Position numbers and translations under genes: made by a program. Of a DNA stretch of 64,000 bases, positions 1 to 64,000 are shown piece after piece. The notes beneath the pieces were generated by a model, which saw only the letters and a program-made list of their open reading frames with translations, was not told where the DNA came from and did no database searches. Within the stretch, counting starts at the first letter, position 1. Each line of letters starts with the position of its first letter. Source of the stretch: Cyclobacteriaceae bacterium (GTDB lineage Bacteria; Bacteroidota; Bacteroidia; Cytophagales; Cyclobacteriaceae); NCBI GenBank assembly GCA_013141055.1, contig JABFRS010000001.1, positions 744,001 to 808,000 on the forward strand, read 5' to 3'.

Positions 1-1
1 C

Positions 2-745
2 ACAGAAAGAAAGGCAACACAGCAAGCATTATTGGATCGCAATGAAGAGCTCATCAAAATCAATACCGAGCTAGACAGGTTTGTTTACAGTGCTTCTCAT
101 GATCTTCGTGCACCTATCGCCTCACTTCTTGGATTGGTGGAAGTTGCACGCCTGGAAAAAGACATGGATAACATGACGTTCATGCTTGACATGCAGGAAA
201 AAAGTTTATTGAGACTAGATCGCTTTATTAAAGACATTGTTGATCACTCCAGAAATACACGCCTGCCAGTAGAATGCGAAAAAGTAAGTTTTGAAAAATT
301 GGTCCATGCAACATTGGAGCAATTCCAATACATGGAAAATGTCAGCAAGATCCGAAAGATGATCAGCATTGATCAATCTCAGGATTTTTATACAGCTCCG
401 AGTAGACTGGAAATCATATTCAACAATCTTATTTCAAACTCCTTGAAGTATGCCGATCTGAGAAAAGATGATCCTTGCCTTAAAGTCCTCATCAAATCAA
501 ATTCACAATCGGCAGAGATCAGGGTGATTGACAATGGTGAAGGAATTCCTAAAGATTCAAAAGATAAGGTCTTCGATATGTTCTTCCGTGCCTCCGCCAA
601 TGGAACCGGATCCGGCCTCGGATTATACATTGTTAAAGAAGCCGTTCAGAAAATCGGCGGCACAATCAGAGTCGAATCCAACTATGGAATAGGATCTGAG
701 TTTGTTGTGATAATCCCAAACAGGAATACCGAGAGTCAGGATTAA
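2..745 (+). CDS. Sensor histidine kinase, C-terminal part (5' end outside window)
   Basis: The frame is open from the window edge, so this is the C-terminal part of a longer kinase; the TTG at 32 is only an internal codon. A short helical stretch leads into the dimerisation/phosphoacceptor helix with SASHDLRAP; the histidine codon is at 98-100. The ATPase domain follows with the N box (NNLISNSLKYAD), G1 box (DNGEGIP), F box (FDMFFRAS) and G2 box (GSGLGLYIVKEA). It would autophosphorylate and pass phosphate to a response regulator. The sensing region and any partner regulator lie upstream, outside the window, so the signal is unknown. No regulator gene follows it. Confidence 0.93.
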   Translation, partial: TERKATQQALLDRNEELIKINTELDRFVYSASHDLRAPIASLLGLVEVARLEKDMDNMTFMLDMQEKSLLRLDRFIKDIVDHSRNTRLPVECEKVSFEKLVHATLEQFQYMENVSKIRKMISIDQSQDFYTAPSRLEIIFNNLISNSLKYADLRKDDPCLKVLIKSNSQSAEIRVIDNGEGIPKDSKDKVFDMFFRASANGTGSGLGLYIVKEAVQKIGGTIRVESNYGIGSEFVVIIPNRNTESQD

Positions 746-897
746 TACAAGCAGATCTGTCCGCATACGACCACGTTTGCCCCTTCACGAACACTCCTCA
801 TTGGTAATTAACCTATAAACGCAGCGTTTTCAATCATTTTAATTTTGGATTGAAATTGGTAAACCAATGACCATACTTACTATCAACACAGTAACCT

Positions 898-3357
898 ATG
901 ATCAGAAATTATCTCAAGACCGCCTTCAGAAGCATCTTCCGCAATAAGCTAACTGCTTTTATCAATATTGCCGGATTGGCTCTTGCCATGAGCTGTGCGC
1001 TAATGATATATCTGTATGTTTCTGATGAAACCGGATATGACCGATACAGTGAAAAATCAGACAGAACATATCGCATCACCCGTGACTTTCTTTCACAGGA
1101 TGGATCAACCAATCTTAAACTTGGAAATGTTGCCCCTCCGATCGGTCCCCTTGTAAAAAATGATTTTGGAGAGATTGAAACCATGGCGCGCGCCATCAAC
1201 TTCAGGTTCGTATTGGGAATCGAAGAAAATGGTGAACAAACTAAAGTATTCACAGAGGAAAAGCTGTTTGTTGTAGAGCCCGACATCTTTAAGATTTTTG
1301 ATATTGAAGTGATCGCCGGTGACCCAAAGACAGCACTGGAAAAGCCGTTCTCCATTATGCTAACGGAAGAAGCAGCAGAAAAATATTTTGGAAATGAAAA
1401 TGCTGTCGGTAAACATCTTATTGGAAGCAATAAATATGAATTGGAAGTAACGGGGATCTACAAAAGCTTCCCCACTCAATCACACTGGCATCCTGAAATG
1501 ATGGTCTCCTTCAGCACGCTCAACGACAGTCTGGTATACGGAAGAAAACGACTGGAGACCAACTGGGGAAATAATGCATTTGGAACTTATGTCGTTTTAG
1601 AAGAAGGTGCCGATCCGGAAAAGCTGGAAGCCCAAATGCCCGCCTTCCTGAATAAGCATTTCGGACCATATGCAATTCGAGTGTTTGGCGCTCCTCCTAC
1701 ATTCGATGCTTCAAAAACTACCAAGCTCCATGTTGAAAAGGTTAAAGACATTCACCTGCTTTCACACCGTGATGATGAACTGGAAGCAAACGGCAGTATG
1801 AACAATGTTTACATCATGGGAGTCATCGGACTCTTCATCATCCTCATAGCATGCTTCAATTTTGTCAACCTTTCAACAGCAAGAGCAAGCACCAGAGCCA
1901 AAGAAGTAGGTCTTCGAAAAGCAGTTGGGGCTTACAAGAATCAACTCATAAATCAGTATCTCAGCGAATCCATTTTGATATCGTTCCTTGCAATGGCCCT
2001 TTCCCTGGTATTTTCATCCATTGCTATTGGCTGGCTCAATGACTTTACAGATAAAGAACTCTCTCTCAACCTGATTCAAAACTGGAAAATCTATGCAGGT
2101 CTCATTGCTTTCACAACATTTGTAGGCGTACTCGCGGGAATTTACCCTGCATTTGTCATCTCTTCCTATAACCCCGCATTAGTCTTGAAAGGACAATCCG
2201 GTTCCACAAAAGGAAGAGGAGAAATCCGGAAAGTGCTCGTTGTTGCACAATTTGTAATCTCCACATTCCTGATCATTTCAACCGCTGTTATTTTTCAACA
2301 ACTTGGTTTCCTTAACGCCAGCGATCTGGGATATGATAAAGATCAGGTTATCACCCTGCGCGCCTACAATGATGTAGCAGAAAACTTTGACTCGTTCTAT
2401 AATGAACTGACAAAATCATCTCATGTAAAAAATGTAGGCCGGTCTACGTTGATTCCCACCAATCGGTTACTCAACAGCAATGGCACCGCTTCCATTGTCA
2501 AAGGTAATAGTCTGGTATCAACACAGGTGGAAACAAAGATGGTATACACTGATCCGGAATTCTTCAAAACATTTGGAGTTCAATTTGTCGCGGGGCGCGA
2601 TTTTGATAAAGCTATCAGAACCGATGACACCAGCGCTTTTGTAATTAACGAAACAGCAGCACGGGAATATGGATGGAATAATCCTGAAGATGGAATCAAC
2701 AAGGATTTTAATTATGGAAACAGAAAAGGCAAACTGATCGGGGTTGTGAAAGATTTCCATTTCGAATCACTGCATCAGCGCATTATTCCGATTGTATTCT
2801 TCCAGGTGAAGTCGGACAACTACTATAACCTGTCTATTAAAATCTCTCATGAAAATTTCCAGGAAGGAATTGCCCACGTAGAAAAGGTTTGGAAAGAATT
2901 TCTGCCAAAGCGCCCTTTTGAATACGATTTTCTATCAGACCGATACAATTACCTCTACGAAAGTGAACAGAAGCAAAGTCAGTTGTTTACAATCTTCTCT
3001 GGCCTGGCCATATTCATTGCTTGTCTTGGATTATTTGGACTAGCAACTTTTAATACACTTCAGAGAATCAAAGAGATCGGAATACGAAAGGTTCTGGGAG
3101 CATCTGTTCCCAATATTCTGACATTGCTGTCAAAAGAAATTGTCATTCTGATTCTGATTGCCAATGTAATCGCATGGCCTCTTGCCTGGATCTTCATGGG
3201 AAGATGGCTCAATGGCTTTGCTTATCACATTGATATGAACATTGCCATTTATGCACTTGCAGCAATCCTGGCAATTGTTCTTGCCCTGGTGACGGTAAGT
3301 ATTCAAACAGTCAAGGCGGCCATGACCAATCCAGCCAACACCTTGCACCACGAATAA
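898..3357 (+). CDS. FtsX/MacB-like ABC transporter permease
   Basis: 819 residues. The N-terminal membrane segment (about 20-42) is followed by a MacB-type periplasmic domain and a first FtsX core around 300-420 with the signature RAKEVGLRKAVGAYKNQL. A second periplasmic domain precedes a second FtsX core near 695-815 with RIKEIGIRKVLGASVPNIL. The layout is the duplicated-FtsX form common in Bacteroidota. These proteins act as mechanotransmission permeases with a separate ATPase and often export lipoproteins, peptides or drugs. No ATPase gene is adjacent, so the partner must be encoded elsewhere. ATG start. A paralogue with an extra N-terminal domain lies at 34330-36951. Substrate unknown. 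Confidence 0.93.
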   Translation: MIRNYLKTAFRSIFRNKLTAFINIAGLALAMSCALMIYLYVSDETGYDRYSEKSDRTYRITRDFLSQDGSTNLKLGNVAPPIGPLVKNDFGEIETMARAINFRFVLGIEENGEQTKVFTEEKLFVVEPDIFKIFDIEVIAGDPKTALEKPFSIMLTEEAAEKYFGNENAVGKHLIGSNKYELEVTGIYKSFPTQSHWHPEMMVSFSTLNDSLVYGRKRLETNWGNNAFGTYVVLEEGADPEKLEAQMPAFLNKHFGPYAIRVFGAPPTFDASKTTKLHVEKVKDIHLLSHRDDELEANGSMNNVYIMGVIGLFIILIACFNFVNLSTARASTRAKEVGLRKAVGAYKNQLINQYLSESILISFLAMALSLVFSSIAIGWLNDFTDKELSLNLIQNWKIYAGLIAFTTFVGVLAGIYPAFVISSYNPALVLKGQSGSTKGRGEIRKVLVVAQFVISTFLIISTAVIFQQLGFLNASDLGYDKDQVITLRAYNDVAENFDSFYNELTKSSHVKNVGRSTLIPTNRLLNSNGTASIVKGNSLVSTQVETKMVYTDPEFFKTFGVQFVAGRDFDKAIRTDDTSAFVINETAAREYGWNNPEDGINKDFNYGNRKGKLIGVVKDFHFESLHQRIIPIVFFQVKSDNYYNLSIKISHENFQEGIAHVEKVWKEFLPKRPFEYDFLSDRYNYLYESEQKQSQLFTIFSGLAIFIACLGLFGLATFNTLQRIKEIGIRKVLGASVPNILTLLSKEIVILILIANVIAWPLAWIFMGRWLNGFAYHIDMNIAIYALAAILAIVLALVTVSIQTVKAAMTNPANTLHHE

Positions 3358-3359
3358 GC

Positions 3360-3938
3360 TTATGGGAGATCGGTATGTGGAACTTTCATTTTACTCTCCG
3401 CATACCGCTTTACGGAGTATCCGACGAGCAATCCAAACATGGAAAAGCCCAGCACGATAAAAAGTACATTTTCCTCAAAGGAGCGTGGAGTGAGTTCAAA
3501 AGCCACTCCCGCAATGTATCCTACCGAACTTACAGTCGTTGCCCACATAAGTCCGGCAAGGATGCTGTAGCCTAAAAACTGAATTACTTTGATGTCGCTC
3601 ATCCCGATCATGAGGGGCAGGATCACCCGGAAGCCATAAAGAAAGCGGTAGCTGAAAAGAATCTGGAGGCGGTGAGTTTTGAAAAACTTCTGTGTGGGCG
3701 CCAGCTTTGCTTTGAGGTTTGGCCTCTTGTCGACAAAGTATTTCCCATTCAGTCGCCCGATGGTAAAGTAAAGCCAGTCGCTTACGAATGAACCAAAAAA
3801 GCCAAATAAGACCGTGTAAGGCCATTTAAAGAAGCCACTGCTTACTAATGAAGAGGCAACGAGGATGGCGGTCTCACCTTCAAAGAATGTTCCGATCGCT
3901 AGCGCGATGTAGCCGTACTGATGAAGAAACTCTTCCAT
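3360..3938 (-). CDS. DedA/SNARE-associated family membrane protein
   Basis: 192 residues from the ATG at 3938; a TTG at 3956 would add six residues but gives a weaker start. The family features visible are an N-terminal acidic motif (GTFFEGETAILVAS), a re-entrant/central segment with FSYRFLYGFRVILP, and further hydrophobic helices near the C-terminus. DedA proteins are inner-membrane proteins that support lipid carrier (undecaprenyl phosphate) or phospholipid translocation and membrane potential homeostasis. The gene is convergent with the upstream permease, its stop lying 2 bases from the permease stop. The exact lipid substrate cannot be told from sequence. Confidence 0.9.
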   Translation of the reverse strand: MEEFLHQYGYIALAIGTFFEGETAILVASSLVSSGFFKWPYTVLFGFFGSFVSDWLYFTIGRLNGKYFVDKRPNLKAKLAPTQKFFKTHRLQILFSYRFLYGFRVILPLMIGMSDIKVIQFLGYSILAGLMWATTVSSVGYIAGVAFELTPRSFEENVLFIVLGFSMFGLLVGYSVKRYAESKMKVPHTDLP

Positions 3939-4018
3939 TTCAATAATTACGTACAAGGTATCACTTCAAGATTTACTTCAATTGAAATCTTTTTCTTTTA
4001 AAAATCGTTGAAGGTTTA

Positions 4019-4051
4019 TTGGTATGATAACTTATTTATCCTTTATTTTTG
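4019..4051 (+). promoter_or_regulatory. Predicted Bacteroidota-type promoter of the arginine operon
   Basis: TATTTTTG at 4044-4051 matches the -7 consensus TAnnTTTG exactly. A TTG at 4019-4021 lies 22 bases upstream, within the usual spacing of the -33 element. Transcription would start near 4058, leaving about 50 bases before the leader ORF at 4110. The prediction rests on consensus and placement only. Confidence 0.6.
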
Positions 4052-4109
4052 TACAAATTTTTAGTGGACGTTAATAGCGATTACTACCAATTAACTTGTA
4101 ACAACGAAA

Positions 4110-4226
4110 TTGAAAAACAACTTCACCTTTGCAGCGATTACGGGCTCCTTCGATAGCCTGGTCCGCAGTTGGTTTATCTCACTCCCCGCAGTGATCAGAA
4201 GTTTCCGAAGGCAGATCAGGATTTGA
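4110..4226 (+). CDS. Putative arginine leader peptide (38 aa)
   Basis: Short ORF with a TTG start, lying between the predicted promoter and the first gene of the arginine operon. Arginine codons fall at positions 19, 30, 33, 34 and 37 of 38 (CGC, AGA, CGA, AGG, AGG), so four of the last nine codons are Arg. The stop (4224-4226) directly abuts a terminator-like hairpin beginning at 4228. This is the arrangement of ribosome-mediated attenuation in amino-acid operons: a ribosome stalled at 4206-4220 for lack of charged Arg-tRNA would cover the 5' arm of the hairpin. No clear Shine-Dalgarno, as usual for the phylum. The peptide itself has no evident function. Alternative: chance ORF in an untranslated leader. 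Confidence 0.6.
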   Translation: MKNNFTFAAITGSFDSLVRSWFISLPAVIRSFRRQIRI

Positions 4227-4227
4227 T

Positions 4228-4276
4228 AAGCATTCCACGCTTATATCGCGTTTCTGCACAAGCAGGGATGCTTTTT
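4228..4276 (+). terminator. Putative attenuator terminator of the arginine operon
   Basis: The arm 4228-4236 (AAGCATTCC) pairs over 9 positions, one of them G-U, with 4265-4273 (GGGATGCTT). A T-rich run ending the second arm and continuing to 4276 follows. The 28-base interior holds two small possible stems: ACGC/GCGT (4237-4240 with 4248-4251) and CTGC/GCAG (4254-4257 with 4262-4265). It sits 40 bases before the first structural gene and just after the leader ORF. A competing upstream pairing, CCTTCG (4147-4152) with CGAAGG (4206-4211), overlaps the arginine codons. The long interior makes it a weaker terminator than the textbook form. Confidence 0.55.
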
Positions 4277-4316
4277 CTACTTTCTATCGTTTTTTAATTT
4301 AATCAACATTACCCTA

Positions 4317-5054
4317 GTGGATCAGAACATTATAGTTCGCGAGGCAACTCCGGACGATAAAAAATATGCCGAGACCATCACCACAGAGATGGCAGAATCG
4401 GCCAAAGCGCGCGGCACCGGTATCGCCAAGCGTTCGCCGGACTACATCGAAATGAAGATGGAAGAAGGCAAAGCAGTCATTGCTGTCACTCCCGACGGCA
4501 CATGGGTTGGATTTTGCTACATCGAGGCCTGGGAGCATGAGAAATATGTCGCGAATTCCGGACTGATCGTATCTCCAGCTTTCCGCAAATCAGGAGTAGC
4601 CAAGGAGATCAAGAACAAGGTCTTTGCGCTTTCGCGGAAGAAATATCCAGATGCTAAGATTTTTGGCCTCACCACCGGACTGGCTGTAATGAAGATCAAC
4701 TCTGATCTCGGTTATGAGCCTGTCACCTATTCTGAACTCACCAACGATGAAGAGTTCTGGAAAGGCTGCCGGAGTTGCGTGAACTACGAAATTCTCATGA
4801 GCAAAGGTCGCAAGAATTGCATGTGCACCGCCATGCTCTACGACCCTGCAGAAAAAGCTGCTGAAGAGGCAGCTCGCATTGCCGCTCAGGTTCCAGTACC
4901 AGTAGCCAGGGAAAGCAAAGAGTTCGCCCTTAACTCAAAGATCTACGAACGATTTATGAGGCTCAAGCAATTCGTCATGCTGAAAGGCTGGCGCAAGAAG
5001 GACGAACCTGAAGAAAGGAAAAACTCCATTCTCAGCTTCCTGTTCTTCTGGTGA
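4317..5054 (+). CDS. GNAT acyltransferase, candidate first enzyme of arginine synthesis
   Basis: 245 residues from a GTG start. Residues about 1-160 form a GNAT fold: the acyl-CoA loop region reads SPAFRKSGVAKEI near 86-98, and the late strand carries LGYEPVTYSEL. Beyond it lie four cysteines in a CX2C...CXC array (C151, C154, C168, C170), suggesting a metal site, then a helical basic tail. It is the first gene of the arginine operon, and no canonical argA or argJ is present in the operon. I infer that it acylates glutamate, as N-acetyl- or, given the downstream transcarbamylase, N-succinylglutamate synthase. Family fold is clear; substrate is inference. Confidence 0.75.
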   Translation: MDQNIIVREATPDDKKYAETITTEMAESAKARGTGIAKRSPDYIEMKMEEGKAVIAVTPDGTWVGFCYIEAWEHEKYVANSGLIVSPAFRKSGVAKEIKNKVFALSRKKYPDAKIFGLTTGLAVMKINSDLGYEPVTYSELTNDEEFWKGCRSCVNYEILMSKGRKNCMCTAMLYDPAEKAAEEAARIAAQVPVPVARESKEFALNSKIYERFMRLKQFVMLKGWRKKDEPEERKNSILSFLFFW

Positions 5055-5146
5055 TATCAGGCGAAATCAAAGAATTTTAACTAACTGAAATAAAAATATA
5101 CTCGCCCAAACGGTGTGGGTATATTTGGACTCCATTTTAATTGAAC

Positions 5147-6346
5147 ATGAAGAAGAAAGTCGTTTTAGCATTCAGTGGCGGATTGGATACTTCCTACTGT
5201 GCTATCTATTTATCAAAAGACCTTGGCTATGAAGTTCATACCCTTACGGTAAATACGGGAGGATTCTCCAAAGAAGAACTGGCAGAAATTGAAAAGCGCG
5301 CTCTTGCCCTGGGAGTAGCCTCTCATAAGGCCGTAGAGGAAACTAAAAATTACTATGACAAAGTAATCAAGTACCTGATCTTCGGTAATGTTTTGAAAAA
5401 CGGCACCTATCCACTCAGCGTTAGTGCAGAGAGAATGTCTCAGGCGTTGGCCGCGGCTAACTATGCCGTGCAGATCGGCGCAGATGCCGTGGCTCATGGC
5501 AGCACTGGTGCAGGAAATGATCAGGTTCGTTTTGACATGGTCATCCAGATCCTCGGGCCCGGACTGGAGATCATCACTCCTATTCGTGACATGAAACTTA
5601 GCCGTGAGGCGGAAATAGAATACCTGAAATCAAAGGGTGTTATCTACAATTTCGAAAAAGCGAAGTACTCTATTAATAAAGGTCTTTGGGGAACATCCGT
5701 GGGTGGCAAAGAAACTCTTAACTCGATGGGAATGCTTCCCGAAGAGGCATGGCCAACTCAAATGACAAAAAAAGAAAGTGAAACCGTAACACTTGGATTT
5801 GAGAAGGGTGAATTGTTTGCCATCAATGGAAAAAAATTCTCTCATCCGTCCGAAGCGATTCAACATTTACAAACCATTGCCGGACCTTTTGGTCTTGGCA
5901 GAGATATTCACGTTGGCGACACCATCATTGGCATTAAAGGAAGAGTGGGGTTTGAAGCTGCAGCTCCCGTTGTAATCATCAAGGCGCATCATGCTCTTGA
6001 AAAACATGTGCTAACAAAATGGCAATTGACATGGAAGGATCAGCTTGCACAATTCTATGGAAACTGGCTTCACGAAGGACAGTATCTTGATCCAATCATG
6101 CGCGACATGGAAGCATTCCTGACAAGTGCTCAACAACACGTTACCGGGGAGGTTTCAATTACATTGTACCCTTATCGTTTCGTTATCAATGGGATTCAGT
6201 CAGCATATGATCTAATGTCTGCGAAATTCGGAAAGTATGGTGAGATGAATCTTGGCTGGAGCGGAGATGACGTAAAAGGATTTACAAAGATTTTCGGAAA
6301 CCAGGTAGGGATCTATCATCAGGTAAAAGCGGAAGCAGAAAAATAA
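5147..6346 (+). CDS. argG: Argininosuccinate synthase
   Basis: Joins citrulline and aspartate using ATP to make argininosuccinate, the penultimate step of arginine synthesis, in the cytoplasm. 399 residues, standard for the family. The N-terminal PP-loop ATP-binding motif is AFSGGLDTSY, and HGSTGAGNDQVRFDM marks the citrulline/aspartate region. The ATG at 5147 is preferred over a TTG two codons earlier because it places the PP-loop in the usual position. A 92-base gap separates it from the acyltransferase gene. argC follows after 5 bases, so both are surely in one transcript. Confidence 0.97.
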   Translation: MKKKVVLAFSGGLDTSYCAIYLSKDLGYEVHTLTVNTGGFSKEELAEIEKRALALGVASHKAVEETKNYYDKVIKYLIFGNVLKNGTYPLSVSAERMSQALAAANYAVQIGADAVAHGSTGAGNDQVRFDMVIQILGPGLEIITPIRDMKLSREAEIEYLKSKGVIYNFEKAKYSINKGLWGTSVGGKETLNSMGMLPEEAWPTQMTKKESETVTLGFEKGELFAINGKKFSHPSEAIQHLQTIAGPFGLGRDIHVGDTIIGIKGRVGFEAAAPVVIIKAHHALEKHVLTKWQLTWKDQLAQFYGNWLHEGQYLDPIMRDMEAFLTSAQQHVTGEVSITLYPYRFVINGIQSAYDLMSAKFGKYGEMNLGWSGDDVKGFTKIFGNQVGIYHQVKAEAEK

Positions 6347-6351
6347 AGAAT

Positions 6352-7320
6352 ATGATAAAAGCAGGCATCATCGGCGGAGCAGGATACACAGGCGGAGAAA
6401 CAGTTCGTCTGCTGTTGAATCACCCTGAAGCAGAGCTTGTATTTGTTCAAAGCCGCAGTCAGGCAGGAAAATATTTATCTGAAGTTCATGGAGATCTCGC
6501 GGGTGAAACAAATCTGAAATTTACTCCTGCTCATGAAGTGGCAGTGGATGTTATTTTCCTTTGCCTCAGTCATGGAGAAAGCAAAAAGTTTCTGACTGAA
6601 AATACTTTCACATCATCTACCCGTATCATTGATCTCGGAAATGATTTTCGTCTGGGGGATAAAGTTTCAGGTCGTGAGTTTGTTTATGGTCTTCCTGAAT
6701 TTCAACGCGAAGCCATTGTAAAAGCAAACAACATTGCCAATCCGGGATGCTTTGCCACGACAATTCAACTTGGATTGTTGCCTTTGGCAAAAGCCGGATT
6801 GTTAAAAGAAGTACACACTACCGGCATCACTGGCTCAACCGGCGCCGGCCAAAAACTTCAGGAGTCCACTCATTTTACATGGAGAGCTAATAACATTTCA
6901 GCTTACAAGACATTATCACATCAGCATCTTGGCGAGATCAATCAGACATTAAAGGCATTGCAGCCAGGCTTTGGAGGTGATGTAAACTTTGTGCCATGGC
7001 GTGGAGATTTCACCCGTGGGATTTTTGTGACATCCGTTGTGGAATGCTCGTTGTCAATCGAAGAAGCAAATAATCTTTATAAAAAATATTATGAGGGTCA
7101 CTTCTTTACGAATGTCTCTCCCACAATGATCGACATCAAGCAAGTGGTGAATACCAATAAGGCATTGATCCATCTTGAAAAAGTTGGAAAGAAGCTTGCC
7201 GTTCACTCCGTGACTGATAATTTACTGAAAGGTGCCAGCGGACAAGCAATTCAAAATATGAATCTTATGTTTGGCATAGATGAGACGGCAGGTCTTCATT
7301 TGAAATCAACAGCATTCTGA
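6352..7320 (+). CDS. argC: N-acyl-gamma-glutamyl-phosphate reductase
   Basis: Reduces N-acyl-glutamyl phosphate to the semialdehyde with NADPH, the third step of arginine synthesis. 322 residues. The N-terminal nucleotide-binding motif is GIIGGAGYTGGETVRLL. The catalytic cysteine lies in ANPGCFATTIQL. SHQHLGEI and the VPWRGDFTRGIF segment form the substrate pocket. ATG start 5 bases after argG. The acyl group it accepts (acetyl or succinyl) cannot be read from this enzyme alone; see the transcarbamylase. Confidence 0.95.
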   Translation: MIKAGIIGGAGYTGGETVRLLLNHPEAELVFVQSRSQAGKYLSEVHGDLAGETNLKFTPAHEVAVDVIFLCLSHGESKKFLTENTFTSSTRIIDLGNDFRLGDKVSGREFVYGLPEFQREAIVKANNIANPGCFATTIQLGLLPLAKAGLLKEVHTTGITGSTGAGQKLQESTHFTWRANNISAYKTLSHQHLGEINQTLKALQPGFGGDVNFVPWRGDFTRGIFVTSVVECSLSIEEANNLYKKYYEGHFFTNVSPTMIDIKQVVNTNKALIHLEKVGKKLAVHSVTDNLLKGASGQAIQNMNLMFGIDETAGLHLKSTAF

Positions 7321-7322
7321 TC

Positions 7323-8129
7323 ATGGCACAGAATAAAATAGCAATTCTCGGAACCGGCAACTTAGGGTCAGCGCTTGCAAAGGGAGTTGTGAAAGCCAAA
7401 CTTTCCAACGCATCGAACATTACCCTTACAAGAAGAAATCTCTCCAAGATAGAAGCGTTAAAGAAAGACGGCTTCAAGCTTTCAACAGATAATATTGCAT
7501 CCGTCAAAGGAGCAACGCTTATTATACTATGCGTTCAACCAAAGCAGCTTGCTGGATTACTGGCAGAAATTGCCTCCTCACTTGATCCTAAAAAACATAT
7601 TCTGGTTTCAACTATTACCGGGATCACAACAGAAGAAATAGCGTCCCATCTCCAGAAGAAAATTCCTATCGTCCGGGCGATGCCCAACACCGCAATCGCC
7701 ATTGGAACATCCATGACCTGCCTCTGTGCAAAAGACGCCAGTGAAAAACAATTGAATGACATTCAAAAACTATTCAATGCACTTGGAGTAACGCTCGTCA
7801 TTGAAGAACGCCTAATGAAGGCAGCCACCGTTTTGGCAGCAAGCGGTATTGCATTCTTCCTGCGTTATATCCGCGCTGCCACCCAAGGTGGAATTCAACT
7901 GGGTTTTGATGCCGAGGAAGCTCAGCTTATTGCAGCGCAAACCGCAAAGGGTGCGGCTTCACTCCTCTTAACCCAGGACTCTCATCCTGAAATTGAAATT
8001 GACAAAGTAACAACTCCTGAAGGTTGCACCATCGCCGGATTGAATGAGATGGAGCATCAGGGTTTAAGCAGCGCTCTCATCAAAGGTATTATCAGCTCAT
8101 ACGAGAAGATCAACAATATTAAAAAGTAG
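7323..8129 (+). CDS. proC: Pyrroline-5-carboxylate reductase
   Basis: Last enzyme of proline synthesis, reducing pyrroline-5-carboxylate to proline with NAD(P)H. 268 residues. The N-terminal Rossmann motif is AILGTGNLGSALAKG. The VRAMPNTAIAIG segment is typical, and the C-terminal dimer domain carries a version of the family signature (VTTPEGCTIAGLNEMEHQG). It starts 2 bases after the argC stop, so it is co-transcribed with arginine genes, placing proline and arginine synthesis under one control. A role acting on an arginine intermediate is possible but not indicated by the sequence. Confidence 0.93.
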   Translation: MAQNKIAILGTGNLGSALAKGVVKAKLSNASNITLTRRNLSKIEALKKDGFKLSTDNIASVKGATLIILCVQPKQLAGLLAEIASSLDPKKHILVSTITGITTEEIASHLQKKIPIVRAMPNTAIAIGTSMTCLCAKDASEKQLNDIQKLFNALGVTLVIEERLMKAATVLAASGIAFFLRYIRAATQGGIQLGFDAEEAQLIAAQTAKGAASLLLTQDSHPEIEIDKVTTPEGCTIAGLNEMEHQGLSSALIKGIISSYEKINNIKK

Positions 8130-8157
8130 TATTACTCATTCTCATTTCATTTATTTC

Positions 8158-9279
8158 ATGACCCTCTTCGACGTCTATCCTCTCTTTCCCATAACACCCA
8201 CCAAAGCTCAGGGATCATATCTCTGGGATGAGAAGGGAAAAAAGTATCTTGATTTATACGGAGGTCATGCTGTTATTTCTATCGGACATTCTCATCCTCA
8301 TTACATTAAGTCATTAACGGATCAGATCAATAAGATATCGTTCTATTCCAACAGCGTACAAAACCCCATTCAGGAAAAGCTCGCTGAAAAATTAGGACAG
8401 ATATCAGGATACCCTGATTACCAGCTTTTTCTCTGCAATTCCGGAGCGGAAGCAAATGAAAATGCATTGAAACTTGCATCATTTGTTACGGGCAGAAAAA
8501 AAGTCATCGCATTTAAGAAAGCATTTCACGGTCGTACCTCAGGCGCAGTAGCAGCAACTGATAATCCAAAAATTGTTGCTCCATTCAATGCTGGTCATGA
8601 CATCACATTTGTTCCAATGAATGATGAGTCTGCATTGAATGCTGTGATGGATAATTCCATTGCCGCAATCATCATTGAAGGAATTCAGGGTGTGGGTGGA
8701 ATTCAGGTTCCCGAAGAATCATTTTTAAAATTCCTTGAGAAGCAATGCAAAGCGCATGGGGCCATTCTGATCCTCGATGAAATTCAAAGCGGATACGGTC
8801 GCACCGGAAAGTTCTTTGCACATCAGCATGCAGGAATACGTCCTGATATTATTACTACGGCAAAGGGAATGGGCAACGGTTTCCCCATCGGAGGTGTATT
8901 CATCAATCCAGGCATAAAACCCTGGAGTGGCATGCTGGGAACAACCTTTGGCGGCAATTATCTCGCAAGCGTCGCAGGCCTGGCGGTAATCGAAGTAATG
9001 GAAAATGAAAAGCTAATCGAAAACGCAGCCACACTAGGCAACTACTGGCTTTCTGAACTTCGTAAATTCCCGACAATAAAAGAAGTTCGAGGACAGGGAT
9101 TGATGATCGGATTTGATCTTCCTGATGATAAAAAAGATGTAAGAACCAATCTGTTATTCAAGCATGCTATTTTTACAGGCGAAGCAAAACCTAATACCAT
9201 TCGTCTTCTGCCGTCATTGGGATTGACGAAAGAAGAAGCCGATATTTTCCTTAAAGCATTGAAAGAAGAACTCGCATGA
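8158..9279 (+). CDS. argD: N-acyl-ornithine aminotransferase
   Basis: PLP-dependent class III aminotransferase that converts N-acylglutamate semialdehyde and glutamate to N-acylornithine and 2-oxoglutarate. 373 residues, slightly short but complete. FLCNSGAEANENALK binds the cofactor phosphate, ILDEIQSGYGRTG holds the PLP aspartate, and TTAKGMGNGFPIG carries the Schiff-base lysine. Its last 4 bases overlap the next start (ATGA), so the pair is translationally coupled. Substrate acyl group inferred from context. Confidence 0.95.
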   Translation: MTLFDVYPLFPITPTKAQGSYLWDEKGKKYLDLYGGHAVISIGHSHPHYIKSLTDQINKISFYSNSVQNPIQEKLAEKLGQISGYPDYQLFLCNSGAEANENALKLASFVTGRKKVIAFKKAFHGRTSGAVAATDNPKIVAPFNAGHDITFVPMNDESALNAVMDNSIAAIIIEGIQGVGGIQVPEESFLKFLEKQCKAHGAILILDEIQSGYGRTGKFFAHQHAGIRPDIITTAKGMGNGFPIGGVFINPGIKPWSGMLGTTFGGNYLASVAGLAVIEVMENEKLIENAATLGNYWLSELRKFPTIKEVRGQGLMIGFDLPDDKKDVRTNLLFKHAIFTGEAKPNTIRLLPSLGLTKEEADIFLKALKEELA

Positions 9280-10226
9280 CAAATTTTATTTCGGTTAACG
9301 ACGTATCAGACATTAACGCTCTTGCTCAAAAAGCCCTTGCCTACAAAGCAGATCCGCGAAAGGATCAACATCTTGGAAGCAACAAACGAATTGGATTATT
9401 GTTCCTCAATCCAAGCATGCGGACACGTCTGAGCACTCAGGTGGCTGCTGCCAATCTCGGAATGGAAGCCATCGTATTTAATGTTGGTCAGGAAGGATGG
9501 TCACTGGAGTTTGAAGACGAAGCGATCATGAGCGGTACCACCGTTGAACACGTGAAAGACGCCGCACCAGTTCTCGGCAATTACTTCGACATTCTTGGTA
9601 TTCGCACTTTTCCATCACTGAAGAACAAGGAAGATGATTACAATGAACTTTATATAAAACAATTTATTAAGTACTCTGGTATTCCGGTAGTAAGTCTTGA
9701 AAGTGCAACAGTGCACCCACTTCAAAGTCTTACGGACATCATTACCATTAAAGAGTGCTATAAAGAAAAAAGAAAGCCAAAGATCGTTCTCACCTGGGCA
9801 CCTCACGTAAAGGCATTACCTCAATGCGTTGCCAACAGCTTTTCACAATGGGTGAACGCCTGGGGCGAAGCAGATTTTGTCATCACTCATCCGGAAGATT
9901 ATGACCTGGATAAAAAATTCACTGCTGGAGCTACCATTCAACATAACCAGGATGAAGCGTTAAGGAATGCCGATTTTGTTTATGTGAAAAACTGGAGCAC
10001 CTATGCCGATTACGGAAAGATCTATTGCAACGATCCGGAATGGATGCTTACCAATGAGAAACTGAAACTTACCAACAGCGCAAAAGTGATGCATTGTCTT
10101 CCGGTGAGAAGAAATGTTGAATTAAGTGATGAGATACTCGATGGGCCCAACAGTATTGTGACACAACAGGCGTCCAACCGGGTGTGGGCCGCTCAGGCAG
10201 TGTTGGCAGAGCTGTTGAAAAAATAG
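9276..10226 (+). CDS. argF': N-acyl-ornithine transcarbamylase, predicted succinylornithine type
   Basis: 316 residues. Carbamoyl-phosphate binding is shown by FLNPSMRTRLST and HPLQSLTDI, and the late motif is HCLPVRRNVELSD. These, plus the spacing, match the N-acetyl/N-succinyl-ornithine branch rather than ordinary ornithine transcarbamylase. At residue 90 the motif reads GTTVEH, so Val replaces the Glu that reads the acetyl group in the Xanthomonas enzyme and sits where the Bacteroides fragilis succinylornithine enzyme has Pro. From memory of that literature, Glu-to-Val or Pro changes switch preference to succinylornithine. Product would be N-succinylcitrulline, later deacylated by the argE product. 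Overlaps argD by 4 bases. Confidence 0.88.
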   Translation: MTNFISVNDVSDINALAQKALAYKADPRKDQHLGSNKRIGLLFLNPSMRTRLSTQVAAANLGMEAIVFNVGQEGWSLEFEDEAIMSGTTVEHVKDAAPVLGNYFDILGIRTFPSLKNKEDDYNELYIKQFIKYSGIPVVSLESATVHPLQSLTDIITIKECYKEKRKPKIVLTWAPHVKALPQCVANSFSQWVNAWGEADFVITHPEDYDLDKKFTAGATIQHNQDEALRNADFVYVKNWSTYADYGKIYCNDPEWMLTNEKLKLTNSAKVMHCLPVRRNVELSDEILDGPNSIVTQQASNRVWAAQAVLAELLKK

Positions 10227-10243
10227 AAATTGCATTACTCAGT

Positions 10244-11032
10244 ATGAATAAACTATACATCATCAAGATCGGAGGAAATGTACTCGACAATGAGAAATCA
10301 TTGTCAAAGTTCCTGAGCGACTTTGCTTCCATCCAGGCTCCGAAAATTCTTATTCATGGTGGCGGGACGATAGCAACAAAAATCGGCGATCAGCTTGGGA
10401 TAAAATCCAACTACATCAATGGAAGGAGAATCACCGATGCTCCTACCCTCGATCTTGTAACCATGGTGTATGGCGGATTGATCAACAAGCAAATGGTAGC
10501 TCAGCTGCAGAAGCTTGGATGCAATGCTATGGGTGTTACCGGTGCTGATGGCAACATGATCAAAGCCGTCAAACGACCTGTAAAAGAAACTGACTATGGT
10601 TTTGTCGGAGACATCACTCCCGACAGTGTTAATTCAACATTGCTCTATTTTCTGTTAAAACAAAATGTAATCCCGATCTTTGCTCCATTAACACACGCTG
10701 AAGGAGTGATCCTGAATACCAACGCAGATACCATCGCTTCCGTCCTTGCGGTTTCACTCAGCAAACATTTTGATGTCCGCTTGATATTCTGCTTCGAGAA
10801 GAAAGGTGTTCTGAAAAATATCAAAGATGAGAATTCCGTCATTCGTCTATTGAATACAGATACGTATAAACAATTACTGGCAGAAGGAGCTTTCGCCGAT
10901 GGAATTCTTCCCAAGCTTGAAAATTCATTCTCCGCTATTCAATCAGGAGTAAAAGAAGTTCTGATAGGACAGGCAGAAGATCTATTGAAGAATACCAAGG
11001 AAGAAACTGAAGGAACACTGATCAAGCACTAG
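10244..11032 (+). CDS. argB: N-acylglutamate kinase
   Basis: Phosphorylates N-acylglutamate, second step of arginine synthesis; amino acid kinase family. 262 residues from the ATG at 10244. An upstream GTG frame extension would overlap the previous gene and add nothing family-like. Visible motifs are KIGGN at the N-terminus (nucleotide), HGGGTIATKIGDQLGI (substrate loop), NGRRITDAPTLDLVTM, and INKQMVAQLQKLGCNAMGVT. It lacks the N-terminal helix typical of arginine-inhibited hexameric kinases, so feedback inhibition is not expected from sequence. It follows the transcarbamylase by 17 bases. Confidence 0.93.
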   Translation: MNKLYIIKIGGNVLDNEKSLSKFLSDFASIQAPKILIHGGGTIATKIGDQLGIKSNYINGRRITDAPTLDLVTMVYGGLINKQMVAQLQKLGCNAMGVTGADGNMIKAVKRPVKETDYGFVGDITPDSVNSTLLYFLLKQNVIPIFAPLTHAEGVILNTNADTIASVLAVSLSKHFDVRLIFCFEKKGVLKNIKDENSVIRLLNTDTYKQLLAEGAFADGILPKLENSFSAIQSGVKEVLIGQAEDLLKNTKEETEGTLIKH

Positions 11033-11034
11033 TT

Positions 11035-12102
11035 TTGAACAAAGACCAACTATATCGCACTGCACTTGATCTTCTTCAACAACTGATCGCCATTCCGTCT
11101 TTTAGCCGGGAAGAAAATAAAACAGCTGACCTCCTGGAAGATTTCTTTCGCAAGCATTCGATCGAACCGCTCAGAAAAGGAAACAATGTCTGGGTGCTGA
11201 ATGAATTTTATTCGGTCGATAAGCCAACGCTACTCTTAAATTCCCATCACGATACAGTAAAGCCAAATCCTGGTTATACACGCGAACCTTTTGCTGCAAC
11301 CATCGAAGACGGAAAACTTTTTGGTTTGGGAAGCAATGATGCAGGCGGACCGTTGGTTTCTCTGATCGCAACGTTTCTTTATTTCAATGATCAAAAGGAT
11401 TTAAAATACAACGTCATTTTCGCAGCTTCCGCTGAAGAGGAGATTTCCGGTCATCAGGGAATCGAAAGCATCTGGTCGTCGCTTCCCAAAATTGATTTTG
11501 CAATTGTCGGAGAGCCAACCCTCACAGATATCGCTGTGGCGGAAAAGGGACTGATGGTAATTGATTGCGTCAGCCACGGTAAGGCGGGTCATGCTGCACG
11601 TGAAGAAGGTGACAATGCGATATACAATGCATTGAAAGATATTGAATGGTTCAGAACTTACGCATTTCCAAAGATTTCAAAGTCATTGGGAAAAGTAAAG
11701 ATGTCTGTAACGGTCATCAACGCCGGACAAGCTCATAACCAGGTACCACCGGAATGTAAATTCACAGTTGACATTCGCGTGACGGATGCTTACACATTGG
11801 AGGAAGTGCTGGCGATCATCAAAGAAAATGTGAGGTGCACCATTACTCCACGATCTCTTCGTCTCCGTCCTTCCGGAATAGCAGACGATCATTCGCTGGT
11901 AGTCGCTGCGAAAAAACTTGGCAAGAAACTTTATGGATCACCCACTACCTCCGATCAGGCATTGATTCCTGTTGATTCGATCAAGATGGGGCCGGGAGAT
12001 TCTGCAAGGTCACACAGCGCGGATGAGTTTATCTACGTGAATGAAATATCCGAAGGAATTGATTCCTACATTTCGCTCATTGAGGAAAGCGCAAAAGCCT
12101 GA
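11035..12102 (+). CDS. argE: M20 deacylase of the arginine pathway (N-acylcitrulline/ornithine deacylase)
   Basis: 355 residues, TTG start 2 bases after argB. M20 metallopeptidase features: NSHHDTV (first zinc ligand and catalytic Asp), LGSNDAGGP (bridging Asp), SAEEEISG (catalytic Glu pair), and GPGDSARSHSADE (C-terminal ligand). It should remove the acyl group late in the pathway. With an N-acylornithine transcarbamylase as the neighbour, the natural substrate is N-acylcitrulline. A DapE-like role is the main alternative, but the operon argues against it. Confidence 0.88.
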   Translation: MNKDQLYRTALDLLQQLIAIPSFSREENKTADLLEDFFRKHSIEPLRKGNNVWVLNEFYSVDKPTLLLNSHHDTVKPNPGYTREPFAATIEDGKLFGLGSNDAGGPLVSLIATFLYFNDQKDLKYNVIFAASAEEEISGHQGIESIWSSLPKIDFAIVGEPTLTDIAVAEKGLMVIDCVSHGKAGHAAREEGDNAIYNALKDIEWFRTYAFPKISKSLGKVKMSVTVINAGQAHNQVPPECKFTVDIRVTDAYTLEEVLAIIKENVRCTITPRSLRLRPSGIADDHSLVVAAKKLGKKLYGSPTTSDQALIPVDSIKMGPGDSARSHSADEFIYVNEISEGIDSYISLIEESAKA

Positions 12103-12156
12103 TTTCTTCCCTATAAATCTTCACTTCTTTCTGCATTATACTTCTAACTTTGCTTT

Positions 12157-13488
12157 ATGAAATTGTGGCAAAAAGATAAAGATTCTCTAAAAGAGGTAAC
12201 TGAATTCACAACCGGTAGTGACCGCGAGCTGGATCTTTATCTGGCAAGCTTCGATGTGCTGGGATCTCTTGCCCATATCACCATGCTGGAGTCCATTGGA
12301 CTTCTGACCAAGGACGAGTTGAAGACACTCTCTTCAGAATTAAAAAGCATCTACAAGACTATTGAAAGCGGAAAGTTTACCATAGAAGATGGCGTTGAAG
12401 ATATCCACTCACAGGTTGAGCTTCTTCTTACCAAAAAACTGGGGGATGTCGGTAAGAAAATACACAGTGGCAGATCCCGCAATGATCAGGTGCTCGTTGA
12501 CTCCAAATTGTTCCTCCGTCACGAGATCCAATTGCTCGTTGAAGAAATAAAAAATCTATTTGACCTGTTGATTGCCAAAAGTGAAGAACATAAGAATGTG
12601 CTTCTTCCAGGCTATACCCATCTGCAACTGGCCATGCCTTCTTCTTTCGGGCTTTGGCTTGGCGCTTACGCAGAAAGTCTGGTGGACGATGTGATCACAC
12701 TACAGTCGGCATACCAGATCGTGAATAAAAATCCGTTGGGGTCAGGAGCAGGTTATGGATCTTCATTTCCTCTCAACAGAAAGATGACGACAAATCTGCT
12801 GGGATTCAATGATCTTAATTACAATGTAGTCTACGCACAAATGGGACGCGGAAAAAGCGAACGCATTGTTGCCTCCGCAATGGGCAATGTCGCAGCCACT
12901 CTTGCAAAGCTCTCAATGGATGCATGCCTCTATCTCAATCAGAATTTTGGATTCATTAGCTTCCCTGAAGAACTGACGACAGGATCCAGCATCATGCCGC
13001 ACAAGAAAAATCCAGATGTATTTGAATTGATCCGCGCGAAGTGCAATCTTCTGCAGGCATTACCAAACGATCTGATTCTCCTTACCTCCAACTTACCTTC
13101 CGGATATCATCGCGATCTCCAGTTGTTAAAAGAGAAATTGTTCCCGGCGATTAAAACACTTAAAGATTGCCTTAAGATGACTCAATTGATGTTGTCGAAT
13201 CTTGAGGTGAAGCAAAACATTCTCGCAGACGAAAAGTATAAATTTCTTTTCAGTGTAGAGGAAGTGAATAAGCTTGTGCTGAAGGGAATTCCTTTCCGTG
13301 ATGCTTATAAAAAAGTGGGGCAGGAAATTGAGCAGGGTAAGTTTACTTATTCAACAGAAGTCAAGCACACTCATGAAGGAAGCATTGGAAATCTATCTAC
13401 CGATAACATTGTCAGAATGATGGATCAGCAGATGAACTCCTTTGCCTTTACTAAAACTGAACAGGCTCTGAAACAACTATTAAGCTGA
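12157..13488 (+). CDS. argH: Argininosuccinate lyase
   Basis: Splits argininosuccinate into arginine and fumarate, completing the pathway. 443 residues, fumarase/aspartase superfamily. HSGRSRNDQVLVD and PGYTHLQLAMPSS form the substrate site, and the flexible signature loop is GSSIMPHKKNP. ATG start, 54 bases after argE, the widest gap among the later operon genes. A TAACTTTG at 12145-12152 resembles a promoter element but has no -33 partner and would make a nearly leaderless transcript. Confidence 0.96.
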   Translation: MKLWQKDKDSLKEVTEFTTGSDRELDLYLASFDVLGSLAHITMLESIGLLTKDELKTLSSELKSIYKTIESGKFTIEDGVEDIHSQVELLLTKKLGDVGKKIHSGRSRNDQVLVDSKLFLRHEIQLLVEEIKNLFDLLIAKSEEHKNVLLPGYTHLQLAMPSSFGLWLGAYAESLVDDVITLQSAYQIVNKNPLGSGAGYGSSFPLNRKMTTNLLGFNDLNYNVVYAQMGRGKSERIVASAMGNVAATLAKLSMDACLYLNQNFGFISFPEELTTGSSIMPHKKNPDVFELIRAKCNLLQALPNDLILLTSNLPSGYHRDLQLLKEKLFPAIKTLKDCLKMTQLMLSNLEVKQNILADEKYKFLFSVEEVNKLVLKGIPFRDAYKKVGQEIEQGKFTYSTEVKHTHEGSIGNLSTDNIVRMMDQQMNSFAFTKTEQALKQLLS

Positions 13489-13519
13489 AATAATCCAGGC
13501 TTCGTCTCTCTCCTCCCCT

Positions 13520-14749
13520 ATGAATCCATTTACAGTCCTCATTATAGGAATTTCAGCCTTTAGCTATATTTTCGATCAGATATTGGATTATCTGAATATG
13601 AGGGCGCAGCGCAAGGATATTCCTGATGACATTGCTGATTTTTATGATCGCGAAAAATATCTTAGATCCCTTGAGTATCATCGCGAACAAACAAAGTTTG
13701 GATTCATCACCAGCGGCTTCAGCTTCGCAGTTTCTATCTCCATGCTGATCTTCGGAGGCTTCGGAAAACTCGATGCCTTATTGCGACCCTACTTTCCCGG
13801 TAATGAAATTCTCCTGGCCCTGGTCTTCTTCGGAATTCTGATCTTCATTACTGAGATCATCACCTTGCCTTTTCAGTGGTATTCTACTTTTGTTATTGAA
13901 GAGAAATTTGGGTTCAACAAGACAACCGTTAAAACATTCATAACAGATAAATTAAAAGGCTACGTTCTCGGTGGAATCGTGGGTGGGGCGCTGCTTTCCG
14001 TCCTGATCTATCTGATTGGTTCGATCGGCTCAGATTTCTGGATCTGGTTTGGTCTGCTGGCGGCAGCATTCCTGCTTTTCATCAATCTCTTTTATACGTC
14101 TCTTATCCTTCCCCTGTTCAACAAACTCACCCCCCTTCCCGATGGAGAGTTGAAAAATGCAATCAATTCATTCGCTTCAAAAATAGACTTTCCCCTGGAT
14201 AACATTTTTGTCATGGACGGATCCAAACGTTCCGCCAAGGCGAATGCATTCTTTTCAGGAATCGGAAAGAAAAAGAAGATCGTCCTCTTTGACACGCTGA
14301 TAAAAAATCACTCAACCAAAGAGCTGGTGGCAGTCCTTGCCCATGAAGTCGGCCACTTCAAGAAAAAACACATTGTCTGGAGCTATGTATTCTCTATTGT
14401 CCAGGTATTCTTCATCCTTTTCATTCTTTCAAGGATGGTTTTCATGGAAGACTTGTCCTTTGCGCTCGGTGGACAACAATGGGCGATTCATCTCAACTTG
14501 CTGACTTTTGGAATTCTGTTTGCCCCCATCAGCGGCATTACCGGATTACTCATGAGCATGTACAGTCGAAAGAACGAATTTGAAGCGGACGCCTACGCGC
14601 GGGAAACATTTAGCGGAACAGCGTTGGCAAATGCTCTTAAGAAATTGTCAGTTGATAGTCTGAGCAATCTATATCCACATCCGTGGTATGTGTTCTTTCA
14701 TTACTCTCATCCTCCGCTTTTAAAGAGACTGGAAGCGATTCGGAATTGA
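13520..14749 (+). CDS. M48 metalloprotease, Ste24/CAAX-protease-1-like
   Basis: 409 residues, the length of full Ste24-type proteins. The N-terminal half carries several membrane helices (about 1-20, 65-85, 95-120, 150-205). The zinc site is HEVGH in VAVLAHEVGHFKKKH, and the third ligand lies in RKNEFEADAYA. Further helices lie between. Ste24 enzymes cut prenylated proteins in eukaryotes; bacterial members act in inner-membrane protein quality control, and the substrate here is unknown. It lies 31 bases after argH on the same strand and may be a read-through gene, but has no pathway link. Confidence 0.92.
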   Translation: MNPFTVLIIGISAFSYIFDQILDYLNMRAQRKDIPDDIADFYDREKYLRSLEYHREQTKFGFITSGFSFAVSISMLIFGGFGKLDALLRPYFPGNEILLALVFFGILIFITEIITLPFQWYSTFVIEEKFGFNKTTVKTFITDKLKGYVLGGIVGGALLSVLIYLIGSIGSDFWIWFGLLAAAFLLFINLFYTSLILPLFNKLTPLPDGELKNAINSFASKIDFPLDNIFVMDGSKRSAKANAFFSGIGKKKKIVLFDTLIKNHSTKELVAVLAHEVGHFKKKHIVWSYVFSIVQVFFILFILSRMVFMEDLSFALGGQQWAIHLNLLTFGILFAPISGITGLLMSMYSRKNEFEADAYARETFSGTALANALKKLSVDSLSNLYPHPWYVFFHYSHPPLLKRLEAIRN

Positions 14750-15104
14750 TAAACCAATTCTGCCTTGGCTTCACAAACACCTTTTCTAATCCGGTGTTTG
14801 TCAAACATTATTCGACGAGCTGTAAAAGTCTTCCATTTGATCAGGTAAGGTTTTACTGTGTTGTCCAGAATTCTCTGAAAATAAACAGAGCCATTTCTTC
14901 CCCCTTTTCGGGAATCGCAACAAAAAACAACGTTTTAAAGCCTTTTATCACGCTTTTTGGTGTCGGGGTAATCCCCTAGTCGTAGGGGTGCACCCCCAAC
15001 ATTCGGCTTTCAAATGGTTAATCCACCAGTGTAGTGTTTGACTTGTTTTTAGCAGTTTTCTTTTCATGCGCCCGCGCACCTTTGATCTACTAAACAACAA
15101 GCAA
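14750..15104. other. Intergenic region with one stem-loop
   Basis: No credible gene. It holds a 9-bp inverted repeat (14773-14801, listed separately) and otherwise unstructured sequence ahead of the small secreted-protein gene. No promoter with both consensus elements at proper spacing was found. Confidence 0.5.
14773..14801. terminator. Stem-loop after the protease gene, possible terminator
   Basis: ACAAACACC (14773-14781) and GGTGTTTGT (14793-14801) are perfect reverse complements around an 11-base loop, 24 bases after the protease stop. No T-run follows, so termination would have to be factor-dependent, or the hairpin only protects the 3' end. Confidence 0.35.
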
Positions 15105-15422
15105 ATGAAACACACACTACCTAACACAAGCATTCGCGCAAGATTCACGCAAGTTGCAATCATGGCTATTGTGATCATCGTCGGCATCATGCTTTCACAA
15201 CCAGCAGAAGCTCAAAGAGCAGGTCGCAAATCAAAGAGCAGCAAGACTATCAGGATCTCTTCTAAAAGCAATTCAAACAAAGCCTGCTATTTACTATACA
15301 AGAAAAGAACAAGCGGCAGTTCACAGAAACGTTCAACCATCGCCTCTGCTCGTACCCGCAAGCCTAAGTACAAACCAATGGCTGAGACCGATCAACCAAT
15401 GGGTGTTGCTTCCGTGAATTAA
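15105..15422 (+). CDS. Small secreted basic protein of unknown function
   Basis: 105 residues from the ATG at 15105. An ATG-less frame extension upstream is unlikely, since the hydrophobic segment then sits too far in. A signal peptide spans about 1-36: basic start, VAIMAIVIIVGIML core, and AEA before the cut. The mature part is short, rich in Ser, Lys, Arg and Thr, with two cysteine-poor basic patches and a Pro/Met-containing end. Such composition suggests an exported, poorly folded or polyanion-binding protein. I recognise no family. Confidence 0.5.
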   Translation: MKHTLPNTSIRARFTQVAIMAIVIIVGIMLSQPAEAQRAGRKSKSSKTIRISSKSNSNKACYLLYKKRTSGSSQKRSTIASARTRKPKYKPMAETDQPMGVASVN

Positions 15423-15731
15423 TAACCATCCCTTGCTTTATCCTTTTATAATTCTCTCTTAAACCATTTGATTCACCCCCGTTGGTGGCCCCCATCAACG
15501 AATCGAATGCCCAGTAGTCCTCCCCTGTTAAGCGCTATTTTTTAGCCCTCGACCTCCAGATTTTCAAATCATCAGAGCATCTCCATTCTGTCCCAAAATC
15601 GTACACATGCGATTACAGTTTGTGAGTCAACCATTCAAATAATTATTTAAGAAGTCGGAAATTAAATTCCGTTTAACTGCTATCTTAAATTTTGTATTGA
15701 TACTTTCATTCTAACATAACTTACCACACCC
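15423..15731. other. Intergenic region before the TldD cluster
   Basis: No gene. An imperfect hairpin, GTTGGTGG with CCATCAAC around CCC (15481-15499), lies 59 bases after the small-protein stop and lacks a T-run. AT-rich sequence from about 15640 probably holds the promoter of the TldD genes, though no exact TAnnTTTG was found. Confidence 0.4.
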
Positions 15732-17372
15732 TTGAAAAGAAGAGATTTTGTACAGATTGCCGGTTTAGGGATTGGCGGATTGATGCTCCCACTGAATTTA
15801 CTAGGCAATGAAGTGCCCCATGAGACCCTTCTTGACTCACCACTGGATACCGCTCAAAAAAAGCAACTGGCAGACGTGGCGCTGAACACTGCCCGCAGCA
15901 ATGGCGGAACATACGCTGATGTCAGAATCGGCCGGTATTTAAACCAGTTTATCAGCACCCGTGAAAATAAGGTTCAAAACATCGTCAGCACTGAATCTTT
16001 CGGTGTCGGAATCAGGGTAATCGTAAAAGGCACATGGGGTTTTGCCTCCACCAACGACGTGTCTGCTGATGGAATCAAAAAAGCCACGGAACGCGCTGTT
16101 GCCATTGCAAAAGCAAATTCAAAGTTTCAAAAAGAGCCTGTAAAACTTGCAGCACTTAAAGGTGTTGGAGAAGTAACCTGGAAAACTCCTATCCAGAAAA
16201 ACGCATTGGAAGTTCCTGTTTCTGAAAAAGCAGCTTTATTATTATCAGCAAATGCCGCAGCACAAAAAGCCGGTGCCAGCTTTGCAAACTCCAATCTCTT
16301 TCAGGTAAACGAACAAAAATATTTCGCCTCTTCTGAGGGATCTTATATCGATCAGGACATTCACCGTCTCTGGCCAACGTTTACCGTATCTGTCATCGAC
16401 CGTGCTTCCGGAAAATTCAAAACCCGTGATGCCATGAGCGCTCCGGTAGGAATGGGATACGAATACCTGATCCCTAAAAATGAAGACAAGCTTGCCGGAC
16501 CCGATGGCATGTTCTTATATAAAAACAGTTACGACATTATTGAAGATGCAACAACAGCAGCGCGTCAGGCAAAAGGCATGATCACTGCAAAGTCCGTTGA
16601 ACCAGGAAAATATGACCTCGTGCTGGAGCCTAATCACCTTGGCCTTACCATTCACGAATCAGTGGGTCACCCGCTTGAGCTGGATCGTATCCTCGGATAT
16701 GAGGCCAACTATGCAGGAACCAGCTTTGTATCGCTTGACAAACTTAAGTCAGGCAATTTCAATTACGGAAGCAAGCAGGTTACCATCATTGCAGATAAAA
16801 CACAGGCCGGATCATTAGGAGCAGTAGGCTACGATGATGAAGGCGTTACCACAAAGAAATGGGACCTTATTAAAGACGGCGTGCTGGTAAATCTCCAGGC
16901 GACGCGTGATCAGGCACACATGATCGGACAAACAGAATCTCATGGATGCTGCTATGCACAAAGCTGGAATGATGTACAGTTCCAACGCATGCCGAATGTT
17001 TCTCTTGCTCCTGGCAAAGAAACGTACAGCAGCCAGCAGATGATCAAGGATGTTGAAAAAGGAATTTATATCGCTGGCAGAGGCTCTTACTCAATTGATC
17101 AGCAGCGTTACAACTTCCAGTTCGGAGGTACTGCCTTCTATGAGATCAAAAATGGTGAGATTGCAGGCATGCTCAACGATGTAGCGTATCAATCCAACAC
17201 CCAGGAATTCTGGAACAACTGTGTGAAGGTTTGCGATCAGAATGATTATCGTTTATTCGGATCTTTCTTTGATGGAAAAGGTCAGCCTTCACAGGTGAGC
17301 GCCGTATCTCATGGAAGCTCTACAGCAAGATTTAATGGAGTGAATGTCATTAATACAGGAAGAACAATTTAA
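15732..17372 (+). CDS. tldD: TldD-family metalloprotease with Tat-like signal, copy 1
   Basis: 546 residues, TTG start placing KRRDFVQIAG at the very N-terminus. Twin arginines plus a mildly hydrophobic stretch (to about residue 25) look like a Tat signal, which classical cytoplasmic TldD lacks. The zinc motif is HESVGHP (HExxxH at residue 308), and the cysteine ligand region is SHGCCYAQSW. In enterobacteria TldD works with TldE as a heterodimeric protease that trims unfolded peptides, for example in microcin B17 maturation. It is followed after 13 bases by a second TldD and has no TldE of its own directly after it. Confidence 0.9.
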   Translation: MKRRDFVQIAGLGIGGLMLPLNLLGNEVPHETLLDSPLDTAQKKQLADVALNTARSNGGTYADVRIGRYLNQFISTRENKVQNIVSTESFGVGIRVIVKGTWGFASTNDVSADGIKKATERAVAIAKANSKFQKEPVKLAALKGVGEVTWKTPIQKNALEVPVSEKAALLLSANAAAQKAGASFANSNLFQVNEQKYFASSEGSYIDQDIHRLWPTFTVSVIDRASGKFKTRDAMSAPVGMGYEYLIPKNEDKLAGPDGMFLYKNSYDIIEDATTAARQAKGMITAKSVEPGKYDLVLEPNHLGLTIHESVGHPLELDRILGYEANYAGTSFVSLDKLKSGNFNYGSKQVTIIADKTQAGSLGAVGYDDEGVTTKKWDLIKDGVLVNLQATRDQAHMIGQTESHGCCYAQSWNDVQFQRMPNVSLAPGKETYSSQQMIKDVEKGIYIAGRGSYSIDQQRYNFQFGGTAFYEIKNGEIAGMLNDVAYQSNTQEFWNNCVKVCDQNDYRLFGSFFDGKGQPSQVSAVSHGSSTARFNGVNVINTGRTI

Positions 17373-17385
17373 CCCCGATTCATAA

Positions 17386-19026
17386 ATGAAAAGAAGAGAT
17401 TTCATACAATTAGCCGGCATGGGAGCCGGTGCGATGATGCTTCCGCTGGATGGATTTTCCCAGTCAGTGGATCCTTCACGCATGCTTGATCCTTTGATGG
17501 ATACCTCCCAGAAAAAAGTGCTGGCGGACATCGCGTTGAATACGACCAAGTCGTTAGGTGCTACCTACACTGATGTGCGCATCGGTCGTTACCTGAATCA
17601 GTTTGTCATCACCCGTGAAAAGAAAGTCCAGAACATCGTGAACACAGAATCGTTCGGTGTGGGAATCAGGGTGATTGCAAATGGCACATGGGGTTTTGCT
17701 GCCAGCAACAACGTTACGCCCGACGGAATGAAAAAAACTGCTGAGCGTGCGGTTGCCATCGCAAAGGCTAACTCCAAGTTCCAGAAAGTTCCGGTGAAGC
17801 TTGCCGCTACTCCTTCTTATGGAGAGGTAAGCTGGAAAACACCGATTGCTAAAAACGGATTTGAAATTCCTGTTAAAGATAAAGTTGATCTTCTCCTGGC
17901 AGCCAATGCAAGAGCAATGGAAAAAGGCGCAAGCTTTATCAACAGTCAGATGTTCCTGATCAACGAGCAGAAGTACTTTGCTTCTTCTGAAGGATCTTAC
18001 ATCGATCAGGATATCTACAGAATACAACCTGGCTTTAACGTGACGATGATCGATCGCGCTTCAGGCCAGTTCAAGAGTCGCCCTGCTTTCTCCGCTCCTA
18101 TGGGAATGGGTTATGAATACCTTGACGGAAAAGCAGAAGACAAGATCAATCTTCCGGGCGGAGCAATCGGCTATAATAAATCATACGATATGATTGAAGA
18201 TGCCGGATATGCTGCCGAACAAGCGAAGATGATGGTCGCTGCAAAATCAGTAGAGCCAGGAAAATATGACCTGGTGCTCGAGCCTTCACATCTGTGGCTC
18301 ACCATTCATGAATCTGTTGGTCACCCTACAGAACTTGATCGTGTACTCGGTTATGAAGCAAACTACGCTGGTACCAGCTTCCTCACTTTGGATAAATGGG
18401 AAACCAAGAAATTCAACTTCGGAAGCAAGAATGTAAACTTTGTTGCTGACAAGACTCAGGTTGGATCACTCGGTGCAGTAGGATATGATGACGAAGGTGT
18501 GAAATGCAAATCATGGGATCTTATCAAGGATGGTATCCTGGTTAACTATCAGGCGATCCGCGATCAGGTCAACATCATCGGACAAAAAGAATCTCATGGC
18601 TGCTGCTACTCACAAAGCTGGGCGGATGTTCAGTTCCAGCGCATGGCCAATGTTTCCTTACAACCAGGCAAAGAGCTCGTTACTCCTGAGCAGATGATCG
18701 CCGGTGTTGAAAAGGGTGTTTACATTGTTAAAGATTCATCATTCTCTATTGATCAGCAACGATACAACTTCCAGTTTGGCGGAGTTCTTTTCTATGAAAT
18801 TAAAAACGGAAAGATCGAAGGCATGTTGAAAGATGTAGCATATCAGGCAAACTCACAGGAGTTCTGGAATTCATGTGCGCAGGTTTGCGATGCACGTGAC
18901 TACCGCGTTCCCGGTGCCTTCAATGATGGCAAGGGACAACCTGGTCAAAGCAATGCTGTATCGCATGGATCAGCAACTGCCCGCTTCAATGGCGTGAATG
19001 TGATCAATACGGCAAGAACCATTTAA
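17386..19026 (+). CDS. tldD: TldD-family metalloprotease with Tat-like signal, copy 2
   Basis: 546 residues, same length as copy 1 and clearly paralogous. ATG start with MKRRDFIQLAGMGAG as a Tat-like signal. HExxxH again at residue 308 (HESVGHPTELDR), and cysteine ligand region SHGCCYSQSW, so it should be active. A TldE gene follows after 35 bases, making the natural pair. It is closer in sequence to copy 3 than to copy 1 around the active site: both read HPTELDR and share the TSFLTLDKWE stretch, where copy 1 has HPLELDR and TSFVSLDKLK. Confidence 0.92.
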   Translation: MKRRDFIQLAGMGAGAMMLPLDGFSQSVDPSRMLDPLMDTSQKKVLADIALNTTKSLGATYTDVRIGRYLNQFVITREKKVQNIVNTESFGVGIRVIANGTWGFAASNNVTPDGMKKTAERAVAIAKANSKFQKVPVKLAATPSYGEVSWKTPIAKNGFEIPVKDKVDLLLAANARAMEKGASFINSQMFLINEQKYFASSEGSYIDQDIYRIQPGFNVTMIDRASGQFKSRPAFSAPMGMGYEYLDGKAEDKINLPGGAIGYNKSYDMIEDAGYAAEQAKMMVAAKSVEPGKYDLVLEPSHLWLTIHESVGHPTELDRVLGYEANYAGTSFLTLDKWETKKFNFGSKNVNFVADKTQVGSLGAVGYDDEGVKCKSWDLIKDGILVNYQAIRDQVNIIGQKESHGCCYSQSWADVQFQRMANVSLQPGKELVTPEQMIAGVEKGVYIVKDSSFSIDQQRYNFQFGGVLFYEIKNGKIEGMLKDVAYQANSQEFWNSCAQVCDARDYRVPGAFNDGKGQPGQSNAVSHGSATARFNGVNVINTARTI

Positions 19027-19061
19027 TCAACAGATCCTCAATCAATAAATCAAGAAATAAA

Positions 19062-20396
19062 ATGGCAATACTTTCAAAAGAAGAAGCTAAAAAGATACTT
19101 GAGAAAGCTCTCGGCTTTTCAAAAGCCGATGGTGTTTCATTAAGTCTCAACGGCTCTGAGCGAGGCAATATCCGCTATGCCCGAAACAGCGTATCCACTG
19201 CCGGAGAAAACTCCAATCTTTCATTGGGTGTTCAATCCAATTTCGGCAAGAAATTAGGATCAGCATCCATCAATGAGTTTGATGACGCCTCACTGGAAAA
19301 AGCAGTAAGACGTTCAGAAGAACTTGCTCAACTGGCTCCGGAAAATCCGGAGTACATGGAAGCACTGGGACAGCAGACCTACGGTGGCGAATCAAAAACA
19401 TGGTCAGAAGCAACGGCTAAAATAACTCCTGAGTATCGTGCACAGGCAGCAGCCGATAGCATCAATCCTGCCGCAGCAAAAGACGTAACGTCTGCAGGAT
19501 ATCTTGAAGACAGCCGTGGATTCAACGCGATCATGAACAACAAAGGGTTGTTTGCATACAATAAAGACACGGGTGTTGACTTCACCGTCACCATGCGTAC
19601 CAATGATGGAACAGGTTCCGGTTGGGCAGCACGCAGTCTGAATGACGTAAGCAAGCTGAACGCAGCGATGACTTCAAAGATTGCCATTGACAAGGCTTTG
19701 ATGTCACGAAATGCAAAAGCTATGGAGCCGGGAAAATATACCGTGATCCTTGAATCTTCTGCAGCAGCAGATCTTGTTCGCCTTATGCTGAACATGAATG
19801 CACGCCAGGCAGATGAAGGCAGAAGCTTTATGTCAAAGAAAGGCGGCGGCACCAAGGTTGGAGAAAAACTAGTTGACGAACGCGTTAATATTTATACTGA
19901 CCCATGGAATGATGAAGTTCCTTCTTCTCCTTGGCAGGGCGATGGACAGGCACGCAGGAAGATGGACATCATTAAGAATGGTGTTGTGTCAAGTCTTTTC
20001 TATGATCGCTATTGGGCATCACAGAAAAATGTTGCTCCGATCCCTTTCCCATCCAATGCAATTATGGAAGGCGGTACAGCATCTCTTGAAGACATGATCA
20101 AGGATACAGCGAAAGGCGTACTCGTTACCAGGTTCTGGTACATACGTCCCGTGGATCCTCAAACATTGCTCTTTACAGGACTGACTCGCGATGGCACTTT
20201 CTACATCGAGAACGGAAAGATCAAGCATCCTATCAAAAACTTCCGTTTCAATGAGAGCCCGATCATCATGCTCAACAACCTTGAAACACTGGGTAAGCCT
20301 GAAAGGGCCGTTACATCAGAAGGACAGTTAGGATTGTATATCCCGAATATGAAAATCCGCGACTTTACTTTCAGCAGCTTGTCAGACGCTGTATAG
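19062..20396 (+). CDS. tldE: TldE/PmbA-family protein, copy 1
   Basis: 444 residues, ATG start. TldE is the non-catalytic partner subunit that shapes the peptide channel of the TldD/TldE protease; accordingly no HExxxH is present. The N-terminal domain carries the duplicated fold (NIRYARNSVSTAGENSNLSLG), and the C-terminal half holds SRNAKAMEPGKYTVILE and the FRFNESPIIMLNNLE segment. It has no signal peptide: it begins MAILSKEEAKKILEKA. A strong terminator follows at 20420-20448. Confidence 0.92.
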   Translation: MAILSKEEAKKILEKALGFSKADGVSLSLNGSERGNIRYARNSVSTAGENSNLSLGVQSNFGKKLGSASINEFDDASLEKAVRRSEELAQLAPENPEYMEALGQQTYGGESKTWSEATAKITPEYRAQAAADSINPAAAKDVTSAGYLEDSRGFNAIMNNKGLFAYNKDTGVDFTVTMRTNDGTGSGWAARSLNDVSKLNAAMTSKIAIDKALMSRNAKAMEPGKYTVILESSAAADLVRLMLNMNARQADEGRSFMSKKGGGTKVGEKLVDERVNIYTDPWNDEVPSSPWQGDGQARRKMDIIKNGVVSSLFYDRYWASQKNVAPIPFPSNAIMEGGTASLEDMIKDTAKGVLVTRFWYIRPVDPQTLLFTGLTRDGTFYIENGKIKHPIKNFRFNESPIIMLNNLETLGKPERAVTSEGQLGLYIPNMKIRDFTFSSLSDAV

Positions 20397-20419
20397 AGAA
20401 TCGTCGATCATTACAGTAG

Positions 20420-20448
20420 AAAAAAGCCCTGGTTTCAGGGCTTTTTTT
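20420..20448. terminator. Rho-independent terminator after the first TldD/TldE block
   Basis: GCCCTG (20426-20431) pairs with CAGGGC (20436-20441) around GTTT, flanked by six A on the left and seven T on the right. Strong and potentially bidirectional. It lies 24 bases after the TldE stop. Confidence 0.9.
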
Positions 20449-20573
20449 ATGAGTTCGTTTTCGAACAATTGGTTGGACTCTATAAATTAAAATGCCTATC
20501 ATTATATCGACGGTAAAACTTTTTGATAGTGGAGACGTCTAACGAGTTATAACCACCAAAAAACCCAATCATT

Positions 20574-22217
20574 TTGAAACGCAGAGATTTTATTCAATTG
20601 TCGGGCATGGGAGCAGCCGGTGCTGCCGCTATGCTTTCAGGCATTCCCGGGATGGGTCAGACCATTTCGCCGGAACGCGCACTTGAAGCGATTGATCCCG
20701 CTTTAAAGAAGCGCCTTGCCGATGTGGCCCTCAATGCCGCACGTGCAAAAGGCGCAACCTATACCGATATCAGGATTGGTCGATACCTGAATCAGTTCAT
20801 CGTCACCAGAGAAGACAAAGTTCAGAACATCGTGAACACCGAATCATATGGTGCCGGTATTCGCGTCATCGCCAACGGTGGATGGGGATTTGCAGCAACA
20901 GACAAAATGGACAATGACAGCATCGCGAGAGCAGCTGAACTGGCCGTCGCCATTGCGAAAGAAAATTCAAGACTGTTGATGGAGCCCGTAAGACTCGCTC
21001 CTCAAAAAGGATACGGCGAGGTGAACTGGAAAGCACCAATCGAAAAAAATGCATTTGAAGTTCCTATAAAGGAAAAGGTTGACCTTCTTTTAAGTGTGAA
21101 TGCGGTTGCCATGAAAGGCGGAGCCGATTACATCACATCCCTGCTCGGACTTATCAATGAGCAGAAATACTTCGCGTCTTCCGACGGATCATATATCGAT
21201 CAGGACATTCACCGCATCTGGCCAGCATTCTTTATTACTGCCATCGACAAGACCACAGGAAAATTTGAAACACGAAATACACTCAGCGCTCCGATGGGAA
21301 TGGGCTATGAGTATCTCGATGTACGACCACAGGATAAAATAGCCGGGGTCACTACCCGATACAAAGGACGCTATGATATGTTTGAAGATGCCAGAGCCGG
21401 TGGAATTCAGGCAAAGGAAAAACTATCAGCAAAATCAGTAGAACCGGGCAAGTACGATCTTGTACTCGATCCTTCTCACCTCGGATTAACCATCCATGAA
21501 TCTGTAGGTCACCCTACCGAACTGGATCGTGTGCTGGGCTATGAAGCCAACTTTGCAGGGACAAGCTTTCTCACACTGGATAAATGGGAATCCAAAAAAT
21601 TCAACTTCGGCAATAAGCTGGTGAACATCGTCGCTGACAAAGCACAGGTAGGATCACTGGGTGCCGTTGGATATGATGATGAAGGTGTCAAGTGCGGTCA
21701 GTGGGACATTATCAAGGATGGTATTCTTGTTAACTACCAGACGATCCGCGATCAGGCACATATTCTTAAGCTGGATGCATCTCAGGGTTGTTGCTATGCT
21801 GACAACTGGAGCAGCGTTCAGTTCCAGCGCATGCCGAACATTTCATTGCAGCCAGGAAAAGAAAAGAAGAGTGTTGATGATCTTATCAAAGGTGTTGAAA
21901 AAGGCATTTACATCATAGGTGATGGATCTTTCTCAATTGATCAGCAACGATATAACTTCCAATTCGGAGGTCAGCTTTTCTATGAGATCAAGAATGGTAA
22001 GCTGGGAAGCATGTTGAAAGATGTTGCCTATCAAAGCAACTCTCAGGAATTCTGGAACTCTTGCGGCGGTATGGCAGACGAAAGCGACTATCGTCTGTGG
22101 GGAGCATTTGGTGATGGTAAAGGACAGCCACCACAAAGCAATTCCGTGTCACACGGTTCTTCTACCACCCGCTTTAATGGAGTGAATGTTATCAACACAG
22201 CAAGAAAAATAGGATAA
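20574..22217 (+). CDS. tldD: TldD-family metalloprotease with Tat-like signal, copy 3
   Basis: 547 residues, TTG start; the Tat-like signal reads MKRRDFIQLSGMGAAGAAAM. HExxxH is at residue 308 (HESVGHPTELDR), and the cysteine region is SQGCCYADNW, a slight change from the other two copies. It lies in its own unit behind a terminator. Its partner TldE starts 3 bases after its stop, so the two subunits should be made in equal amounts. Confidence 0.92.
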   Translation: MKRRDFIQLSGMGAAGAAAMLSGIPGMGQTISPERALEAIDPALKKRLADVALNAARAKGATYTDIRIGRYLNQFIVTREDKVQNIVNTESYGAGIRVIANGGWGFAATDKMDNDSIARAAELAVAIAKENSRLLMEPVRLAPQKGYGEVNWKAPIEKNAFEVPIKEKVDLLLSVNAVAMKGGADYITSLLGLINEQKYFASSDGSYIDQDIHRIWPAFFITAIDKTTGKFETRNTLSAPMGMGYEYLDVRPQDKIAGVTTRYKGRYDMFEDARAGGIQAKEKLSAKSVEPGKYDLVLDPSHLGLTIHESVGHPTELDRVLGYEANFAGTSFLTLDKWESKKFNFGNKLVNIVADKAQVGSLGAVGYDDEGVKCGQWDIIKDGILVNYQTIRDQAHILKLDASQGCCYADNWSSVQFQRMPNISLQPGKEKKSVDDLIKGVEKGIYIIGDGSFSIDQQRYNFQFGGQLFYEIKNGKLGSMLKDVAYQSNSQEFWNSCGGMADESDYRLWGAFGDGKGQPPQSNSVSHGSSTTRFNGVNVINTARKIG

Positions 22218-22220
22218 ACC

Positions 22221-23555
22221 ATGGCAATACTAACAAAAGACGAAGCTCAGGCTTTGTTAAAAAAAATGCTGGCTTATTCAAAAGCCGATGAGTGCGAGAT
22301 TAATCTGAACGGAAGCATCGGCGGTAATGTTCGCTATGCAAGAAATTCGGTTTCAACCAGTGGCGTGATCAATCAGTTGAACATTGTTGTATCCTCAGCG
22401 TATGGAAAGAAGCTGGGAACAGCAACGATCAATGAGCTCGATGATGCATCATTGGAGAAAGTCGTGCGACGTTCGGAAGAGCTTGCTCAGCTTGCACCTG
22501 AAAATCCGGAGTACGTTCCCTTTCTGGGTCCGCAGAAATATGCCGAGCCTGTTACTTATGTTCCTGCTACTGCTGCTATCACACCGAAGCTTCGTGCCGA
22601 CAATGTTGCGAAGAGTCTGGAAGTAGCAAAAAGCAACAAGGCTGTTGCCGCAGGATTTCTGGAAGACAGTAATGGATTTTCTGCAATGGCGAATTCGCAC
22701 GGATTGTTTGCTTACAACACAAATACATTCACCAACTTTTCAATCACCGTCCGCACGGAAGATGGAAAAGGTTCCGGATATGCAACAAGAGGTTATAACG
22801 ATATCACCAAGCTCGACACCAAAGCAGCGACTGAGATTGCTACTGATAAGGCGATCAAGTCAGCCACTGCAAAAGCGATTGAGCCGGGAAAGTATACCGT
22901 TATCCTTGAACCTGCCGCCGCCGCTGTTTTGCTGGAGAACATCTTCTTTGCATTGGATGCAAGACAGGCCGATGAAGGCAGAAGCTTCCTGAGCTTACCC
23001 GGCGGAAAAACCCGCCTCAATGAAAAGCTGATGGATGAAAGAGTAAATATCTACTCTGATCCATTGAATCCTGAATTACCTACCAGCACCTGGAATGGTG
23101 ATGGTCGTCCTCAGGAAAAAATCACATGGATTGAAAAAGGTGTTGTCAAGAACCTTACCTACTCACGCTATTGGGCGGAGAAGAAAGGTGTTAAGTCAGT
23201 ACCCGGTCCTGATGCAATTATCATGGATGGCGGAACCAAATCTGTTCAGGAACTGATCAAAGGAACCAAGAAGGGAATTCTTGTAACACGTTTGTGGTAC
23301 ATACGTTCCGTCGATCCTCAATCACTCTTGCTGACAGGACTTACACGCGATGGCACTTTCTACATTGAGAACGGTGAGATCAAGCATCCGATCAAGAACT
23401 TCCGTTTCAACGAAAGTCCGGTGATCATGCTGAACAACCTGGAAGAACTCGGAAAGGTTGAGCGTACCGTCAGCGTTGAATCCAATCTGAATTACCTGCT
23501 GCCTCCTTTGAAAATTCGTGACTTCACTTTCACGAGTCTCTCGGACGCAGTATAG
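22221..23555 (+). CDS. tldE: TldE/PmbA-family protein, copy 2
   Basis: 444 residues, the same length as copy 1 and paralogous throughout (for example DDASLEKVVRRSEELAQLAP, and a shared FRFNESPVIMLNNLE). No zinc motif and no signal peptide. Paired with TldD copy 3. If the TldD subunit is exported through Tat, this one would need to fold with it first and travel as a complex. A terminator follows at 23577-23606. Confidence 0.92.
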   Translation: MAILTKDEAQALLKKMLAYSKADECEINLNGSIGGNVRYARNSVSTSGVINQLNIVVSSAYGKKLGTATINELDDASLEKVVRRSEELAQLAPENPEYVPFLGPQKYAEPVTYVPATAAITPKLRADNVAKSLEVAKSNKAVAAGFLEDSNGFSAMANSHGLFAYNTNTFTNFSITVRTEDGKGSGYATRGYNDITKLDTKAATEIATDKAIKSATAKAIEPGKYTVILEPAAAAVLLENIFFALDARQADEGRSFLSLPGGKTRLNEKLMDERVNIYSDPLNPELPTSTWNGDGRPQEKITWIEKGVVKNLTYSRYWAEKKGVKSVPGPDAIIMDGGTKSVQELIKGTKKGILVTRLWYIRSVDPQSLLLTGLTRDGTFYIENGEIKHPIKNFRFNESPVIMLNNLEELGKVERTVSVESNLNYLLPPLKIRDFTFTSLSDAV

Positions 23556-23576
23556 TCTGATCTGATTTTTATAAAT

Positions 23577-23606
23577 GGGCAGTCCCGTAAAAGGGGCTGC
23601 CTTTTT
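23577..23606 (+). terminator. Rho-independent terminator after the second TldD/TldE pair
   Basis: GGCAGTCCC (23578-23586) pairs over nine positions, one G-U, with GGGGCTGCC (23593-23601) around GTAAAA, followed by TTTTT. It separates the protease genes from the DUF4159-MoxR set. Confidence 0.88.
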
Positions 23607-23725
23607 ATTGACCGGCCGTTGATTTTCTGATCGCCGATCAAGGCAAAAGGATCAGCAAACGATTACGCTTCCACCCATATAAATTTCAATTTCAGAGTCA
23701 ATTTTATATAGGAACTTTAGTCCGA

Positions 23726-24349
23726 ATGGAGATCCCGAATAAGTTCTTTTTTACACGCTTGCAATACGAATCCGGCGACTGGGATGTGGATCAGCGTATG
23801 CCTGCAAATGTCCTGAACTCCCTCATAGAATATACTACCCTTCAGATCGAAACTCAGGAGAACGTTGTGCCGTTGAGTAGTGATGAGGTCTTCCGATGTC
23901 CGTTCTGCTACCTGAGCGGGCACAAGCTGGTGGAGTTCACCTCCCGGGAGCGGGAGAATTTTGAAAAGTATGTTCGCAACGGTGGGTTTGTATTTGTGGA
24001 TGATTGCAATCATGATATCGACGGGCTCTTTGCCAAATCATTTGAAGCTCAGATGACGCAGATCTTTGGACCTAAGTCGCTGAACAAAATACCCAACAGC
24101 CATGCGATCTATTCATCCTTCTTCAAGTTCGACGGCCCTCCTACCACCGGACAGGAACTCAATGGCTGGGGAGATGACATCGTTCATAATTACCTCAAGG
24201 CTGTAGAGATCAACGACAAGATCGGTGTCTTGTATAGCAATAAAGATTATGGATGTGAATGGGATTACGATTTCAGAAACAAAAGATTTTACAGAATAGA
24301 CAATACAAGGTTTAGTGTGAACATTATCATGTATGCTCTTACTTCATAA
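23726..24349 (+). CDS. DUF4159 domain protein
   Basis: 207 residues, ATG start, no signal peptide. The body matches the DUF4159 pattern: FFFTRLQYESGDWDVD at the start, a middle ENFEKYVRNGGFVFVDDC reminiscent of the glutamine-amidotransferase-like fold, and a C-terminal region ending NIIMYALTS. Function not established. Such proteins often accompany MoxR and DUF58 genes, as here (44 bases before the MoxR gene). It contains a CPFC motif near residue 53. A scaffold or sensor for the downstream membrane complex is a guess. Confidence 0.82.
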   Translation: MEIPNKFFFTRLQYESGDWDVDQRMPANVLNSLIEYTTLQIETQENVVPLSSDEVFRCPFCYLSGHKLVEFTSRERENFEKYVRNGGFVFVDDCNHDIDGLFAKSFEAQMTQIFGPKSLNKIPNSHAIYSSFFKFDGPPTTGQELNGWGDDIVHNYLKAVEINDKIGVLYSNKDYGCEWDYDFRNKRFYRIDNTRFSVNIIMYALTS

Positions 24350-24392
24350 TCGTGGTGATAAAGAAACAGCGTGCTGGCAACTATAAAATAAT

Positions 24393-25400
24393 ATGAACGA
24401 AAATTTACAAGCAACGGAAGCATCCGTAAAAGATCTCATCGAAAAACTGAAAGAGCTGAAGAAAGAGATCAGTAAAGTCATTGTTGGTCAGGAAGAGATC
24501 ATCGATCAACTCCTCATCACTTTCCTCGCTGGCGGTCATGCCTTACTGGAGGGCGTTCCAGGTCTCGCGAAGACTTTAATGATACGCTCTTTATCAGAAG
24601 CGATCGACCTTCGCTTCCGCAGAATTCAGTTCACTCCTGATCTCATGCCTTCCGACATTATCGGAACAGAGATCCTGGAAGAAGATCATACCACCGGAAA
24701 ACGGATCTTCAAATTCAACAAAGGTCCCATCTTCGCCAACATCATTCTTGCCGATGAGATCAACCGTACTTCCCCCAAAACACAATCGGCATTGCTGGAA
24801 GCCATGCAGGAATTTGAGGTTACGTATGCCGGAACAACCTATCCGCTGGAAAGACCTTTCTTCATCCTTGCCACTCAGAATCCTATTGAACAATCCGGAA
24901 CATTCCCATTACCGGAAGCACAACTGGATCGTTTCCTTCTCTATATCAAAGTAGGATACCCCACCGCAGAAGAAGAAAGATCGATCCTTGAAAATACAAC
25001 CGGACGCAAAGGCAGTCAGATCAAAAAAATAATCGAAGGCAGCAAAATTCTGGAAGCTCAAAAGCTTGTTCGCGATGTGCATATCAACAATGACCTCATT
25101 GATCTCGTAAGTCGCATCGTACGTGCTACCCGCGCTGATCAAAGTGAATCAAAGTATGTAAACGAATGGGTACGCTGGGGTGCCGGTCCGCGCGCAGGAC
25201 AAGCAATGATCCTCACCGCAAAGGCCAGGGCATTGTTGCATGGAAACTTTGCCGTTACGCAAGAGGACATTCATCACGTTGCGTATCCCGTATTACGCCA
25301 CCGCATTCTCATGAACTTCAAAGCAGAAGCGGAAGGTGTCACACCGCACGACGTAACAAAGCATCTGCTCACCACGATCACGCTTAGAAAAACTCTCTGA
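24393..25400 (+). CDS. moxR: MoxR-family AAA+ ATPase
   Basis: 335 residues. Walker A is GVPGLAKT, Walker B ILADEINR, and NRTSPKTQSALLEAMQE and ATQNPIEQSGTFPLPEAQLDRF are the classic MoxR core. The C-terminal lid domain follows. MoxR ATPases act as chaperones that insert cofactors or mature proteins together with a DUF58/von Willebrand partner, and here the DUF58 gene follows 4 bases later. ATG start. Substrate unknown; the TldD/TldE proteases and the membrane proteins of this cluster are candidates. Confidence 0.95.
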   Translation: MNENLQATEASVKDLIEKLKELKKEISKVIVGQEEIIDQLLITFLAGGHALLEGVPGLAKTLMIRSLSEAIDLRFRRIQFTPDLMPSDIIGTEILEEDHTTGKRIFKFNKGPIFANIILADEINRTSPKTQSALLEAMQEFEVTYAGTTYPLERPFFILATQNPIEQSGTFPLPEAQLDRFLLYIKVGYPTAEEERSILENTTGRKGSQIKKIIEGSKILEAQKLVRDVHINNDLIDLVSRIVRATRADQSESKYVNEWVRWGAGPRAGQAMILTAKARALLHGNFAVTQEDIHHVAYPVLRHRILMNFKAEAEGVTPHDVTKHLLTTITLRKTL

Positions 25401-25404
25401 CACT

Positions 25405-26301
25405 TTGGATCCGCGCATCAGGCAACTTCTCAAACCCGAAACCCTCAACACCGTCAGCGGTCTTGAGCTGGTAGCGCGTGTTATTGTGGAAGGATTCATG
25501 AGCGGAAGTAATAAAAGTCAGTCGGTCGGATCGGGTCAGGAGTTCAGTCAATACAGAAGCTATCAGCCCGGAGATGATCTGCGCCAGCTCGACTGGAAAA
25601 TGTTTGGACGGTCAGAACGATATTACATCAAGCAGGCCGAGATTGAAACCAATATCACTGTAAAGTTTATGATCGATGCCAGTCACTCCATGTCGTATGG
25701 AGAAGATGGCATCACTAAATTGCAATATGCCAAAGTGATGACGGCCGCCCTCGCCTATCTCGCACGTAAGCAAAGCGATACATTCGGATTGTATGCCGTC
25801 AATGATAAGAATATAAAAGTTGTACAGCCGCGTTTCGAACAACAGCAGTTCATTCGTTTTTTAAATGAACTGGTTCACCTTAAAAGTGAAGGAACCTGGA
25901 ACAGGAATGGCGGCGTCGAACAATTGTTTGATCATCACGGAAAAGAGATGATCATCTTCATGACCGATCTTTATGATGACAGTGAAGATCTACAGAAATT
26001 TATTTCCAGACTCAAGACACCCCGCAATGAGGTCATCGTTTTCCACCTGATGGGAAAACACGAAACAGAGTTTGACTTTAATGGCTCATTTACATTCGAG
26101 GATCTTGAGACCGGAGTCCGTACCAAAGCAGATACCGTTCAGCAGCAAAAGGAATATTCCGGAAGGGTAAAAGAATGGCTTCAGATCTCCAGGGGATGGA
26201 TGCTGGAAAAACAGATCACCTATAATCTTCAAATGCTGGATGAACCCGTAGAGACTGCTCTGCGGAATTTCCTTACCATTCGTAAAAGCCTCATCCGGTA
26301 A
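25405..26301 (+). CDS. DUF58 domain protein, von Willebrand-like
   Basis: 298 residues from a TTG start. The DUF58 signature is present (FSQYRSYQPGDDLRQLDWK), as is a MIDAS metal-site motif, DASHSM, near residue 92. DUF58 proteins are the usual partners of MoxR ATPases and are thought to recognise substrates. No membrane segment is seen. The stop overlaps the next start by one base (TAATG), so translation of the two is coupled. Confidence 0.93.
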   Translation: MDPRIRQLLKPETLNTVSGLELVARVIVEGFMSGSNKSQSVGSGQEFSQYRSYQPGDDLRQLDWKMFGRSERYYIKQAEIETNITVKFMIDASHSMSYGEDGITKLQYAKVMTAALAYLARKQSDTFGLYAVNDKNIKVVQPRFEQQQFIRFLNELVHLKSEGTWNRNGGVEQLFDHHGKEMIIFMTDLYDDSEDLQKFISRLKTPRNEVIVFHLMGKHETEFDFNGSFTFEDLETGVRTKADTVQQQKEYSGRVKEWLQISRGWMLEKQITYNLQMLDEPVETALRNFLTIRKSLIR

Positions 26302-27509
26302 TGCAACTCTCTCAACCGATATTCCTTTGGGCATTGGCCGGACTCGCAATTCCAGTTGCAATCCATTTGCTCAGCAGGAAAGAAGGAAAAGTTATAAGAC
26401 TGGGAAGTATCCGTCACGTGCAGGAGACCAGCACAAAGCAATTCAAAAGCTTAAGACTGAATGAACTACTGCTCCTCGCCTTGCGATGTCTGCTCATTAT
26501 TCTTTTCAGCTTATTGTTAAGTGGTCCGCATTGGAAATCCACCAACAACAAGAAGTGGGTGCTGATCGAAAAAGGATTAGAGAACCAGAAGCAGGTGACC
26601 TCTATTCTTGACAGTCTTAAAGATCAGGGCTATGAAAGCCGTTGGCTGGCAAAAGATTTTCCTTTATTGAAAGATAGCGCTGAATGGAAGCCCCTGAGTA
26701 ATTACAGAAGAATTGTTAATGATATTCTACTCACACAGACATCGGAAGTACTGGTCTTTGCACAGAATAAAGTTTCCGGCTTTAGCGGCACGCGATCATT
26801 TGTTCCTGATCATATCCGGTGGATCAGTGTCGGACTTCCTGATAAAGAATATATTCTTGCGGCCATTAAGAAAAGCAATGACAGCATCATTGTCCGTAAG
26901 GGAATCACAGGAAGTGATGGAACATCGTTCATCAATGAAATTTCCAATAAGGGTATTGAAGCAAAGCCAGCTAAAACTATTTCCGTCTTGCTCGCAAGCG
27001 ACCCCGGGCACACGTACGATAGAAAGATCATGATGGCTGTGCTGAAAACAATTCAGAATAGCTATCCTGTTGATCTGGTCATTAAAGAATCAGGATCAGT
27101 TGATACATCAGCACCAGTCGATATCTCTATTTCCCTACTGTCCAATAACTCTAAAGCTTCTTCAAAATCAATTATACTGGCACCGCAGAATTCAGAACGT
27201 CTCATCATTCATTCACAACCAGATCAATGGATCATTACCAGACGCTTGAATGAAGAGACTGCCCTGAGAGAGAATCTGACATTGGAGATCGCCTCTGTTC
27301 TTCTTCCGGAAAGAGATTCACTGGAAGGGATTGTCGCCGCCAACGACAGAAGGGTCATGCCTGATTCAGTGGTGTGGGCATCAGCATCCAATCCTTTGTC
27401 GGCTATAATCACAAATCCCATAACCGAAAAAGCAGATCCTTACCTGATTGTATTTTTGTTGTTGATCTTATTAACAGAACGGATGGTGGCATACCATAAA
27501 AATCAATGA
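26301..27509 (+). CDS. BatA-like membrane protein
   Basis: 402 residues. The N-terminus is the BatA/aerotolerance-type domain: LSQPIFLWALAGLAIPVAIHL, then the SIRHVQ segment and a second helix around 57-75. The centre is a soluble, probably periplasmic, domain without a recognisable MIDAS, and a C-terminal helix lies near 380-398. Bat proteins in Bacteroidota form inner-membrane complexes with MoxR and DUF58 partners. It overlaps the next gene by 4 bases (ATGA). Confidence 0.85.
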   Translation: MQLSQPIFLWALAGLAIPVAIHLLSRKEGKVIRLGSIRHVQETSTKQFKSLRLNELLLLALRCLLIILFSLLLSGPHWKSTNNKKWVLIEKGLENQKQVTSILDSLKDQGYESRWLAKDFPLLKDSAEWKPLSNYRRIVNDILLTQTSEVLVFAQNKVSGFSGTRSFVPDHIRWISVGLPDKEYILAAIKKSNDSIIVRKGITGSDGTSFINEISNKGIEAKPAKTISVLLASDPGHTYDRKIMMAVLKTIQNSYPVDLVIKESGSVDTSAPVDISISLLSNNSKASSKSIILAPQNSERLIIHSQPDQWIITRRLNEETALRENLTLEIASVLLPERDSLEGIVAANDRRVMPDSVVWASASNPLSAIITNPITEKADPYLIVFLLLILLTERMVAYHKNQ

Positions 27510-29740
27510 GCTCAGAACCAGGATTTAATTTGGGAAGGCTTAAGACCCGCTACGTGTTACTACGCAGTGTGGAGATCCTGTTATTGACGATGGCTACTAT
27601 ATTGCTCACAAAAGCGGTAGCGGGATTGGTGGTACAGGAGTCAATCTATCTCTATGCGATCTCTATCCTGGCAGGTATTGTGGTGGGAATAATACGAGGT
27701 GTTCATTATCATCTGTTCAGCCTCAACACCGGATTCTTCATCAGCTATCTGAATAAAAACTATCCTCAGCTAAAAGAAAGCGCAGATCTGCTTTTGAGTA
27801 ATGACAGTGAATTGACCGGGCTTCAGCGTCTTCAGAAAGTCCAGACCCAGCAACAGTTCCATCAGCTTTATCCTGAAATAAAATTACCGAATCACATTGC
27901 GCAGGCCTTCGGGATTTTCGCCGCATGCGGGGTCATCTATATTCTTCTCTCTTCGTTTGCAGCAGCACCCGGTGAGAAAGTTCTGGTAAAAGAAAAAACA
28001 ATCGAAGCTGAGAAAGAATCCATAGTAAATGATACCACCACGGCTGATTTAAGATCGTTATCCATCAGCATCACTCCTCCTTCCTACACACAGGTAAAAT
28101 CATTTGTCGCACACGGTAGCAACATCTCCTTTCCGGAAGGAAGCAAGGTGACGTGGCAGGCCATCTTCACCAATGACGTTACCGCCGCCAGTATCATTTT
28201 CTCCGGTAATGATTCAACTGATCTCGTAAAGACATCAGACCGATACAGCATTTCCAGATCTATGACCGAGTCCGGCTTCTATCAGCTGCAATGGCGTTAC
28301 AAAAACAAGACACACCGCTCCGATTATTTCAGAATAGAAGTTATCAAAGATGAACCTCCTAAAGTTTCTATCACCAACCTTGAGCAATTCACAAAACTTC
28401 GCTTTACGGATAATTTAAAAGTAGGTGTCAATTCATCCCTCAGTGACGACTACGGCTTAACCGATGGCCACATCATCGCCACGGTGAGCAAAGGAAGTGG
28501 TGAGTCTGTTAAGTTCAGGGAAGAAAAGCTGCTGTTTACAAATCCACAAAGGATCAATGGAAAGAATGTGCAGGCATCTCTTACACTGGATCTTTTAAAA
28601 CTCGGACTCGAACCGGGTGATGAACTGTATTTCTATGTTCAGGCATTCGACAATAAAGTTCCGGAAGCAAATCATCATCGTACTGAAACATTCTTCATTG
28701 CCCTGCAAGACACTACCCAGGAGATCGCCATGATGGACGACGGACTGGGCGTTGACCTGCTGCCTGAATATTTCCGCAGTCAACGGCAGATCATCATTGA
28801 TACCGAGAAACTATTAAAAGACCGTAAGAAAATTTCAAAGCAGGAATTCAATTCCACCAGCAACGAGCTTGGGTATGATCAGAAAGCCCTGCGACTTCGT
28901 TATGGACAATTCATGGGTGAAGAAGCGGATTCCGGCATCGGAACCGAAGCAGCGGCGGAAGCTGTCGAAGAAAGTGAGCATGAAGGAGAAGAAAAAGATA
29001 AAGATGTCATGAAGCAATACGGTCATCAGCATGATACCGAGAACGAGCACAATCTTGTCGAGCCCAAGAAAGAAGATCCCATGAAAGCATTCATGCATCA
29101 GCACGACAACAGTGAAGAAGCTACCTTCCTCTTTCAATCAGTCAAGGCAAAATTAAAGGCAGCGCTGGCCATCATGTGGGATGCCGAACTTCACCTCCGG
29201 CTATTTGATCCGGCTAAATCACTTCCGTATCAATACAAGGCACTTAATCTTCTGAAAGAGATCAGCAATGATTCACGCGTGTATGTGCATCGCTCCGGAT
29301 TTGATCCTCCCCCATTGAAAGAAGAAAAAAGACTGACGGCAGATCTGACGGAAGTCAGGACCAATACCAATCGTTACGCCAGCGACGTGAAAATAAAATA
29401 TCCCGCTATCCGCCAGGCATTGATCATGACCGAAAAGCTGCTTCAGGGAAATGCAACCATACTGTCGGAAGAACAAAAGAACAGGTTTATGGCTGCGGGT
29501 CAGGAGCTTGCCATGGAAGCGATTGAACAACCATCCTATCTTGGCACGCTGACATTATTGAAATCTTTGGTGGATGACAAGGTGAAAGCGGAGAACATGA
29601 GCAAGACGCTTCTCCAAGTAAGAAAAACATTGTGGAGAGCTATTCCTGCATCATCGGCATCCCCGGCAGGAATTCAAAATCCGATGCATATGCTGGATGA
29701 GAAATTTCTGAAAAGCTTAGAAACCATAAAGAATGAATAA
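27506..29740 (+). CDS. Large membrane protein of the MoxR cluster, DUF4175-like
   Basis: 744 residues. Two N-terminal helices (about 20-45 and 48-70) and one at 132-150 anchor it, followed by a long soluble part with immunoglobulin-like strands. Residues about 490-545 form an acidic, histidine-rich linker with two near copies of M-K-x3-HQHD (around 506 and 531), then a helical end. The layout resembles DUF4175 proteins, but I am not certain of the family. The HQHD pair could bind metal. Overlaps its neighbours by 4 and 8 bases. Confidence 0.65.
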   Translation: MSSEPGFNLGRLKTRYVLLRSVEILLLTMATILLTKAVAGLVVQESIYLYAISILAGIVVGIIRGVHYHLFSLNTGFFISYLNKNYPQLKESADLLLSNDSELTGLQRLQKVQTQQQFHQLYPEIKLPNHIAQAFGIFAACGVIYILLSSFAAAPGEKVLVKEKTIEAEKESIVNDTTTADLRSLSISITPPSYTQVKSFVAHGSNISFPEGSKVTWQAIFTNDVTAASIIFSGNDSTDLVKTSDRYSISRSMTESGFYQLQWRYKNKTHRSDYFRIEVIKDEPPKVSITNLEQFTKLRFTDNLKVGVNSSLSDDYGLTDGHIIATVSKGSGESVKFREEKLLFTNPQRINGKNVQASLTLDLLKLGLEPGDELYFYVQAFDNKVPEANHHRTETFFIALQDTTQEIAMMDDGLGVDLLPEYFRSQRQIIIDTEKLLKDRKKISKQEFNSTSNELGYDQKALRLRYGQFMGEEADSGIGTEAAAEAVEESEHEGEEKDKDVMKQYGHQHDTENEHNLVEPKKEDPMKAFMHQHDNSEEATFLFQSVKAKLKAALAIMWDAELHLRLFDPAKSLPYQYKALNLLKEISNDSRVYVHRSGFDPPPLKEEKRLTADLTEVRTNTNRYASDVKIKYPAIRQALIMTEKLLQGNATILSEEQKNRFMAAGQELAMEAIEQPSYLGTLTLLKSLVDDKVKAENMSKTLLQVRKTLWRAIPASSASPAGIQNPMHMLDEKFLKSLETIKNE

Positions 29741-31448
29741 TTTCTTTATCACTTTTCATCCTGTATTTCCTCTCTGGAGCATCGCACTGGTTTCTGCTGC
29801 TGCACTGATATTCTTTATCTGGAAAGAATATTCACGAAGGCAAAATCTCCTGATCGCAAGGATCATTGCAATCGTGCTGGTCATTTTTGCATTGCTGGGA
29901 ATCACTCTTCGTCCGGCATTGAAAGAAGAAGGAACAGGATCACAATCCATATTACTTACAAAAGGTTATCAGTCTTCTACACTTGACAGTCTTAGGAAGG
30001 TCTATCCTTCGATTGAAACCATACAGCAAGGATCACCTGATATTTTCAACAAGGACATACGCTTCATTCTTGGCAATGGTTTATCCTCCGACTCCCTTGA
30101 AATGTTGGATAGCAAAAGCTTTCAATTCATCCCCGGGAAGCCCTCCACAGGAATTATCCAATGGATCATGCCGGAAGCTATTCATGCGAATCGCAAAAAC
30201 ACCATCAGGGGAACAGTCAATACAGAGCAAGACATCAGGATAAAAATTACCGGACCGGCGGGAGCTGAAGATTCAGTTCTGTTGAAAGGGGGCAGAAAGA
30301 ATTTTACGCTTGACATTCGTCCGAAGCAGGCAGGGCTTTTCGTTTATCAGTTAACCACACAAACTAACAATACGAAGACCAGCGATCCATTGCCATTGGA
30401 GGTGCTGCCGGATGAGAAGCTCAACATTCTTGTGCTTTTGAAATTCCCAAGTGCAGAGATCCGGTATCTGAAAAATTACCTGTCAGCGAAAGGTCATTCA
30501 CTCTCGATCCGGTACCAGACTTCAAAGACAAATTTCAAATACGAATACGCCAACACGATGCCGGGAAAGATCAGTCGCGTCACACCGGAGATTGCTGCCG
30601 CTACAGATCTTGTGTTCATTGATAGCTCTGTCCTGTCGGAGTTATCGGATCTGGAAAAGAGTGTTCTTAAAAAAGCTATTCAGTCGGGACTGGGAATGAT
30701 CATACTGGACCTTCCGGAAAAAGGAAACAGCCTGAAGCAATTCCTTTCTGTTGAATCAAAAGTGATCGCTACTGATACTGTACATCTGCAGTTGGATGAT
30801 AGAAATTATACTTTACCGGCACAGCCGTTGACTGTTGCCAACGATGCATCGATTAATGCGATCACAAATCATCATGAAAGAATGATGTCAGGGTATCAGT
30901 ATATGGGTGCCGGCAAGGTAGGGTTTCAGCTTTTGAAAGAGACCTATCGCATGACACTGGAAGGAAATGAAGACGACTATGCGTCGCTATGGGCGCCATT
31001 GATTGAACAGACTTCGAGAATCAAAAATCAGATGTTCAGGATGAGAATGAAGAATTCATTTCCTTACTATGAGAATGAGTCGCTTCAATTTGAGATCATC
31101 ACATCCGGTACACGGCCGATCGTCTATGCAGATGGAATATCCATTCCCTTAGCGGAAGATGTCTTACTGGACGATGTGTGGAGCGGCAGGTTGTGGGCAG
31201 GAAAGAAAGGCTGGCATCAGTTATTCATTAAAGAAGACTCTACGCGGTTCAATTATTATGTATCCGGAAAAGGCGAATGGAATTCTTTAAGAGTGAACGA
31301 TCAGATCACTAAAAATAAATTCGCAACATCGACAGCAACTTTGACGGCATCTGCAAAGACCTATCAATACCGTGAGATATCCATGCTGTGGTTTTACCTG
31401 ATATTTCTGATGGCAAGCGGGTTTCTGTGGCTCGCGCCGAAGCTGTAG
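29733..31448 (+). CDS. Membrane protein ending the MoxR cluster
   Basis: 571 residues. Two N-terminal helices (about 14-30 and 41-60) and a C-terminal helix near 550-567 flank a long soluble domain. Its topology and position at the end of the Bat-type operon fit the BatA/BatB-like membrane proteins with an amidotransferase-like fold (LVFIDSSVLSELSDLEKSV, then GLGMIILDLPEKG) that lacks a catalytic cysteine. Function unknown; presumably part of the same complex as the MoxR and DUF58 products. It starts 8 bases inside the previous gene. Confidence 0.6.
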   Translation: MNNFFITFHPVFPLWSIALVSAAALIFFIWKEYSRRQNLLIARIIAIVLVIFALLGITLRPALKEEGTGSQSILLTKGYQSSTLDSLRKVYPSIETIQQGSPDIFNKDIRFILGNGLSSDSLEMLDSKSFQFIPGKPSTGIIQWIMPEAIHANRKNTIRGTVNTEQDIRIKITGPAGAEDSVLLKGGRKNFTLDIRPKQAGLFVYQLTTQTNNTKTSDPLPLEVLPDEKLNILVLLKFPSAEIRYLKNYLSAKGHSLSIRYQTSKTNFKYEYANTMPGKISRVTPEIAAATDLVFIDSSVLSELSDLEKSVLKKAIQSGLGMIILDLPEKGNSLKQFLSVESKVIATDTVHLQLDDRNYTLPAQPLTVANDASINAITNHHERMMSGYQYMGAGKVGFQLLKETYRMTLEGNEDDYASLWAPLIEQTSRIKNQMFRMRMKNSFPYYENESLQFEIITSGTRPIVYADGISIPLAEDVLLDDVWSGRLWAGKKGWHQLFIKEDSTRFNYYVSGKGEWNSLRVNDQITKNKFATSTATLTASAKTYQYREISMLWFYLIFLMASGFLWLAPKL

Positions 31449-31453
31449 GGTAG

Positions 31454-31558
31454 TGTCTCAGTGCCGCAACGCTGGAGTTTATAAAAGATGATAAGGGTAA
31501 GGTAACAAAATTTGTCGTGAATCAGGGCGGTCGTTATGAATGGAAGAAGGTTGAGTAA
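31454..31558 (+). pseudogene. Remnant of the 3' end of a serine-hydrolase-type gene
   Basis: A short open stretch after a stop at 31451 encodes LEFIKDDKGKVTKFVV, then NQGGRYEWKKVE and TAA. This looks like the last residues of a C-terminal domain found on beta-lactamase-like hydrolases and some peptidases (a D-x-x-G-K-V-T pattern followed by Q/N-G-x-x-x-x-x-K). There is no start codon and nothing recognisable upstream except the end of the membrane protein gene. It appears to be what is left after deletion of the gene body. Confidence 0.55.
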
Positions 31559-31599
31559 ATATGAACCACAAGAGTGAAGACAAATAAGCATCCCTCAAA

Positions 31600-32031
31600 A
31601 TGAAAAACCTCACCAAAATTGAATCATCTGCCAGAAATAAGCAGAACTACCTGAAAGCCAAAGAAGCATTCAACCATAAAAAAGTGGATGAGTGCATTCT
31701 CTTCTATGCTCTCCATCACGAAGTCAAATCAAAGCAAAGTGAGAAAGGGCGGGCCGGGATCCAAAAGTTTCTGGAAGGTCTCCATCAAACCTGGCCGGAC
31801 ATTCAGATCACCGTTGAACACGCTGTTGCGGAAGACAATTGGGTAATGGGCAGAAGCGTTGCAACAGCAACCCATTCACAGGTGGTGTTAGGCGTTCCGC
31901 CCACCAACAAAAAGATTACAGCCACATTCTGGGACCTGCACCACTTCGACGAAGATGGTTTGATCATTGAAACGTGGAACTTAATGGATAGCTTAGCCAT
32001 CATGCAGCAGATCGGACTTCTACCTAAGTAA
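31600..32031 (+). CDS. SnoaL-like / ester cyclase family protein
   Basis: 143 residues, ATG start. The NTF2-like fold is suggested by the motifs GRAGIQKFLEGLHQTWPDIQ, then AEDNWVMGRSVATATH and a late HFDEDGLIIETWNLMDSLA typical of SnoaL-like polyketide cyclase homologues. Cytoplasmic, no signal. In bacteria these are often small stand-alone enzymes of unknown substrate, so no pathway is claimed. Confidence 0.8.
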   Translation: MKNLTKIESSARNKQNYLKAKEAFNHKKVDECILFYALHHEVKSKQSEKGRAGIQKFLEGLHQTWPDIQITVEHAVAEDNWVMGRSVATATHSQVVLGVPPTNKKITATFWDLHHFDEDGLIIETWNLMDSLAIMQQIGLLPK

Positions 32032-32040
32032 CAATCAATC

Positions 32041-32532
32041 ATGAGATCAGTAAAAAATCTTCTGATAATTTTTCTTGGAGCAATTTTGCTATCATGTTCT
32101 TCCACCAGGTCAATATCAATATTATACTCTGACTCCTATGATGAAACGAAAGACCAGACTTCGGTCATGATCTTACCATTTGGCACGGTGAAAGTCCAGG
32201 GTCAATGGAAGAAGGTAAAGGAAAATCACGTGAGCGGGCAATACTTTTTCGATGGACCAGACTCCGTTGGGATTGCCATTGCACTTCAGCCATGGGATCG
32301 GTATGAGTTCTCTCACAACAATCCTGAAGTCACACCCCAAAACTTTGTCAGGAAATTCTATGAGTGGGATGCCAACTATTTAAAAGAAAAAACCGGCGGA
32401 CAATTAAGAATTGTGAAAGAGGATGAACAAAAAGGTTATCTGATCTGGAGTTTGTCCAACGGACCTATACCCCAGGACTATTTTCTATTCGGCCTGAAAG
32501 GGAACATCGCTTACAACCTGGAGATCATTTAA
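32041..32532 (+). CDS. Lipoprotein of unknown function
   Basis: 163 residues. The signal ends in the lipobox LLSC near residue 19, followed by SSTRS, so it should be lipid-anchored. The mature part has mixed strands with aromatic-rich segments (PWDRYEFSHNNPEV, and FYEWDANYLKE) but no family I recognise. It lies 9 bases after the SnoaL-like gene. The downstream membrane protein gene follows after 20 bases, so the three may be one transcript. Confidence 0.7.
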   Translation: MRSVKNLLIIFLGAILLSCSSTRSISILYSDSYDETKDQTSVMILPFGTVKVQGQWKKVKENHVSGQYFFDGPDSVGIAIALQPWDRYEFSHNNPEVTPQNFVRKFYEWDANYLKEKTGGQLRIVKEDEQKGYLIWSLSNGPIPQDYFLFGLKGNIAYNLEII

Positions 32533-32552
32533 TCTTGATATTTATCTGATCA

Positions 32553-32990
32553 ATGAAAAACACCATTCCTCTAAATAGTTTAAAGCAAGCAAAAAACAAG
32601 GCACTAATTTTCGGTGGAATAATTGTTGTTTATCAAATTACTGGAGTAGCATTGATCTATAACCAAAGAAATTTACTCATACCTTTCGCAGTTCTCGGCA
32701 TCCTACTGACAGGTCTCATCTTATTCTTGGCAAAACGAATGCAGTGGGAGATATCTTCACAGAATCCCGAAGTTCTAGATTTATATTTCAGGCTTGGGAA
32801 CTTGAGATTGAAGCATCAATCATTCAAACACACTGAGATAAAAGACGTTTTAATTGAACAGGACAACCAGAAATACTTCATACTCTATTTAATTACTGAC
32901 AAAAGACGAATACAAATTGACCGATATCCTACCCGTAAAATAATTGATGCTTTACGAGATCATTTAGCTGAAAAATTGCAATTGTCGTAA
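32553..32990 (+). CDS. Small membrane protein, two helices plus cytoplasmic domain
   Basis: 145 residues. Hydrophobic helices at about 18-36 and 43-62 are followed by a soluble tail with LRLKHQSFKHTEIKDVLIEQ and a basic, aromatic end, in the style of PH-like membrane domains. No catalytic motif. Base composition is richer in A and T than its neighbours, in line with an accessory region. I do not recognise the family. Confidence 0.6.
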   Translation: MKNTIPLNSLKQAKNKALIFGGIIVVYQITGVALIYNQRNLLIPFAVLGILLTGLILFLAKRMQWEISSQNPEVLDLYFRLGNLRLKHQSFKHTEIKDVLIEQDNQKYFILYLITDKRRIQIDRYPTRKIIDALRDHLAEKLQLS

Positions 32991-33062
32991 CTTAGGTTTT
33001 GAATAATGGATAGAGTATCTCAAAGAATTATAAGCAATAATAATTTTGATTAAGTTTAATTG

Positions 33063-33467
33063 ATGAAAATCATTCCATTAGTTTCTTTGATCTTATTGAC
33101 ATCAAGTCTTTTGGCCCAGCAACCCGACAGTCTGGGAGTTGGTGACAACCTGATACTCAACAGGCAAGAATATTCTTTCCTGAACTCGGACTTCAGCGAC
33201 AGTAAAATTGAATTTGATTTTAAAGGAAAGAGAATTGCATTTCTGGGGGGAATACGCGGGAATTACATCCTGACAAAGAAAGAGTATTTCAACACTTTTG
33301 TTAGACCGAGACTCGGGACGAACAAGAAGAAACCCTACTCACTCACAATACTCACTCCGGCAGAAAAAGAAGAATCAGGTGGTTACGATGCCTTTATCCT
33401 TACACCCGCGAAATTATTTACCGATCAGGATAGAAAAAAAGTCCTGAAGAAGTTGGGTAAGAGATAG
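33063..33467 (+). CDS. Secreted protein of unknown function
   Basis: 134 residues from the ATG at 33063; a TTG lies one codon earlier. The signal peptide spans about 1-19, ending SSLLAQQ. The mature part has many charged residues with FDFKGKRIAFLGGIRGNY and a C-terminal KKVLKKLGKR. No family recognised. A TAATTTTG at 33041-33048 could serve as a -7 promoter element, placing the start site close to the ATG, but no -33 element is obvious. Confidence 0.6.
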   Translation: MKIIPLVSLILLTSSLLAQQPDSLGVGDNLILNRQEYSFLNSDFSDSKIEFDFKGKRIAFLGGIRGNYILTKKEYFNTFVRPRLGTNKKKPYSLTILTPAEKEESGGYDAFILTPAKLFTDQDRKKVLKKLGKR

Positions 33468-33557
33468 CCTGCTTATCTCCCTCCAAAATTATTTGGGGCC
33501 GCCCTGATAAATTAACAGTGGAATAATAAAAGCTAAGGCTATAGATGATCTTTAACC

Positions 33558-33654
33558 CAAGGCCCGAAGGGTCGAGATTTTTTAGCCCTGGCTGCAGGCC
33601 AGGGTTTCCAAAGCAAAATTGCATAAGCCCCAAAGTGGGCGAGATTTTTTACGC
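33558..33654. repeat. REP-like repeat pair with a stem-loop
   Basis: Two copies of CGAGATTTTTTA (33573-33584 and 33642-33653), each preceded by a GGGY-type end, flank a clean hairpin: CCCTGGC (33586-33592) with GCCAGGG (33598-33604). This is the look of mobile intergenic repeats in Bacteroidota rather than of a terminator for the gene at 33063-33467, which ends 90 bases earlier. Confidence 0.55.
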
Positions 33655-33685
33655 GCGCATTAATCTCATACATAATATCCATTGC

Positions 33686-33720
33686 GGGGTACCGTAGGTA
33701 CGCAACAATATTATAAACAC
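33686..33720 (+). repeat. Dispersed intergenic repeat, copy of the 37.2 kb element
   Basis: The stretch ACCGTAGGTACGCAACAATATTATAAACAC matches, apart from one base near each end, the element at 37207-37240. Both occur outside genes. The rest of the gap from 33468 to 34000 holds no gene; from 33721 to 34000 I see nothing further apart from AT-rich sequence before the PadR gene. Confidence 0.75.
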
Positions 33721-34000
33721 TTACATTTTGAAAGCATGAGTTGATCTCTAAAGCAAACGCTGTTCATATCCTTCCGCAGCTTTAGCTGCATCTGTGTAAA
33801 TCCATTTTCGGAGCAAAAGTTTCTTATCCACTAATCCGCCACGCATATAGTCTTGGTACTATACAATGATCCTGCATTTTATTCTTAAGTAAAAGCCTCA
33901 ATGTCTGTGATTCCCTCCCTCCAAATCCCCCATCCTGACCCTCCCTCTGCATTGTAAATATTTAATTTAATTCCTTATTTGCTTGACAAAACATAAGGAA

Positions 34001-34333
34001 ATGGGCAAGGAATACCTTGGAGAATTTGAAGAACTGGTACTGACTATGGTGGGTGTGCTTCAAAAAGAGGCGTACGGTGCCGCCATCGCCGAAGAAATTG
34101 AAAAACGGCAAGACCGAAACATCAACATCAGTGCGCTGCATGTTACTCTCTACCGCCTTGAAGACAAAGGTCTGATCAAATCCGCTTTCGGCGGCTCTAC
34201 CAATGAACGAGGTGGTCGACGAAAACGAATCTACACCGTAACCAATGCAGGATTCGTCATGCTCCGAAGAATGAAAGACGGAAGACTCGAATTATGGAGA
34301 TTGATCCCACAACTAAAGATGTCCGGGATATGA
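34001..34333 (+). CDS. PadR-family transcriptional regulator
   Basis: 110 residues from the ATG at 34001; a TTG at 33983 would add six residues. The PadR winged-helix signature is clear: GEFEELVLTMVGVLQKEAYGAAI, then LHVTLYRLEDKGLI and RGGRRKRIYTVT. These regulators usually repress their own operon and the adjacent transport gene. The stop overlaps the start of the next gene (ATGA at 34330), so the regulator and permease are translated together. The ligand is unknown. Confidence 0.95.
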   Translation: MGKEYLGEFEELVLTMVGVLQKEAYGAAIAEEIEKRQDRNINISALHVTLYRLEDKGLIKSAFGGSTNERGGRRKRIYTVTNAGFVMLRRMKDGRLELWRLIPQLKMSGI

Positions 34334-36951
34334 ATGACCAGATACCTCAATGGCCATTAAAATTCTTAAGAGCCGTCTGCCCTGACCACCTGATCGAAGA
34401 GATCGAAGGCGACCTCCTGCAGAATTTCTATAAAGACCATAGAAAGTTTGGACAACGAAAAGCAAGGTTAAGATTAACCCTGAATGCCATCCGCTATTTG
34501 CGGCCGGAAATTATTATGCGAAACAAGTTTTCATTTCAACTAATCAATATCATGATGTTACTCAACTACTTTAAACTCTCCCTCAGAAACATCAGGCTCA
34601 GTCCGCTCTACTCCTTTATCAACATGTTCAGTCTTACCATCGGACTGTCCTCATGCCTGGTCATCTATCTCTTCATTTCCGATGAGCTCAGCTTTGACTC
34701 TCTCCATTCAAACAGATCTTCTGTCTATCGCATCTATGGAGTGCCTCATTATTCCGGAAACGGCACCCAAAAGATTGCATTGACGAATGCATGGACTGGC
34801 CCATCCATTGCCGAAGACTTCCCACAGGTTGCAAGCTTCACGCGCTACTGGACTCAGGGAAAAATGACATTCACAAATGGCGATGATCACCTTTTGATTA
34901 ACAGTGTTGCCGCCGTTGACAGCACTTTCCTCAACATCTTTGACTTCAATCTGCAATCCGGCAATCGCGCCACTGCCCTCGCCGAACCCAATTCTGTGAT
35001 CCTTACGGAATCAACAGCATTAAAACTTTTCAAAAATACCGATGAGTCTCTCGGGCGAGCGATCACCATTCAGGACACTGAATATAAAATTACCGGGATC
35101 CTCAAAGACACTCCAGAAAACTCTCACCTGAGGTTCGATGCTCTTCTTTCCATTTCAACTTTTGGGAAAAATAAAATGTTCAGCTCCACCTGGGAAGGAA
35201 GTTTCTTAAACACCTACCTCCTGCTTCACGATGGTGCAGACAACAAAGAGCTTGAATCAAAGCTCTCCGACTTCTGGATCCGGCACACGGGCATAAAAGA
35301 TCCTGACAAGGGAACAACATTACAATTGCAGCCACTATCAGATGTTCATTTGCAATCCACGGATATGGATCACGACTACAACAACTATCGAAAGTTTAAT
35401 GGTACTTATCTGAAAGTCTTTGGGATCACAGGCATCTTCATATTATTGATCGCTTGCGTGAATTTTATGAACCTTACCACGGCTCGGGCGTCCTACCGTT
35501 GGAAAGAAGTTGGCATTCGAAAATCTATTGGAGCAAAGAAAACGCAACTCTTCGGGCAATTTATTTTTGAATCAACGGTAATGGCACTGCTGGCGTTGGT
35601 ATTAGCCATGCTCCTTGACCTGTTCCTGATTCCATTCGTAAATCAACTTACCGGACGACAACTTCTGCTTTCATCATTGTTTGCTCATCCCATACAGGCC
35701 GGATTGCTGGTAGCAGTAACCATACTCCTCGGTTTGTTAACGGGAATCTATCCTTCATTCTACATGACTTCATTCAATGTTACTTCCGTATTAAAGGGTG
35801 GAATTAAAACTCAGGGGAGATCCATCTTCCAGAACTCTTTGGTCGTTCTGCAATTCGGATTGGCCATCGGATTGATCATCGGCACACTGGTCGTCACACG
35901 CCAGCTTTCCTTCATGAAGAATACTGACATCGGCTTCACCAAAGATCAGATCATACTGGTGGGAATGAATGGGGAAGTCAACAAAAAGCTTGAAGTCCTA
36001 AGAACAGAATGGCTGCGTAACCAGTCTGTGTCGGGGGTGACAGCCTCCAGTCAACGACTTGGCACCAACCTGAACGGATGGGGCTTTAAAGTAAAGACCG
36101 ACACAGGGATCTATAATTTTGTACCGTCCAATCTGAATGTTGATTTCGACTATTTGAAAGTGTATGGGATCACGTTGAATGATGGCAGGGACTTTTCACG
36201 CGAATTTCTTACGGATAATGGAAAGGCGTTCATCATCAATGAGACGATGGCGCGTGAGCTGAACATGAAACAGCCTGTTGGCATCCCTGCCGGACAATCG
36301 TGGTATGAAAATGATTCACTGGGTGCCATTATCGGAGTGGCGAAAGATTTCAATTATAATTCATTGTATTCGAAGATCGGAATGCTTGCCATCGTCTGTA
36401 AGCCTGAGTGGGGATATGATGAGATCTCCATTAAAATTGATGGCGCTCATGCAAAAGAAATAATTCCTGCACTTAAAGAGGTATGGGATAAGAACATCAC
36501 GACCTACCCTTTCACCTATTCTTTCCTCGACGAGCATGTTGATAATCTATACAAGTCTGATCAGCAGATGAGTTCTGTGATATCCATCACCGCGATCTTT
36601 GCGATCTTCATTTCGTGTATGGGTTTGTTTGGACTGGTGGCGATTACCATGAACAAAAAAATAAAAGAGATTGGAATCCGTAAGGTGCTCGGAGCAACTA
36701 ATTTTCAGATCAGTTCGATGCTATCCTCAAGTTTCACAAAGCTGATACTAATATCGTTTGTAATGATCTGCCCGGTAACGTACTATTTATTGTTCAAATG
36801 GCTGGAGAGTTTCAGTTACCGGATCACGATGAGTCCGTGGTTATTTTTGTCCGGAGGGTTGATCACGATTATCATCGCGCTGCTGACTATAAGTTATCAT
36901 ACGATACGATCAGCGCGTGAAAATCCGGTGAATGCTTTGAGGTATGAGTAG
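34330..36951 (+). CDS. FtsX-family permease with N-terminal prefix domain
   Basis: 873 residues from the ATG at 34330, chosen because it gives an ATGA overlap with the PadR stop; an earlier ATG at 34294 is in frame. Residues about 1-65 form a permease prefix domain (PLKFLRAVCPDHLIEEIEGDLL). The duplicated FtsX architecture follows: helix near 85-108, core with RWKEVGIRKSIGAKKTQLFG, and a second core with KIKEIGIRKVLGATNFQISS. The PadR plus prefix-domain permease pair is common in Bacteroidota and is thought to respond to membrane-active compounds. No ATPase is adjacent. Paralogue of 898-3357. Confidence 0.93.
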   Translation: MNDQIPQWPLKFLRAVCPDHLIEEIEGDLLQNFYKDHRKFGQRKARLRLTLNAIRYLRPEIIMRNKFSFQLINIMMLLNYFKLSLRNIRLSPLYSFINMFSLTIGLSSCLVIYLFISDELSFDSLHSNRSSVYRIYGVPHYSGNGTQKIALTNAWTGPSIAEDFPQVASFTRYWTQGKMTFTNGDDHLLINSVAAVDSTFLNIFDFNLQSGNRATALAEPNSVILTESTALKLFKNTDESLGRAITIQDTEYKITGILKDTPENSHLRFDALLSISTFGKNKMFSSTWEGSFLNTYLLLHDGADNKELESKLSDFWIRHTGIKDPDKGTTLQLQPLSDVHLQSTDMDHDYNNYRKFNGTYLKVFGITGIFILLIACVNFMNLTTARASYRWKEVGIRKSIGAKKTQLFGQFIFESTVMALLALVLAMLLDLFLIPFVNQLTGRQLLLSSLFAHPIQAGLLVAVTILLGLLTGIYPSFYMTSFNVTSVLKGGIKTQGRSIFQNSLVVLQFGLAIGLIIGTLVVTRQLSFMKNTDIGFTKDQIILVGMNGEVNKKLEVLRTEWLRNQSVSGVTASSQRLGTNLNGWGFKVKTDTGIYNFVPSNLNVDFDYLKVYGITLNDGRDFSREFLTDNGKAFIINETMARELNMKQPVGIPAGQSWYENDSLGAIIGVAKDFNYNSLYSKIGMLAIVCKPEWGYDEISIKIDGAHAKEIIPALKEVWDKNITTYPFTYSFLDEHVDNLYKSDQQMSSVISITAIFAIFISCMGLFGLVAITMNKKIKEIGIRKVLGATNFQISSMLSSSFTKLILISFVMICPVTYYLLFKWLESFSYRITMSPWLFLSGGLITIIIALLTISYHTIRSARENPVNALRYE

Positions 36952-37020
36952 TGGAGAGCCAAGCCGTAAAAAACTGCTCTTGGTAGGGTGACGATGGAAA
37001 TGAAATTCATTGTAAGGAAT

Positions 37021-37226
37021 GTTGCGTACCTACGGCACGCCGGTGCAACTCTGAACTACCCTCCGGGACCGTTAACCAACCCTAATGCGAGATGCAAGAG
37101 GTGAGAGCTTCAGGATCGTTATCAAATAACTCAATGTGACATTTAAGTAGATGCTGGTCCCGGAGGGACCTAATCTTTGTAGAAATCGTATGATTTAGTT
37201 GGGCCAGCGTGCCGTAGGTACGCAAC
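37021..37226. repeat. Nested inverted-repeat element (MITE- or REP-like)
   Basis: GTTGCGTACCTACGGCACGC (37021-37040) is a perfect 20-bp inverted repeat of 37207-37226, and CCCTCCGGGACC (37059-37070) is an inverted repeat of 37156-37167. The two pairs are nested, so the 206-base element can fold as one large cruciform. No ORF lies inside. The outer arm is shared with 33686-33720. It resembles short non-autonomous elements mobilised by a transposase encoded elsewhere. Confidence 0.75.
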
Positions 37227-37382
37227 AATATTATGAACACAGATAAAATTGCTTTTACTTTTCTCCGATCTCAATCGGACGCAATACATAGTCCTAAATA
37301 GGCCCGGATAGGTCACTCATTGGGACATTATCCGATACTAAACCGATAGTAGCCTATGAAATGGGTAGTGGAAACATAGCTT

Positions 37383-37503
37383 GAACCTAGGCAGAACCTA
37401 GCTAGAACCTAGCCTGAACCTAGGTAGAACCTAGCCTGAACCTAGGTAGAACCTAGCCTGAACCTAGGCAGAACCTAGCTCGAACCTAGGTAAAACCTAG
37501 CGT
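37383..37503. repeat. 11-bp tandem repeat array, 11 units
   Basis: Eleven consecutive units of GAACCTAGNNN, nearly without gaps. G and C mostly alternate at the ninth position (GAACCTAGG.. and GAACCTAGC..), which gives a 22-base higher period and repeated CCTAGG palindromes. The unit length is close to one helical turn. No coding frame is implied, and a following hairpin starts at 37502. The rest of the 36952-37773 gap holds the inverted-repeat element and nothing else I can name. Confidence 0.9.
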
Positions 37504-37542
37504 CGGAGGTGAAAAAGTGTGCTATTCACCCGAAATTCCGAC
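37502..37542. other. Two-step hairpin directly after the tandem repeat
   Basis: GTCGGA (37502-37507) pairs with TCCGAC (37537-37542), and inside it GGTGAA (37508-37513) pairs with TTCACC (37525-37530). There is no T-run, so it is not a standard terminator. It abuts the 11-bp array exactly, suggesting that they belong to one element. Confidence 0.5.
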
Positions 37543-37773
37543 TTACTGCCAATTGCACCATCAACCTCTTAAAATCCAGGTTTGAAGATCAAATGACAGT
37601 TGAGAATGACACCAAAAAATACGATCAAACCCTTCTGATGTTACAAATTGTTCAGGATTTTTCTTTTCGTAGTAAAGACATCAAAGGTGACCCTTTGTGG
37701 CATTCACAGAATCCCTTTATCTTCAATCCCATAGTCAGAATTTTAATACCGTGGGAAGAGATATTCAGCTCCA

Positions 37774-38226
37774 ATGAAAAACAAGATCATTCTCATCATC
37801 ACCATCGGCTTCATCATAACCGCAGGGATACTGATCTTCAGGAGCAACACTCGTCGTTACGTCAGCGATGAAAGCTTTCAAAACAATATCATCAAACAAA
37901 AAGAACTGAATGGAAGGGTCCTCGCCCTTCTGCATGAAAACGGAATCAAAGAGGATTCATTACTAAAGGCAGAGCTTCGCTTCTATACCGACGACCAGGA
38001 CAAAGCAAACAATCTCGTTGCCGGTTTAAGGAAACTCAACTATACCGTAGACACGTACAACAAATCTGACGAAGATCAGGTGCTTTGGGAAGTGAGCGGT
38101 TGGTCAACACTCATTCAAATAAACAGCACTGCAGTCACACAATGGACCGACCTCATGTGCAAGACCGGCTTTGACAACGATTGTGAGTTTGACGGATGGT
38201 GGTATAAAATCAAGGATACAAAATGA
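37774..38226 (+). CDS. RraB-like domain protein with N-terminal membrane anchor
   Basis: 150 residues, ATG start. A single helix at about 4-22 anchors it, and residues 60-150 resemble the ribonuclease E inhibitor RraB/DUF695 fold (LRFYTDDQDKANNLVAGLRK, and the ending CEFDGWWYKIKD). Enterobacterial RraB is cytoplasmic and binds RNase E; a membrane-anchored version must do something else or act at the membrane. Overlaps the next gene by 4 bases. Family match is from recall of the motif pattern only. Confidence 0.65.
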   Translation: MKNKIILIITIGFIITAGILIFRSNTRRYVSDESFQNNIIKQKELNGRVLALLHENGIKEDSLLKAELRFYTDDQDKANNLVAGLRKLNYTVDTYNKSDEDQVLWEVSGWSTLIQINSTAVTQWTDLMCKTGFDNDCEFDGWWYKIKDTK

Positions 38227-38735
38227 AAGTGAATGTAGTCCATACCAATCCGGCCGATCTTGATATGATCTATGGGTTGTTTGAACAGTCCATCAGCTAT
38301 CAGGAAAAACACGGTTATCCCGTCTGGAGGAACTACGACCATAATGCCATCGTTCGCGACATCGAAAATAAAAATCAGTACAAAGTTCTCGTCGACTCAA
38401 AAGTTGCCATCATCTTCAGCGTCTGCTATACCGACAAAGTGATCTGGCGCACGATGGACCACGGAGATTCTATTTACCTCCACAGGATTGTGGTAAACCC
38501 CGAGTTCAAAGGTCAGAAGCTTTTTGGAAGAATTATGGAATGGGCTATCGAACACTCTCAGCAAAGATCTCTCAAGAGCATCCGTATGGATACCTGGGCA
38601 GCCAATCCCAATATCATTGAATACTATAAAGGATTCGGTTTCTCATTTATAGAAACATACACCACACCGGACACTGAGGAATTGCCGGTTCATAACAGAA
38701 ACCTGGCCCTGACGTTGCTGGAGTACAAACTTTAA
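38223..38735 (+). CDS. GNAT-family N-acetyltransferase
   Basis: 170 residues. The GNAT acyl-CoA motif A reads LHRIVVNPEFKGQKLFGRIM, followed by a strand with SIRMDTWAANPNIIEYYKGFGFSF, the normal core order. The N-terminal part has the usual short helices (DLDMIYGLFEQSI). It starts in an ATGA overlap with the RraB-like gene, implying co-translation. The substrate, small molecule or protein, cannot be inferred. Confidence 0.9.
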   Translation: MKVNVVHTNPADLDMIYGLFEQSISYQEKHGYPVWRNYDHNAIVRDIENKNQYKVLVDSKVAIIFSVCYTDKVIWRTMDHGDSIYLHRIVVNPEFKGQKLFGRIMEWAIEHSQQRSLKSIRMDTWAANPNIIEYYKGFGFSFIETYTTPDTEELPVHNRNLALTLLEYKL

Positions 38736-38791
38736 TTCAACAGTTTTGTGACGAACCGAATATCGTTGCATTATTAATCAAAATTTCAAAC

Positions 38792-39568
38792 ATGAAGATC
38801 CATCTGCTGCTCTTTGCAACTCTATTCATCTTTTCCTGCAGTAAAGACAAGTCCCGTCTTGAGTTGGCGCCATCCGGCGAGCAACAGAGTAGTATGAATG
38901 AAGCGCTCTCCTCCGCTCCTAACGTTTCAGTGGAACGCAAGCTCATTAAAAACGGAGATCTGAGTTTCAAAACAGATGACACGAAAAAGACCAAAGCTGA
39001 AATAGAAAAAATCGTCAAAGAATTCAACGGATATATCTCAACAGAAAGTCAGAATAATTATGGAGACAGACTTCAATACAGTCAGATCATTCGCGTGCCC
39101 TCGGCACGATTCGAAGAACTTATTCAGAAGATAGAGGCGATCGCTGAAGAAGTAGAGTCAAGGAATATTTCAAGTCAGGATGTAACCGAAGAATTTATTG
39201 ACACAGAAGCGCGGGTAAAAACAAAAAAAGAACTGGAAGCGAGGTATCGCGAGATCCTGAAAGAAGCCAAAACTGTTGCTGACATTCTTGCCATTGAAGC
39301 ACAGATCGGTGCCGTGAGAACAGAAATTGAATCGGCAGAAGGAAGACTCAACTATTTAAAAAGTCAGGTCTCTTTCAGCACACTCAACGTTACCTATTAC
39401 AAAACAATTGGTACGGATTTCGGATTTGCCTCAAGATTCGTTGATTCACTTGGCTATGGATGGAACAATCTCCTGACTTTTATAATCGGTCTTGCCATGC
39501 TTTGGCCGTTCATGATCATGATTATCGTCGGAGGATGGTGGTGGTTTCGGCGCAAAAAGAAATCCTGA
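38792..39568 (+). CDS. DUF4349 lipoprotein with C-terminal membrane helix
   Basis: 258 residues. The signal ends with the lipobox IFSC near residue 15, followed by SKDKS. The body matches DUF4349: ERKLIKNGDLSFKTDDTKKT, the long coiled region with ILAIEAQIGAVRTEIESAEG, and a transmembrane helix at about 230-250 ending in a basic tail (RRKKKS). Function unknown; the coiled coil suggests a stator or sensor role at the envelope. Convergent with the MutS-like gene, 20 bases apart. Confidence 0.88.
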   Translation: MKIHLLLFATLFIFSCSKDKSRLELAPSGEQQSSMNEALSSAPNVSVERKLIKNGDLSFKTDDTKKTKAEIEKIVKEFNGYISTESQNNYGDRLQYSQIIRVPSARFEELIQKIEAIAEEVESRNISSQDVTEEFIDTEARVKTKKELEARYREILKEAKTVADILAIEAQIGAVRTEIESAEGRLNYLKSQVSFSTLNVTYYKTIGTDFGFASRFVDSLGYGWNNLLTFIIGLAMLWPFMIMIIVGGWWWFRRKKKS

Positions 39569-39588
39569 AGGCAAAAAATCAGTAACTA

Positions 39589-41373
39589 CTAATCAATCAA
39601 TCCCATTCTCTTCATCAGGAATGTCGCATTGGTAGACGAAGAAACTCCTTTTCTCAACTTATAATCAAACGAAAGACCATCCTCTGAAAACTGACTTTCA
39701 AAACAGTAGTTCTCTACCTCGCCCGGAAACTCTTTTTCAAGCTTGCCAATACTGAGGTCGTGAGTAGCCAGCAACACAAGACAATTATACTGCTTCAGCT
39801 TCAACAGAAAGGACTGTGTTCCCAGTCTCTTATCGTCGGAATTGGTACCGCGTAGTATTTCATCCAGCAGCACCAGGTATGGCTTACCGGTCTTCAGTTG
39901 ATCGAGAACTCTTTCCAGACGAATGAGTTCCGCCTTGAAGTAGGATGCATTCTCTTCCAATGAGTCAGTGATACGAATGCTGGTGATCAATCCCAGAATA
40001 GAGCATTTAAATTCCTTTGCACATACCGGAACTCCATTGCACGCAAGTACAAGATTCACTCCCAATGCACGGATGAATGTGCTCTTGCCCGCCATGTTGG
40101 ATCCCGTGATCACATGCACCTTGCTTTGAACCCCAATGTCGTAATCATTCTTTATCGACACCTGTGTGTCCATCAAAGGATGTCCCATCTCCTTCGCCGA
40201 GATAAACTCCTTACCTTCTGAGATCGTTGCATTAACAAAATCAGGATGATTGAATGTGAAGTTTGAAAAGCTGCTGAGCATATCGATCGTCACCAGCGAA
40301 TCGATCCATTGCGGGAAAGAATCTTTATGACGGTCCTTCCATTGTTCAATTCCAAGAACATTCCAGAGGTCCATCAGGAATAATCCATTCATGATCGGAC
40401 CGCCTGCTCCCAGTCGTTGATCGGCAGCATTAGACAACTTAAACAGTTTCGCGAAAGCTTCCGACGCATCGGTACATTGTTCCTGAAGTGCTTTGTTCTG
40501 TGGTGTCTTGAACTTCCCTTCACGGATGTGCGCAAACAGATCTGCATACTTTTTGAACTGCTTCGTCTTACCTCCGAAGCGAAGGAAATATTCTTTCAAA
40601 GGTTTGAGAAGAAGGGAAAGAAGGAATGTATTGATGGCAAACGGTCCGAATACCAGCAAGGCAATAAACTGAGAGGTGAAAATGCAATAGAGGATCCCTC
40701 CTGCTGAAATCGCAGGCATGATCCACATAATGGGTCTCCAATGGCCGCGACCAATAAAAAAATCAGGAATGGCAAGCCACTCTTTCAACTCAACATAATC
40801 TTTTGGTTTTTCCACCAGCTGACTACCGATAGCAGTGAACTCCTGTCGCCAGTCAATCTCTTTTGCAAGATCATGAATGGAGTCCGCCCTTTTAATAATC
40901 TCTTCCTTGTTCGTTAAAGGATTGAGAAGATTCTGACTTAACAACTCTCTGCCGGAAGTAGTGGCAGAACGATTGACTGACTGAAACAGTGATCCCGTAC
41001 CATAGATATCGAGATCCAAAGCATATAGATGATGCGACGTATCGAAATCTATTCCCGCATCGAAAACTGATTTGTCACCCTCTTTAAAAGCAGCTTCCTT
41101 TTTATTAAGGGAAAGAAGCTCTGCAAGGATGACCCTTTTCCGGAAGGTGAGTGTGTGCTTCTTTACCAGAAACAGGAACAGGCTGAAGAATCCAACCGCA
41201 GGGAAAAATGATAATGGGTTCATCCTGAACCCGAGGTAGAGACACACTCCTGTAAAGAGTATGCTCATTAATCTTTGAAGAGCGATCTGGCGGATCCTGC
41301 GGTCGATCTCCGTCAGTCTTTCAGAATATCCCTTAACTCTCTCTTTGTAAATACCCGCAATGTCGGTCATCAT
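39589..41373 (-). CDS. MutS-like ATPase with N-terminal membrane helices
   Basis: 594 residues. The N-terminal third has hydrophobic segments (about 34-55 and 60-68) and a further pair near 215-255, so the protein is membrane-attached. The C-terminal part is a MutS domain V ATPase: Walker A GSNMAGKST at 424, then ENASYFKAEL, Walker B LVLLDEILRGTNSDDK and ATHD. The mismatch-recognition domain is absent, so it is a MutS relative, not a repair MutS. Its substrate is unknown. Neighbour of an Na+/H+ antiporter gene, 42 bases apart on the same strand. Confidence 0.85.
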   Translation of the reverse strand: MMTDIAGIYKERVKGYSERLTEIDRRIRQIALQRLMSILFTGVCLYLGFRMNPLSFFPAVGFFSLFLFLVKKHTLTFRKRVILAELLSLNKKEAAFKEGDKSVFDAGIDFDTSHHLYALDLDIYGTGSLFQSVNRSATTSGRELLSQNLLNPLTNKEEIIKRADSIHDLAKEIDWRQEFTAIGSQLVEKPKDYVELKEWLAIPDFFIGRGHWRPIMWIMPAISAGGILYCIFTSQFIALLVFGPFAINTFLLSLLLKPLKEYFLRFGGKTKQFKKYADLFAHIREGKFKTPQNKALQEQCTDASEAFAKLFKLSNAADQRLGAGGPIMNGLFLMDLWNVLGIEQWKDRHKDSFPQWIDSLVTIDMLSSFSNFTFNHPDFVNATISEGKEFISAKEMGHPLMDTQVSIKNDYDIGVQSKVHVITGSNMAGKSTFIRALGVNLVLACNGVPVCAKEFKCSILGLITSIRITDSLEENASYFKAELIRLERVLDQLKTGKPYLVLLDEILRGTNSDDKRLGTQSFLLKLKQYNCLVLLATHDLSIGKLEKEFPGEVENYCFESQFSEDGLSFDYKLRKGVSSSTNATFLMKRMGLID

Positions 41374-41415
41374 CTTACTTTTCTATGCTTATTTCAACAA
41401 AGAGGCGTTTCGAAA

Positions 41416-42699
41416 TCACTTCTTTCCGATAAAAATAAACACGATGGTGGCCAATCCCAACAGGAAAGGATAGTAGAGATTTCCAAGGATGTCGATCGGT
41501 GAAACCTGCTGCTTTGCAATGGCTACCGCTGCCAGCATCTGCGCTCCATAAGGAATGATGCCCTGAACAAAACATGAAATGGTATCAAGAATACTGGCAC
41601 TGCGCCGTCCATCAATACCATTTCTATCGGCAATGGTTTTAGCCAGGGGACCGGCAATAAGAATAGTAATGGTATTATTCGCGATGGCAAAGTTTACAAG
41701 TCCTGTAAGACTTGCAATCCCAAGCTCTCCTCCTCTTTTTGTTTTGATCAACCGTGAAACATGATAGAGAATATAATCAATACCTCCCTGGTAGCGGATC
41801 AGTCCGACAATTCCACCGATGATCATACATGTCAGACTCAACTCAAACATGGATGCCATTCCCGCATTCGTCGCTGAGATCGCCTGCCACCCATCAATGG
41901 AACCGGTGGAGAATCCGACAACCGCTGTTAATAAGATACCGCTGATCAGAACCCAGATCACATTCAATCCCATCAGCGCCGTTGCCAGTACAAAAATATA
42001 AGGAACGATCTTGATGATGGAGTAATCGGTAGAATGAACGATCACCGTTTCATTGGAAACCACTCCGGAAAAAGTGTAGATCAGAAATGTGATGATCGCC
42101 GGCGGCAGGGCAATAAAGAAGTTGACCTTAAATTTTTCTTTCATCCCCACTCCCTGTGTGCGCGTTGCCGCAATGGTAGTATCGGAGATCATTGATAGAT
42201 TATCTCCGAACATTGCTCCACCCACTACTGCTGCCAATGATACAGCCAGCACTCCGGGTATGGATTCATTCAACCCGACGGCAATGGGTGCAAGTGCCAC
42301 TACTGTTCCAACGGAAGTTCCGAGTGAAAGTGATATAAAGCAGGCAATCATGAAGAGTCCTGCTACGATAAGACTTGGTGATAGATATGCCAGTGCAAAA
42401 TTTACGGTGGAGTCAACGGCGCCGATGCTTTTGCTGATCTGGGCGAAAGCACCCGCCAGCAAAAAGATAAAGCACATGAGCATGATGTTCGCGTCGCCCA
42501 TTCCCTGCGAGAAGACATCCACCTTTGGACCAAATGGTAATCGTGGATATTGAACAAATCCTACCACTGCTGAAATCAGGAACGCCACCAGCACCGGCAT
42601 TTTATAAAAGTCGCCGAGCACAATAGAGCTTGTGAGATACACCAGCAAGAAGACGAGCAGCGGAAGCAGGGCTGAGAATCTGCCTTTCTCTAAGATCAT
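41416..42699 (-). CDS. NhaC-family Na+/H+ antiporter
   Basis: 427 residues, about eleven hydrophobic segments. NhaC-type features are the GTSVGTVVALAPIAVGL stretch near 130-145, GGAMFGDNLSMISDTTIAATR, and ANNTITILIAGPLAKTIADR. Such antiporters exchange sodium and protons at the inner membrane for pH and salt tolerance. ATG start. The gene lies between a MutS-like ATPase and an SMP-30-like gene on the same strand, which gives no clear functional hint. Alternative: malate/lactate-sodium exchanger of the same superfamily. Confidence 0.85.
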   Translation of the reverse strand: MILEKGRFSALLPLLVFLLVYLTSSIVLGDFYKMPVLVAFLISAVVGFVQYPRLPFGPKVDVFSQGMGDANIMLMCFIFLLAGAFAQISKSIGAVDSTVNFALAYLSPSLIVAGLFMIACFISLSLGTSVGTVVALAPIAVGLNESIPGVLAVSLAAVVGGAMFGDNLSMISDTTIAATRTQGVGMKEKFKVNFFIALPPAIITFLIYTFSGVVSNETVIVHSTDYSIIKIVPYIFVLATALMGLNVIWVLISGILLTAVVGFSTGSIDGWQAISATNAGMASMFELSLTCMIIGGIVGLIRYQGGIDYILYHVSRLIKTKRGGELGIASLTGLVNFAIANNTITILIAGPLAKTIADRNGIDGRRSASILDTISCFVQGIIPYGAQMLAAVAIAKQQVSPIDILGNLYYPFLLGLATIVFIFIGKK

Positions 42700-42766
42700 A
42701 AGGGGATATTTCTATTCGGGGCGCAAGATATTATTAATCTATCAAATTAATAGATTAAACAGCCAA

Positions 42767-43825
42767 TCATTTCATTTTACCAATGGTAATATGACGTTGA
42801 AATACCGGCCCGATCACAAGCAGATCTTTATACACAGCTCCAACAGAGGAAGCAGAAATCTCTTTTCCGTTATTCATATAAATGGTTTCCTGCCGGAACT
42901 TATCATTCCCGAGATTAGTAAGCTTAATGATCTCGGAAGGCGAGCAGGCATCCTCGTTCTTGGAGTGAGTAATAAACTTCAGCATCTGGGGATGACAGCC
43001 AATCCACAGATCTCCCTTTGTATCCATCTCGATATTATCCACTCCGGTTCCATTGTCCATCCTTGCGACCTCCACGAGTTTCCCGGAAGGAATGTCTCGG
43101 TCATAAATATAGAGACACTTGCCGGTAGTGGAAGTCAGGTAGAGCTTCTTCCCATCAAGACTTACGGCAATGCCATTGGCATACTTCATTCCTTCAATGG
43201 AAGTGATCGTCATTTTCTCTCCGTCAAAGTAGCAGACATTTCCATTGCCGATCGCGAGCAGGTCCTTAACATATCTCCATGTGCTTAATTTCTCATTGTG
43301 ATCATTGGTAATATAGAATGACCGCTCTCCTACTCCGATAATATCATTTGGACTGATGATGAGGTCGTCTGGTATGGATTCAATAAGGATTAATGAATCA
43401 TTCCTGTATTCAAATCTTTCAATAACATTTCCATCGTTCCGGTGATTGACAACGAACAGGATCTTCTTGCCTTGAGGAGTCTGGTAAAGAGAAATCCCAT
43501 GTGGATGAAAATCCTGCTGATCCAGATCAAGTGTGAGATTAACAGGTTTGCTGGTGGAGTCATTCAGGTTGAGGCTATAGATAGCGCCCTTGACAGGCTT
43601 CTTGTAGATCTTGGTAGCCCAGCGATCATCGGAAGAGATGAATGCAATCCCTGTGGACTGATCAATGGTGATATCTTCCGCTCCCACAATGCCGTCCACC
43701 TGGCGGGTCGTTCCGGAAAAACTATTCACGATGGTTTTAAAGGCTCCCGATTGATACACGCTTTTAAAAGCAAAGATGCCGAGCACGAGGATGAGCAGCA
43801 GAATGATCCTGATCGATTTTTTCAT
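42767..43825 (-). CDS. SMP-30/strictosidine-synthase-like beta-propeller protein
   Basis: 352 residues from the ATG at 43825; a TTG at 43840 would lengthen the signal. An N-terminal anchor or signal spans about 5-23. The propeller carries repeats such as DGIVGAEDITIDQSTGIAFI, then EGMKYANGIAVSLDGKKLYL and DNGTGVDNIEMDTKGDLWIG, as in paraoxonase/arylesterase and gluconolactonase relatives that hydrolyse lactones or esters with bound calcium. The exact substrate is not readable. Confidence 0.82.
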   Translation of the reverse strand: MKKSIRIILLLILVLGIFAFKSVYQSGAFKTIVNSFSGTTRQVDGIVGAEDITIDQSTGIAFISSDDRWATKIYKKPVKGAIYSLNLNDSTSKPVNLTLDLDQQDFHPHGISLYQTPQGKKILFVVNHRNDGNVIERFEYRNDSLILIESIPDDLIISPNDIIGVGERSFYITNDHNEKLSTWRYVKDLLAIGNGNVCYFDGEKMTITSIEGMKYANGIAVSLDGKKLYLTSTTGKCLYIYDRDIPSGKLVEVARMDNGTGVDNIEMDTKGDLWIGCHPQMLKFITHSKNEDACSPSEIIKLTNLGNDKFRQETIYMNNGKEISASSVGAVYKDLLVIGPVFQRHITIGKMK

Positions 43826-43859
43826 GCTCTGAAGATACAATTTTCAGGAGCCGTTTTAA

Positions 43860-43903
43860 ATAAAAAAAGCCAGGCTTTCACCCGACTTTCTTTTCGCCTG
43901 ACT
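43860..43903 (-). terminator. Terminator of the sigma/anti-sigma/DUF4097 operon
   Basis: On the minus strand AGTCAGGC (43903-43896) pairs over eight positions, one G-U, with GCCTGGCT (43876-43869), followed by seven T. It lies 10 bases after the stop of the last DUF4097 gene. Confidence 0.8.
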
Positions 43904-43912
43904 AACCTTTTA

Positions 43913-44839
43913 CTATTTCTTGCGGATGTAAATATCTCCGTTGTAATTCTTGAGAGTGAATTCAGGACCTCCTCCGTTAATATCTCCCCTCTTCCATTCA
44001 TCGATCTTCATCTTGTAGCCGCCTGACTTGTCCTGCTGTTTGACTGGTCCGCTGCTGGTGATATTCATTTCGAAGCCGGTGTAGATATCTCCGCGTTCGG
44101 TCTTCATTTTGAATATAGCTTTCGTTGCTGCAGGAAAAGTAAGATCAATATCACCATTGTATGTTGAATAAGACATAGGTTTCTCACCATCTACCTTATC
44201 AAAGGTGACTTTGATCGTGCCGTTGTACGTGGTGGCGATCACCGATCCGGTAATATTGAGTGCAGTGATCGGACCGTTATAGTTTGTCAGCTCCACTTCA
44301 CCCTGAACATTACTTAAGATAATATCTCCGTCATTGTAGGCACTTATTTTAACATCCATTCCGGAAGGAACTTCGATCTCAAGATTGGTCCTTGCATTCC
44401 AGGAATCAGATCCCACCTTGACGAGGTTTCCATTTTCGCTGGCATCCAGTTGCAGTCCGCTGCCGCTGATCTTCTTCAAGCCATCTTTTGATGGATCTTC
44501 CCCGCTTTTCTTACCCTGCCCGTCAACCTTGACATTAACATCCACCTTGACAATTGATTTGACACGACGCTTCTTGTCATCGTCATCCTCGTCGTCGCCT
44601 TCATCATCACCATCATTGTCGCGATTGGCCCTTTCAGGTTTGGCGGTGTTGTACTTTACGAGCACATCCTTTCTGGCGGTTCCCTTTACGGTGATGGAAC
44701 CATATTTAAGATACGCTTTGAGCATTCCGCGTTTTGAAGGGTCGCTCAATGGAATTGTAAATTCATTTGCATTCTGCGCGTGCACCAGAGAGGCTACGGC
44801 CATCAGCATCACTATTAAAATAATCTTATAGTTTTTCAT
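43913..44839 (-). CDS. DUF4097-like exported protein with acidic insert
   Basis: 308 residues. Signal peptide about 1-21, cut before QNANEF. The C-terminal half is a run of short beta repeats with N-G-D/N-G-T turns (for example LSNVQGEVELTNYNGPITAL), the pattern of DUF4097 adhesin-like beta helices. Residues 73-92 form a strongly acidic patch (eleven Asp and three Glu) followed by Lys and Arg, not found in the neighbour. It ends NGDIYIRKK, as the neighbour ends NGDVYLREVN. Last gene of the sigma-factor operon; likely an envelope or outer-surface protein. Confidence 0.82.
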   Translation of the reverse strand: MKNYKIILIVMLMAVASLVHAQNANEFTIPLSDPSKRGMLKAYLKYGSITVKGTARKDVLVKYNTAKPERANRDNDGDDEGDDEDDDDKKRRVKSIVKVDVNVKVDGQGKKSGEDPSKDGLKKISGSGLQLDASENGNLVKVGSDSWNARTNLEIEVPSGMDVKISAYNDGDIILSNVQGEVELTNYNGPITALNITGSVIATTYNGTIKVTFDKVDGEKPMSYSTYNGDIDLTFPAATKAIFKMKTERGDIYTGFEMNITSSGPVKQQDKSGGYKMKIDEWKRGDINGGGPEFTLKNYNGDIYIRKK

Positions 44840-44887
44840 CTTAATTCAATTTTCTGATTTCAAAATATTTATTCAACTTCTCTTTAC

Positions 44888-45808
44888 TCAATTCACTTCT
44901 CTCAGGTAGACATCTCCATTAAAGGTTTCAAAGTCCAGGAGCGGGCCGCCTTGCCTTACTTTGTAGCGATTGCCATTTACTTTGTATGCAATGCCTTCGC
45001 CCTTCTGGTATTTCTCAACGGTCACGGCCATCGGTGTGATCTCGTTAACAGATGAATAAAAATCACCATTAAAACTCTTGAAGGTGAGCTGTGCAGCAAG
45101 TCCTTTTTTAAAATTCGCATTGATGTCTCCATTCAAAGAGTAATACTTCGAATCTCCGGAAGGGTTACCGGAATAATCAACATCTACACTACCATTGATT
45201 GTTGAAGCATGTGTGGTGCCAGAAATATTTTTCAGTCGGATGCTTCCGTTGATGTTGTCGGCTGTAATTGCCGCATTAATATTTGAAAGGTCAAGGTCAC
45301 CATGATTGATTGTCGACGCCATGACATTCACAGACATCGGAACTTTAATCACGAAATCCATTTTGTAATTGTACTTGCTTGACCCGCAATCATCATCATC
45401 TCTTCTGTCGCTCCACAGATATCCCCAGCCATTCCTGTTCCTGTTGCTATACCAGCTTCTTGAACCCTTTCTGTCGTTCTTTACATTCTTTCCGAACTCA
45501 TTGCAGGGACTATTTACATAGAGCATGATAGTATCGGCCTGATGAGAAACTCCAAGTTGAATTTCCTGCTTGCCTCTCTCCAGCCGCTCGGTTGTTTTCC
45601 CGGTAATGGTTCTTTCAACCTCCACCAGGATCTTGTCCCCACTGTATCCTTCCACCTTTACATTTCCATTGATGTTAAAGACCATCAATGCATTCTGCGG
45701 TCCTTTCTTGTCGAAAGAAAACTCTTTGGTGATCTTCTCGGTAAAGCTCTGGGCTGAAACACTCAATGTCAGCAACCCAAGTAATATTGTCAATAAACTT
45801 GCTTTCAT
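44888..45808 (-). CDS. DUF4097-like exported protein
   Basis: 306 residues, paralogue of the preceding entry with the same C-terminal NGDVYL ending. Signal peptide about 1-19 (cut near SAQSF). The middle holds two cysteines and an Asn/Arg/Gly-rich loop (about 113-148, with DDDDCG). The C-terminal part has beta repeats such as LSNINAAITADNINGSIRLK. It may bind a polymer at the cell envelope. Located between the HEAT-repeat protein and its paralogue, 11 and 48 bases apart, so the genes form one transcript. Confidence 0.83.
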   Translation of the reverse strand: MKASLLTILLGLLTLSVSAQSFTEKITKEFSFDKKGPQNALMVFNINGNVKVEGYSGDKILVEVERTITGKTTERLERGKQEIQLGVSHQADTIMLYVNSPCNEFGKNVKNDRKGSRSWYSNRNRNGWGYLWSDRRDDDDCGSSKYNYKMDFVIKVPMSVNVMASTINHGDLDLSNINAAITADNINGSIRLKNISGTTHASTINGSVDVDYSGNPSGDSKYYSLNGDINANFKKGLAAQLTFKSFNGDFYSSVNEITPMAVTVEKYQKGEGIAYKVNGNRYKVRQGGPLLDFETFNGDVYLREVN

Positions 45809-45819
45809 GTTTTCGTTGT

Positions 45820-46602
45820 TTAAATCAAAACGTCAATACTTCTTTTGATCTTGGACTTAATATCTTTTGGTGTGGAATCATTATCGAGCAGCTTTTGCAG
45901 TTCAACAACAGATTTCTTTTCCTGAATAGCAACCATCAGGTCCGCGAGGGTAACCTGTACCAATGGTGAATCCTGATGAGCGATCGACATGATCAGTCCT
46001 TTTCTCACATCGCTCTGACGGACATAGGGAGTAAGAGCTTCAAGCGCCGCCAACCTTACGTTGACATTGGCATCACTGTTCAGAGTTTTAAAAAGAGCCA
46101 TCGTAACCTTATCACTCACCTGGTCCATTTCATCAGTGAGACTTACGGCTCTGAGACGTTCGCTTGCCGATTCTTTTTCCAGAAGGGAGAGCATCATCAT
46201 TTCTTTAAGATCCTCTACCTGCTTTGTAAGTACCGAAACATCATTACCGGGTGCAGCTGAAGGCTGAATAAGATTACCAATTGCAAACCCAACCAGTAAT
46301 AAGGCAGCACCGAATGCAATTCGTGGAAGAAGGATATTCCATTCCGGAAGGTGAAAAGAAAACCCCTTGTTCAGTTTCTTCTTCTCAGCCGAGAGCATGG
46401 AATAGAAATCGTCGTTCATTTTAAGAGAAGGTGTAGGGTCTTCACTATGGATCATCTGCTCATCCAATGATGCCAGCTCTGTCAGTTGCGTAAGCTGGAT
46501 CTCTCCTGCTTCAATCAACTGCTCGATCAACTTCACTTCTGCGGGATCAGCAAGTCCTTCGTTGTACTTTGCTACCAGCTCGTCTCTTCTGTTCTTTTCC
46601 AT
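45820..46602 (-). CDS. HEAT-repeat membrane protein, probable anti-sigma factor
   Basis: 260 residues. The N-terminal 88 residues are cytoplasmic, with a zinc-free charged helical region (EKNRRDELVAKYNEGLADPAE). One helix at about 91-109 crosses the membrane, then a coiled part and HEAT-like repeats (VRLAALEALTPYVRQSDVRKG) fill the periplasmic end. Placed 28 bases after an ECF sigma gene, it is the expected anti-sigma; direct family proof is lacking. The HEAT repeats could sense envelope proteins or release the sigma factor. Confidence 0.75.
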   Translation of the reverse strand: MEKNRRDELVAKYNEGLADPAEVKLIEQLIEAGEIQLTQLTELASLDEQMIHSEDPTPSLKMNDDFYSMLSAEKKKLNKGFSFHLPEWNILLPRIAFGAALLLVGFAIGNLIQPSAAPGNDVSVLTKQVEDLKEMMMLSLLEKESASERLRAVSLTDEMDQVSDKVTMALFKTLNSDANVNVRLAALEALTPYVRQSDVRKGLIMSIAHQDSPLVQVTLADLMVAIQEKKSVVELQKLLDNDSTPKDIKSKIKRSIDVLI

Positions 46603-46630
46603 AATTCAAAACTTATAATTCACTACTTAC

Positions 46631-47185
46631 CTACATCATCTTCTCCAGTTGCTTGTACACGATCCGCAACTCTTCCATGGCCCTGAACACTTTAACTTTC
46701 ACAGTTCCTTCTGAACATCCAAGTATCTCCCCGATCTCCTTATACTTCTTTTCCTGGTACTTGCTCAGCAGCAGCACTTCTCTCTTTTCAAAGGGCAGTT
46801 TGTCCATGGCGAGGGAGAGCATGTCGTGTTCTTCCATACTCTGCATTTCAGTAGAGCGATTCTCATCATGACCGAGACGTTCCTGCCACTTCTCAACACT
46901 TTCCTTCAACTTGATCTTGTTCTTCCGGAAGTGATCATGACTCACATTACGCGCAATGTGAAACATCCATGTTTTGAAGTCGCCGTCACCGCGGAAGAGA
47001 TGACGGTATTTCAGGATTCTCAAAAAGGTATTCTGCACGAGGTCCTCGCTCAATTCCTGGTCCCTGTTCATACCATAAAAGAAGCCATACAACGGCCTTT
47101 TATAGCGTTCAAACAACAGTCCCAGCCTGTCCAGGTCGCCGTCGCGAACCTTCTCCATTAATGCATTATCAGCAATTGCTTCCAA
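46631..47185 (-). CDS. ECF-family RNA polymerase sigma factor
   Basis: 184 residues from a TTG at 47185; an ATG nine codons later is an alternative start. Region 2 reads LFERYKRPLYGFFYGMNRDQ, then LSEDLVQNTFLRILKYRHLF and FKTWMFHIARNVSHDHFRK. Region 4 reads LPFEKREVLLLSKYQEKKYK, then EIGEILGCSEGTVKVKVFRA. Such factors redirect RNA polymerase to envelope-stress or surface-protein genes. The operon suggests control by the next gene's product and output on the two DUF4097 genes. Divergent from the GH16 gene. Confidence 0.93.
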   Translation of the reverse strand: MEAIADNALMEKVRDGDLDRLGLLFERYKRPLYGFFYGMNRDQELSEDLVQNTFLRILKYRHLFRGDGDFKTWMFHIARNVSHDHFRKNKIKLKESVEKWQERLGHDENRSTEMQSMEEHDMLSLAMDKLPFEKREVLLLSKYQEKKYKEIGEILGCSEGTVKVKVFRAMEELRIVYKQLEKMM

Positions 47186-47330
47186 AATCCGGATTTCAGA
47201 GGGGTTAACCTGCAGTAGTTTCGATAGTTACCAAGTTCGCGAATTTTATTTTCAGAAGATCCAGGAGAAAAGCCCTGATCAATAAAACGATTGCTTTGAG
47301 TAGATTTGATTCACAATAACAAGACACACC

Positions 47331-48131
47331 ATGCGATACATTATTGCTATTCTTTTCGTCATCTCACAGATCATGGCGTCCGCACAGAATTCATCTCCCT
47401 TCAAAAAGCTGGTCTGGTCGGATGAGTTTGACAAAACGGGGACACCCGATGTAAGCAAATGGAACTACGATCTCGGTGATGGCTGTCCGAATGTGTGTGG
47501 CTGGGGGAATAACGAGCTTGAGTACTATACCAACGATACGAAAAATGTTCGTGTCGAAAATGGAAGGCTTATCATAGAAGCACATAAAGAATCCAAAGGC
47601 GGTAAGCCTTATACCTCTTCACGTATTGTCAGCAAGTCTAAGGGAGATTGGTTATACGGGAGGATTGAAGTAAAAGCAAAATTGCCGGAAGGAAGAGGGA
47701 CGTGGCCGGCGATCTGGATGTTATCCACTGATTGGAAATATGGTGGCTGGCCGCAAAGTGGCGAGATCGACATCATGGAACATGTTGGTGTTGATCCTGA
47801 AGTGGTGCATGGAACCATTCACACCGAAACTTATAACCATGGCAAAGGAACACAGAAGGAAGGCAAGATCACCGTTCCGGGGAGCATGAATGAATTTCAT
47901 GTGTATGCGATCAACTGGAGTGAGAACAAAATGGAATTCTTTGTGGATGAAAAATTATATCATACCGTCATCAGAGATCCAAAGGAAGATTTTAAAGGCT
48001 GGCCATTCGATCAGAGGTTTCATTTGATCATGAATCTTGCCGTAGGCGGCAACTGGGGAGGAATGAAAGGTGTAGATGAGAACATCTGGCCGAAGAGAAT
48101 GGAAGTGGAATACGTCAGGATCTATCAATAA
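47331..48131 (+). CDS. GH16 family endo-beta-glucanase (laminarinase-type)
   Basis: 266 residues. Signal peptide about 1-18 (ending MASAQ). The catalytic GH16 signature GEIDIMEHVG contains the nucleophile Glu145, Asp147 and acid/base Glu150, and the WNYDLGDGCPNVCGWGNNE segment lines the sugar cleft. Likely cleaves beta-1,3- or mixed-linked glucans outside the cell. ATG start. No sugar-binding or TonB/SusD partner genes are adjacent, so it is a stand-alone enzyme here. Divergent from the sigma-factor operon. Confidence 0.95.
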   Translation: MRYIIAILFVISQIMASAQNSSPFKKLVWSDEFDKTGTPDVSKWNYDLGDGCPNVCGWGNNELEYYTNDTKNVRVENGRLIIEAHKESKGGKPYTSSRIVSKSKGDWLYGRIEVKAKLPEGRGTWPAIWMLSTDWKYGGWPQSGEIDIMEHVGVDPEVVHGTIHTETYNHGKGTQKEGKITVPGSMNEFHVYAINWSENKMEFFVDEKLYHTVIRDPKEDFKGWPFDQRFHLIMNLAVGGNWGGMKGVDENIWPKRMEVEYVRIYQ

Positions 48132-48135
48132 GAGA

Positions 48136-50139
48136 TTACTTTTTCTTCAGAACGAGTTGAGTCTGATGGAGCTGAACTACCATGTTGAATAACTCACGGA
48201 GTGCCGGGTATTCATCAGACAGGTAAACACCTTTGGTCAGGTTAAGGTTGTTGATCATGGTGATCTTGTTATTCATATTCGTCAGGCTGAAGATGTATTT
48301 TCCTCCATTCTGCGGAAGGGCAAGAGCAGCATTCTTCGGAAACTCATCCAGCATATACTCTGCGGGATAATCGAGCACAAAATAATAGGACGTTTCAAGC
48401 GGAGCACCGAAGTCGACAGGATACAACCGGTCGGGTGACTTAAGTGAATTGGTCTTCCAACGGTCCAGCAGGAAAGGGTTAAGAAATATGGTGGAAGCTG
48501 AGGCGACCTCTGCATTTATTTCGATCTTATATTTTTCAGTCAACGGACTTTCAATAGAATCCAGATTCTTAATGGTGTAGTCAGAGATGATCGCTTCATT
48601 CATCTTGTCCTGAAACTCTTTTATATAGACATCCTTTCCTTTATTCAATATGGCATTGCGCTTATCATAGGCTTCGTAGCCATAAGAGATAACGGAAGCT
48701 TCACCTTTCAAGCCACCGTCTTTGTCCATTTTCATCAGGAAGGTTATTTTTTTCTTCTGCTTTTCAATGGGAAGAATATCTACCCAGCGGCTCTCGTCTT
48801 TATTTTTACTCACCAGTCTTCCCCTACCATTAAAGCATCGCTCAGGAATAACACCAAACGGCAGCAGGTTGCTGGTGCCATCCAGAAGGAATTTCTGATT
48901 CCCGATCTCAACATGGGCAATCACATAGTTGAAATCGCTAACAACAGGATACAGTTCACTGGGAGGTTTCTGCTGACGGGTTGCAAGTATGACGGGGTCT
49001 GCATTCAGGCCAGCAGACTGCAAAGCAGCAACAAGGGATAAGTTTATTTCACTTGAATTTCCAATCCTTTTCTCAGACGCTACCTTAACCCCATCCTCGG
49101 TGTACTTGCTGTAATTTTCATTCCATTCATAAAATGATTGTATGTAGGAATAGATGAGCTTTGCCTTTTTCAAGGGATCCTTTTCAATGGATGTTAAAGC
49201 CGCAATCTTATCTTCAAAGATGTTGGCCGCTTTTTTTATCTGGTTTCCAAAATTCTCATGCAGGCGAAGGGAGGCATCAACGTCAGGCCAGGTTTGTGTG
49301 TACTTTTTTGTAACACCATTACTGCCGTGTACCTGAGTGAGCTCAAAATTGATCGCCGAAATAAAATTTTCCCTGGAGGTCATAAAATCCTCATTTATAA
49401 AAGCGGGAACATTCTCGATAGCATACTTATGGAAACTGCAATCTGATTTATAGAAGGCGCCCGCCTGAAAGCACTCCCTTTGAAGCGACACATCATTCTT
49501 TGTCAGCTTCAGGAATCCCTGAAGGGAAATATTATAATCATATATCGCTGGGATTCGCGCCCAGAACTCGGAATACTTCTTCGGTAAGTCAGATTGAAAT
49601 TTCCAGGGCCAGAAATTGAAAATAAACGGAGACTCCACCATGTATCGTACTTCAATAACGCTTCCCACCTTAACGTCAGGCATGGTGAATTTCTTGAAGT
49701 CTGCATATTCATTGAATACCTCATCAAACATAGAGGTCTTCTGAAGCTTGGATTCCTTTATTTTCCCGTTCTCAAAATTATAAGTAACACCTTCAACATA
49801 CCGGACAGTCTGTTTTATGTCTTTATTTTTGCCGAGGTAGATCTTAAAGTCACCCTCATCCAGACCGCCCTTTTTCAAGATCTTGATTTTAAAATGATGC
49901 TCGAAAAGTAAATTGTAGTTTCCTCCATTCTCGATATAAGCTTCTCCGAATTCATTAAGAACAACAGCATTAGCGGAAGTGTCGTTAGGATAAACCGTGA
50001 GATCGAGTTCAGCATAGGTAATTTTTCCGTAAGGGAATCCATTGTGGAATTGCGCAAGCAGAACAACAGGAGACCCTATTAACATAGCTGCAATCGATAG
50101 AAGGGAAAATATTCTCATGAGGTTAGATAGGAATACCAA
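48136..50139 (-). CDS. DUF3857 transglutaminase-like exported protein
   Basis: 667 residues. Signal peptide at about 1-29. Beta-rich DUF3857 domain follows to about 290, then the transglutaminase-like fold. The position that usually carries the catalytic Cys reads RIGNSSEINLSLVAAL near residue 360, so a serine replaces it, while the later His (FNYVIAHVE) and Asp (LLDGTSN) are kept. It may bind or scaffold rather than catalyse. Ends 4 bases after the convergent GH16 stop. ATG start. Confidence 0.8.
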   Translation of the reverse strand: MVFLSNLMRIFSLLSIAAMLIGSPVVLLAQFHNGFPYGKITYAELDLTVYPNDTSANAVVLNEFGEAYIENGGNYNLLFEHHFKIKILKKGGLDEGDFKIYLGKNKDIKQTVRYVEGVTYNFENGKIKESKLQKTSMFDEVFNEYADFKKFTMPDVKVGSVIEVRYMVESPFIFNFWPWKFQSDLPKKYSEFWARIPAIYDYNISLQGFLKLTKNDVSLQRECFQAGAFYKSDCSFHKYAIENVPAFINEDFMTSRENFISAINFELTQVHGSNGVTKKYTQTWPDVDASLRLHENFGNQIKKAANIFEDKIAALTSIEKDPLKKAKLIYSYIQSFYEWNENYSKYTEDGVKVASEKRIGNSSEINLSLVAALQSAGLNADPVILATRQQKPPSELYPVVSDFNYVIAHVEIGNQKFLLDGTSNLLPFGVIPERCFNGRGRLVSKNKDESRWVDILPIEKQKKKITFLMKMDKDGGLKGEASVISYGYEAYDKRNAILNKGKDVYIKEFQDKMNEAIISDYTIKNLDSIESPLTEKYKIEINAEVASASTIFLNPFLLDRWKTNSLKSPDRLYPVDFGAPLETSYYFVLDYPAEYMLDEFPKNAALALPQNGGKYIFSLTNMNNKITMINNLNLTKGVYLSDEYPALRELFNMVVQLHQTQLVLKKK

Positions 50140-50224
50140 ATTAAAGTTTTTCCCTCATACCTGAAGGAAATCTCTGAATCCCACAGGTCTTAATTCATAT
50201 AAAAAGTTTATTTTTGCGGCCGAT

Positions 50225-50674
50225 ATGAAAAAAATAATTGATTCCAGAAAGCTGTTGGGCGTTGATAAGAACGCAGATCTCAAAGAACTGAAGACTATTT
50301 ACCGCACTTTTATGAAGGACTGGCATCCTGACAAGATCCAGGACAATCCACAGGCAAAACTGGAAGCAGAAGAAAAAAGCAAAGCGTTTATTGAAGCCTA
50401 CCATCTATTGGTGAGCATCGCTCCGGAAACACGCGAATCACAGAAAGAACAATATACCCAGGTTATTACCTCGTCCCGCCTGATTGATTTTCAATATAAG
50501 TCCCAGACACTGCAGATCAATTTTGCCGATGGCAGTTCCTACGAGTACTTCGGATTACCCAAAAACACTTTTGATAAGCTGGTGAATTCAGACACGCCTG
50601 ATCGCTTCGCTAGACGACATATTTATCATGAGTTCGTGTACAGAAGAGTATCGAAGGCTTCAGAAAAGGAATAA
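50225..50674 (+). CDS. DnaJ-domain / KTSC-domain fusion protein
   Basis: 149 residues. The N-terminal J domain has the HPD motif at 34-36 (KDWHPDK), and the C-terminal 85-142 matches the KTSC domain (LIDFQYKSQTLQINFADGSS, YEYFGLPKNTFDKLVNS). The J domain would stimulate an Hsp70; KTSC domains are linked to lysyl-tRNA or nucleic-acid proteins and have no settled role. A TATTTTTG at 50209-50216 could be the -7 promoter element, but no -33 box is seen. ATG start. Divergent from the DUF3857 gene. Confidence 0.82.
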   Translation: MKKIIDSRKLLGVDKNADLKELKTIYRTFMKDWHPDKIQDNPQAKLEAEEKSKAFIEAYHLLVSIAPETRESQKEQYTQVITSSRLIDFQYKSQTLQINFADGSSYEYFGLPKNTFDKLVNSDTPDRFARRHIYHEFVYRRVSKASEKE

Positions 50675-50703
50675 ACATCAGGTCGTTTTATTAGATTTAT
50701 GAC

Positions 50704-51393
50704 ATGGAACTTCATGCCTGTCGTAATTGTAATGCAAAAGTTGATGGGCCATATTGCTCACACTGCGGTCAGAAAGTCCTGAAGGTTCCATACACATTTA
50801 AGTTCATCAAGGATTCAATTATTGGCATCCTGGATTTTGACAGGGGGTTTCTCTACACGATGAAGCAGCTGACGGTTCGCCCCGCTTACATCATAAAAGA
50901 ATATCTTGGAGGAAGTACCATCCGGTTTACAAATCCGGTTAAGTATCTCATTACCGTAATAGGTATCTCTCTTTTACTGGATCTTATCTATTTAAAGCTG
51001 GTGCCCCATTATACGACTGATGGAGAATCAACAGATTATCTGATTGCACTGTTCCTCAGCATTTCAGTCTGGGTCTGGAATTTTCTATTGTTCAAAAAGG
51101 AGAAGAATGGAACCGAACATCTTGTTATTGCTATTTATCAAACGTCGCAATTATTCCTGATGGGCGTATGCAGCTTTATGATTCTTCAGATCATTTACTC
51201 CGCACCTCTTCTCAATGAAAAGAAATCAATGGTCAGCTTTCTTTCGCTCGTACCCATTATCATCTATTATATCTTCTTCACAAAGAAAGTATTCCGCTTG
51301 ACGTGGATAAGATCTATCCTGCTTACGATTCTATATTTTGTAACCGTGATTGCAATGCTGGGCGGAGTGCAGTTTCTGACAAGTCTTATGTAA
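50704..51393 (+). CDS. DUF3667 membrane protein
   Basis: 229 residues. An N-terminal zinc-ribbon-like motif CX2C...CX2C (HACRNCNAKVDGPYCSHCGQ) precedes the DUF3667 region (ITGI-like FDRGFLYTMKQLTVRPA, then IIKEYLGGSTIRFTNPVKYL) and about four or five transmembrane helices from residue 85 on. Common in Bacteroidota, function unknown. It starts 29 bases after the DnaJ-KTSC gene and may be co-transcribed. Confidence 0.88.
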   Translation: MELHACRNCNAKVDGPYCSHCGQKVLKVPYTFKFIKDSIIGILDFDRGFLYTMKQLTVRPAYIIKEYLGGSTIRFTNPVKYLITVIGISLLLDLIYLKLVPHYTTDGESTDYLIALFLSISVWVWNFLLFKKEKNGTEHLVIAIYQTSQLFLMGVCSFMILQIIYSAPLLNEKKSMVSFLSLVPIIIYYIFFTKKVFRLTWIRSILLTILYFVTVIAMLGGVQFLTSLM

Positions 51394-51409
51394 TCAAGTC
51401 CTTAGGCTT

Positions 51410-52522
51410 TCAAAAACCCCAGTACTTTCTTCCCACCAGCTTCTTGATCTTATTGATGGCCTTCCAGCCATTGTCGGAGTTGGTCATGATCACTACTCCG
51501 CGACCATTCTCAACACTGCCCAGCATGCTGCATATGTATCCATAGTTCTGGCCGTCATGACCGAAAAACAATACATTGTTTCCTCTTCTCTCTTTTGTAA
51601 AACCCAATGCATAGTCATTGAGCACCGGCGTCAGCATCAGCTTCGTGCTGTTTTGAGTCAATACCTTGTTTGATTTTCCAATCAAAGACAACTGTATCTC
51701 AATAATGAACTTTGCAAGATCGGTGGGCGTGGTCCAGAGACCACCGGGACTTAAAGGCTCCATGACATAATACTTATGTTCGAAAACCTTATTCTGCTCA
51801 TGTCCATAGGCAATGGATTTGAATTTCTCATTGGGCAGCTGGTAGGCAAAAGTGCTGTTGGACATTTGAAGCGGATCGAACACCTCATCCTGAATCACCT
51901 TGGGAAAATTTTTCTTCTCGGTATCCATCAACAACAGTTCAAGGATACCATAGCCCCAGCCTGAATAAGAGAAGGTTTTACCTGGATAATACGCCATAAC
52001 AACAGGTTCATTCTCAGCAGGACTTTCACCTTTCAACGCCTGCACAAGGGTGGGAAGTTTATCATTCGGATGATACATCGGAACCTCTTTATTGGTGATC
52101 CCGGAGGTGTGACTCAGAAGTTGCTTTACAGTAACGGGTGCTTCTTTAGTAAGATAGTTTTCAGGGATATGCCAGGAAATTAATTGTTTGTCGACATCAT
52201 CTGTGAGCAATATGGCCCCCTGATTAAATTTTTTCACTACCGCCATAGCGGTTACTGGTTTTGTGATTGATGCTGCCTGAAAAAGTGTTGTGATTCTAAC
52301 GCTATCTGTGGTACCAATTTCATTCATTCCAAATCCACGTGCCCAGACAACCTCATAGTTATCAATAAGGGCAACACTTACACCGACTGCTTTTGTTTCT
52401 TTTACAATCTGAAGGATGTCATTGGAAAGTAAATTGAAATTATACTTCTCTCTGGCAGTCTGACAAAAGGATGCTACAGACATCCATATCAGTATAACCA
52501 TCAAAAGAATCTTATTCCTCAT
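51410..52522 (-). CDS. Beta-lactamase-family serine hydrolase, exported
   Basis: 370 residues. Signal peptide about 1-20. Serine beta-lactamase/PBP-like core: S85-x-x-K88 in QAASITKPVTA, then a YSGWGYGI segment replacing the usual YxN, and a late HDGQNYGY in place of the KTG box. Such class C-like homologues often act as D-aminopeptidases, esterases or peptidoglycan-modifying enzymes, not as antibiotic resistance. It lacks the C-terminal domain remnant seen at 31454-31558. Convergent with the DUF3667 gene. Confidence 0.87.
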   Translation of the reverse strand: MRNKILLMVILIWMSVASFCQTAREKYNFNLLSNDILQIVKETKAVGVSVALIDNYEVVWARGFGMNEIGTTDSVRITTLFQAASITKPVTAMAVVKKFNQGAILLTDDVDKQLISWHIPENYLTKEAPVTVKQLLSHTSGITNKEVPMYHPNDKLPTLVQALKGESPAENEPVVMAYYPGKTFSYSGWGYGILELLLMDTEKKNFPKVIQDEVFDPLQMSNSTFAYQLPNEKFKSIAYGHEQNKVFEHKYYVMEPLSPGGLWTTPTDLAKFIIEIQLSLIGKSNKVLTQNSTKLMLTPVLNDYALGFTKERRGNNVLFFGHDGQNYGYICSMLGSVENGRGVVIMTNSDNGWKAINKIKKLVGRKYWGF

Positions 52523-52581
52523 ATCTTTGAATCGAATAACGTCCGAAATTTAATAACTTTATCGTCCAACCTGCTCTCATT

Positions 52582-53856
52582 ATGAAATTCATCTTCCCGG
52601 CTGTCATTCTTCTTGCGGCATTTTCCATTGCTTCCGGACAAAAAAAGAATGATCCCTACTCCAAAGAGATAAAAGAGCTGATGCAGAAAAAATCCGTTAA
52701 GGATGCATTTATCGCTATCGATAATCTTGAGGCTACTACACGCAAGGATCATATTGAGTTAACTGAAATTCCTGCCCCTCCCTTTAAAGAAAGTGTACGC
52801 GCTAAACGCTATCTGGAATTACTGGAATTCGCCGGCGCAAGAGTATATATTGATTCACTCGGAAATGTGTACGCATTGCGTAAAGGAAAAAAGAGCACTC
52901 GTACAGTTGTTGTAGATGCTCATCTTGATACTGTATTCCCGGAAGGAACCAACGTAAAAGTTAAGATCAAAGGCGACACACTTTTTGCACCTGGCATTTC
53001 AGACGATACACGTGGCCTCATTGCCATGCTTACCATCTTTCGCGCCATGGAAAAAGCAAATGTCGAAACTATTAATGATGTTCTCTTTCTCGCAAGTGTT
53101 GGAGAAGAAGGACTTGGAGATTTGCGAGGCATAAAATACTTTTTTGAAAAAAGTAAGATCAAAGCAGATTCATGGATCTCTATTGATGGAACAGATCCGG
53201 CCTACATTGTTAATGGTGGCTTAGGTGCAGTGCGTTATCGCGTTACATACAAAGGACCCGGGGGTCACTCCTGGGCAGCGTTTGGCATTGGTAATCCACA
53301 TCATGCTATGGCGAAAGGTGTAAATTACTTTTCTGATGCGGCTTCAAAATTCACAGCTACAGGTAAACCAACTAGCTTTAACGTAGGACGAACCGGTGGC
53401 GGAACTTCTGTTAATTCAATTCCTTTCGAATCCTGGGCGGAAGTTGACATGCGTTCTGAAAGTCCCGTTCAGCTAAAAAAGATTGATTCGATTTTCAAGT
53501 CTACCATGAACCGTGGACTGGAGGAATACAATAAGACTATTGTAAAAGGTCCTCCATTAACTCTTCTTATTGAACGGATTGGATTTCGTCCTTCAGGTTC
53601 CACACCAGAAGCTTCAGCAATCGTACAGCGTAGTGTGGCTGCTGCAAAATCCTTTGGCCTGACACCGAGTCTTGGAGTTGTTTCAACCAATGCCAACATT
53701 CCTATCTCGAAAGGAATTCCTGCCATCACAATTGGTGCCGGAGGCAAAAGTGACAATGAACATTCTCTTGCAGAATGGTGGATCAATGAGAAGGGCGCTG
53801 AAGGAATAAAGTTTGGATTGCTGGTGATCCTCGCCGAAGCAGGTGTTGAAAAATAA
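52582..53856 (+). CDS. Secreted M20-family peptidase
   Basis: 424 residues. Signal peptide about 1-19 (ending SIASGQ). M20 zinc site: VDAHLDTVFPEG, the bridging Asp in GISDDTRG, SVGEEGLGDL with the catalytic Glu, and the C-terminal SDNEHSLAEWW ligand. Di- or tripeptidase/aminoacylase-type enzyme working outside the cytoplasm. ATG start. Divergent from the serine hydrolase gene, with 59 bases between the starts. The cytoplasmic relative in this window is argE. Confidence 0.9.
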   Translation: MKFIFPAVILLAAFSIASGQKKNDPYSKEIKELMQKKSVKDAFIAIDNLEATTRKDHIELTEIPAPPFKESVRAKRYLELLEFAGARVYIDSLGNVYALRKGKKSTRTVVVDAHLDTVFPEGTNVKVKIKGDTLFAPGISDDTRGLIAMLTIFRAMEKANVETINDVLFLASVGEEGLGDLRGIKYFFEKSKIKADSWISIDGTDPAYIVNGGLGAVRYRVTYKGPGGHSWAAFGIGNPHHAMAKGVNYFSDAASKFTATGKPTSFNVGRTGGGTSVNSIPFESWAEVDMRSESPVQLKKIDSIFKSTMNRGLEEYNKTIVKGPPLTLLIERIGFRPSGSTPEASAIVQRSVAAAKSFGLTPSLGVVSTNANIPISKGIPAITIGAGGKSDNEHSLAEWWINEKGAEGIKFGLLVILAEAGVEK

Positions 53857-54007
53857 AACTCACTTTAACCCTTACGTTTCAACTTTTCAAATTGGATTTT
53901 GTCCTTACGACAAAGCGTCTAAAAGGTTGGCTTATATATTTATTTTTCTTTTTCTAAACCATACTGGGGGATTGGCCGTTCAGCTGCATACTATTAAAAA
54001 CACCCCC

Positions 54008-54106
54008 ATGAAACAGTTCATTGTTAAGCTTAGCCAAATCACCTGGATGGAATTATTGTTGTTTACACCAGTTGTTGGAGTATTCGCTTATGCGCTCATG
54101 AGATAA
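54008..54106 (+). CDS. Possible 32-residue single-helix membrane protein
   Basis: Short frame starting MKQFIVKLSQITWMELLLFT with a hydrophobic segment from about residue 15 and ending ALMR. The frame upstream of this ATG is open back into the end of the M20 gene and shows no family features, so the short form is likelier. Typical of tiny membrane proteins, but with no outside support and no clear promoter. Confidence 0.3.
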   Translation: MKQFIVKLSQITWMELLLFTPVVGVFAYALMR

Positions 54107-54171
54107 CACAGTGTGCTGTGTTGGATACGTTCGCAGAATGACAATGAATTAATCTCAGATAAAACCCGCAT

Positions 54172-57012
54172 TCAATTCACTCCGGTTAGAGTAAATGCTC
54201 CCCAGAAATATGGATGCGGATATTCTTTCATTGTCACCTCCATCGCTGCTTTATAGGAAGCATTGATTCCTGCTCCGCTGAAATATCGTGCATAGAATTC
54301 CTGCATGAAGGTAACGGTTGCTTCATCACTGATCTTCCAAAGAGAACCCATCACAGTCTTTGCGCCGGCAAGTTGGAAAGCACGCTGAAGTCCCCAAACT
54401 CCTTCCCCACTTTGTATGTCCCCGGTTCCTGTTTCGCATGCCGACAATACGACAAGGTTAGTTTGTGATAATTCAAGCTGTGTCACTTCATAAGCAGTCA
54501 GGAATCCGTCTTCATACTTTGAATAGTCCGTCATCGTGAAAGGCTGATCGTCACCTGCACCTGCAAGGATTAGTTTTGCTTTAAGGTAACTGTCCGCCCG
54601 ACTGAACTGATCAAACTCTCCATGCGTTGCGAGGTGCAGTATCTGTTGGTTCTTTAGATTCTTGACACCAGCTTCGGTTGCCTGTGCTCCGGAAAGCACA
54701 TTGCTCTTTATTCCTTTATCAGAAGCCATGGATTGAATCGACTCAACTTCCTTCTGCGTTCCGGGAAGCTCAGACAAACCACTGCGAACAACAACTCCAT
54801 CATTTTCAACAGCTACAAATTCATTGCCCTGATACTTATTTGTCAATCCTTTTCTGCTCATAGCAAATTCCGGATTTCCGATCAATGCAATTTGTTGATT
54901 GGCAGCGGTCAGTGGAACAATACTTAATACATCTCTTCCTGTTGAAACCCTTGCCAGAGAAATCTCATTCAAAAGATACTTATCCGATTGAGGGTTCTTG
55001 AGGGTCAGTGGGTTGATCATATGATAAACTCCATCTCCGCTCAGAATGATCTTTGTGCTTCCTTCCAGCTTTTCCGACAAGGAGGCCCAATATGTTTTAT
55101 AGCTTTCGACATCTTCCAGTTGGTTCCGGATTCTGTTCTGGTAATTTTTAAGACTCTTACCTTCGAATGCCTCTCCATCACTGATCTTGAACAGGACAGG
55201 ACTTGCAGCACCCGGTTTAACGACAAAGCCCCAATACTGAGTTACAGGTTTATCAAAAGCAAAATCATCACGCTTTAGCCGAAGTATCTCAAGATAGATG
55301 CCGTCTGATTTCAGCTTTGATTGAATCTGCTTCCAGCTTACAGGTTTTAATATATCCGTAACTGTTCCAAGCTTCTCATTCACTTTTCTTTCCAGGTCAT
55401 TAATTCTTATTGATATCCGGTTGATCGAGTCGGCCATGGCTGGATTGGATGACTTCAGGCTTAACTGATAAAATGCAGCAACCTTATCCCGGAGCTTCCG
55501 GATCATGGCAATCTGCTCCAGCGTAGGCTTGTCCTTTATCTTCTTTAAAAGTTTCTCCTGCTCACGCGTTACATCAAGAATGATACCTTTTGTCTGCAAT
55601 ATTTTATCAAGGAGCTCTGCAGAACGATTATCATTTTTCTCAGTCATCAAAAGAAGCAGAGAATAGAACCTCTCCAGCTTTTGGTTGTAAGCTTTGAAGA
55701 ATTCTTTCTTTTCACTTTCAGTAAAGTATTGAAAGTTCTTCTTGAGTTGCGCTTCTTCTTCCAGCAAAGTGGTTTTGCTTTCATCATATGCTTCTGTAAG
55801 CTTGCCTGACTGAATTTCCATATTCAGATAGAACGACAGAAATCCTTTGCGCATTTGAGAAGCCGATCCGGCAAACTTGTAATTCGCCATGGACTTCATC
55901 GCATCAAAAGCAGCTTTATACTCTTTTTCTGATTCAGTAAACTTGCTATTCAACTGATTCAACACTGCCCTGCTGATATATCCGTCGGCATACTGTTTGG
56001 CCAGAGCTATCTGATTTGCTTTCGTTGCTGCGATCACGATCAATGTCGATGATCCTCCGATCTCTGAAATGCGGTCAAGGTAAATAGCAGACTGGTCCAT
56101 CAGCGCCCTTACGGAATCTGGAAGCTGATACGTCGCCATCTGCGCCTTTGACTCACTCATTATTTTCCTTGAGCTTTCCATCATCGCTTTCATCTGATCT
56201 GCAGTCGCCTTGAGATAAGGAATACTCTCTGTAAACTTGAACTGCTGGTAATAAGCATTTCCAAGCACCATGTTATACGTGATGCGTTGTCCTCCCAGAA
56301 GAGACTCCTGACTTTTCTTCATGGCCTTGATATAATCTTCTTTGGCCTTCTTCATGTATTCCTGGACTTCGGGCAGATCCTTCGGATTGATCTTATAGAT
56401 TTCATCAGGTGACGGTCCACTGAGTGCCAATGCTCCTGACTCCGTGAGCTCTTTTAATTTCAACGCCACAGCAATTGCTTCTTCATATCGCTCTGCTCCC
56501 AGCAATGCCTGGGAGTATTCACTATAGAATTGTTGTCGCACGTAGTTAGAAGGATTCGTTTCTAACAGAGGTCTTTTGTTCTCAAGATATTTGATTGCTT
56601 TTTCAAAAAGATTGAGAGCCCTGAGATAACGTGAAAGATCCAGGTACGAATAGAGTGCATACTCATTGGTAACCGTCTGATATCCCCTTGTATAAAACGG
56701 ATAATTTTTTTCATAAGCATCGATCGCCTGCTCTGTCAGTTCGATGGCACGGGCATGATCAAAGGCCATCTCAAAATAGATGGCAGACATTTTCCGGGCA
56801 TTAAAATACTCTTCATCAACAGGTGTAAATAATGAGTTGGAAATATCCAACAATCTTTGAGCGGCCTTTAGTTTGTCAGCAGCATAGCCAATAGATGTTA
56901 ACGCCTGATCATATTGGGTATAATCAACCTGGCGGGTACGAACTTTCAGTTCCTGTGCCAGTGTCGGGAGAATTACACTTCCGAAGATTATTAAAACTAT
57001 GAGAAACCGCAT
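54172..57012 (-). CDS. Exported CHAT-domain protein with TPR repeats
   Basis: 946 residues. Signal peptide about 1-20 (ending TLAQEL), then TPR-like helical repeats (residues about 80-420), a coiled region, and a C-terminal CHAT domain with the catalytic His797 (ILHLATHGEFD) and Cys859 (LSACETGTGD). CHAT proteins are caspase-fold proteases that often work with partner cleavage targets. The signal peptide is unusual for a domain normally thought cytoplasmic. No partner gene is next door: neighbours are an M20 peptidase and alpha/beta hydrolases. ATG start. Confidence 0.88.
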   Translation of the reverse strand: MRFLIVLIIFGSVILPTLAQELKVRTRQVDYTQYDQALTSIGYAADKLKAAQRLLDISNSLFTPVDEEYFNARKMSAIYFEMAFDHARAIELTEQAIDAYEKNYPFYTRGYQTVTNEYALYSYLDLSRYLRALNLFEKAIKYLENKRPLLETNPSNYVRQQFYSEYSQALLGAERYEEAIAVALKLKELTESGALALSGPSPDEIYKINPKDLPEVQEYMKKAKEDYIKAMKKSQESLLGGQRITYNMVLGNAYYQQFKFTESIPYLKATADQMKAMMESSRKIMSESKAQMATYQLPDSVRALMDQSAIYLDRISEIGGSSTLIVIAATKANQIALAKQYADGYISRAVLNQLNSKFTESEKEYKAAFDAMKSMANYKFAGSASQMRKGFLSFYLNMEIQSGKLTEAYDESKTTLLEEEAQLKKNFQYFTESEKKEFFKAYNQKLERFYSLLLLMTEKNDNRSAELLDKILQTKGIILDVTREQEKLLKKIKDKPTLEQIAMIRKLRDKVAAFYQLSLKSSNPAMADSINRISIRINDLERKVNEKLGTVTDILKPVSWKQIQSKLKSDGIYLEILRLKRDDFAFDKPVTQYWGFVVKPGAASPVLFKISDGEAFEGKSLKNYQNRIRNQLEDVESYKTYWASLSEKLEGSTKIILSGDGVYHMINPLTLKNPQSDKYLLNEISLARVSTGRDVLSIVPLTAANQQIALIGNPEFAMSRKGLTNKYQGNEFVAVENDGVVVRSGLSELPGTQKEVESIQSMASDKGIKSNVLSGAQATEAGVKNLKNQQILHLATHGEFDQFSRADSYLKAKLILAGAGDDQPFTMTDYSKYEDGFLTAYEVTQLELSQTNLVVLSACETGTGDIQSGEGVWGLQRAFQLAGAKTVMGSLWKISDEATVTFMQEFYARYFSGAGINASYKAAMEVTMKEYPHPYFWGAFTLTGVN

Positions 57013-57078
57013 TTCCGAATTTTAAGCAGGCTACAAGTTCGAAAAAAACAGACTAAAAAAATCCTATTTTTACCAATC

Positions 57079-57894
57079 CTGAAAACTATCAAAACAGCAA
57101 AGGTCATCGGCAGCGTACTGGGAATACTTTCAGGAGCTTTTCTCATTATTATAATAAGCATTTACATGTTTCAGGATTCGCTCATCTTTCAAAAGAAATC
57201 ACTTGCCTCCGATTACGCTTTTAAGTTTGCTGAACCTTTTGAGGAACATTTTATAAAAACAGAAGATGGTCAATCCCTGAATGTGATCATTTTTAAATCA
57301 AAGAATACCTCCCGCGGACTCATTCTTTATTTTCATGGCAATGCCGACAATCTTCAACGTTGGGGAAATTATGCTGTTGATCTTACTTCTCTCGACTACG
57401 ACGTTCTGATGATGGATTATCGTGGCTATGGCAAAAGCACAGGAACACCCGATGAGATCAACTTATATAAAGACGCACAGACTATACTGGATTGGTCAAG
57501 GCAAAACCTTGTCTATAGCAGGCTTATCATTTATGGAAGATCATTGGGATCTGCTGTTGCCTCTCACCTTGCAACTACCGCCAATCCTGAGTTACTCATT
57601 CTTGAAACTCCATTTGATGAACTGAAGGGCGCCGTTCATCCTCCGCTGAAAACAGTATTGGGGCTGTTTCCATTAAACTATAAGTTTTCCAACAAGGAAT
57701 TTCTATCCCTGATCAAGTGTAAAAAAGTAATCATTCACGGAACCAACGACTGGGTGGTGCCGCTGTCTTCTGCTCTTGAATTAAAGCCTTTATTGAATGA
57801 ACAGGATCAATTCGTGATCATTAAGGACGGTGGTCATAAGAATCTTCGTGACTTTAAGGAGTACCATGAAGTAATAAGGGAGAATTTAAAATAA
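57079..57894 (+). CDS. Membrane-anchored alpha/beta hydrolase 1, probable non-ATG start
   Basis: Core 242 residues from the ATG at 57166: nucleophile motif IIYGRSLGSA, DYRGYGKSTG, and a late catalytic His in DGGHKNLRDF. In-frame upstream codons back to a CTG at 57079 encode 29 residues with a hydrophobic helix (VLGILSGAFLIIIISIYMF), matching the N-terminal helix of the adjacent paralogue. I therefore extend the gene to this CTG, with reservation: the true initiation codon is unsettled. Probably a lipase or thioesterase-type enzyme at the membrane. It precedes its paralogue by 11 bases. Confidence 0.7.
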   Translation: MKTIKTAKVIGSVLGILSGAFLIIIISIYMFQDSLIFQKKSLASDYAFKFAEPFEEHFIKTEDGQSLNVIIFKSKNTSRGLILYFHGNADNLQRWGNYAVDLTSLDYDVLMMDYRGYGKSTGTPDEINLYKDAQTILDWSRQNLVYSRLIIYGRSLGSAVASHLATTANPELLILETPFDELKGAVHPPLKTVLGLFPLNYKFSNKEFLSLIKCKKVIIHGTNDWVVPLSSALELKPLLNEQDQFVIIKDGGHKNLRDFKEYHEVIRENLK

Positions 57895-57905
57895 GATTAT
57901 ATACA

Positions 57906-58739
57906 ATGATCAGTTTCATTATCACCATATCGGTAGTTTATGCACTGATCTGCATTTCATTCTTTTTCTTTCAGCATCTCGCTTTCTTTCGGCCAGAAAA
58001 ACTTACCTCTTCTTTTCAATACAAGTATCCTTTTCCTTTCGAAGAGCTGGATTTTGAAATGGAAGACGGAGGCAAGATCAACGCCATCTTTTTTAAAGTC
58101 CCGAACTCGCTTGGAGTAGTCTATTACCTTAAAGGAAATTCCAAAAGCATAAAGGGCTGGGGAAAATTTGCAAAAGACTTCGTCAGCAATGGCTATGATT
58201 TCTTTATGATGGACTATCGTGGCTTTGGGAAAAGTCGCGGAAAGAGAAGTCAGTCAAAACTTTTTAACGACGCACAGTATATTTATAAATGGCTGGCTCA
58301 ATCCTATCCGGAGGACAAGATTATTCTATACGGAAGATCCTGGGGCAGCGGCATTGCTGCACGTATTGCTTCCTGGAATAAAGTAGGCAAGCTCATTCTT
58401 GATTCACCTTATTTCAGCTTTTATTACAATGTAAACCGATATCTCTTTTTTACTCCATTAAAGTGGATATTAAAGTATGACATAAGAACTGATCAATATC
58501 TCAAAACAACAGAGTGTCCTGTTCATATCATCCATGGCACACATGACAGGCTTATCTCATTCTCCCAAAGCGAAAAGCTAAAAGCGCTTTTTCCTGAGAA
58601 AATTACGCTACATAAAATTGAAGGCGGACGTCATAATAACCTGCCTGAGTTTCCTGAATTCTTCGAAATACTCTATAATATATTGTATGTAAAGCCCGCT
58701 GTTGAAAAACAGCCTGATCGCCCCGATGGAAATCATTAA
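57906..58739 (+). CDS. Membrane-anchored alpha/beta hydrolase 2
   Basis: 277 residues, ATG start. One N-terminal helix (about 2-22, VYALICISFFFF), then an alpha/beta hydrolase core: DYRGFGKSRG, nucleophile motif ILYGRSWGSG, and a catalytic His in EGGRHNNLPEF. Paralogue of the gene just upstream, sharing the layout from the helix onward. It overlaps the start of the acyl-CoA synthetase gene by 14 bases, so hydrolase and ligase are translationally coupled, which suggests fatty-acid release followed by activation. Confidence 0.9.
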   Translation: MISFIITISVVYALICISFFFFQHLAFFRPEKLTSSFQYKYPFPFEELDFEMEDGGKINAIFFKVPNSLGVVYYLKGNSKSIKGWGKFAKDFVSNGYDFFMMDYRGFGKSRGKRSQSKLFNDAQYIYKWLAQSYPEDKIILYGRSWGSGIAARIASWNKVGKLILDSPYFSFYYNVNRYLFFTPLKWILKYDIRTDQYLKTTECPVHIIHGTHDRLISFSQSEKLKALFPEKITLHKIEGGRHNNLPEFPEFFEILYNILYVKPAVEKQPDRPDGNH

Positions 58740-60531
58740 GAGACCTTCCATAGACTTTACCCGCGTCTTTGATATTATCCGATATCAAAGTCAGAAGTAT
58801 CCTAATCAGAAATCCCTGAACACATTTGAATCGAATTCATGGAGATCATATTCCATTCAGGAGATCGGAAAGAACATTGACGCAGTTTCAGGCTGGCTTA
58901 TCGAAAATGGATACACCAAAGGTGAAAAGATAATTTTTGTTCCAATTCTCGGACGGCCGGAATGGATGATCCTCGACTATGCATGTCAGCAGGCGGGATT
59001 GATCTCAGTACCTGTCCATCCCACTTCACGATCTGAGGAGATTGAAATGATCCTGAATGAAACAGAGGCAAGACTGTGCATTACTGCCGATCCAGAACTC
59101 GCTCAAAAGATCTCATTGATCACTACCTCCGCTGAACAGAAAATAAAGATCTTTCATATCGACTCAAAGGAATTGGGTTATTTCGAACCACTCAGACTTA
59201 AAGAAGTTTCTTCCGGATCATCATCCATCCTCGAAGCACTTAAATCAAGTATTTCGGAGAGTGATGTATTCACAATCCTGTATACCTCCGGCAGCAGCGG
59301 CATCCCGAAAGGAGTTATGCTCACACATCGCAACATTATTCATAATATAAAATCCGTTCTGACATTACTTCCCATTGAGCCCGGAGATCGTGTGATCAGC
59401 TTTTTACCATTCAGTCACATTTTTGAACGGATGACATGCTACACCTACATGGCTTTTGGTGTATCGCTATACTTCAGTCAAAACAAGGATAGCTTTGTTC
59501 ACGACTTCAGAACTGTTCAACCTAATTTCTGCACGAGTGTGCCGCGTGTGCTGGAAAAAATGTACGACTTTCTTGAAGAGCAGATGCTTGATAAGAGTTT
59601 TATCAAACGAAAGATTGTTACCTGGGCGCTTGAAGTGGGTAAGGAATACGGCTCATCGGCAAGAGTTCGGCCAATATTTGCAGTCAAGTTGTTTCTTGCA
59701 AGAATATTAGTGCTTAACAAATGGCGCAAAAAGCTCGGAAGAAAGATCCGGTATATGGTGGTGGGTGCAGCATCACTTCGTCCTGAGATAGGAAGATTGT
59801 TCTCGGCAACAGGAATAAAAGTTATTGAAGGTTATGGAATGACAGAGACCGCACCTCTCATTACAATGAACAGGTTTGATCCTGGTTTAAATAGGTTCGG
59901 AACTGTTGGCCTGCCGATTCCGGGAATCGATATAAGAATTGATGAACCCGATGAAGATCATCAGGGTGAGATACTTGTCAAAGGTCCGAATGTAACGCAA
60001 GGATATTTTAAAAGACCAGAGATCACCAAAGAAGCTTTTACAGAAGACGGATGGTTTCGCACGGGTGATATCGGGAAGTTTGTTCATGGACATTTTCTAA
60101 AGATCACCGATCGGAAGAAAGAGATCTTTAAAACATCTTCAGGGAAGTATATTGCCCCCGCTCCTCTTCAGAATCATTTTACCAGATCGCTATTCATTGA
60201 ACGGTGTCTTATCATCGGCTTTCAGCGACCCTTTGTTACGGCGCTGATCGTACCCAATATGCCCATACTGGAGGCGTGGTGTAATCAGGAGAGTATTCAC
60301 TGGACTTCACCTCAGTTTATGGTTCATAATATAAAGGTACGTGCGCGATTCCAGGAAGAGATTGATGCACTCAATAACAATCTCCCTAATGTAGAGCGCA
60401 TCCGGAATTTCACCCTGTGCCATGAAGACTGGAGTATTGAAAAAGGAGAACTGACCACGACCTTGAAGCCGGTGAGACGTTTGCTGGAGGAGAACTACAA
60501 AGGGGAGGTTACCAAAATGTATGAGAGTTAG
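58726..60531 (+). CDS. Long-chain acyl-CoA synthetase (AMP-forming)
   Basis: 601 residues from the ATG at 58726; a TTG at 58702 lies inside the previous gene. The AMP-binding signature is TILYTSGSSGIPKGVMLTHR near 190-209, with EGYGMTETAPL and the motif DGWFRTGDIGKF, and the lid lysine region is TDRKKEIFKTSSGKYI. It activates fatty acids to acyl-CoA with ATP. Coupled to the hydrolase gene before it by a 14-base overlap. Membrane-associated family; chain-length preference unknown. FadD/FACL grouping is the best guess. Confidence 0.93.
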   Translation: MEIIKRPSIDFTRVFDIIRYQSQKYPNQKSLNTFESNSWRSYSIQEIGKNIDAVSGWLIENGYTKGEKIIFVPILGRPEWMILDYACQQAGLISVPVHPTSRSEEIEMILNETEARLCITADPELAQKISLITTSAEQKIKIFHIDSKELGYFEPLRLKEVSSGSSSILEALKSSISESDVFTILYTSGSSGIPKGVMLTHRNIIHNIKSVLTLLPIEPGDRVISFLPFSHIFERMTCYTYMAFGVSLYFSQNKDSFVHDFRTVQPNFCTSVPRVLEKMYDFLEEQMLDKSFIKRKIVTWALEVGKEYGSSARVRPIFAVKLFLARILVLNKWRKKLGRKIRYMVVGAASLRPEIGRLFSATGIKVIEGYGMTETAPLITMNRFDPGLNRFGTVGLPIPGIDIRIDEPDEDHQGEILVKGPNVTQGYFKRPEITKEAFTEDGWFRTGDIGKFVHGHFLKITDRKKEIFKTSSGKYIAPAPLQNHFTRSLFIERCLIIGFQRPFVTALIVPNMPILEAWCNQESIHWTSPQFMVHNIKVRARFQEEIDALNNNLPNVERIRNFTLCHEDWSIEKGELTTTLKPVRRLLEENYKGEVTKMYES

Positions 60532-60548
60532 GAATTGAGATTGAGAAT

Positions 60549-60860
60549 ATGATCTATCACATTACACCAAAAAACTACTGGGAAGGGCAAAAGAATAGAA
60601 GTCATTATGCGCCGCTGGAATTTGAAAGAGAGGGTTTTATTCATTGCTCTAAAGCAGATCAGCTCAAAGGTGTTCTTCAGCGTTATTATTCAGGACAAAC
60701 AGATCTGCTGATCCTGGAGATCGATGAATCAAAACTGGACGTCAAACTTTTATACGAAGTAGGTGGAACAGGAGAATTATTCCCGCATGTATACGGTGGC
60801 ATTTCCATGAATTCTATTTTGAAGGTAACTCCCCTTAGCAATTTTTCTCTCCCTCAATAA
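60549..60860 (+). CDS. DUF952 family protein
   Basis: 103 residues, ATG start. The DUF952 pattern is complete: MIYHITPKNYWEGQKN, FEREGFIHCSKADQL, ILEIDESKLDVKLLYE, and the late FPHVYGGISMNSI. Small cytoplasmic protein of unknown function, in a fold related to ADP-ribose/NAD-binding enzymes by some accounts. It starts 17 bases after the acyl-CoA synthetase stop and is probably in the same transcript. Confidence 0.88.
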   Translation: MIYHITPKNYWEGQKNRSHYAPLEFEREGFIHCSKADQLKGVLQRYYSGQTDLLILEIDESKLDVKLLYEVGGTGELFPHVYGGISMNSILKVTPLSNFSLPQ

Positions 60861-60898
60861 AAATTGTATTTTTAAAAAAATAATTAACAGAGAGTTCG

Positions 60899-61543
60899 AT
60901 GAATCGTTTTACGGTAAAGCAAATTTTTCAATTTACAGGATTAGTTTGTGGAGGGTTGGCAGTGGTTATCCAGTTTTGTCTTATGATGGCAACAGCGGCC
61001 GAAAAAGAATTATCCTACTTCGGGGAAACTATCCGGTTCTTTAGTTACATGACGATCCTCACCAATATTCTTGTAGCGCTGTGCTTCGCCTCTTTCCTGT
61101 ATTTTAAAGACTCTCCGATGGGTAAGTTCTTTGCGCGGCCTATTGTTCAGGTTGCCCTCTTTGTTTACATCTTTATCGTAGGCGCTACTTATCATATTGT
61201 GCTGGCGCAGATGTGGACACCTACCGGACTACAATTCGTGGTTGACCTGTTACTTCATACAATTGTTCCAATAGTCTATTGCCTGTACTGGATTATCATG
61301 GCTCAAAAAGAGCATCAGTCCTTGACTAATGTGTTGGTGATACTTTTATATCCCCTGGGATATTTCATCCTAATCCTGCTGAAGGGCCTGATTACGGGTA
61401 CCTATCCTTATCCGTTTATTGACGTTTCCATGATCGGATACGGAATGACCTTTGTGAATGGCCTCCTGCTATTGGTGGCATACGGAGCCCTGGGGTTCCT
61501 GATGATAACGCTTAATAATAATGTGTTTCATAACGAGCATTAA
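60899..61543 (+). CDS. Pr6Pr-family membrane protein
   Basis: 214 residues with six predicted helices (about 12-30, 48-68, 82-102, 110-130, 145-165, 180-205). The motif pattern with LLHTIVPIVYCLYWIIM and YPFIDVSMIGY is that of the six-helix Pr6Pr family (FAR-17a/AIG1-like), whose role in bacteria is unclear. ATG start. Lies 38 bases after the DUF952 gene; no promoter with both elements is obvious. Confidence 0.82.
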   Translation: MNRFTVKQIFQFTGLVCGGLAVVIQFCLMMATAAEKELSYFGETIRFFSYMTILTNILVALCFASFLYFKDSPMGKFFARPIVQVALFVYIFIVGATYHIVLAQMWTPTGLQFVVDLLLHTIVPIVYCLYWIIMAQKEHQSLTNVLVILLYPLGYFILILLKGLITGTYPYPFIDVSMIGYGMTFVNGLLLLVAYGALGFLMITLNNNVFHNEH

Positions 61544-61562
61544 CATTTATTAAAAATCTTCT

Positions 61563-61570
61563 TAATTTTG
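61563..61570 (+). promoter_or_regulatory. Possible -7 promoter element of the lysine-rich small gene
   Basis: TAATTTTG matches TAnnTTTG exactly, 24 bases before the ATG at 61594. No TTG at a fitting -33 distance is present, so support is partial. Confidence 0.35.
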
Positions 61571-61593
61571 AGCATAACTAAATCCTAATCATC

Positions 61594-61695
61594 ATGTCAA
61601 AAGGTCAAGACAAAAAGAAGGAAACTAAAAAACCTGCAACCAAAACCTTAAAGGAAAAAAGGGCTGAAAAGAGAGCAAAGAAGGACGGGAAGTAG
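61594..61695 (+). CDS. Tiny lysine-rich protein (33 aa)
   Basis: ATG at 61594, TAG at 61693. The product starts MSKGQDKKKETKKPATKTL and is about 40 percent lysine, with almost no hydrophobic residues, so disordered and cationic. A terminator hairpin follows at 61717-61750 and a promoter-like TAATTTTG precedes it, so it has its own transcription unit, which favours a real gene over a chance frame. Possible nucleic-acid or ribosome-associated role; inferred from composition only. Confidence 0.65.
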   Translation: MSKGQDKKKETKKPATKTLKEKRAEKRAKKDGK

Positions 61696-61716
61696 TCTTA
61701 GTTTCTATCATCTTTG

Positions 61717-61750
61717 AAAGAGAACTTCATAATCTGGAGTTCTCTTTTTA
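61717..61750 (+). terminator. Terminator after the lysine-rich small gene
   Basis: AAAGAGAACT (61717-61726) pairs perfectly with AGTTCTCTTT (61738-61747) around an 11-base loop, and further T residues follow. Confidence 0.85.
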
Positions 61751-61837
61751 TTGATAGCCATCTTTAGGAGTAAGGAGAACCATTGATGGTTCAGACCCTC
61801 AGCAGGTCAAATCAACCTTACATCAGATTAATTTAAG

Positions 61838-61845
61838 TATCTTTG
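61838..61845 (+). promoter_or_regulatory. Predicted promoter of the DEAD-box helicase
   Basis: TATCTTTG matches the TAnnTTTG consensus and continues CACC, a frequent extension in Bacteroidota. It leaves a leader of about 115 bases before the ATG, longer than for most genes here. The -33 region shows only TTA in place of TTG. Confidence 0.6.
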
Positions 61846-61935
61846 CACCGCGTTCCTCCAAATTCCCGTAAAAAAGCGGTTCCTGATGCATCCAGGACCA
61901 ATGCGTTGACCCAAGAGGCGTTGTATAAATTTTTT

Positions 61936-61950
61936 AGCGAGCCTCGCTAG
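61936..61950 (+). promoter_or_regulatory. Hairpin in the helicase leader, close to the start codon
   Basis: TAGCGA (61936-61941) and TCGCTA (61945-61950) pair around GCC. It lies about 15 bases before the ATG at 61966 and could cover the translation start region, as in temperature-responsive leaders of helicase genes. Structure seen, function inferred. Confidence 0.45.
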
Positions 61951-61965
61951 TACTAAACATTAATC

Positions 61966-63264
61966 ATGTCATTCGAAAAATTAAATTTAATTGAGCCTAT
62001 TACAAGGGCCCTGAAAGCAGAAGGCTATACACAGCCCACTCCAATTCAAGAACAAGCCATTCCAGTATTGTTAGAACGCAAAGACCTATTAGGTTGTGCG
62101 CAAACAGGAACTGGAAAAACATTAGCATTTGCTGCACCGATTCTACAACTACTCCACCAGGATGAGTTGTTTGTGAAAGGTCCTGCCGGAATTAAAACTC
62201 TTATTCTTACTCCTACCCGCGAGCTTGCCATTCAGATCGGCGATAGCTTCGCTACGTATGGAAAGTTTCTAAAATTGAAACATGCTGTCATCTTTGGTGG
62301 TGTGTCACAAAAACCTCAGACCGATGCTTTACGCAACGGGGTGGATATACTGATTGCCACACCAGGCCGTTTGCTCGACCTGATGGATCAGCGCTTTGTC
62401 CATCTGCAGAATCTCAAGATCTTCGTTCTTGATGAAGCAGATCGCATGCTGGACATGGGTTTTATCCATGATGTAAAGAAGATCATTGCAAAGCTGCCGG
62501 TAAAAAGACAGACTTTATTTTTCTCAGCAACTATGCCGCCTGAGATCTCCAAGCTGGCGAATACAATTCTTACCAATCCGGTTCGTGTTGAAGTAACTCC
62601 GGTTTCTTCTACAGCAAATACCATTCAGCAACAGCTTTACTATGTTGAAAAATCTGACAAGAGATCATTGCTTCTTCATCTTCTAAAAGACAAAAGCATT
62701 GAGACTGCGTTGGTCTTCACGCGTACCAAGCATGGCGCAGACAAGGTTGTAAAAGATCTTAACCGCGCAGGCGTTACCGCTGAGGCGATTCACGGAAATA
62801 AATCACAGAACGCTCGTCAAAGAGCCTTGAGTAACTTCAAAACCAAACAGACAAGGGTTCTTGTGGCAACGGATATCGCTGCGCGTGGTATTGATATCGA
62901 TGCATTGTCGCACGTTATCAACTATGAGCTGCCGAATATTCCGGAAACATATGTTCACAGAATTGGTCGTACCGGCCGTGCCGGAGCCAGTGGCATAGCA
63001 TTCTCTTTCTGTGATTCAGAAGAGAAAGAATATCTCCGTGACATTCATAAGCTGATTGCAAAAACAATTCCTGTAATCACTGATCAGCCTTATCATTCAA
63101 CCAGTACAGTAAGCCTACCTCCACCAAAACAAGGCGGTGGTCAGCGTCAAAGTGCTTCCAGAAAATCAGGAGGAGGCGGTGGTCGCTCAAACTCATTCCG
63201 TAAATCATCTTCTGGTTCTGGCTCCGGCCGCAGCTGGTCAAAAGATAGAAGAGAAAGAAACTGA
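61966..63264 (+). CDS. DEAD-box RNA helicase
   Basis: 432 residues, ATG start. Complete set of motifs: Q motif ([10 protein letters not shown]), [49 protein letters not shown] and HRIGRTGR. The C-terminal 50 residues are rich in Gly, Ser and Arg, a typical low-complexity RNA-binding tail. RhlE-like RNA helicases unwind structured RNA in ribosome assembly and cold adaptation. The long leader with a hairpin next to the start suggests control at the RNA level. A terminator follows at 63283-63316. Confidence 0.97.
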
Positions 63265-63282
63265 TTGTAGTTGAATTCATAT

Positions 63283-63316
63283 AAAAAAAAGACCGCTGCA
63301 AGGCGGTCTTTTTTTT
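63283..63316. terminator. Bidirectional terminator between the helicase and transglutaminase genes
   Basis: GACCGC (63291-63296) pairs with GCGGTC (63303-63308) around TGCAAG, with eight A before and eight T after. The symmetry lets it stop transcription of both convergent genes. Confidence 0.93.
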
Positions 63317-63327
63317 GTCAACATTTA

Positions 63328-64000
63328 TTATTGCTGCATTTGCATCTCCTGATGCTTCCTGAATGAATTACTATACGAAGACGTCGTGGGAGTCGAATAG
63401 ACAATTTCATTTTCCTGGTTGCTTACAAGCCCGTCTTCATAAGAAACGGAAACCGCCACCTCCAGCGTATGATTTGATGAACCGCGATATGTGCCTTTCA
63501 CAGGTGAACAATCAGAGAAATTTTTACCAACTGCTAAGCGAACGTGAGTTTCATTCACCACGCAATTGTTGGTTGGATCCAGTCCTATCCATCCATAGAA
63601 TGGAATGTAAGCTTCCACCCAGGCATGCGTCGCTCCTTCCCCTCTCATTCCGCTTTTGTTAGGACAAATATATCCACTCACGTAACGTGAGGGTATGGAG
63701 ATCAGCCTAAGCATCACCAAAAGGATATGAGCAAAATCCTGACATACACCTGATTTTATTTCCCAGATCTCATCTACCGTTGTCTCTACAGTGGTAATTC
63801 CCTTTCTGTATAGGAATGTATCAAATACATACTGGCAGAAATTTTTCGCTGACTCCAGTGGTGTAAGATTTTTAGAACGCTCTGCTGAGATGATCTTTCC
63901 AAGTTCCTCAAATGAATGAAATCGTTCCTGCCTGAGAAAGTCAATGTATTCAAGATTGAGAGCCAGATTCCGAAGATCGTTCCATTGCTTTTCGGCAGGT
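63328..64000 (-). CDS. Transglutaminase-like protein, C-terminal part (5' end outside window)
   Basis: The frame is open from the window end, so the ATG at 63720 is internal. The transglutaminase core is intact: catalytic Cys in IKSGVCQDFAHILL, His in GATHAWVEAYIP, and Asp in GWIGLDPTNN. Upstream in the same frame is the helical part with ERSKNLTPLESAKNFCQYV. Proteins of this type (often with an N-terminal beta-strand domain) act as proteases or cross-linkers of unknown substrate. Convergent with the helicase gene across a shared terminator. Confidence 0.92.
   Translation of the reverse strand, partial: PAEKQWNDLRNLALNLEYIDFLRQERFHSFEELGKIISAERSKNLTPLESAKNFCQYVFDTFLYRKGITTVETTVDEIWEIKSGVCQDFAHILLVMLRLISIPSRYVSGYICPNKSGMRGEGATHAWVEAYIPFYGWIGLDPTNNCVVNETHVRLAVGKNFSDCSPVKGTYRGSSNHTLEVAVSVSYEDGLVSNQENEIVYSTPTTSSYSNSFRKHQEMQMQQ

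Follow-up and report, generated by a model that had tools for sequence, protein, structure and literature searches.

How does a bacterium that lacks the arginine repressor adjust arginine synthesis to arginine supply? Arginine genes are regulated, via tRNA charging or arginine level, by the arginine T-boxes of Firmicutes and by ArgR or AhrC, and leader-peptide attenuation is, to our knowledge, not a textbook mechanism for this amino acid. The question is raised by a locus in the window analyzed here, a stretch of 64,000 nucleotides from a Cyclobacteriaceae bacterium (contig JABFRS010000001.1, positions 744,001 to 808,000, forward strand), in which a first-pass annotation had recognized a nine-gene arginine operon downstream of a short leader ORF. 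Open reading frames and NCBIfam matches bear out this operon, the matches of several genes falling under the curated cut-off (Table 1). The operon also stands in a setting without ArgR: a search for ArgR_C in 58 relatives, the window's genome included, gave 0 positives. Of these genomes, 47 have a completeness of 90% or more, and 8 of 14 control genomes were positive. We consider it fairly likely that the 5' region of the operon is a ribosome-mediated, arginine-specific attenuator, in which a tiny gene ending in arginine codons probably lets the ribosome gauge the arginine supply ahead of the operon. Comparison among genomes demonstrates, at the level of sequence, the leader ORF, its arginine end, the promoter box, hairpin B, the operon context and the lack of ArgR.

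Table 1. Features of the leader region and of the arginine operon (positions are those of the window).
Feature	Position	Strand	Description	Basis
Bacteroidota-type -7 promoter box	4044-4051	+	TATTTTTG	present in 42/46 leaders
Leader ORF	4110-4226	+	TTG start, 38 codons, ending RSFRRQIRI-stop; stop TGA 4224-4226	Arg-rich end conserved
Control region, Arg codons	4197-4220	+	AGA 4197-4199, CGA 4206-4208, AGG 4209-4211, AGG 4218-4220	
Hairpin A	4226-4244	+	at stop codon, ATAAGC/GCTTAT	part of best fold
Hairpin B, predicted intrinsic terminator	4248-4276	+	10-pair stem 4248-4271, 4-base loop, then TTTTT	stem covaries in relatives
Alternative helix of the first-pass annotation	4228-4236 with 4265-4273	+	AAGCATTCC with GGGATGCTT; incompatible with hairpin B	folding energy
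GNAT-type acetyltransferase, first operon gene	4317-5054	+		ORF; no NCBIfam match
argG	5147-6346	+		ORF and NCBIfam
argC	6352-7320	+		ORF and NCBIfam
proC	7323-8129	+		ORF and NCBIfam
argD-type transaminase	8158-9279	+		ORF and NCBIfam
N-acetylornithine carbamoyltransferase-like gene	9276-10226	+		ORF and NCBIfam
argB	10244-11032	+		ORF and NCBIfam
ArgE/DapE-family deacylase	11035-12102	+		ORF and NCBIfam
argH	12157-13488	+		ORF and NCBIfam

The leader ORF, with the four arginines among its final nine codons that had been reported for it, is borne out by the sequence and encodes MKNNFTFAAITGSFDSLVRSWFISLPAVIRSFRRQIRI. A promoter had been placed upstream of it as well; one is indeed present, the better site being the match to what we take to be the Bacteroidota -7 box consensus, TANNTTTG. 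The box is found in the leaders of 42 of 46 testable relatives, compared with 4.0 in block shuffles. A promoter scan of positions 3900-4400 of the window found no sigma-70 consensus site.

The arginine codons at the end of the ORF are conserved in relatives, a check that the first-pass annotation had called for. The GNAT gene was detected in 43 of the 58 searched relatives, and the upstream stretches were taken from there. All 31 same-genus loci have Ile-Arg-Ile-stop as the leader end; a small ORF ahead of GNAT with at least three Arg in its last nine codons occurs in 30 of them (shuffled mean, 1.6) and one with at least four in 24 (shuffled, 0.2). Leader L020 is cut by a contig end and lacks its start. 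A scan of named genomes, comprising 80 loci among the matches listed and sharing several organisms with the 58-relative search, yielded at least three Arg, among the matches listed, in 30/31 Cytophagales-type loci (shuffled, 2.6) and in 34/49 Chitinophagales-type loci (shuffled, 2.5). The leaders of Ohtaekwangia and Chryseolinea have the C-terminal end TRRPRPVRFARI-stop or similar; those of Chitinophagaceae end in PRPRRGF-stop, PRRRPGC-stop or SRRGC-stop. The gene context is equally stable, with argG present in 29 of the 30 loci L001-L030 and, among the matches listed, in 77 of the 80 named-genome loci; the four loci without argG are short or end-cut stretches.

For residue-level analysis, 48 distinct leaders were picked by their Arg-Ile ending, so that Ile at -1 and the penultimate Arg are present by construction. 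A TTG start lies 30-56 codons ahead of the stop in 46 of the 48 (for L022, the likelier start is an ATG four codons downstream), and Arg occupies position -5 in 47. The penultimate arginine is written with all six of its codons (CGT 15, AGA 11, CGG 8, AGG 6, CGA 5, CGC 3), which argues for selection on the amino acid and points to its being read by tRNA. CGA and AGG together account for 58% of the arginine codons in the leaders but for 21% of those in 35 long ORFs of the window, a bias that is only suggestive because the leaders are related. The CGA-AGG pair at -6/-5 (CGA-AGG-CA at 4206-4214 in the window) is nearly fixed in its nucleotides, the other Arg codons being variable, which hints at a constraint on the RNA; pairing of GAAGGC with GCTTTT downstream of hairpin B is possible, the segment test for it being non-significant (p 0.12). 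The frame of leader L009 is broken 5' of the Arg codons by one G missing relative to L014, which could be an assembly error.

The same positions bear on a quite improbable alternative, in which the nascent RRQIRI peptide would halt the ribosome at UGA in response to free arginine bound in the tunnel, much as tryptophan induces ribosome arrest by the nascent TnaC peptide. Such an arrest would fit the near-fixed CGA-AGG, the Ile at -3 in 40 of the 48 leaders and at -1 in all 48 (the latter by construction) and the TGA stop codon in 48/48; the conserved Ile exceeds what pure codon counting needs. However, outside the window's lineage the non-Arg residues change completely while Arg stays, and an arrest at high arginine would raise expression by occlusion, which for a biosynthetic operon is the wrong sign unless the RNA wiring is inverted.

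How far the leader extends beyond the close relatives was assessed in 296 genomes of the Bacteroidota phylum. GNAT is found in 124, and the regions upstream of 120 were read, for the best copy only; excluded were the genome of the window, two genomes already read and one locus lying too close to the end of its contig. Small ORFs of 10-70 codons with a stop 30-300 nt upstream of the GNAT match have at least four Arg in the last nine codons in 44 of the 120 regions (shuffled, 2.0, sd 1.3) and at least three in 67 (shuffled, 10.6, sd 2.4), some single matches at the latter threshold being due to chance. Among other residues at the level of at least four, Gly (4; shuffled, 0.1) and Lys (3; shuffled, 0.8) come nowhere near Arg; at the level of at least three, Ile is also raised (25; shuffled, 15.2). 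By family, designated here by f numbers, Arg leaders occur in f41 (25/26), f1 (7/7), f23 (8/9), f22 (5/7), f26 (4/5), f25 (11/28), f42 (3/9), f24 (1/4), f55 (1/7), f40 (0/4) and f29 (0/2), and the remaining surveyed families are represented by one or two genomes each. Flavobacterium-like members of f25, in which the criterion did not find an Arg-rich end, are counted as misses. In 19 of 20 loci chosen across families, GNAT is followed by argG and argC. The IRI-stop ending is seen in the window's genus and not elsewhere in the phylum; outside the window's lineage the leaders end in PRRRPGC-stop, PRPRRGF-stop, RRRP-stop or IPRRR-stop.

Two further arrangements were seen in f25. Five loci (L195, L224, L227, L246, L249) carry tandem Arg-rich small ORFs, about 240-310 and 95-165 nt before GNAT. 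In genus g31 (L203, L204, L208, L209, L213 and others), a peptide like SRTNxPxTSPEVRMLSL-stop, with few Arg, lies about 240-265 nt before GNAT.

A functional small protein as the product of the ORF, or an ORF persisting as a remnant devoid of a regulatory role, appears most improbable. The N-terminal blocks of the ORF are conserved inside subgroups, as a functional protein might require, but from one subgroup to another the N-terminal two thirds vary freely, whereas both the Arg end and its spacing from GNAT stay constant, and the shuffles exclude chance. We regard cis-regulation that senses arginine as highly likely.

What the sensor would act upon is suggested by the RNA that follows. The fold of 4224-4276 is more stable than 300/300 dinucleotide shuffles (z -4.4), and a terminator scan selects the hairpin B stem as its one find (0.4 expected in shuffles). 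The first-pass annotation had drawn a hairpin with a T-run from a different helix, which itself runs into the T-run; when forced, this helix gives -16.6 kcal/mol versus -19.3 for hairpins A and B together, that is, 2.7 kcal/mol weaker. A hairpin with a T-run stands, as terminator and by its covariation, whereas the helix originally drawn is less stable than A plus B and cannot coexist with the better terminator. The covariation in relatives that had been named as a check is found in stem B, for hairpins picked as the best per tail. Many relatives also have a hairpin at the position of A, and across 45 loci the signal exceeds shuffles weakly (mean z -1.0).

Across the 48 leaders, hairpin B usually lies 20-34 nt 3' of the stop. 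Its loop is a triloop in 35, with NAG in 26 of those; the stem uses many pair types, and the first three pairs next to the triloop are standard in 35/35. The choice of the best hairpin per tail biases both this table of pair types and the segment-pair test. A conserved GTGCTTT follows hairpin B in many of these leaders. With the tails of the 48 leaders aligned by MAFFT alone, RNAalifold returned no structure.

Taken together, the sequences are compatible with the following scheme. Transcription would start just 3' of the promoter box, and the 38-codon leader would then be translated. With arginine plentiful, the ribosome would pass the terminal Arg codons, stop at the TGA and leave; hairpin B with its T5 would form, and the transcript would end ahead of the GNAT gene. 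With charged tRNA-Arg scarce, the ribosome would wait at the Arg codons, which lie at the leader's extreme 3' end; there it would melt or block the RNA at and just past the stop codon (hairpin A), and the transcript would be extended. A ribosome on the Arg codons is the simplest reading of the sensor; that it responds to tRNA-Arg charging, and with this sign, we infer. Termination at hairpin B is the favored output in the window, and for its lineage as a whole we find transcription termination a reasonably probable output.

One element of the earlier proposal is not supported, namely, that the stalled ribosome covers the 5' arm of the hairpin and so gives read-through. The footprint of a ribosome stalled at the last Arg codon presumably has its edge at about 4232-4235, so the 5' arm of hairpin B would be out of its cover. 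Nor did comparison reveal the switch itself. Pairing of the Arg region with the 5' arm of hairpin B was rejected as a general antiterminator, the cognate pairing (-7.9 kcal/mol) being no better than the non-cognate one (-8.2; p 0.39). In ribosome-masked folding, the change in the probability of hairpin B between a stall at the stop and one at the first Arg was not above that of chimeras (p 0.77, n=44), and in the window this probability is at least 0.97 in every modelled ribosome state. A clear shift of the classical kind occurs in 7 of the 44 (L008, L014, L021, L028, L029, L049, L066) and the opposite shift in a few (L009, L025, L072). When all segment pairs were compared, in a test biased as described above, only the two arms of hairpin B paired better with their cognates at p<0.05. 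Melting of the stop-proximal RNA leading to loss of hairpin B found no support in the tests run. The his/trp-type logic first suggested for the locus is supported in its Arg leader and terminator; three comparative tests for an antiterminator were negative, and a classical antiterminator switch seems less likely than not.

Rho-dependent termination or translation control could be the output instead, a parked ribosome barring Rho or opening a structure at the stop codon, with hairpin B incidental or secondary. We judge this unlikely given the strong hairpin with T5 in the window and the enrichment of terminator-like hairpins after the leader in the window's lineage (39/48 by a loose criterion; shuffled, 6.4), although many members have no T-run directly at hairpin B. 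In three other lineages, such hairpins are rare or absent, as the alternative would have it: Chitinophagaceae 8/49 (shuffled, 3.4), f41 0/25 and f25 0/9. The counts for smaller samples are f23 2/8 (shuffled, 1.8), f22 1/5 (1.0) and f26 2/4 (0.2). In Chitinophagaceae, a conserved stem, CTGATAGG/CCTATCAG, instead has the stop codon inside its 5' arm, with TGA paired in 49/49 loci; the exact core of this stem occurs once per genome in the 6/6 genomes searched. The gap between leader and GNAT also speaks for a non-terminator output: it measures about 100-130 nt and is poor in G (in f41, 0.124 as against 0.255 for C). Translation control by start sequestration is disfavored because the mean unpaired probability of the GNAT start region, 0.58-0.65, indicates no strong pairing.

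Other RNA elements accompany the leader in other groups. A hairpin with the loop AGGTG[AT]GTCC, one of them approximate, is present in 12 of the 28 f25 loci, and its cognate halves pair better than non-cognate ones (p 0.004, n=9). In f41, a helix spanning about -44 to +50 around the Arg codons shows apparent compensatory changes, the segment test being non-significant (p 0.058). Loci L074-L123 share a very conserved RNA core, CGACGTGG-N-TGCTGATAGG-CGAG...CCCCTATCAGTG, which spans the last codons of the leader and the stop; the three loci scanned gave no Rfam match to it.

Because terminators are frequent only in the window's lineage and other RNA elements are found elsewhere, there is apparently one sensor with several outputs. 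A common theme, we infer, would be RNA near or holding the stop codon that is kept open by a ribosome on the last Arg codons. More broadly, we propose, tentatively and with somewhat less than even confidence, that one Arg-ended leader sensor operates across much of Bacteroidota where ArgR is missing and that its output RNA has been replaced repeatedly: a terminator in the window's lineage, the stop-codon stem in Chitinophagaceae, the fixed-loop hairpin and tandem leaders in f25, and the long-range helix in f41. At least one of these routes would be neither intrinsic termination nor start sequestration as described so far.

The distribution of ArgR across the phylum fits this proposal as an association, since both distributions follow the phylogeny, and not as a tally of independent replacements. 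ArgR_C is found in 109 of the 296 genomes, and ArgR and GNAT occur together in 3 of 124 (G097, G292, G300). The match in G097 (25.0 bits, with an internal stop) is probably spurious; in G292 and G300, an ArgR gene lies directly ahead of GNAT, and an Arg leader was not found there.

Leader-peptide attenuation appears, on comparative evidence, to be at home in the window's genus. A His-rich leader precedes hisG in 12/12 same-genus loci (L270, from the window's genome, and L260-L265, L267-L269, L271 and L272), followed, as judged by eye, by a hairpin and T-run; in the window's genome it ends in NIHLHHHHALAC-stop. Three hisG loci from other families of the order yielded no such leader with a terminator (0/3).

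The conserved arginine leader is real and, as far as searched, new for this operon. The literature searched, mostly outside subscription journals and in part available as excerpts (PMC1183508 and PMC4833913 among it), contains no description of an arginine-operon leader peptide in Bacteroidota, in line with the suggestion that the system is undescribed in this lineage. If the scheme is correct, arginine synthesis is under ribosomal control in a large phylum that lacks ArgR in the lineages at issue, and one sensor joined to different RNA outputs would provide a natural series for attenuator evolution and stalled-ribosome switching. The leader would also offer arginine reporters for Bacteroidota.

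Several known systems invite comparison. In the Salmonella speF leader, orf34 is a small reading frame containing Arg codons, and its translation when arginine is low or high alters the fold of the leader RNA; according to the excerpted text, the consecutive Arg codons 12-13 matter and the stop-adjacent one does not, and Rho and RNase G are involved (PMC6386406). Unlike the leader described here, which precedes an arginine synthesis operon, orf34 controls ornithine decarboxylase (PMC6386406). The leader peptide rbfL of Staphylococcus aureus also contains Arg codons at which the ribosome pauses at low arginine, but, as excerpted, it reduces translation of a biofilm regulator, whose ribosome-binding site becomes occluded, and serves no arginine operon (PMC13009471). 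Within the same phylum, structured 5' regions of Flavobacterium psychrophilum provide clues for leader-peptide attenuation at amino-acid operons, with pheA and hisG named and arginine unmentioned in section 19 of that article (PMC9723704). For Actinobacteria, the excerpted text reports no conserved RNA structures upstream of arginine operons (PMC1262725). The present leaders differ from arginine T-boxes and from ArgR/AhrC regulation in that Rfam gave no match in the window at gathering score and none credible in 8 leader loci, and in the lack of ArgR from all 58 relatives.

The closest parallel is with the his and trp leaders. Here, the amino acid is arginine, its codons cluster at the extreme 3' end of the ORF, a conserved antiterminator was not found, and the terminator is missing in other lineages (f41, f25). 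Because the Arg leader is far wider in the phylum than the terminator, it is not established that the output generally follows his/trp wiring, and membership in the class is not proven, since the switch was not found. Judged by its sequence, the leader would nonetheless work like a his/trp attenuator, with which it shares codons for the end product of the operon, hairpins including a terminator, and a setting in which no other regulator was found.
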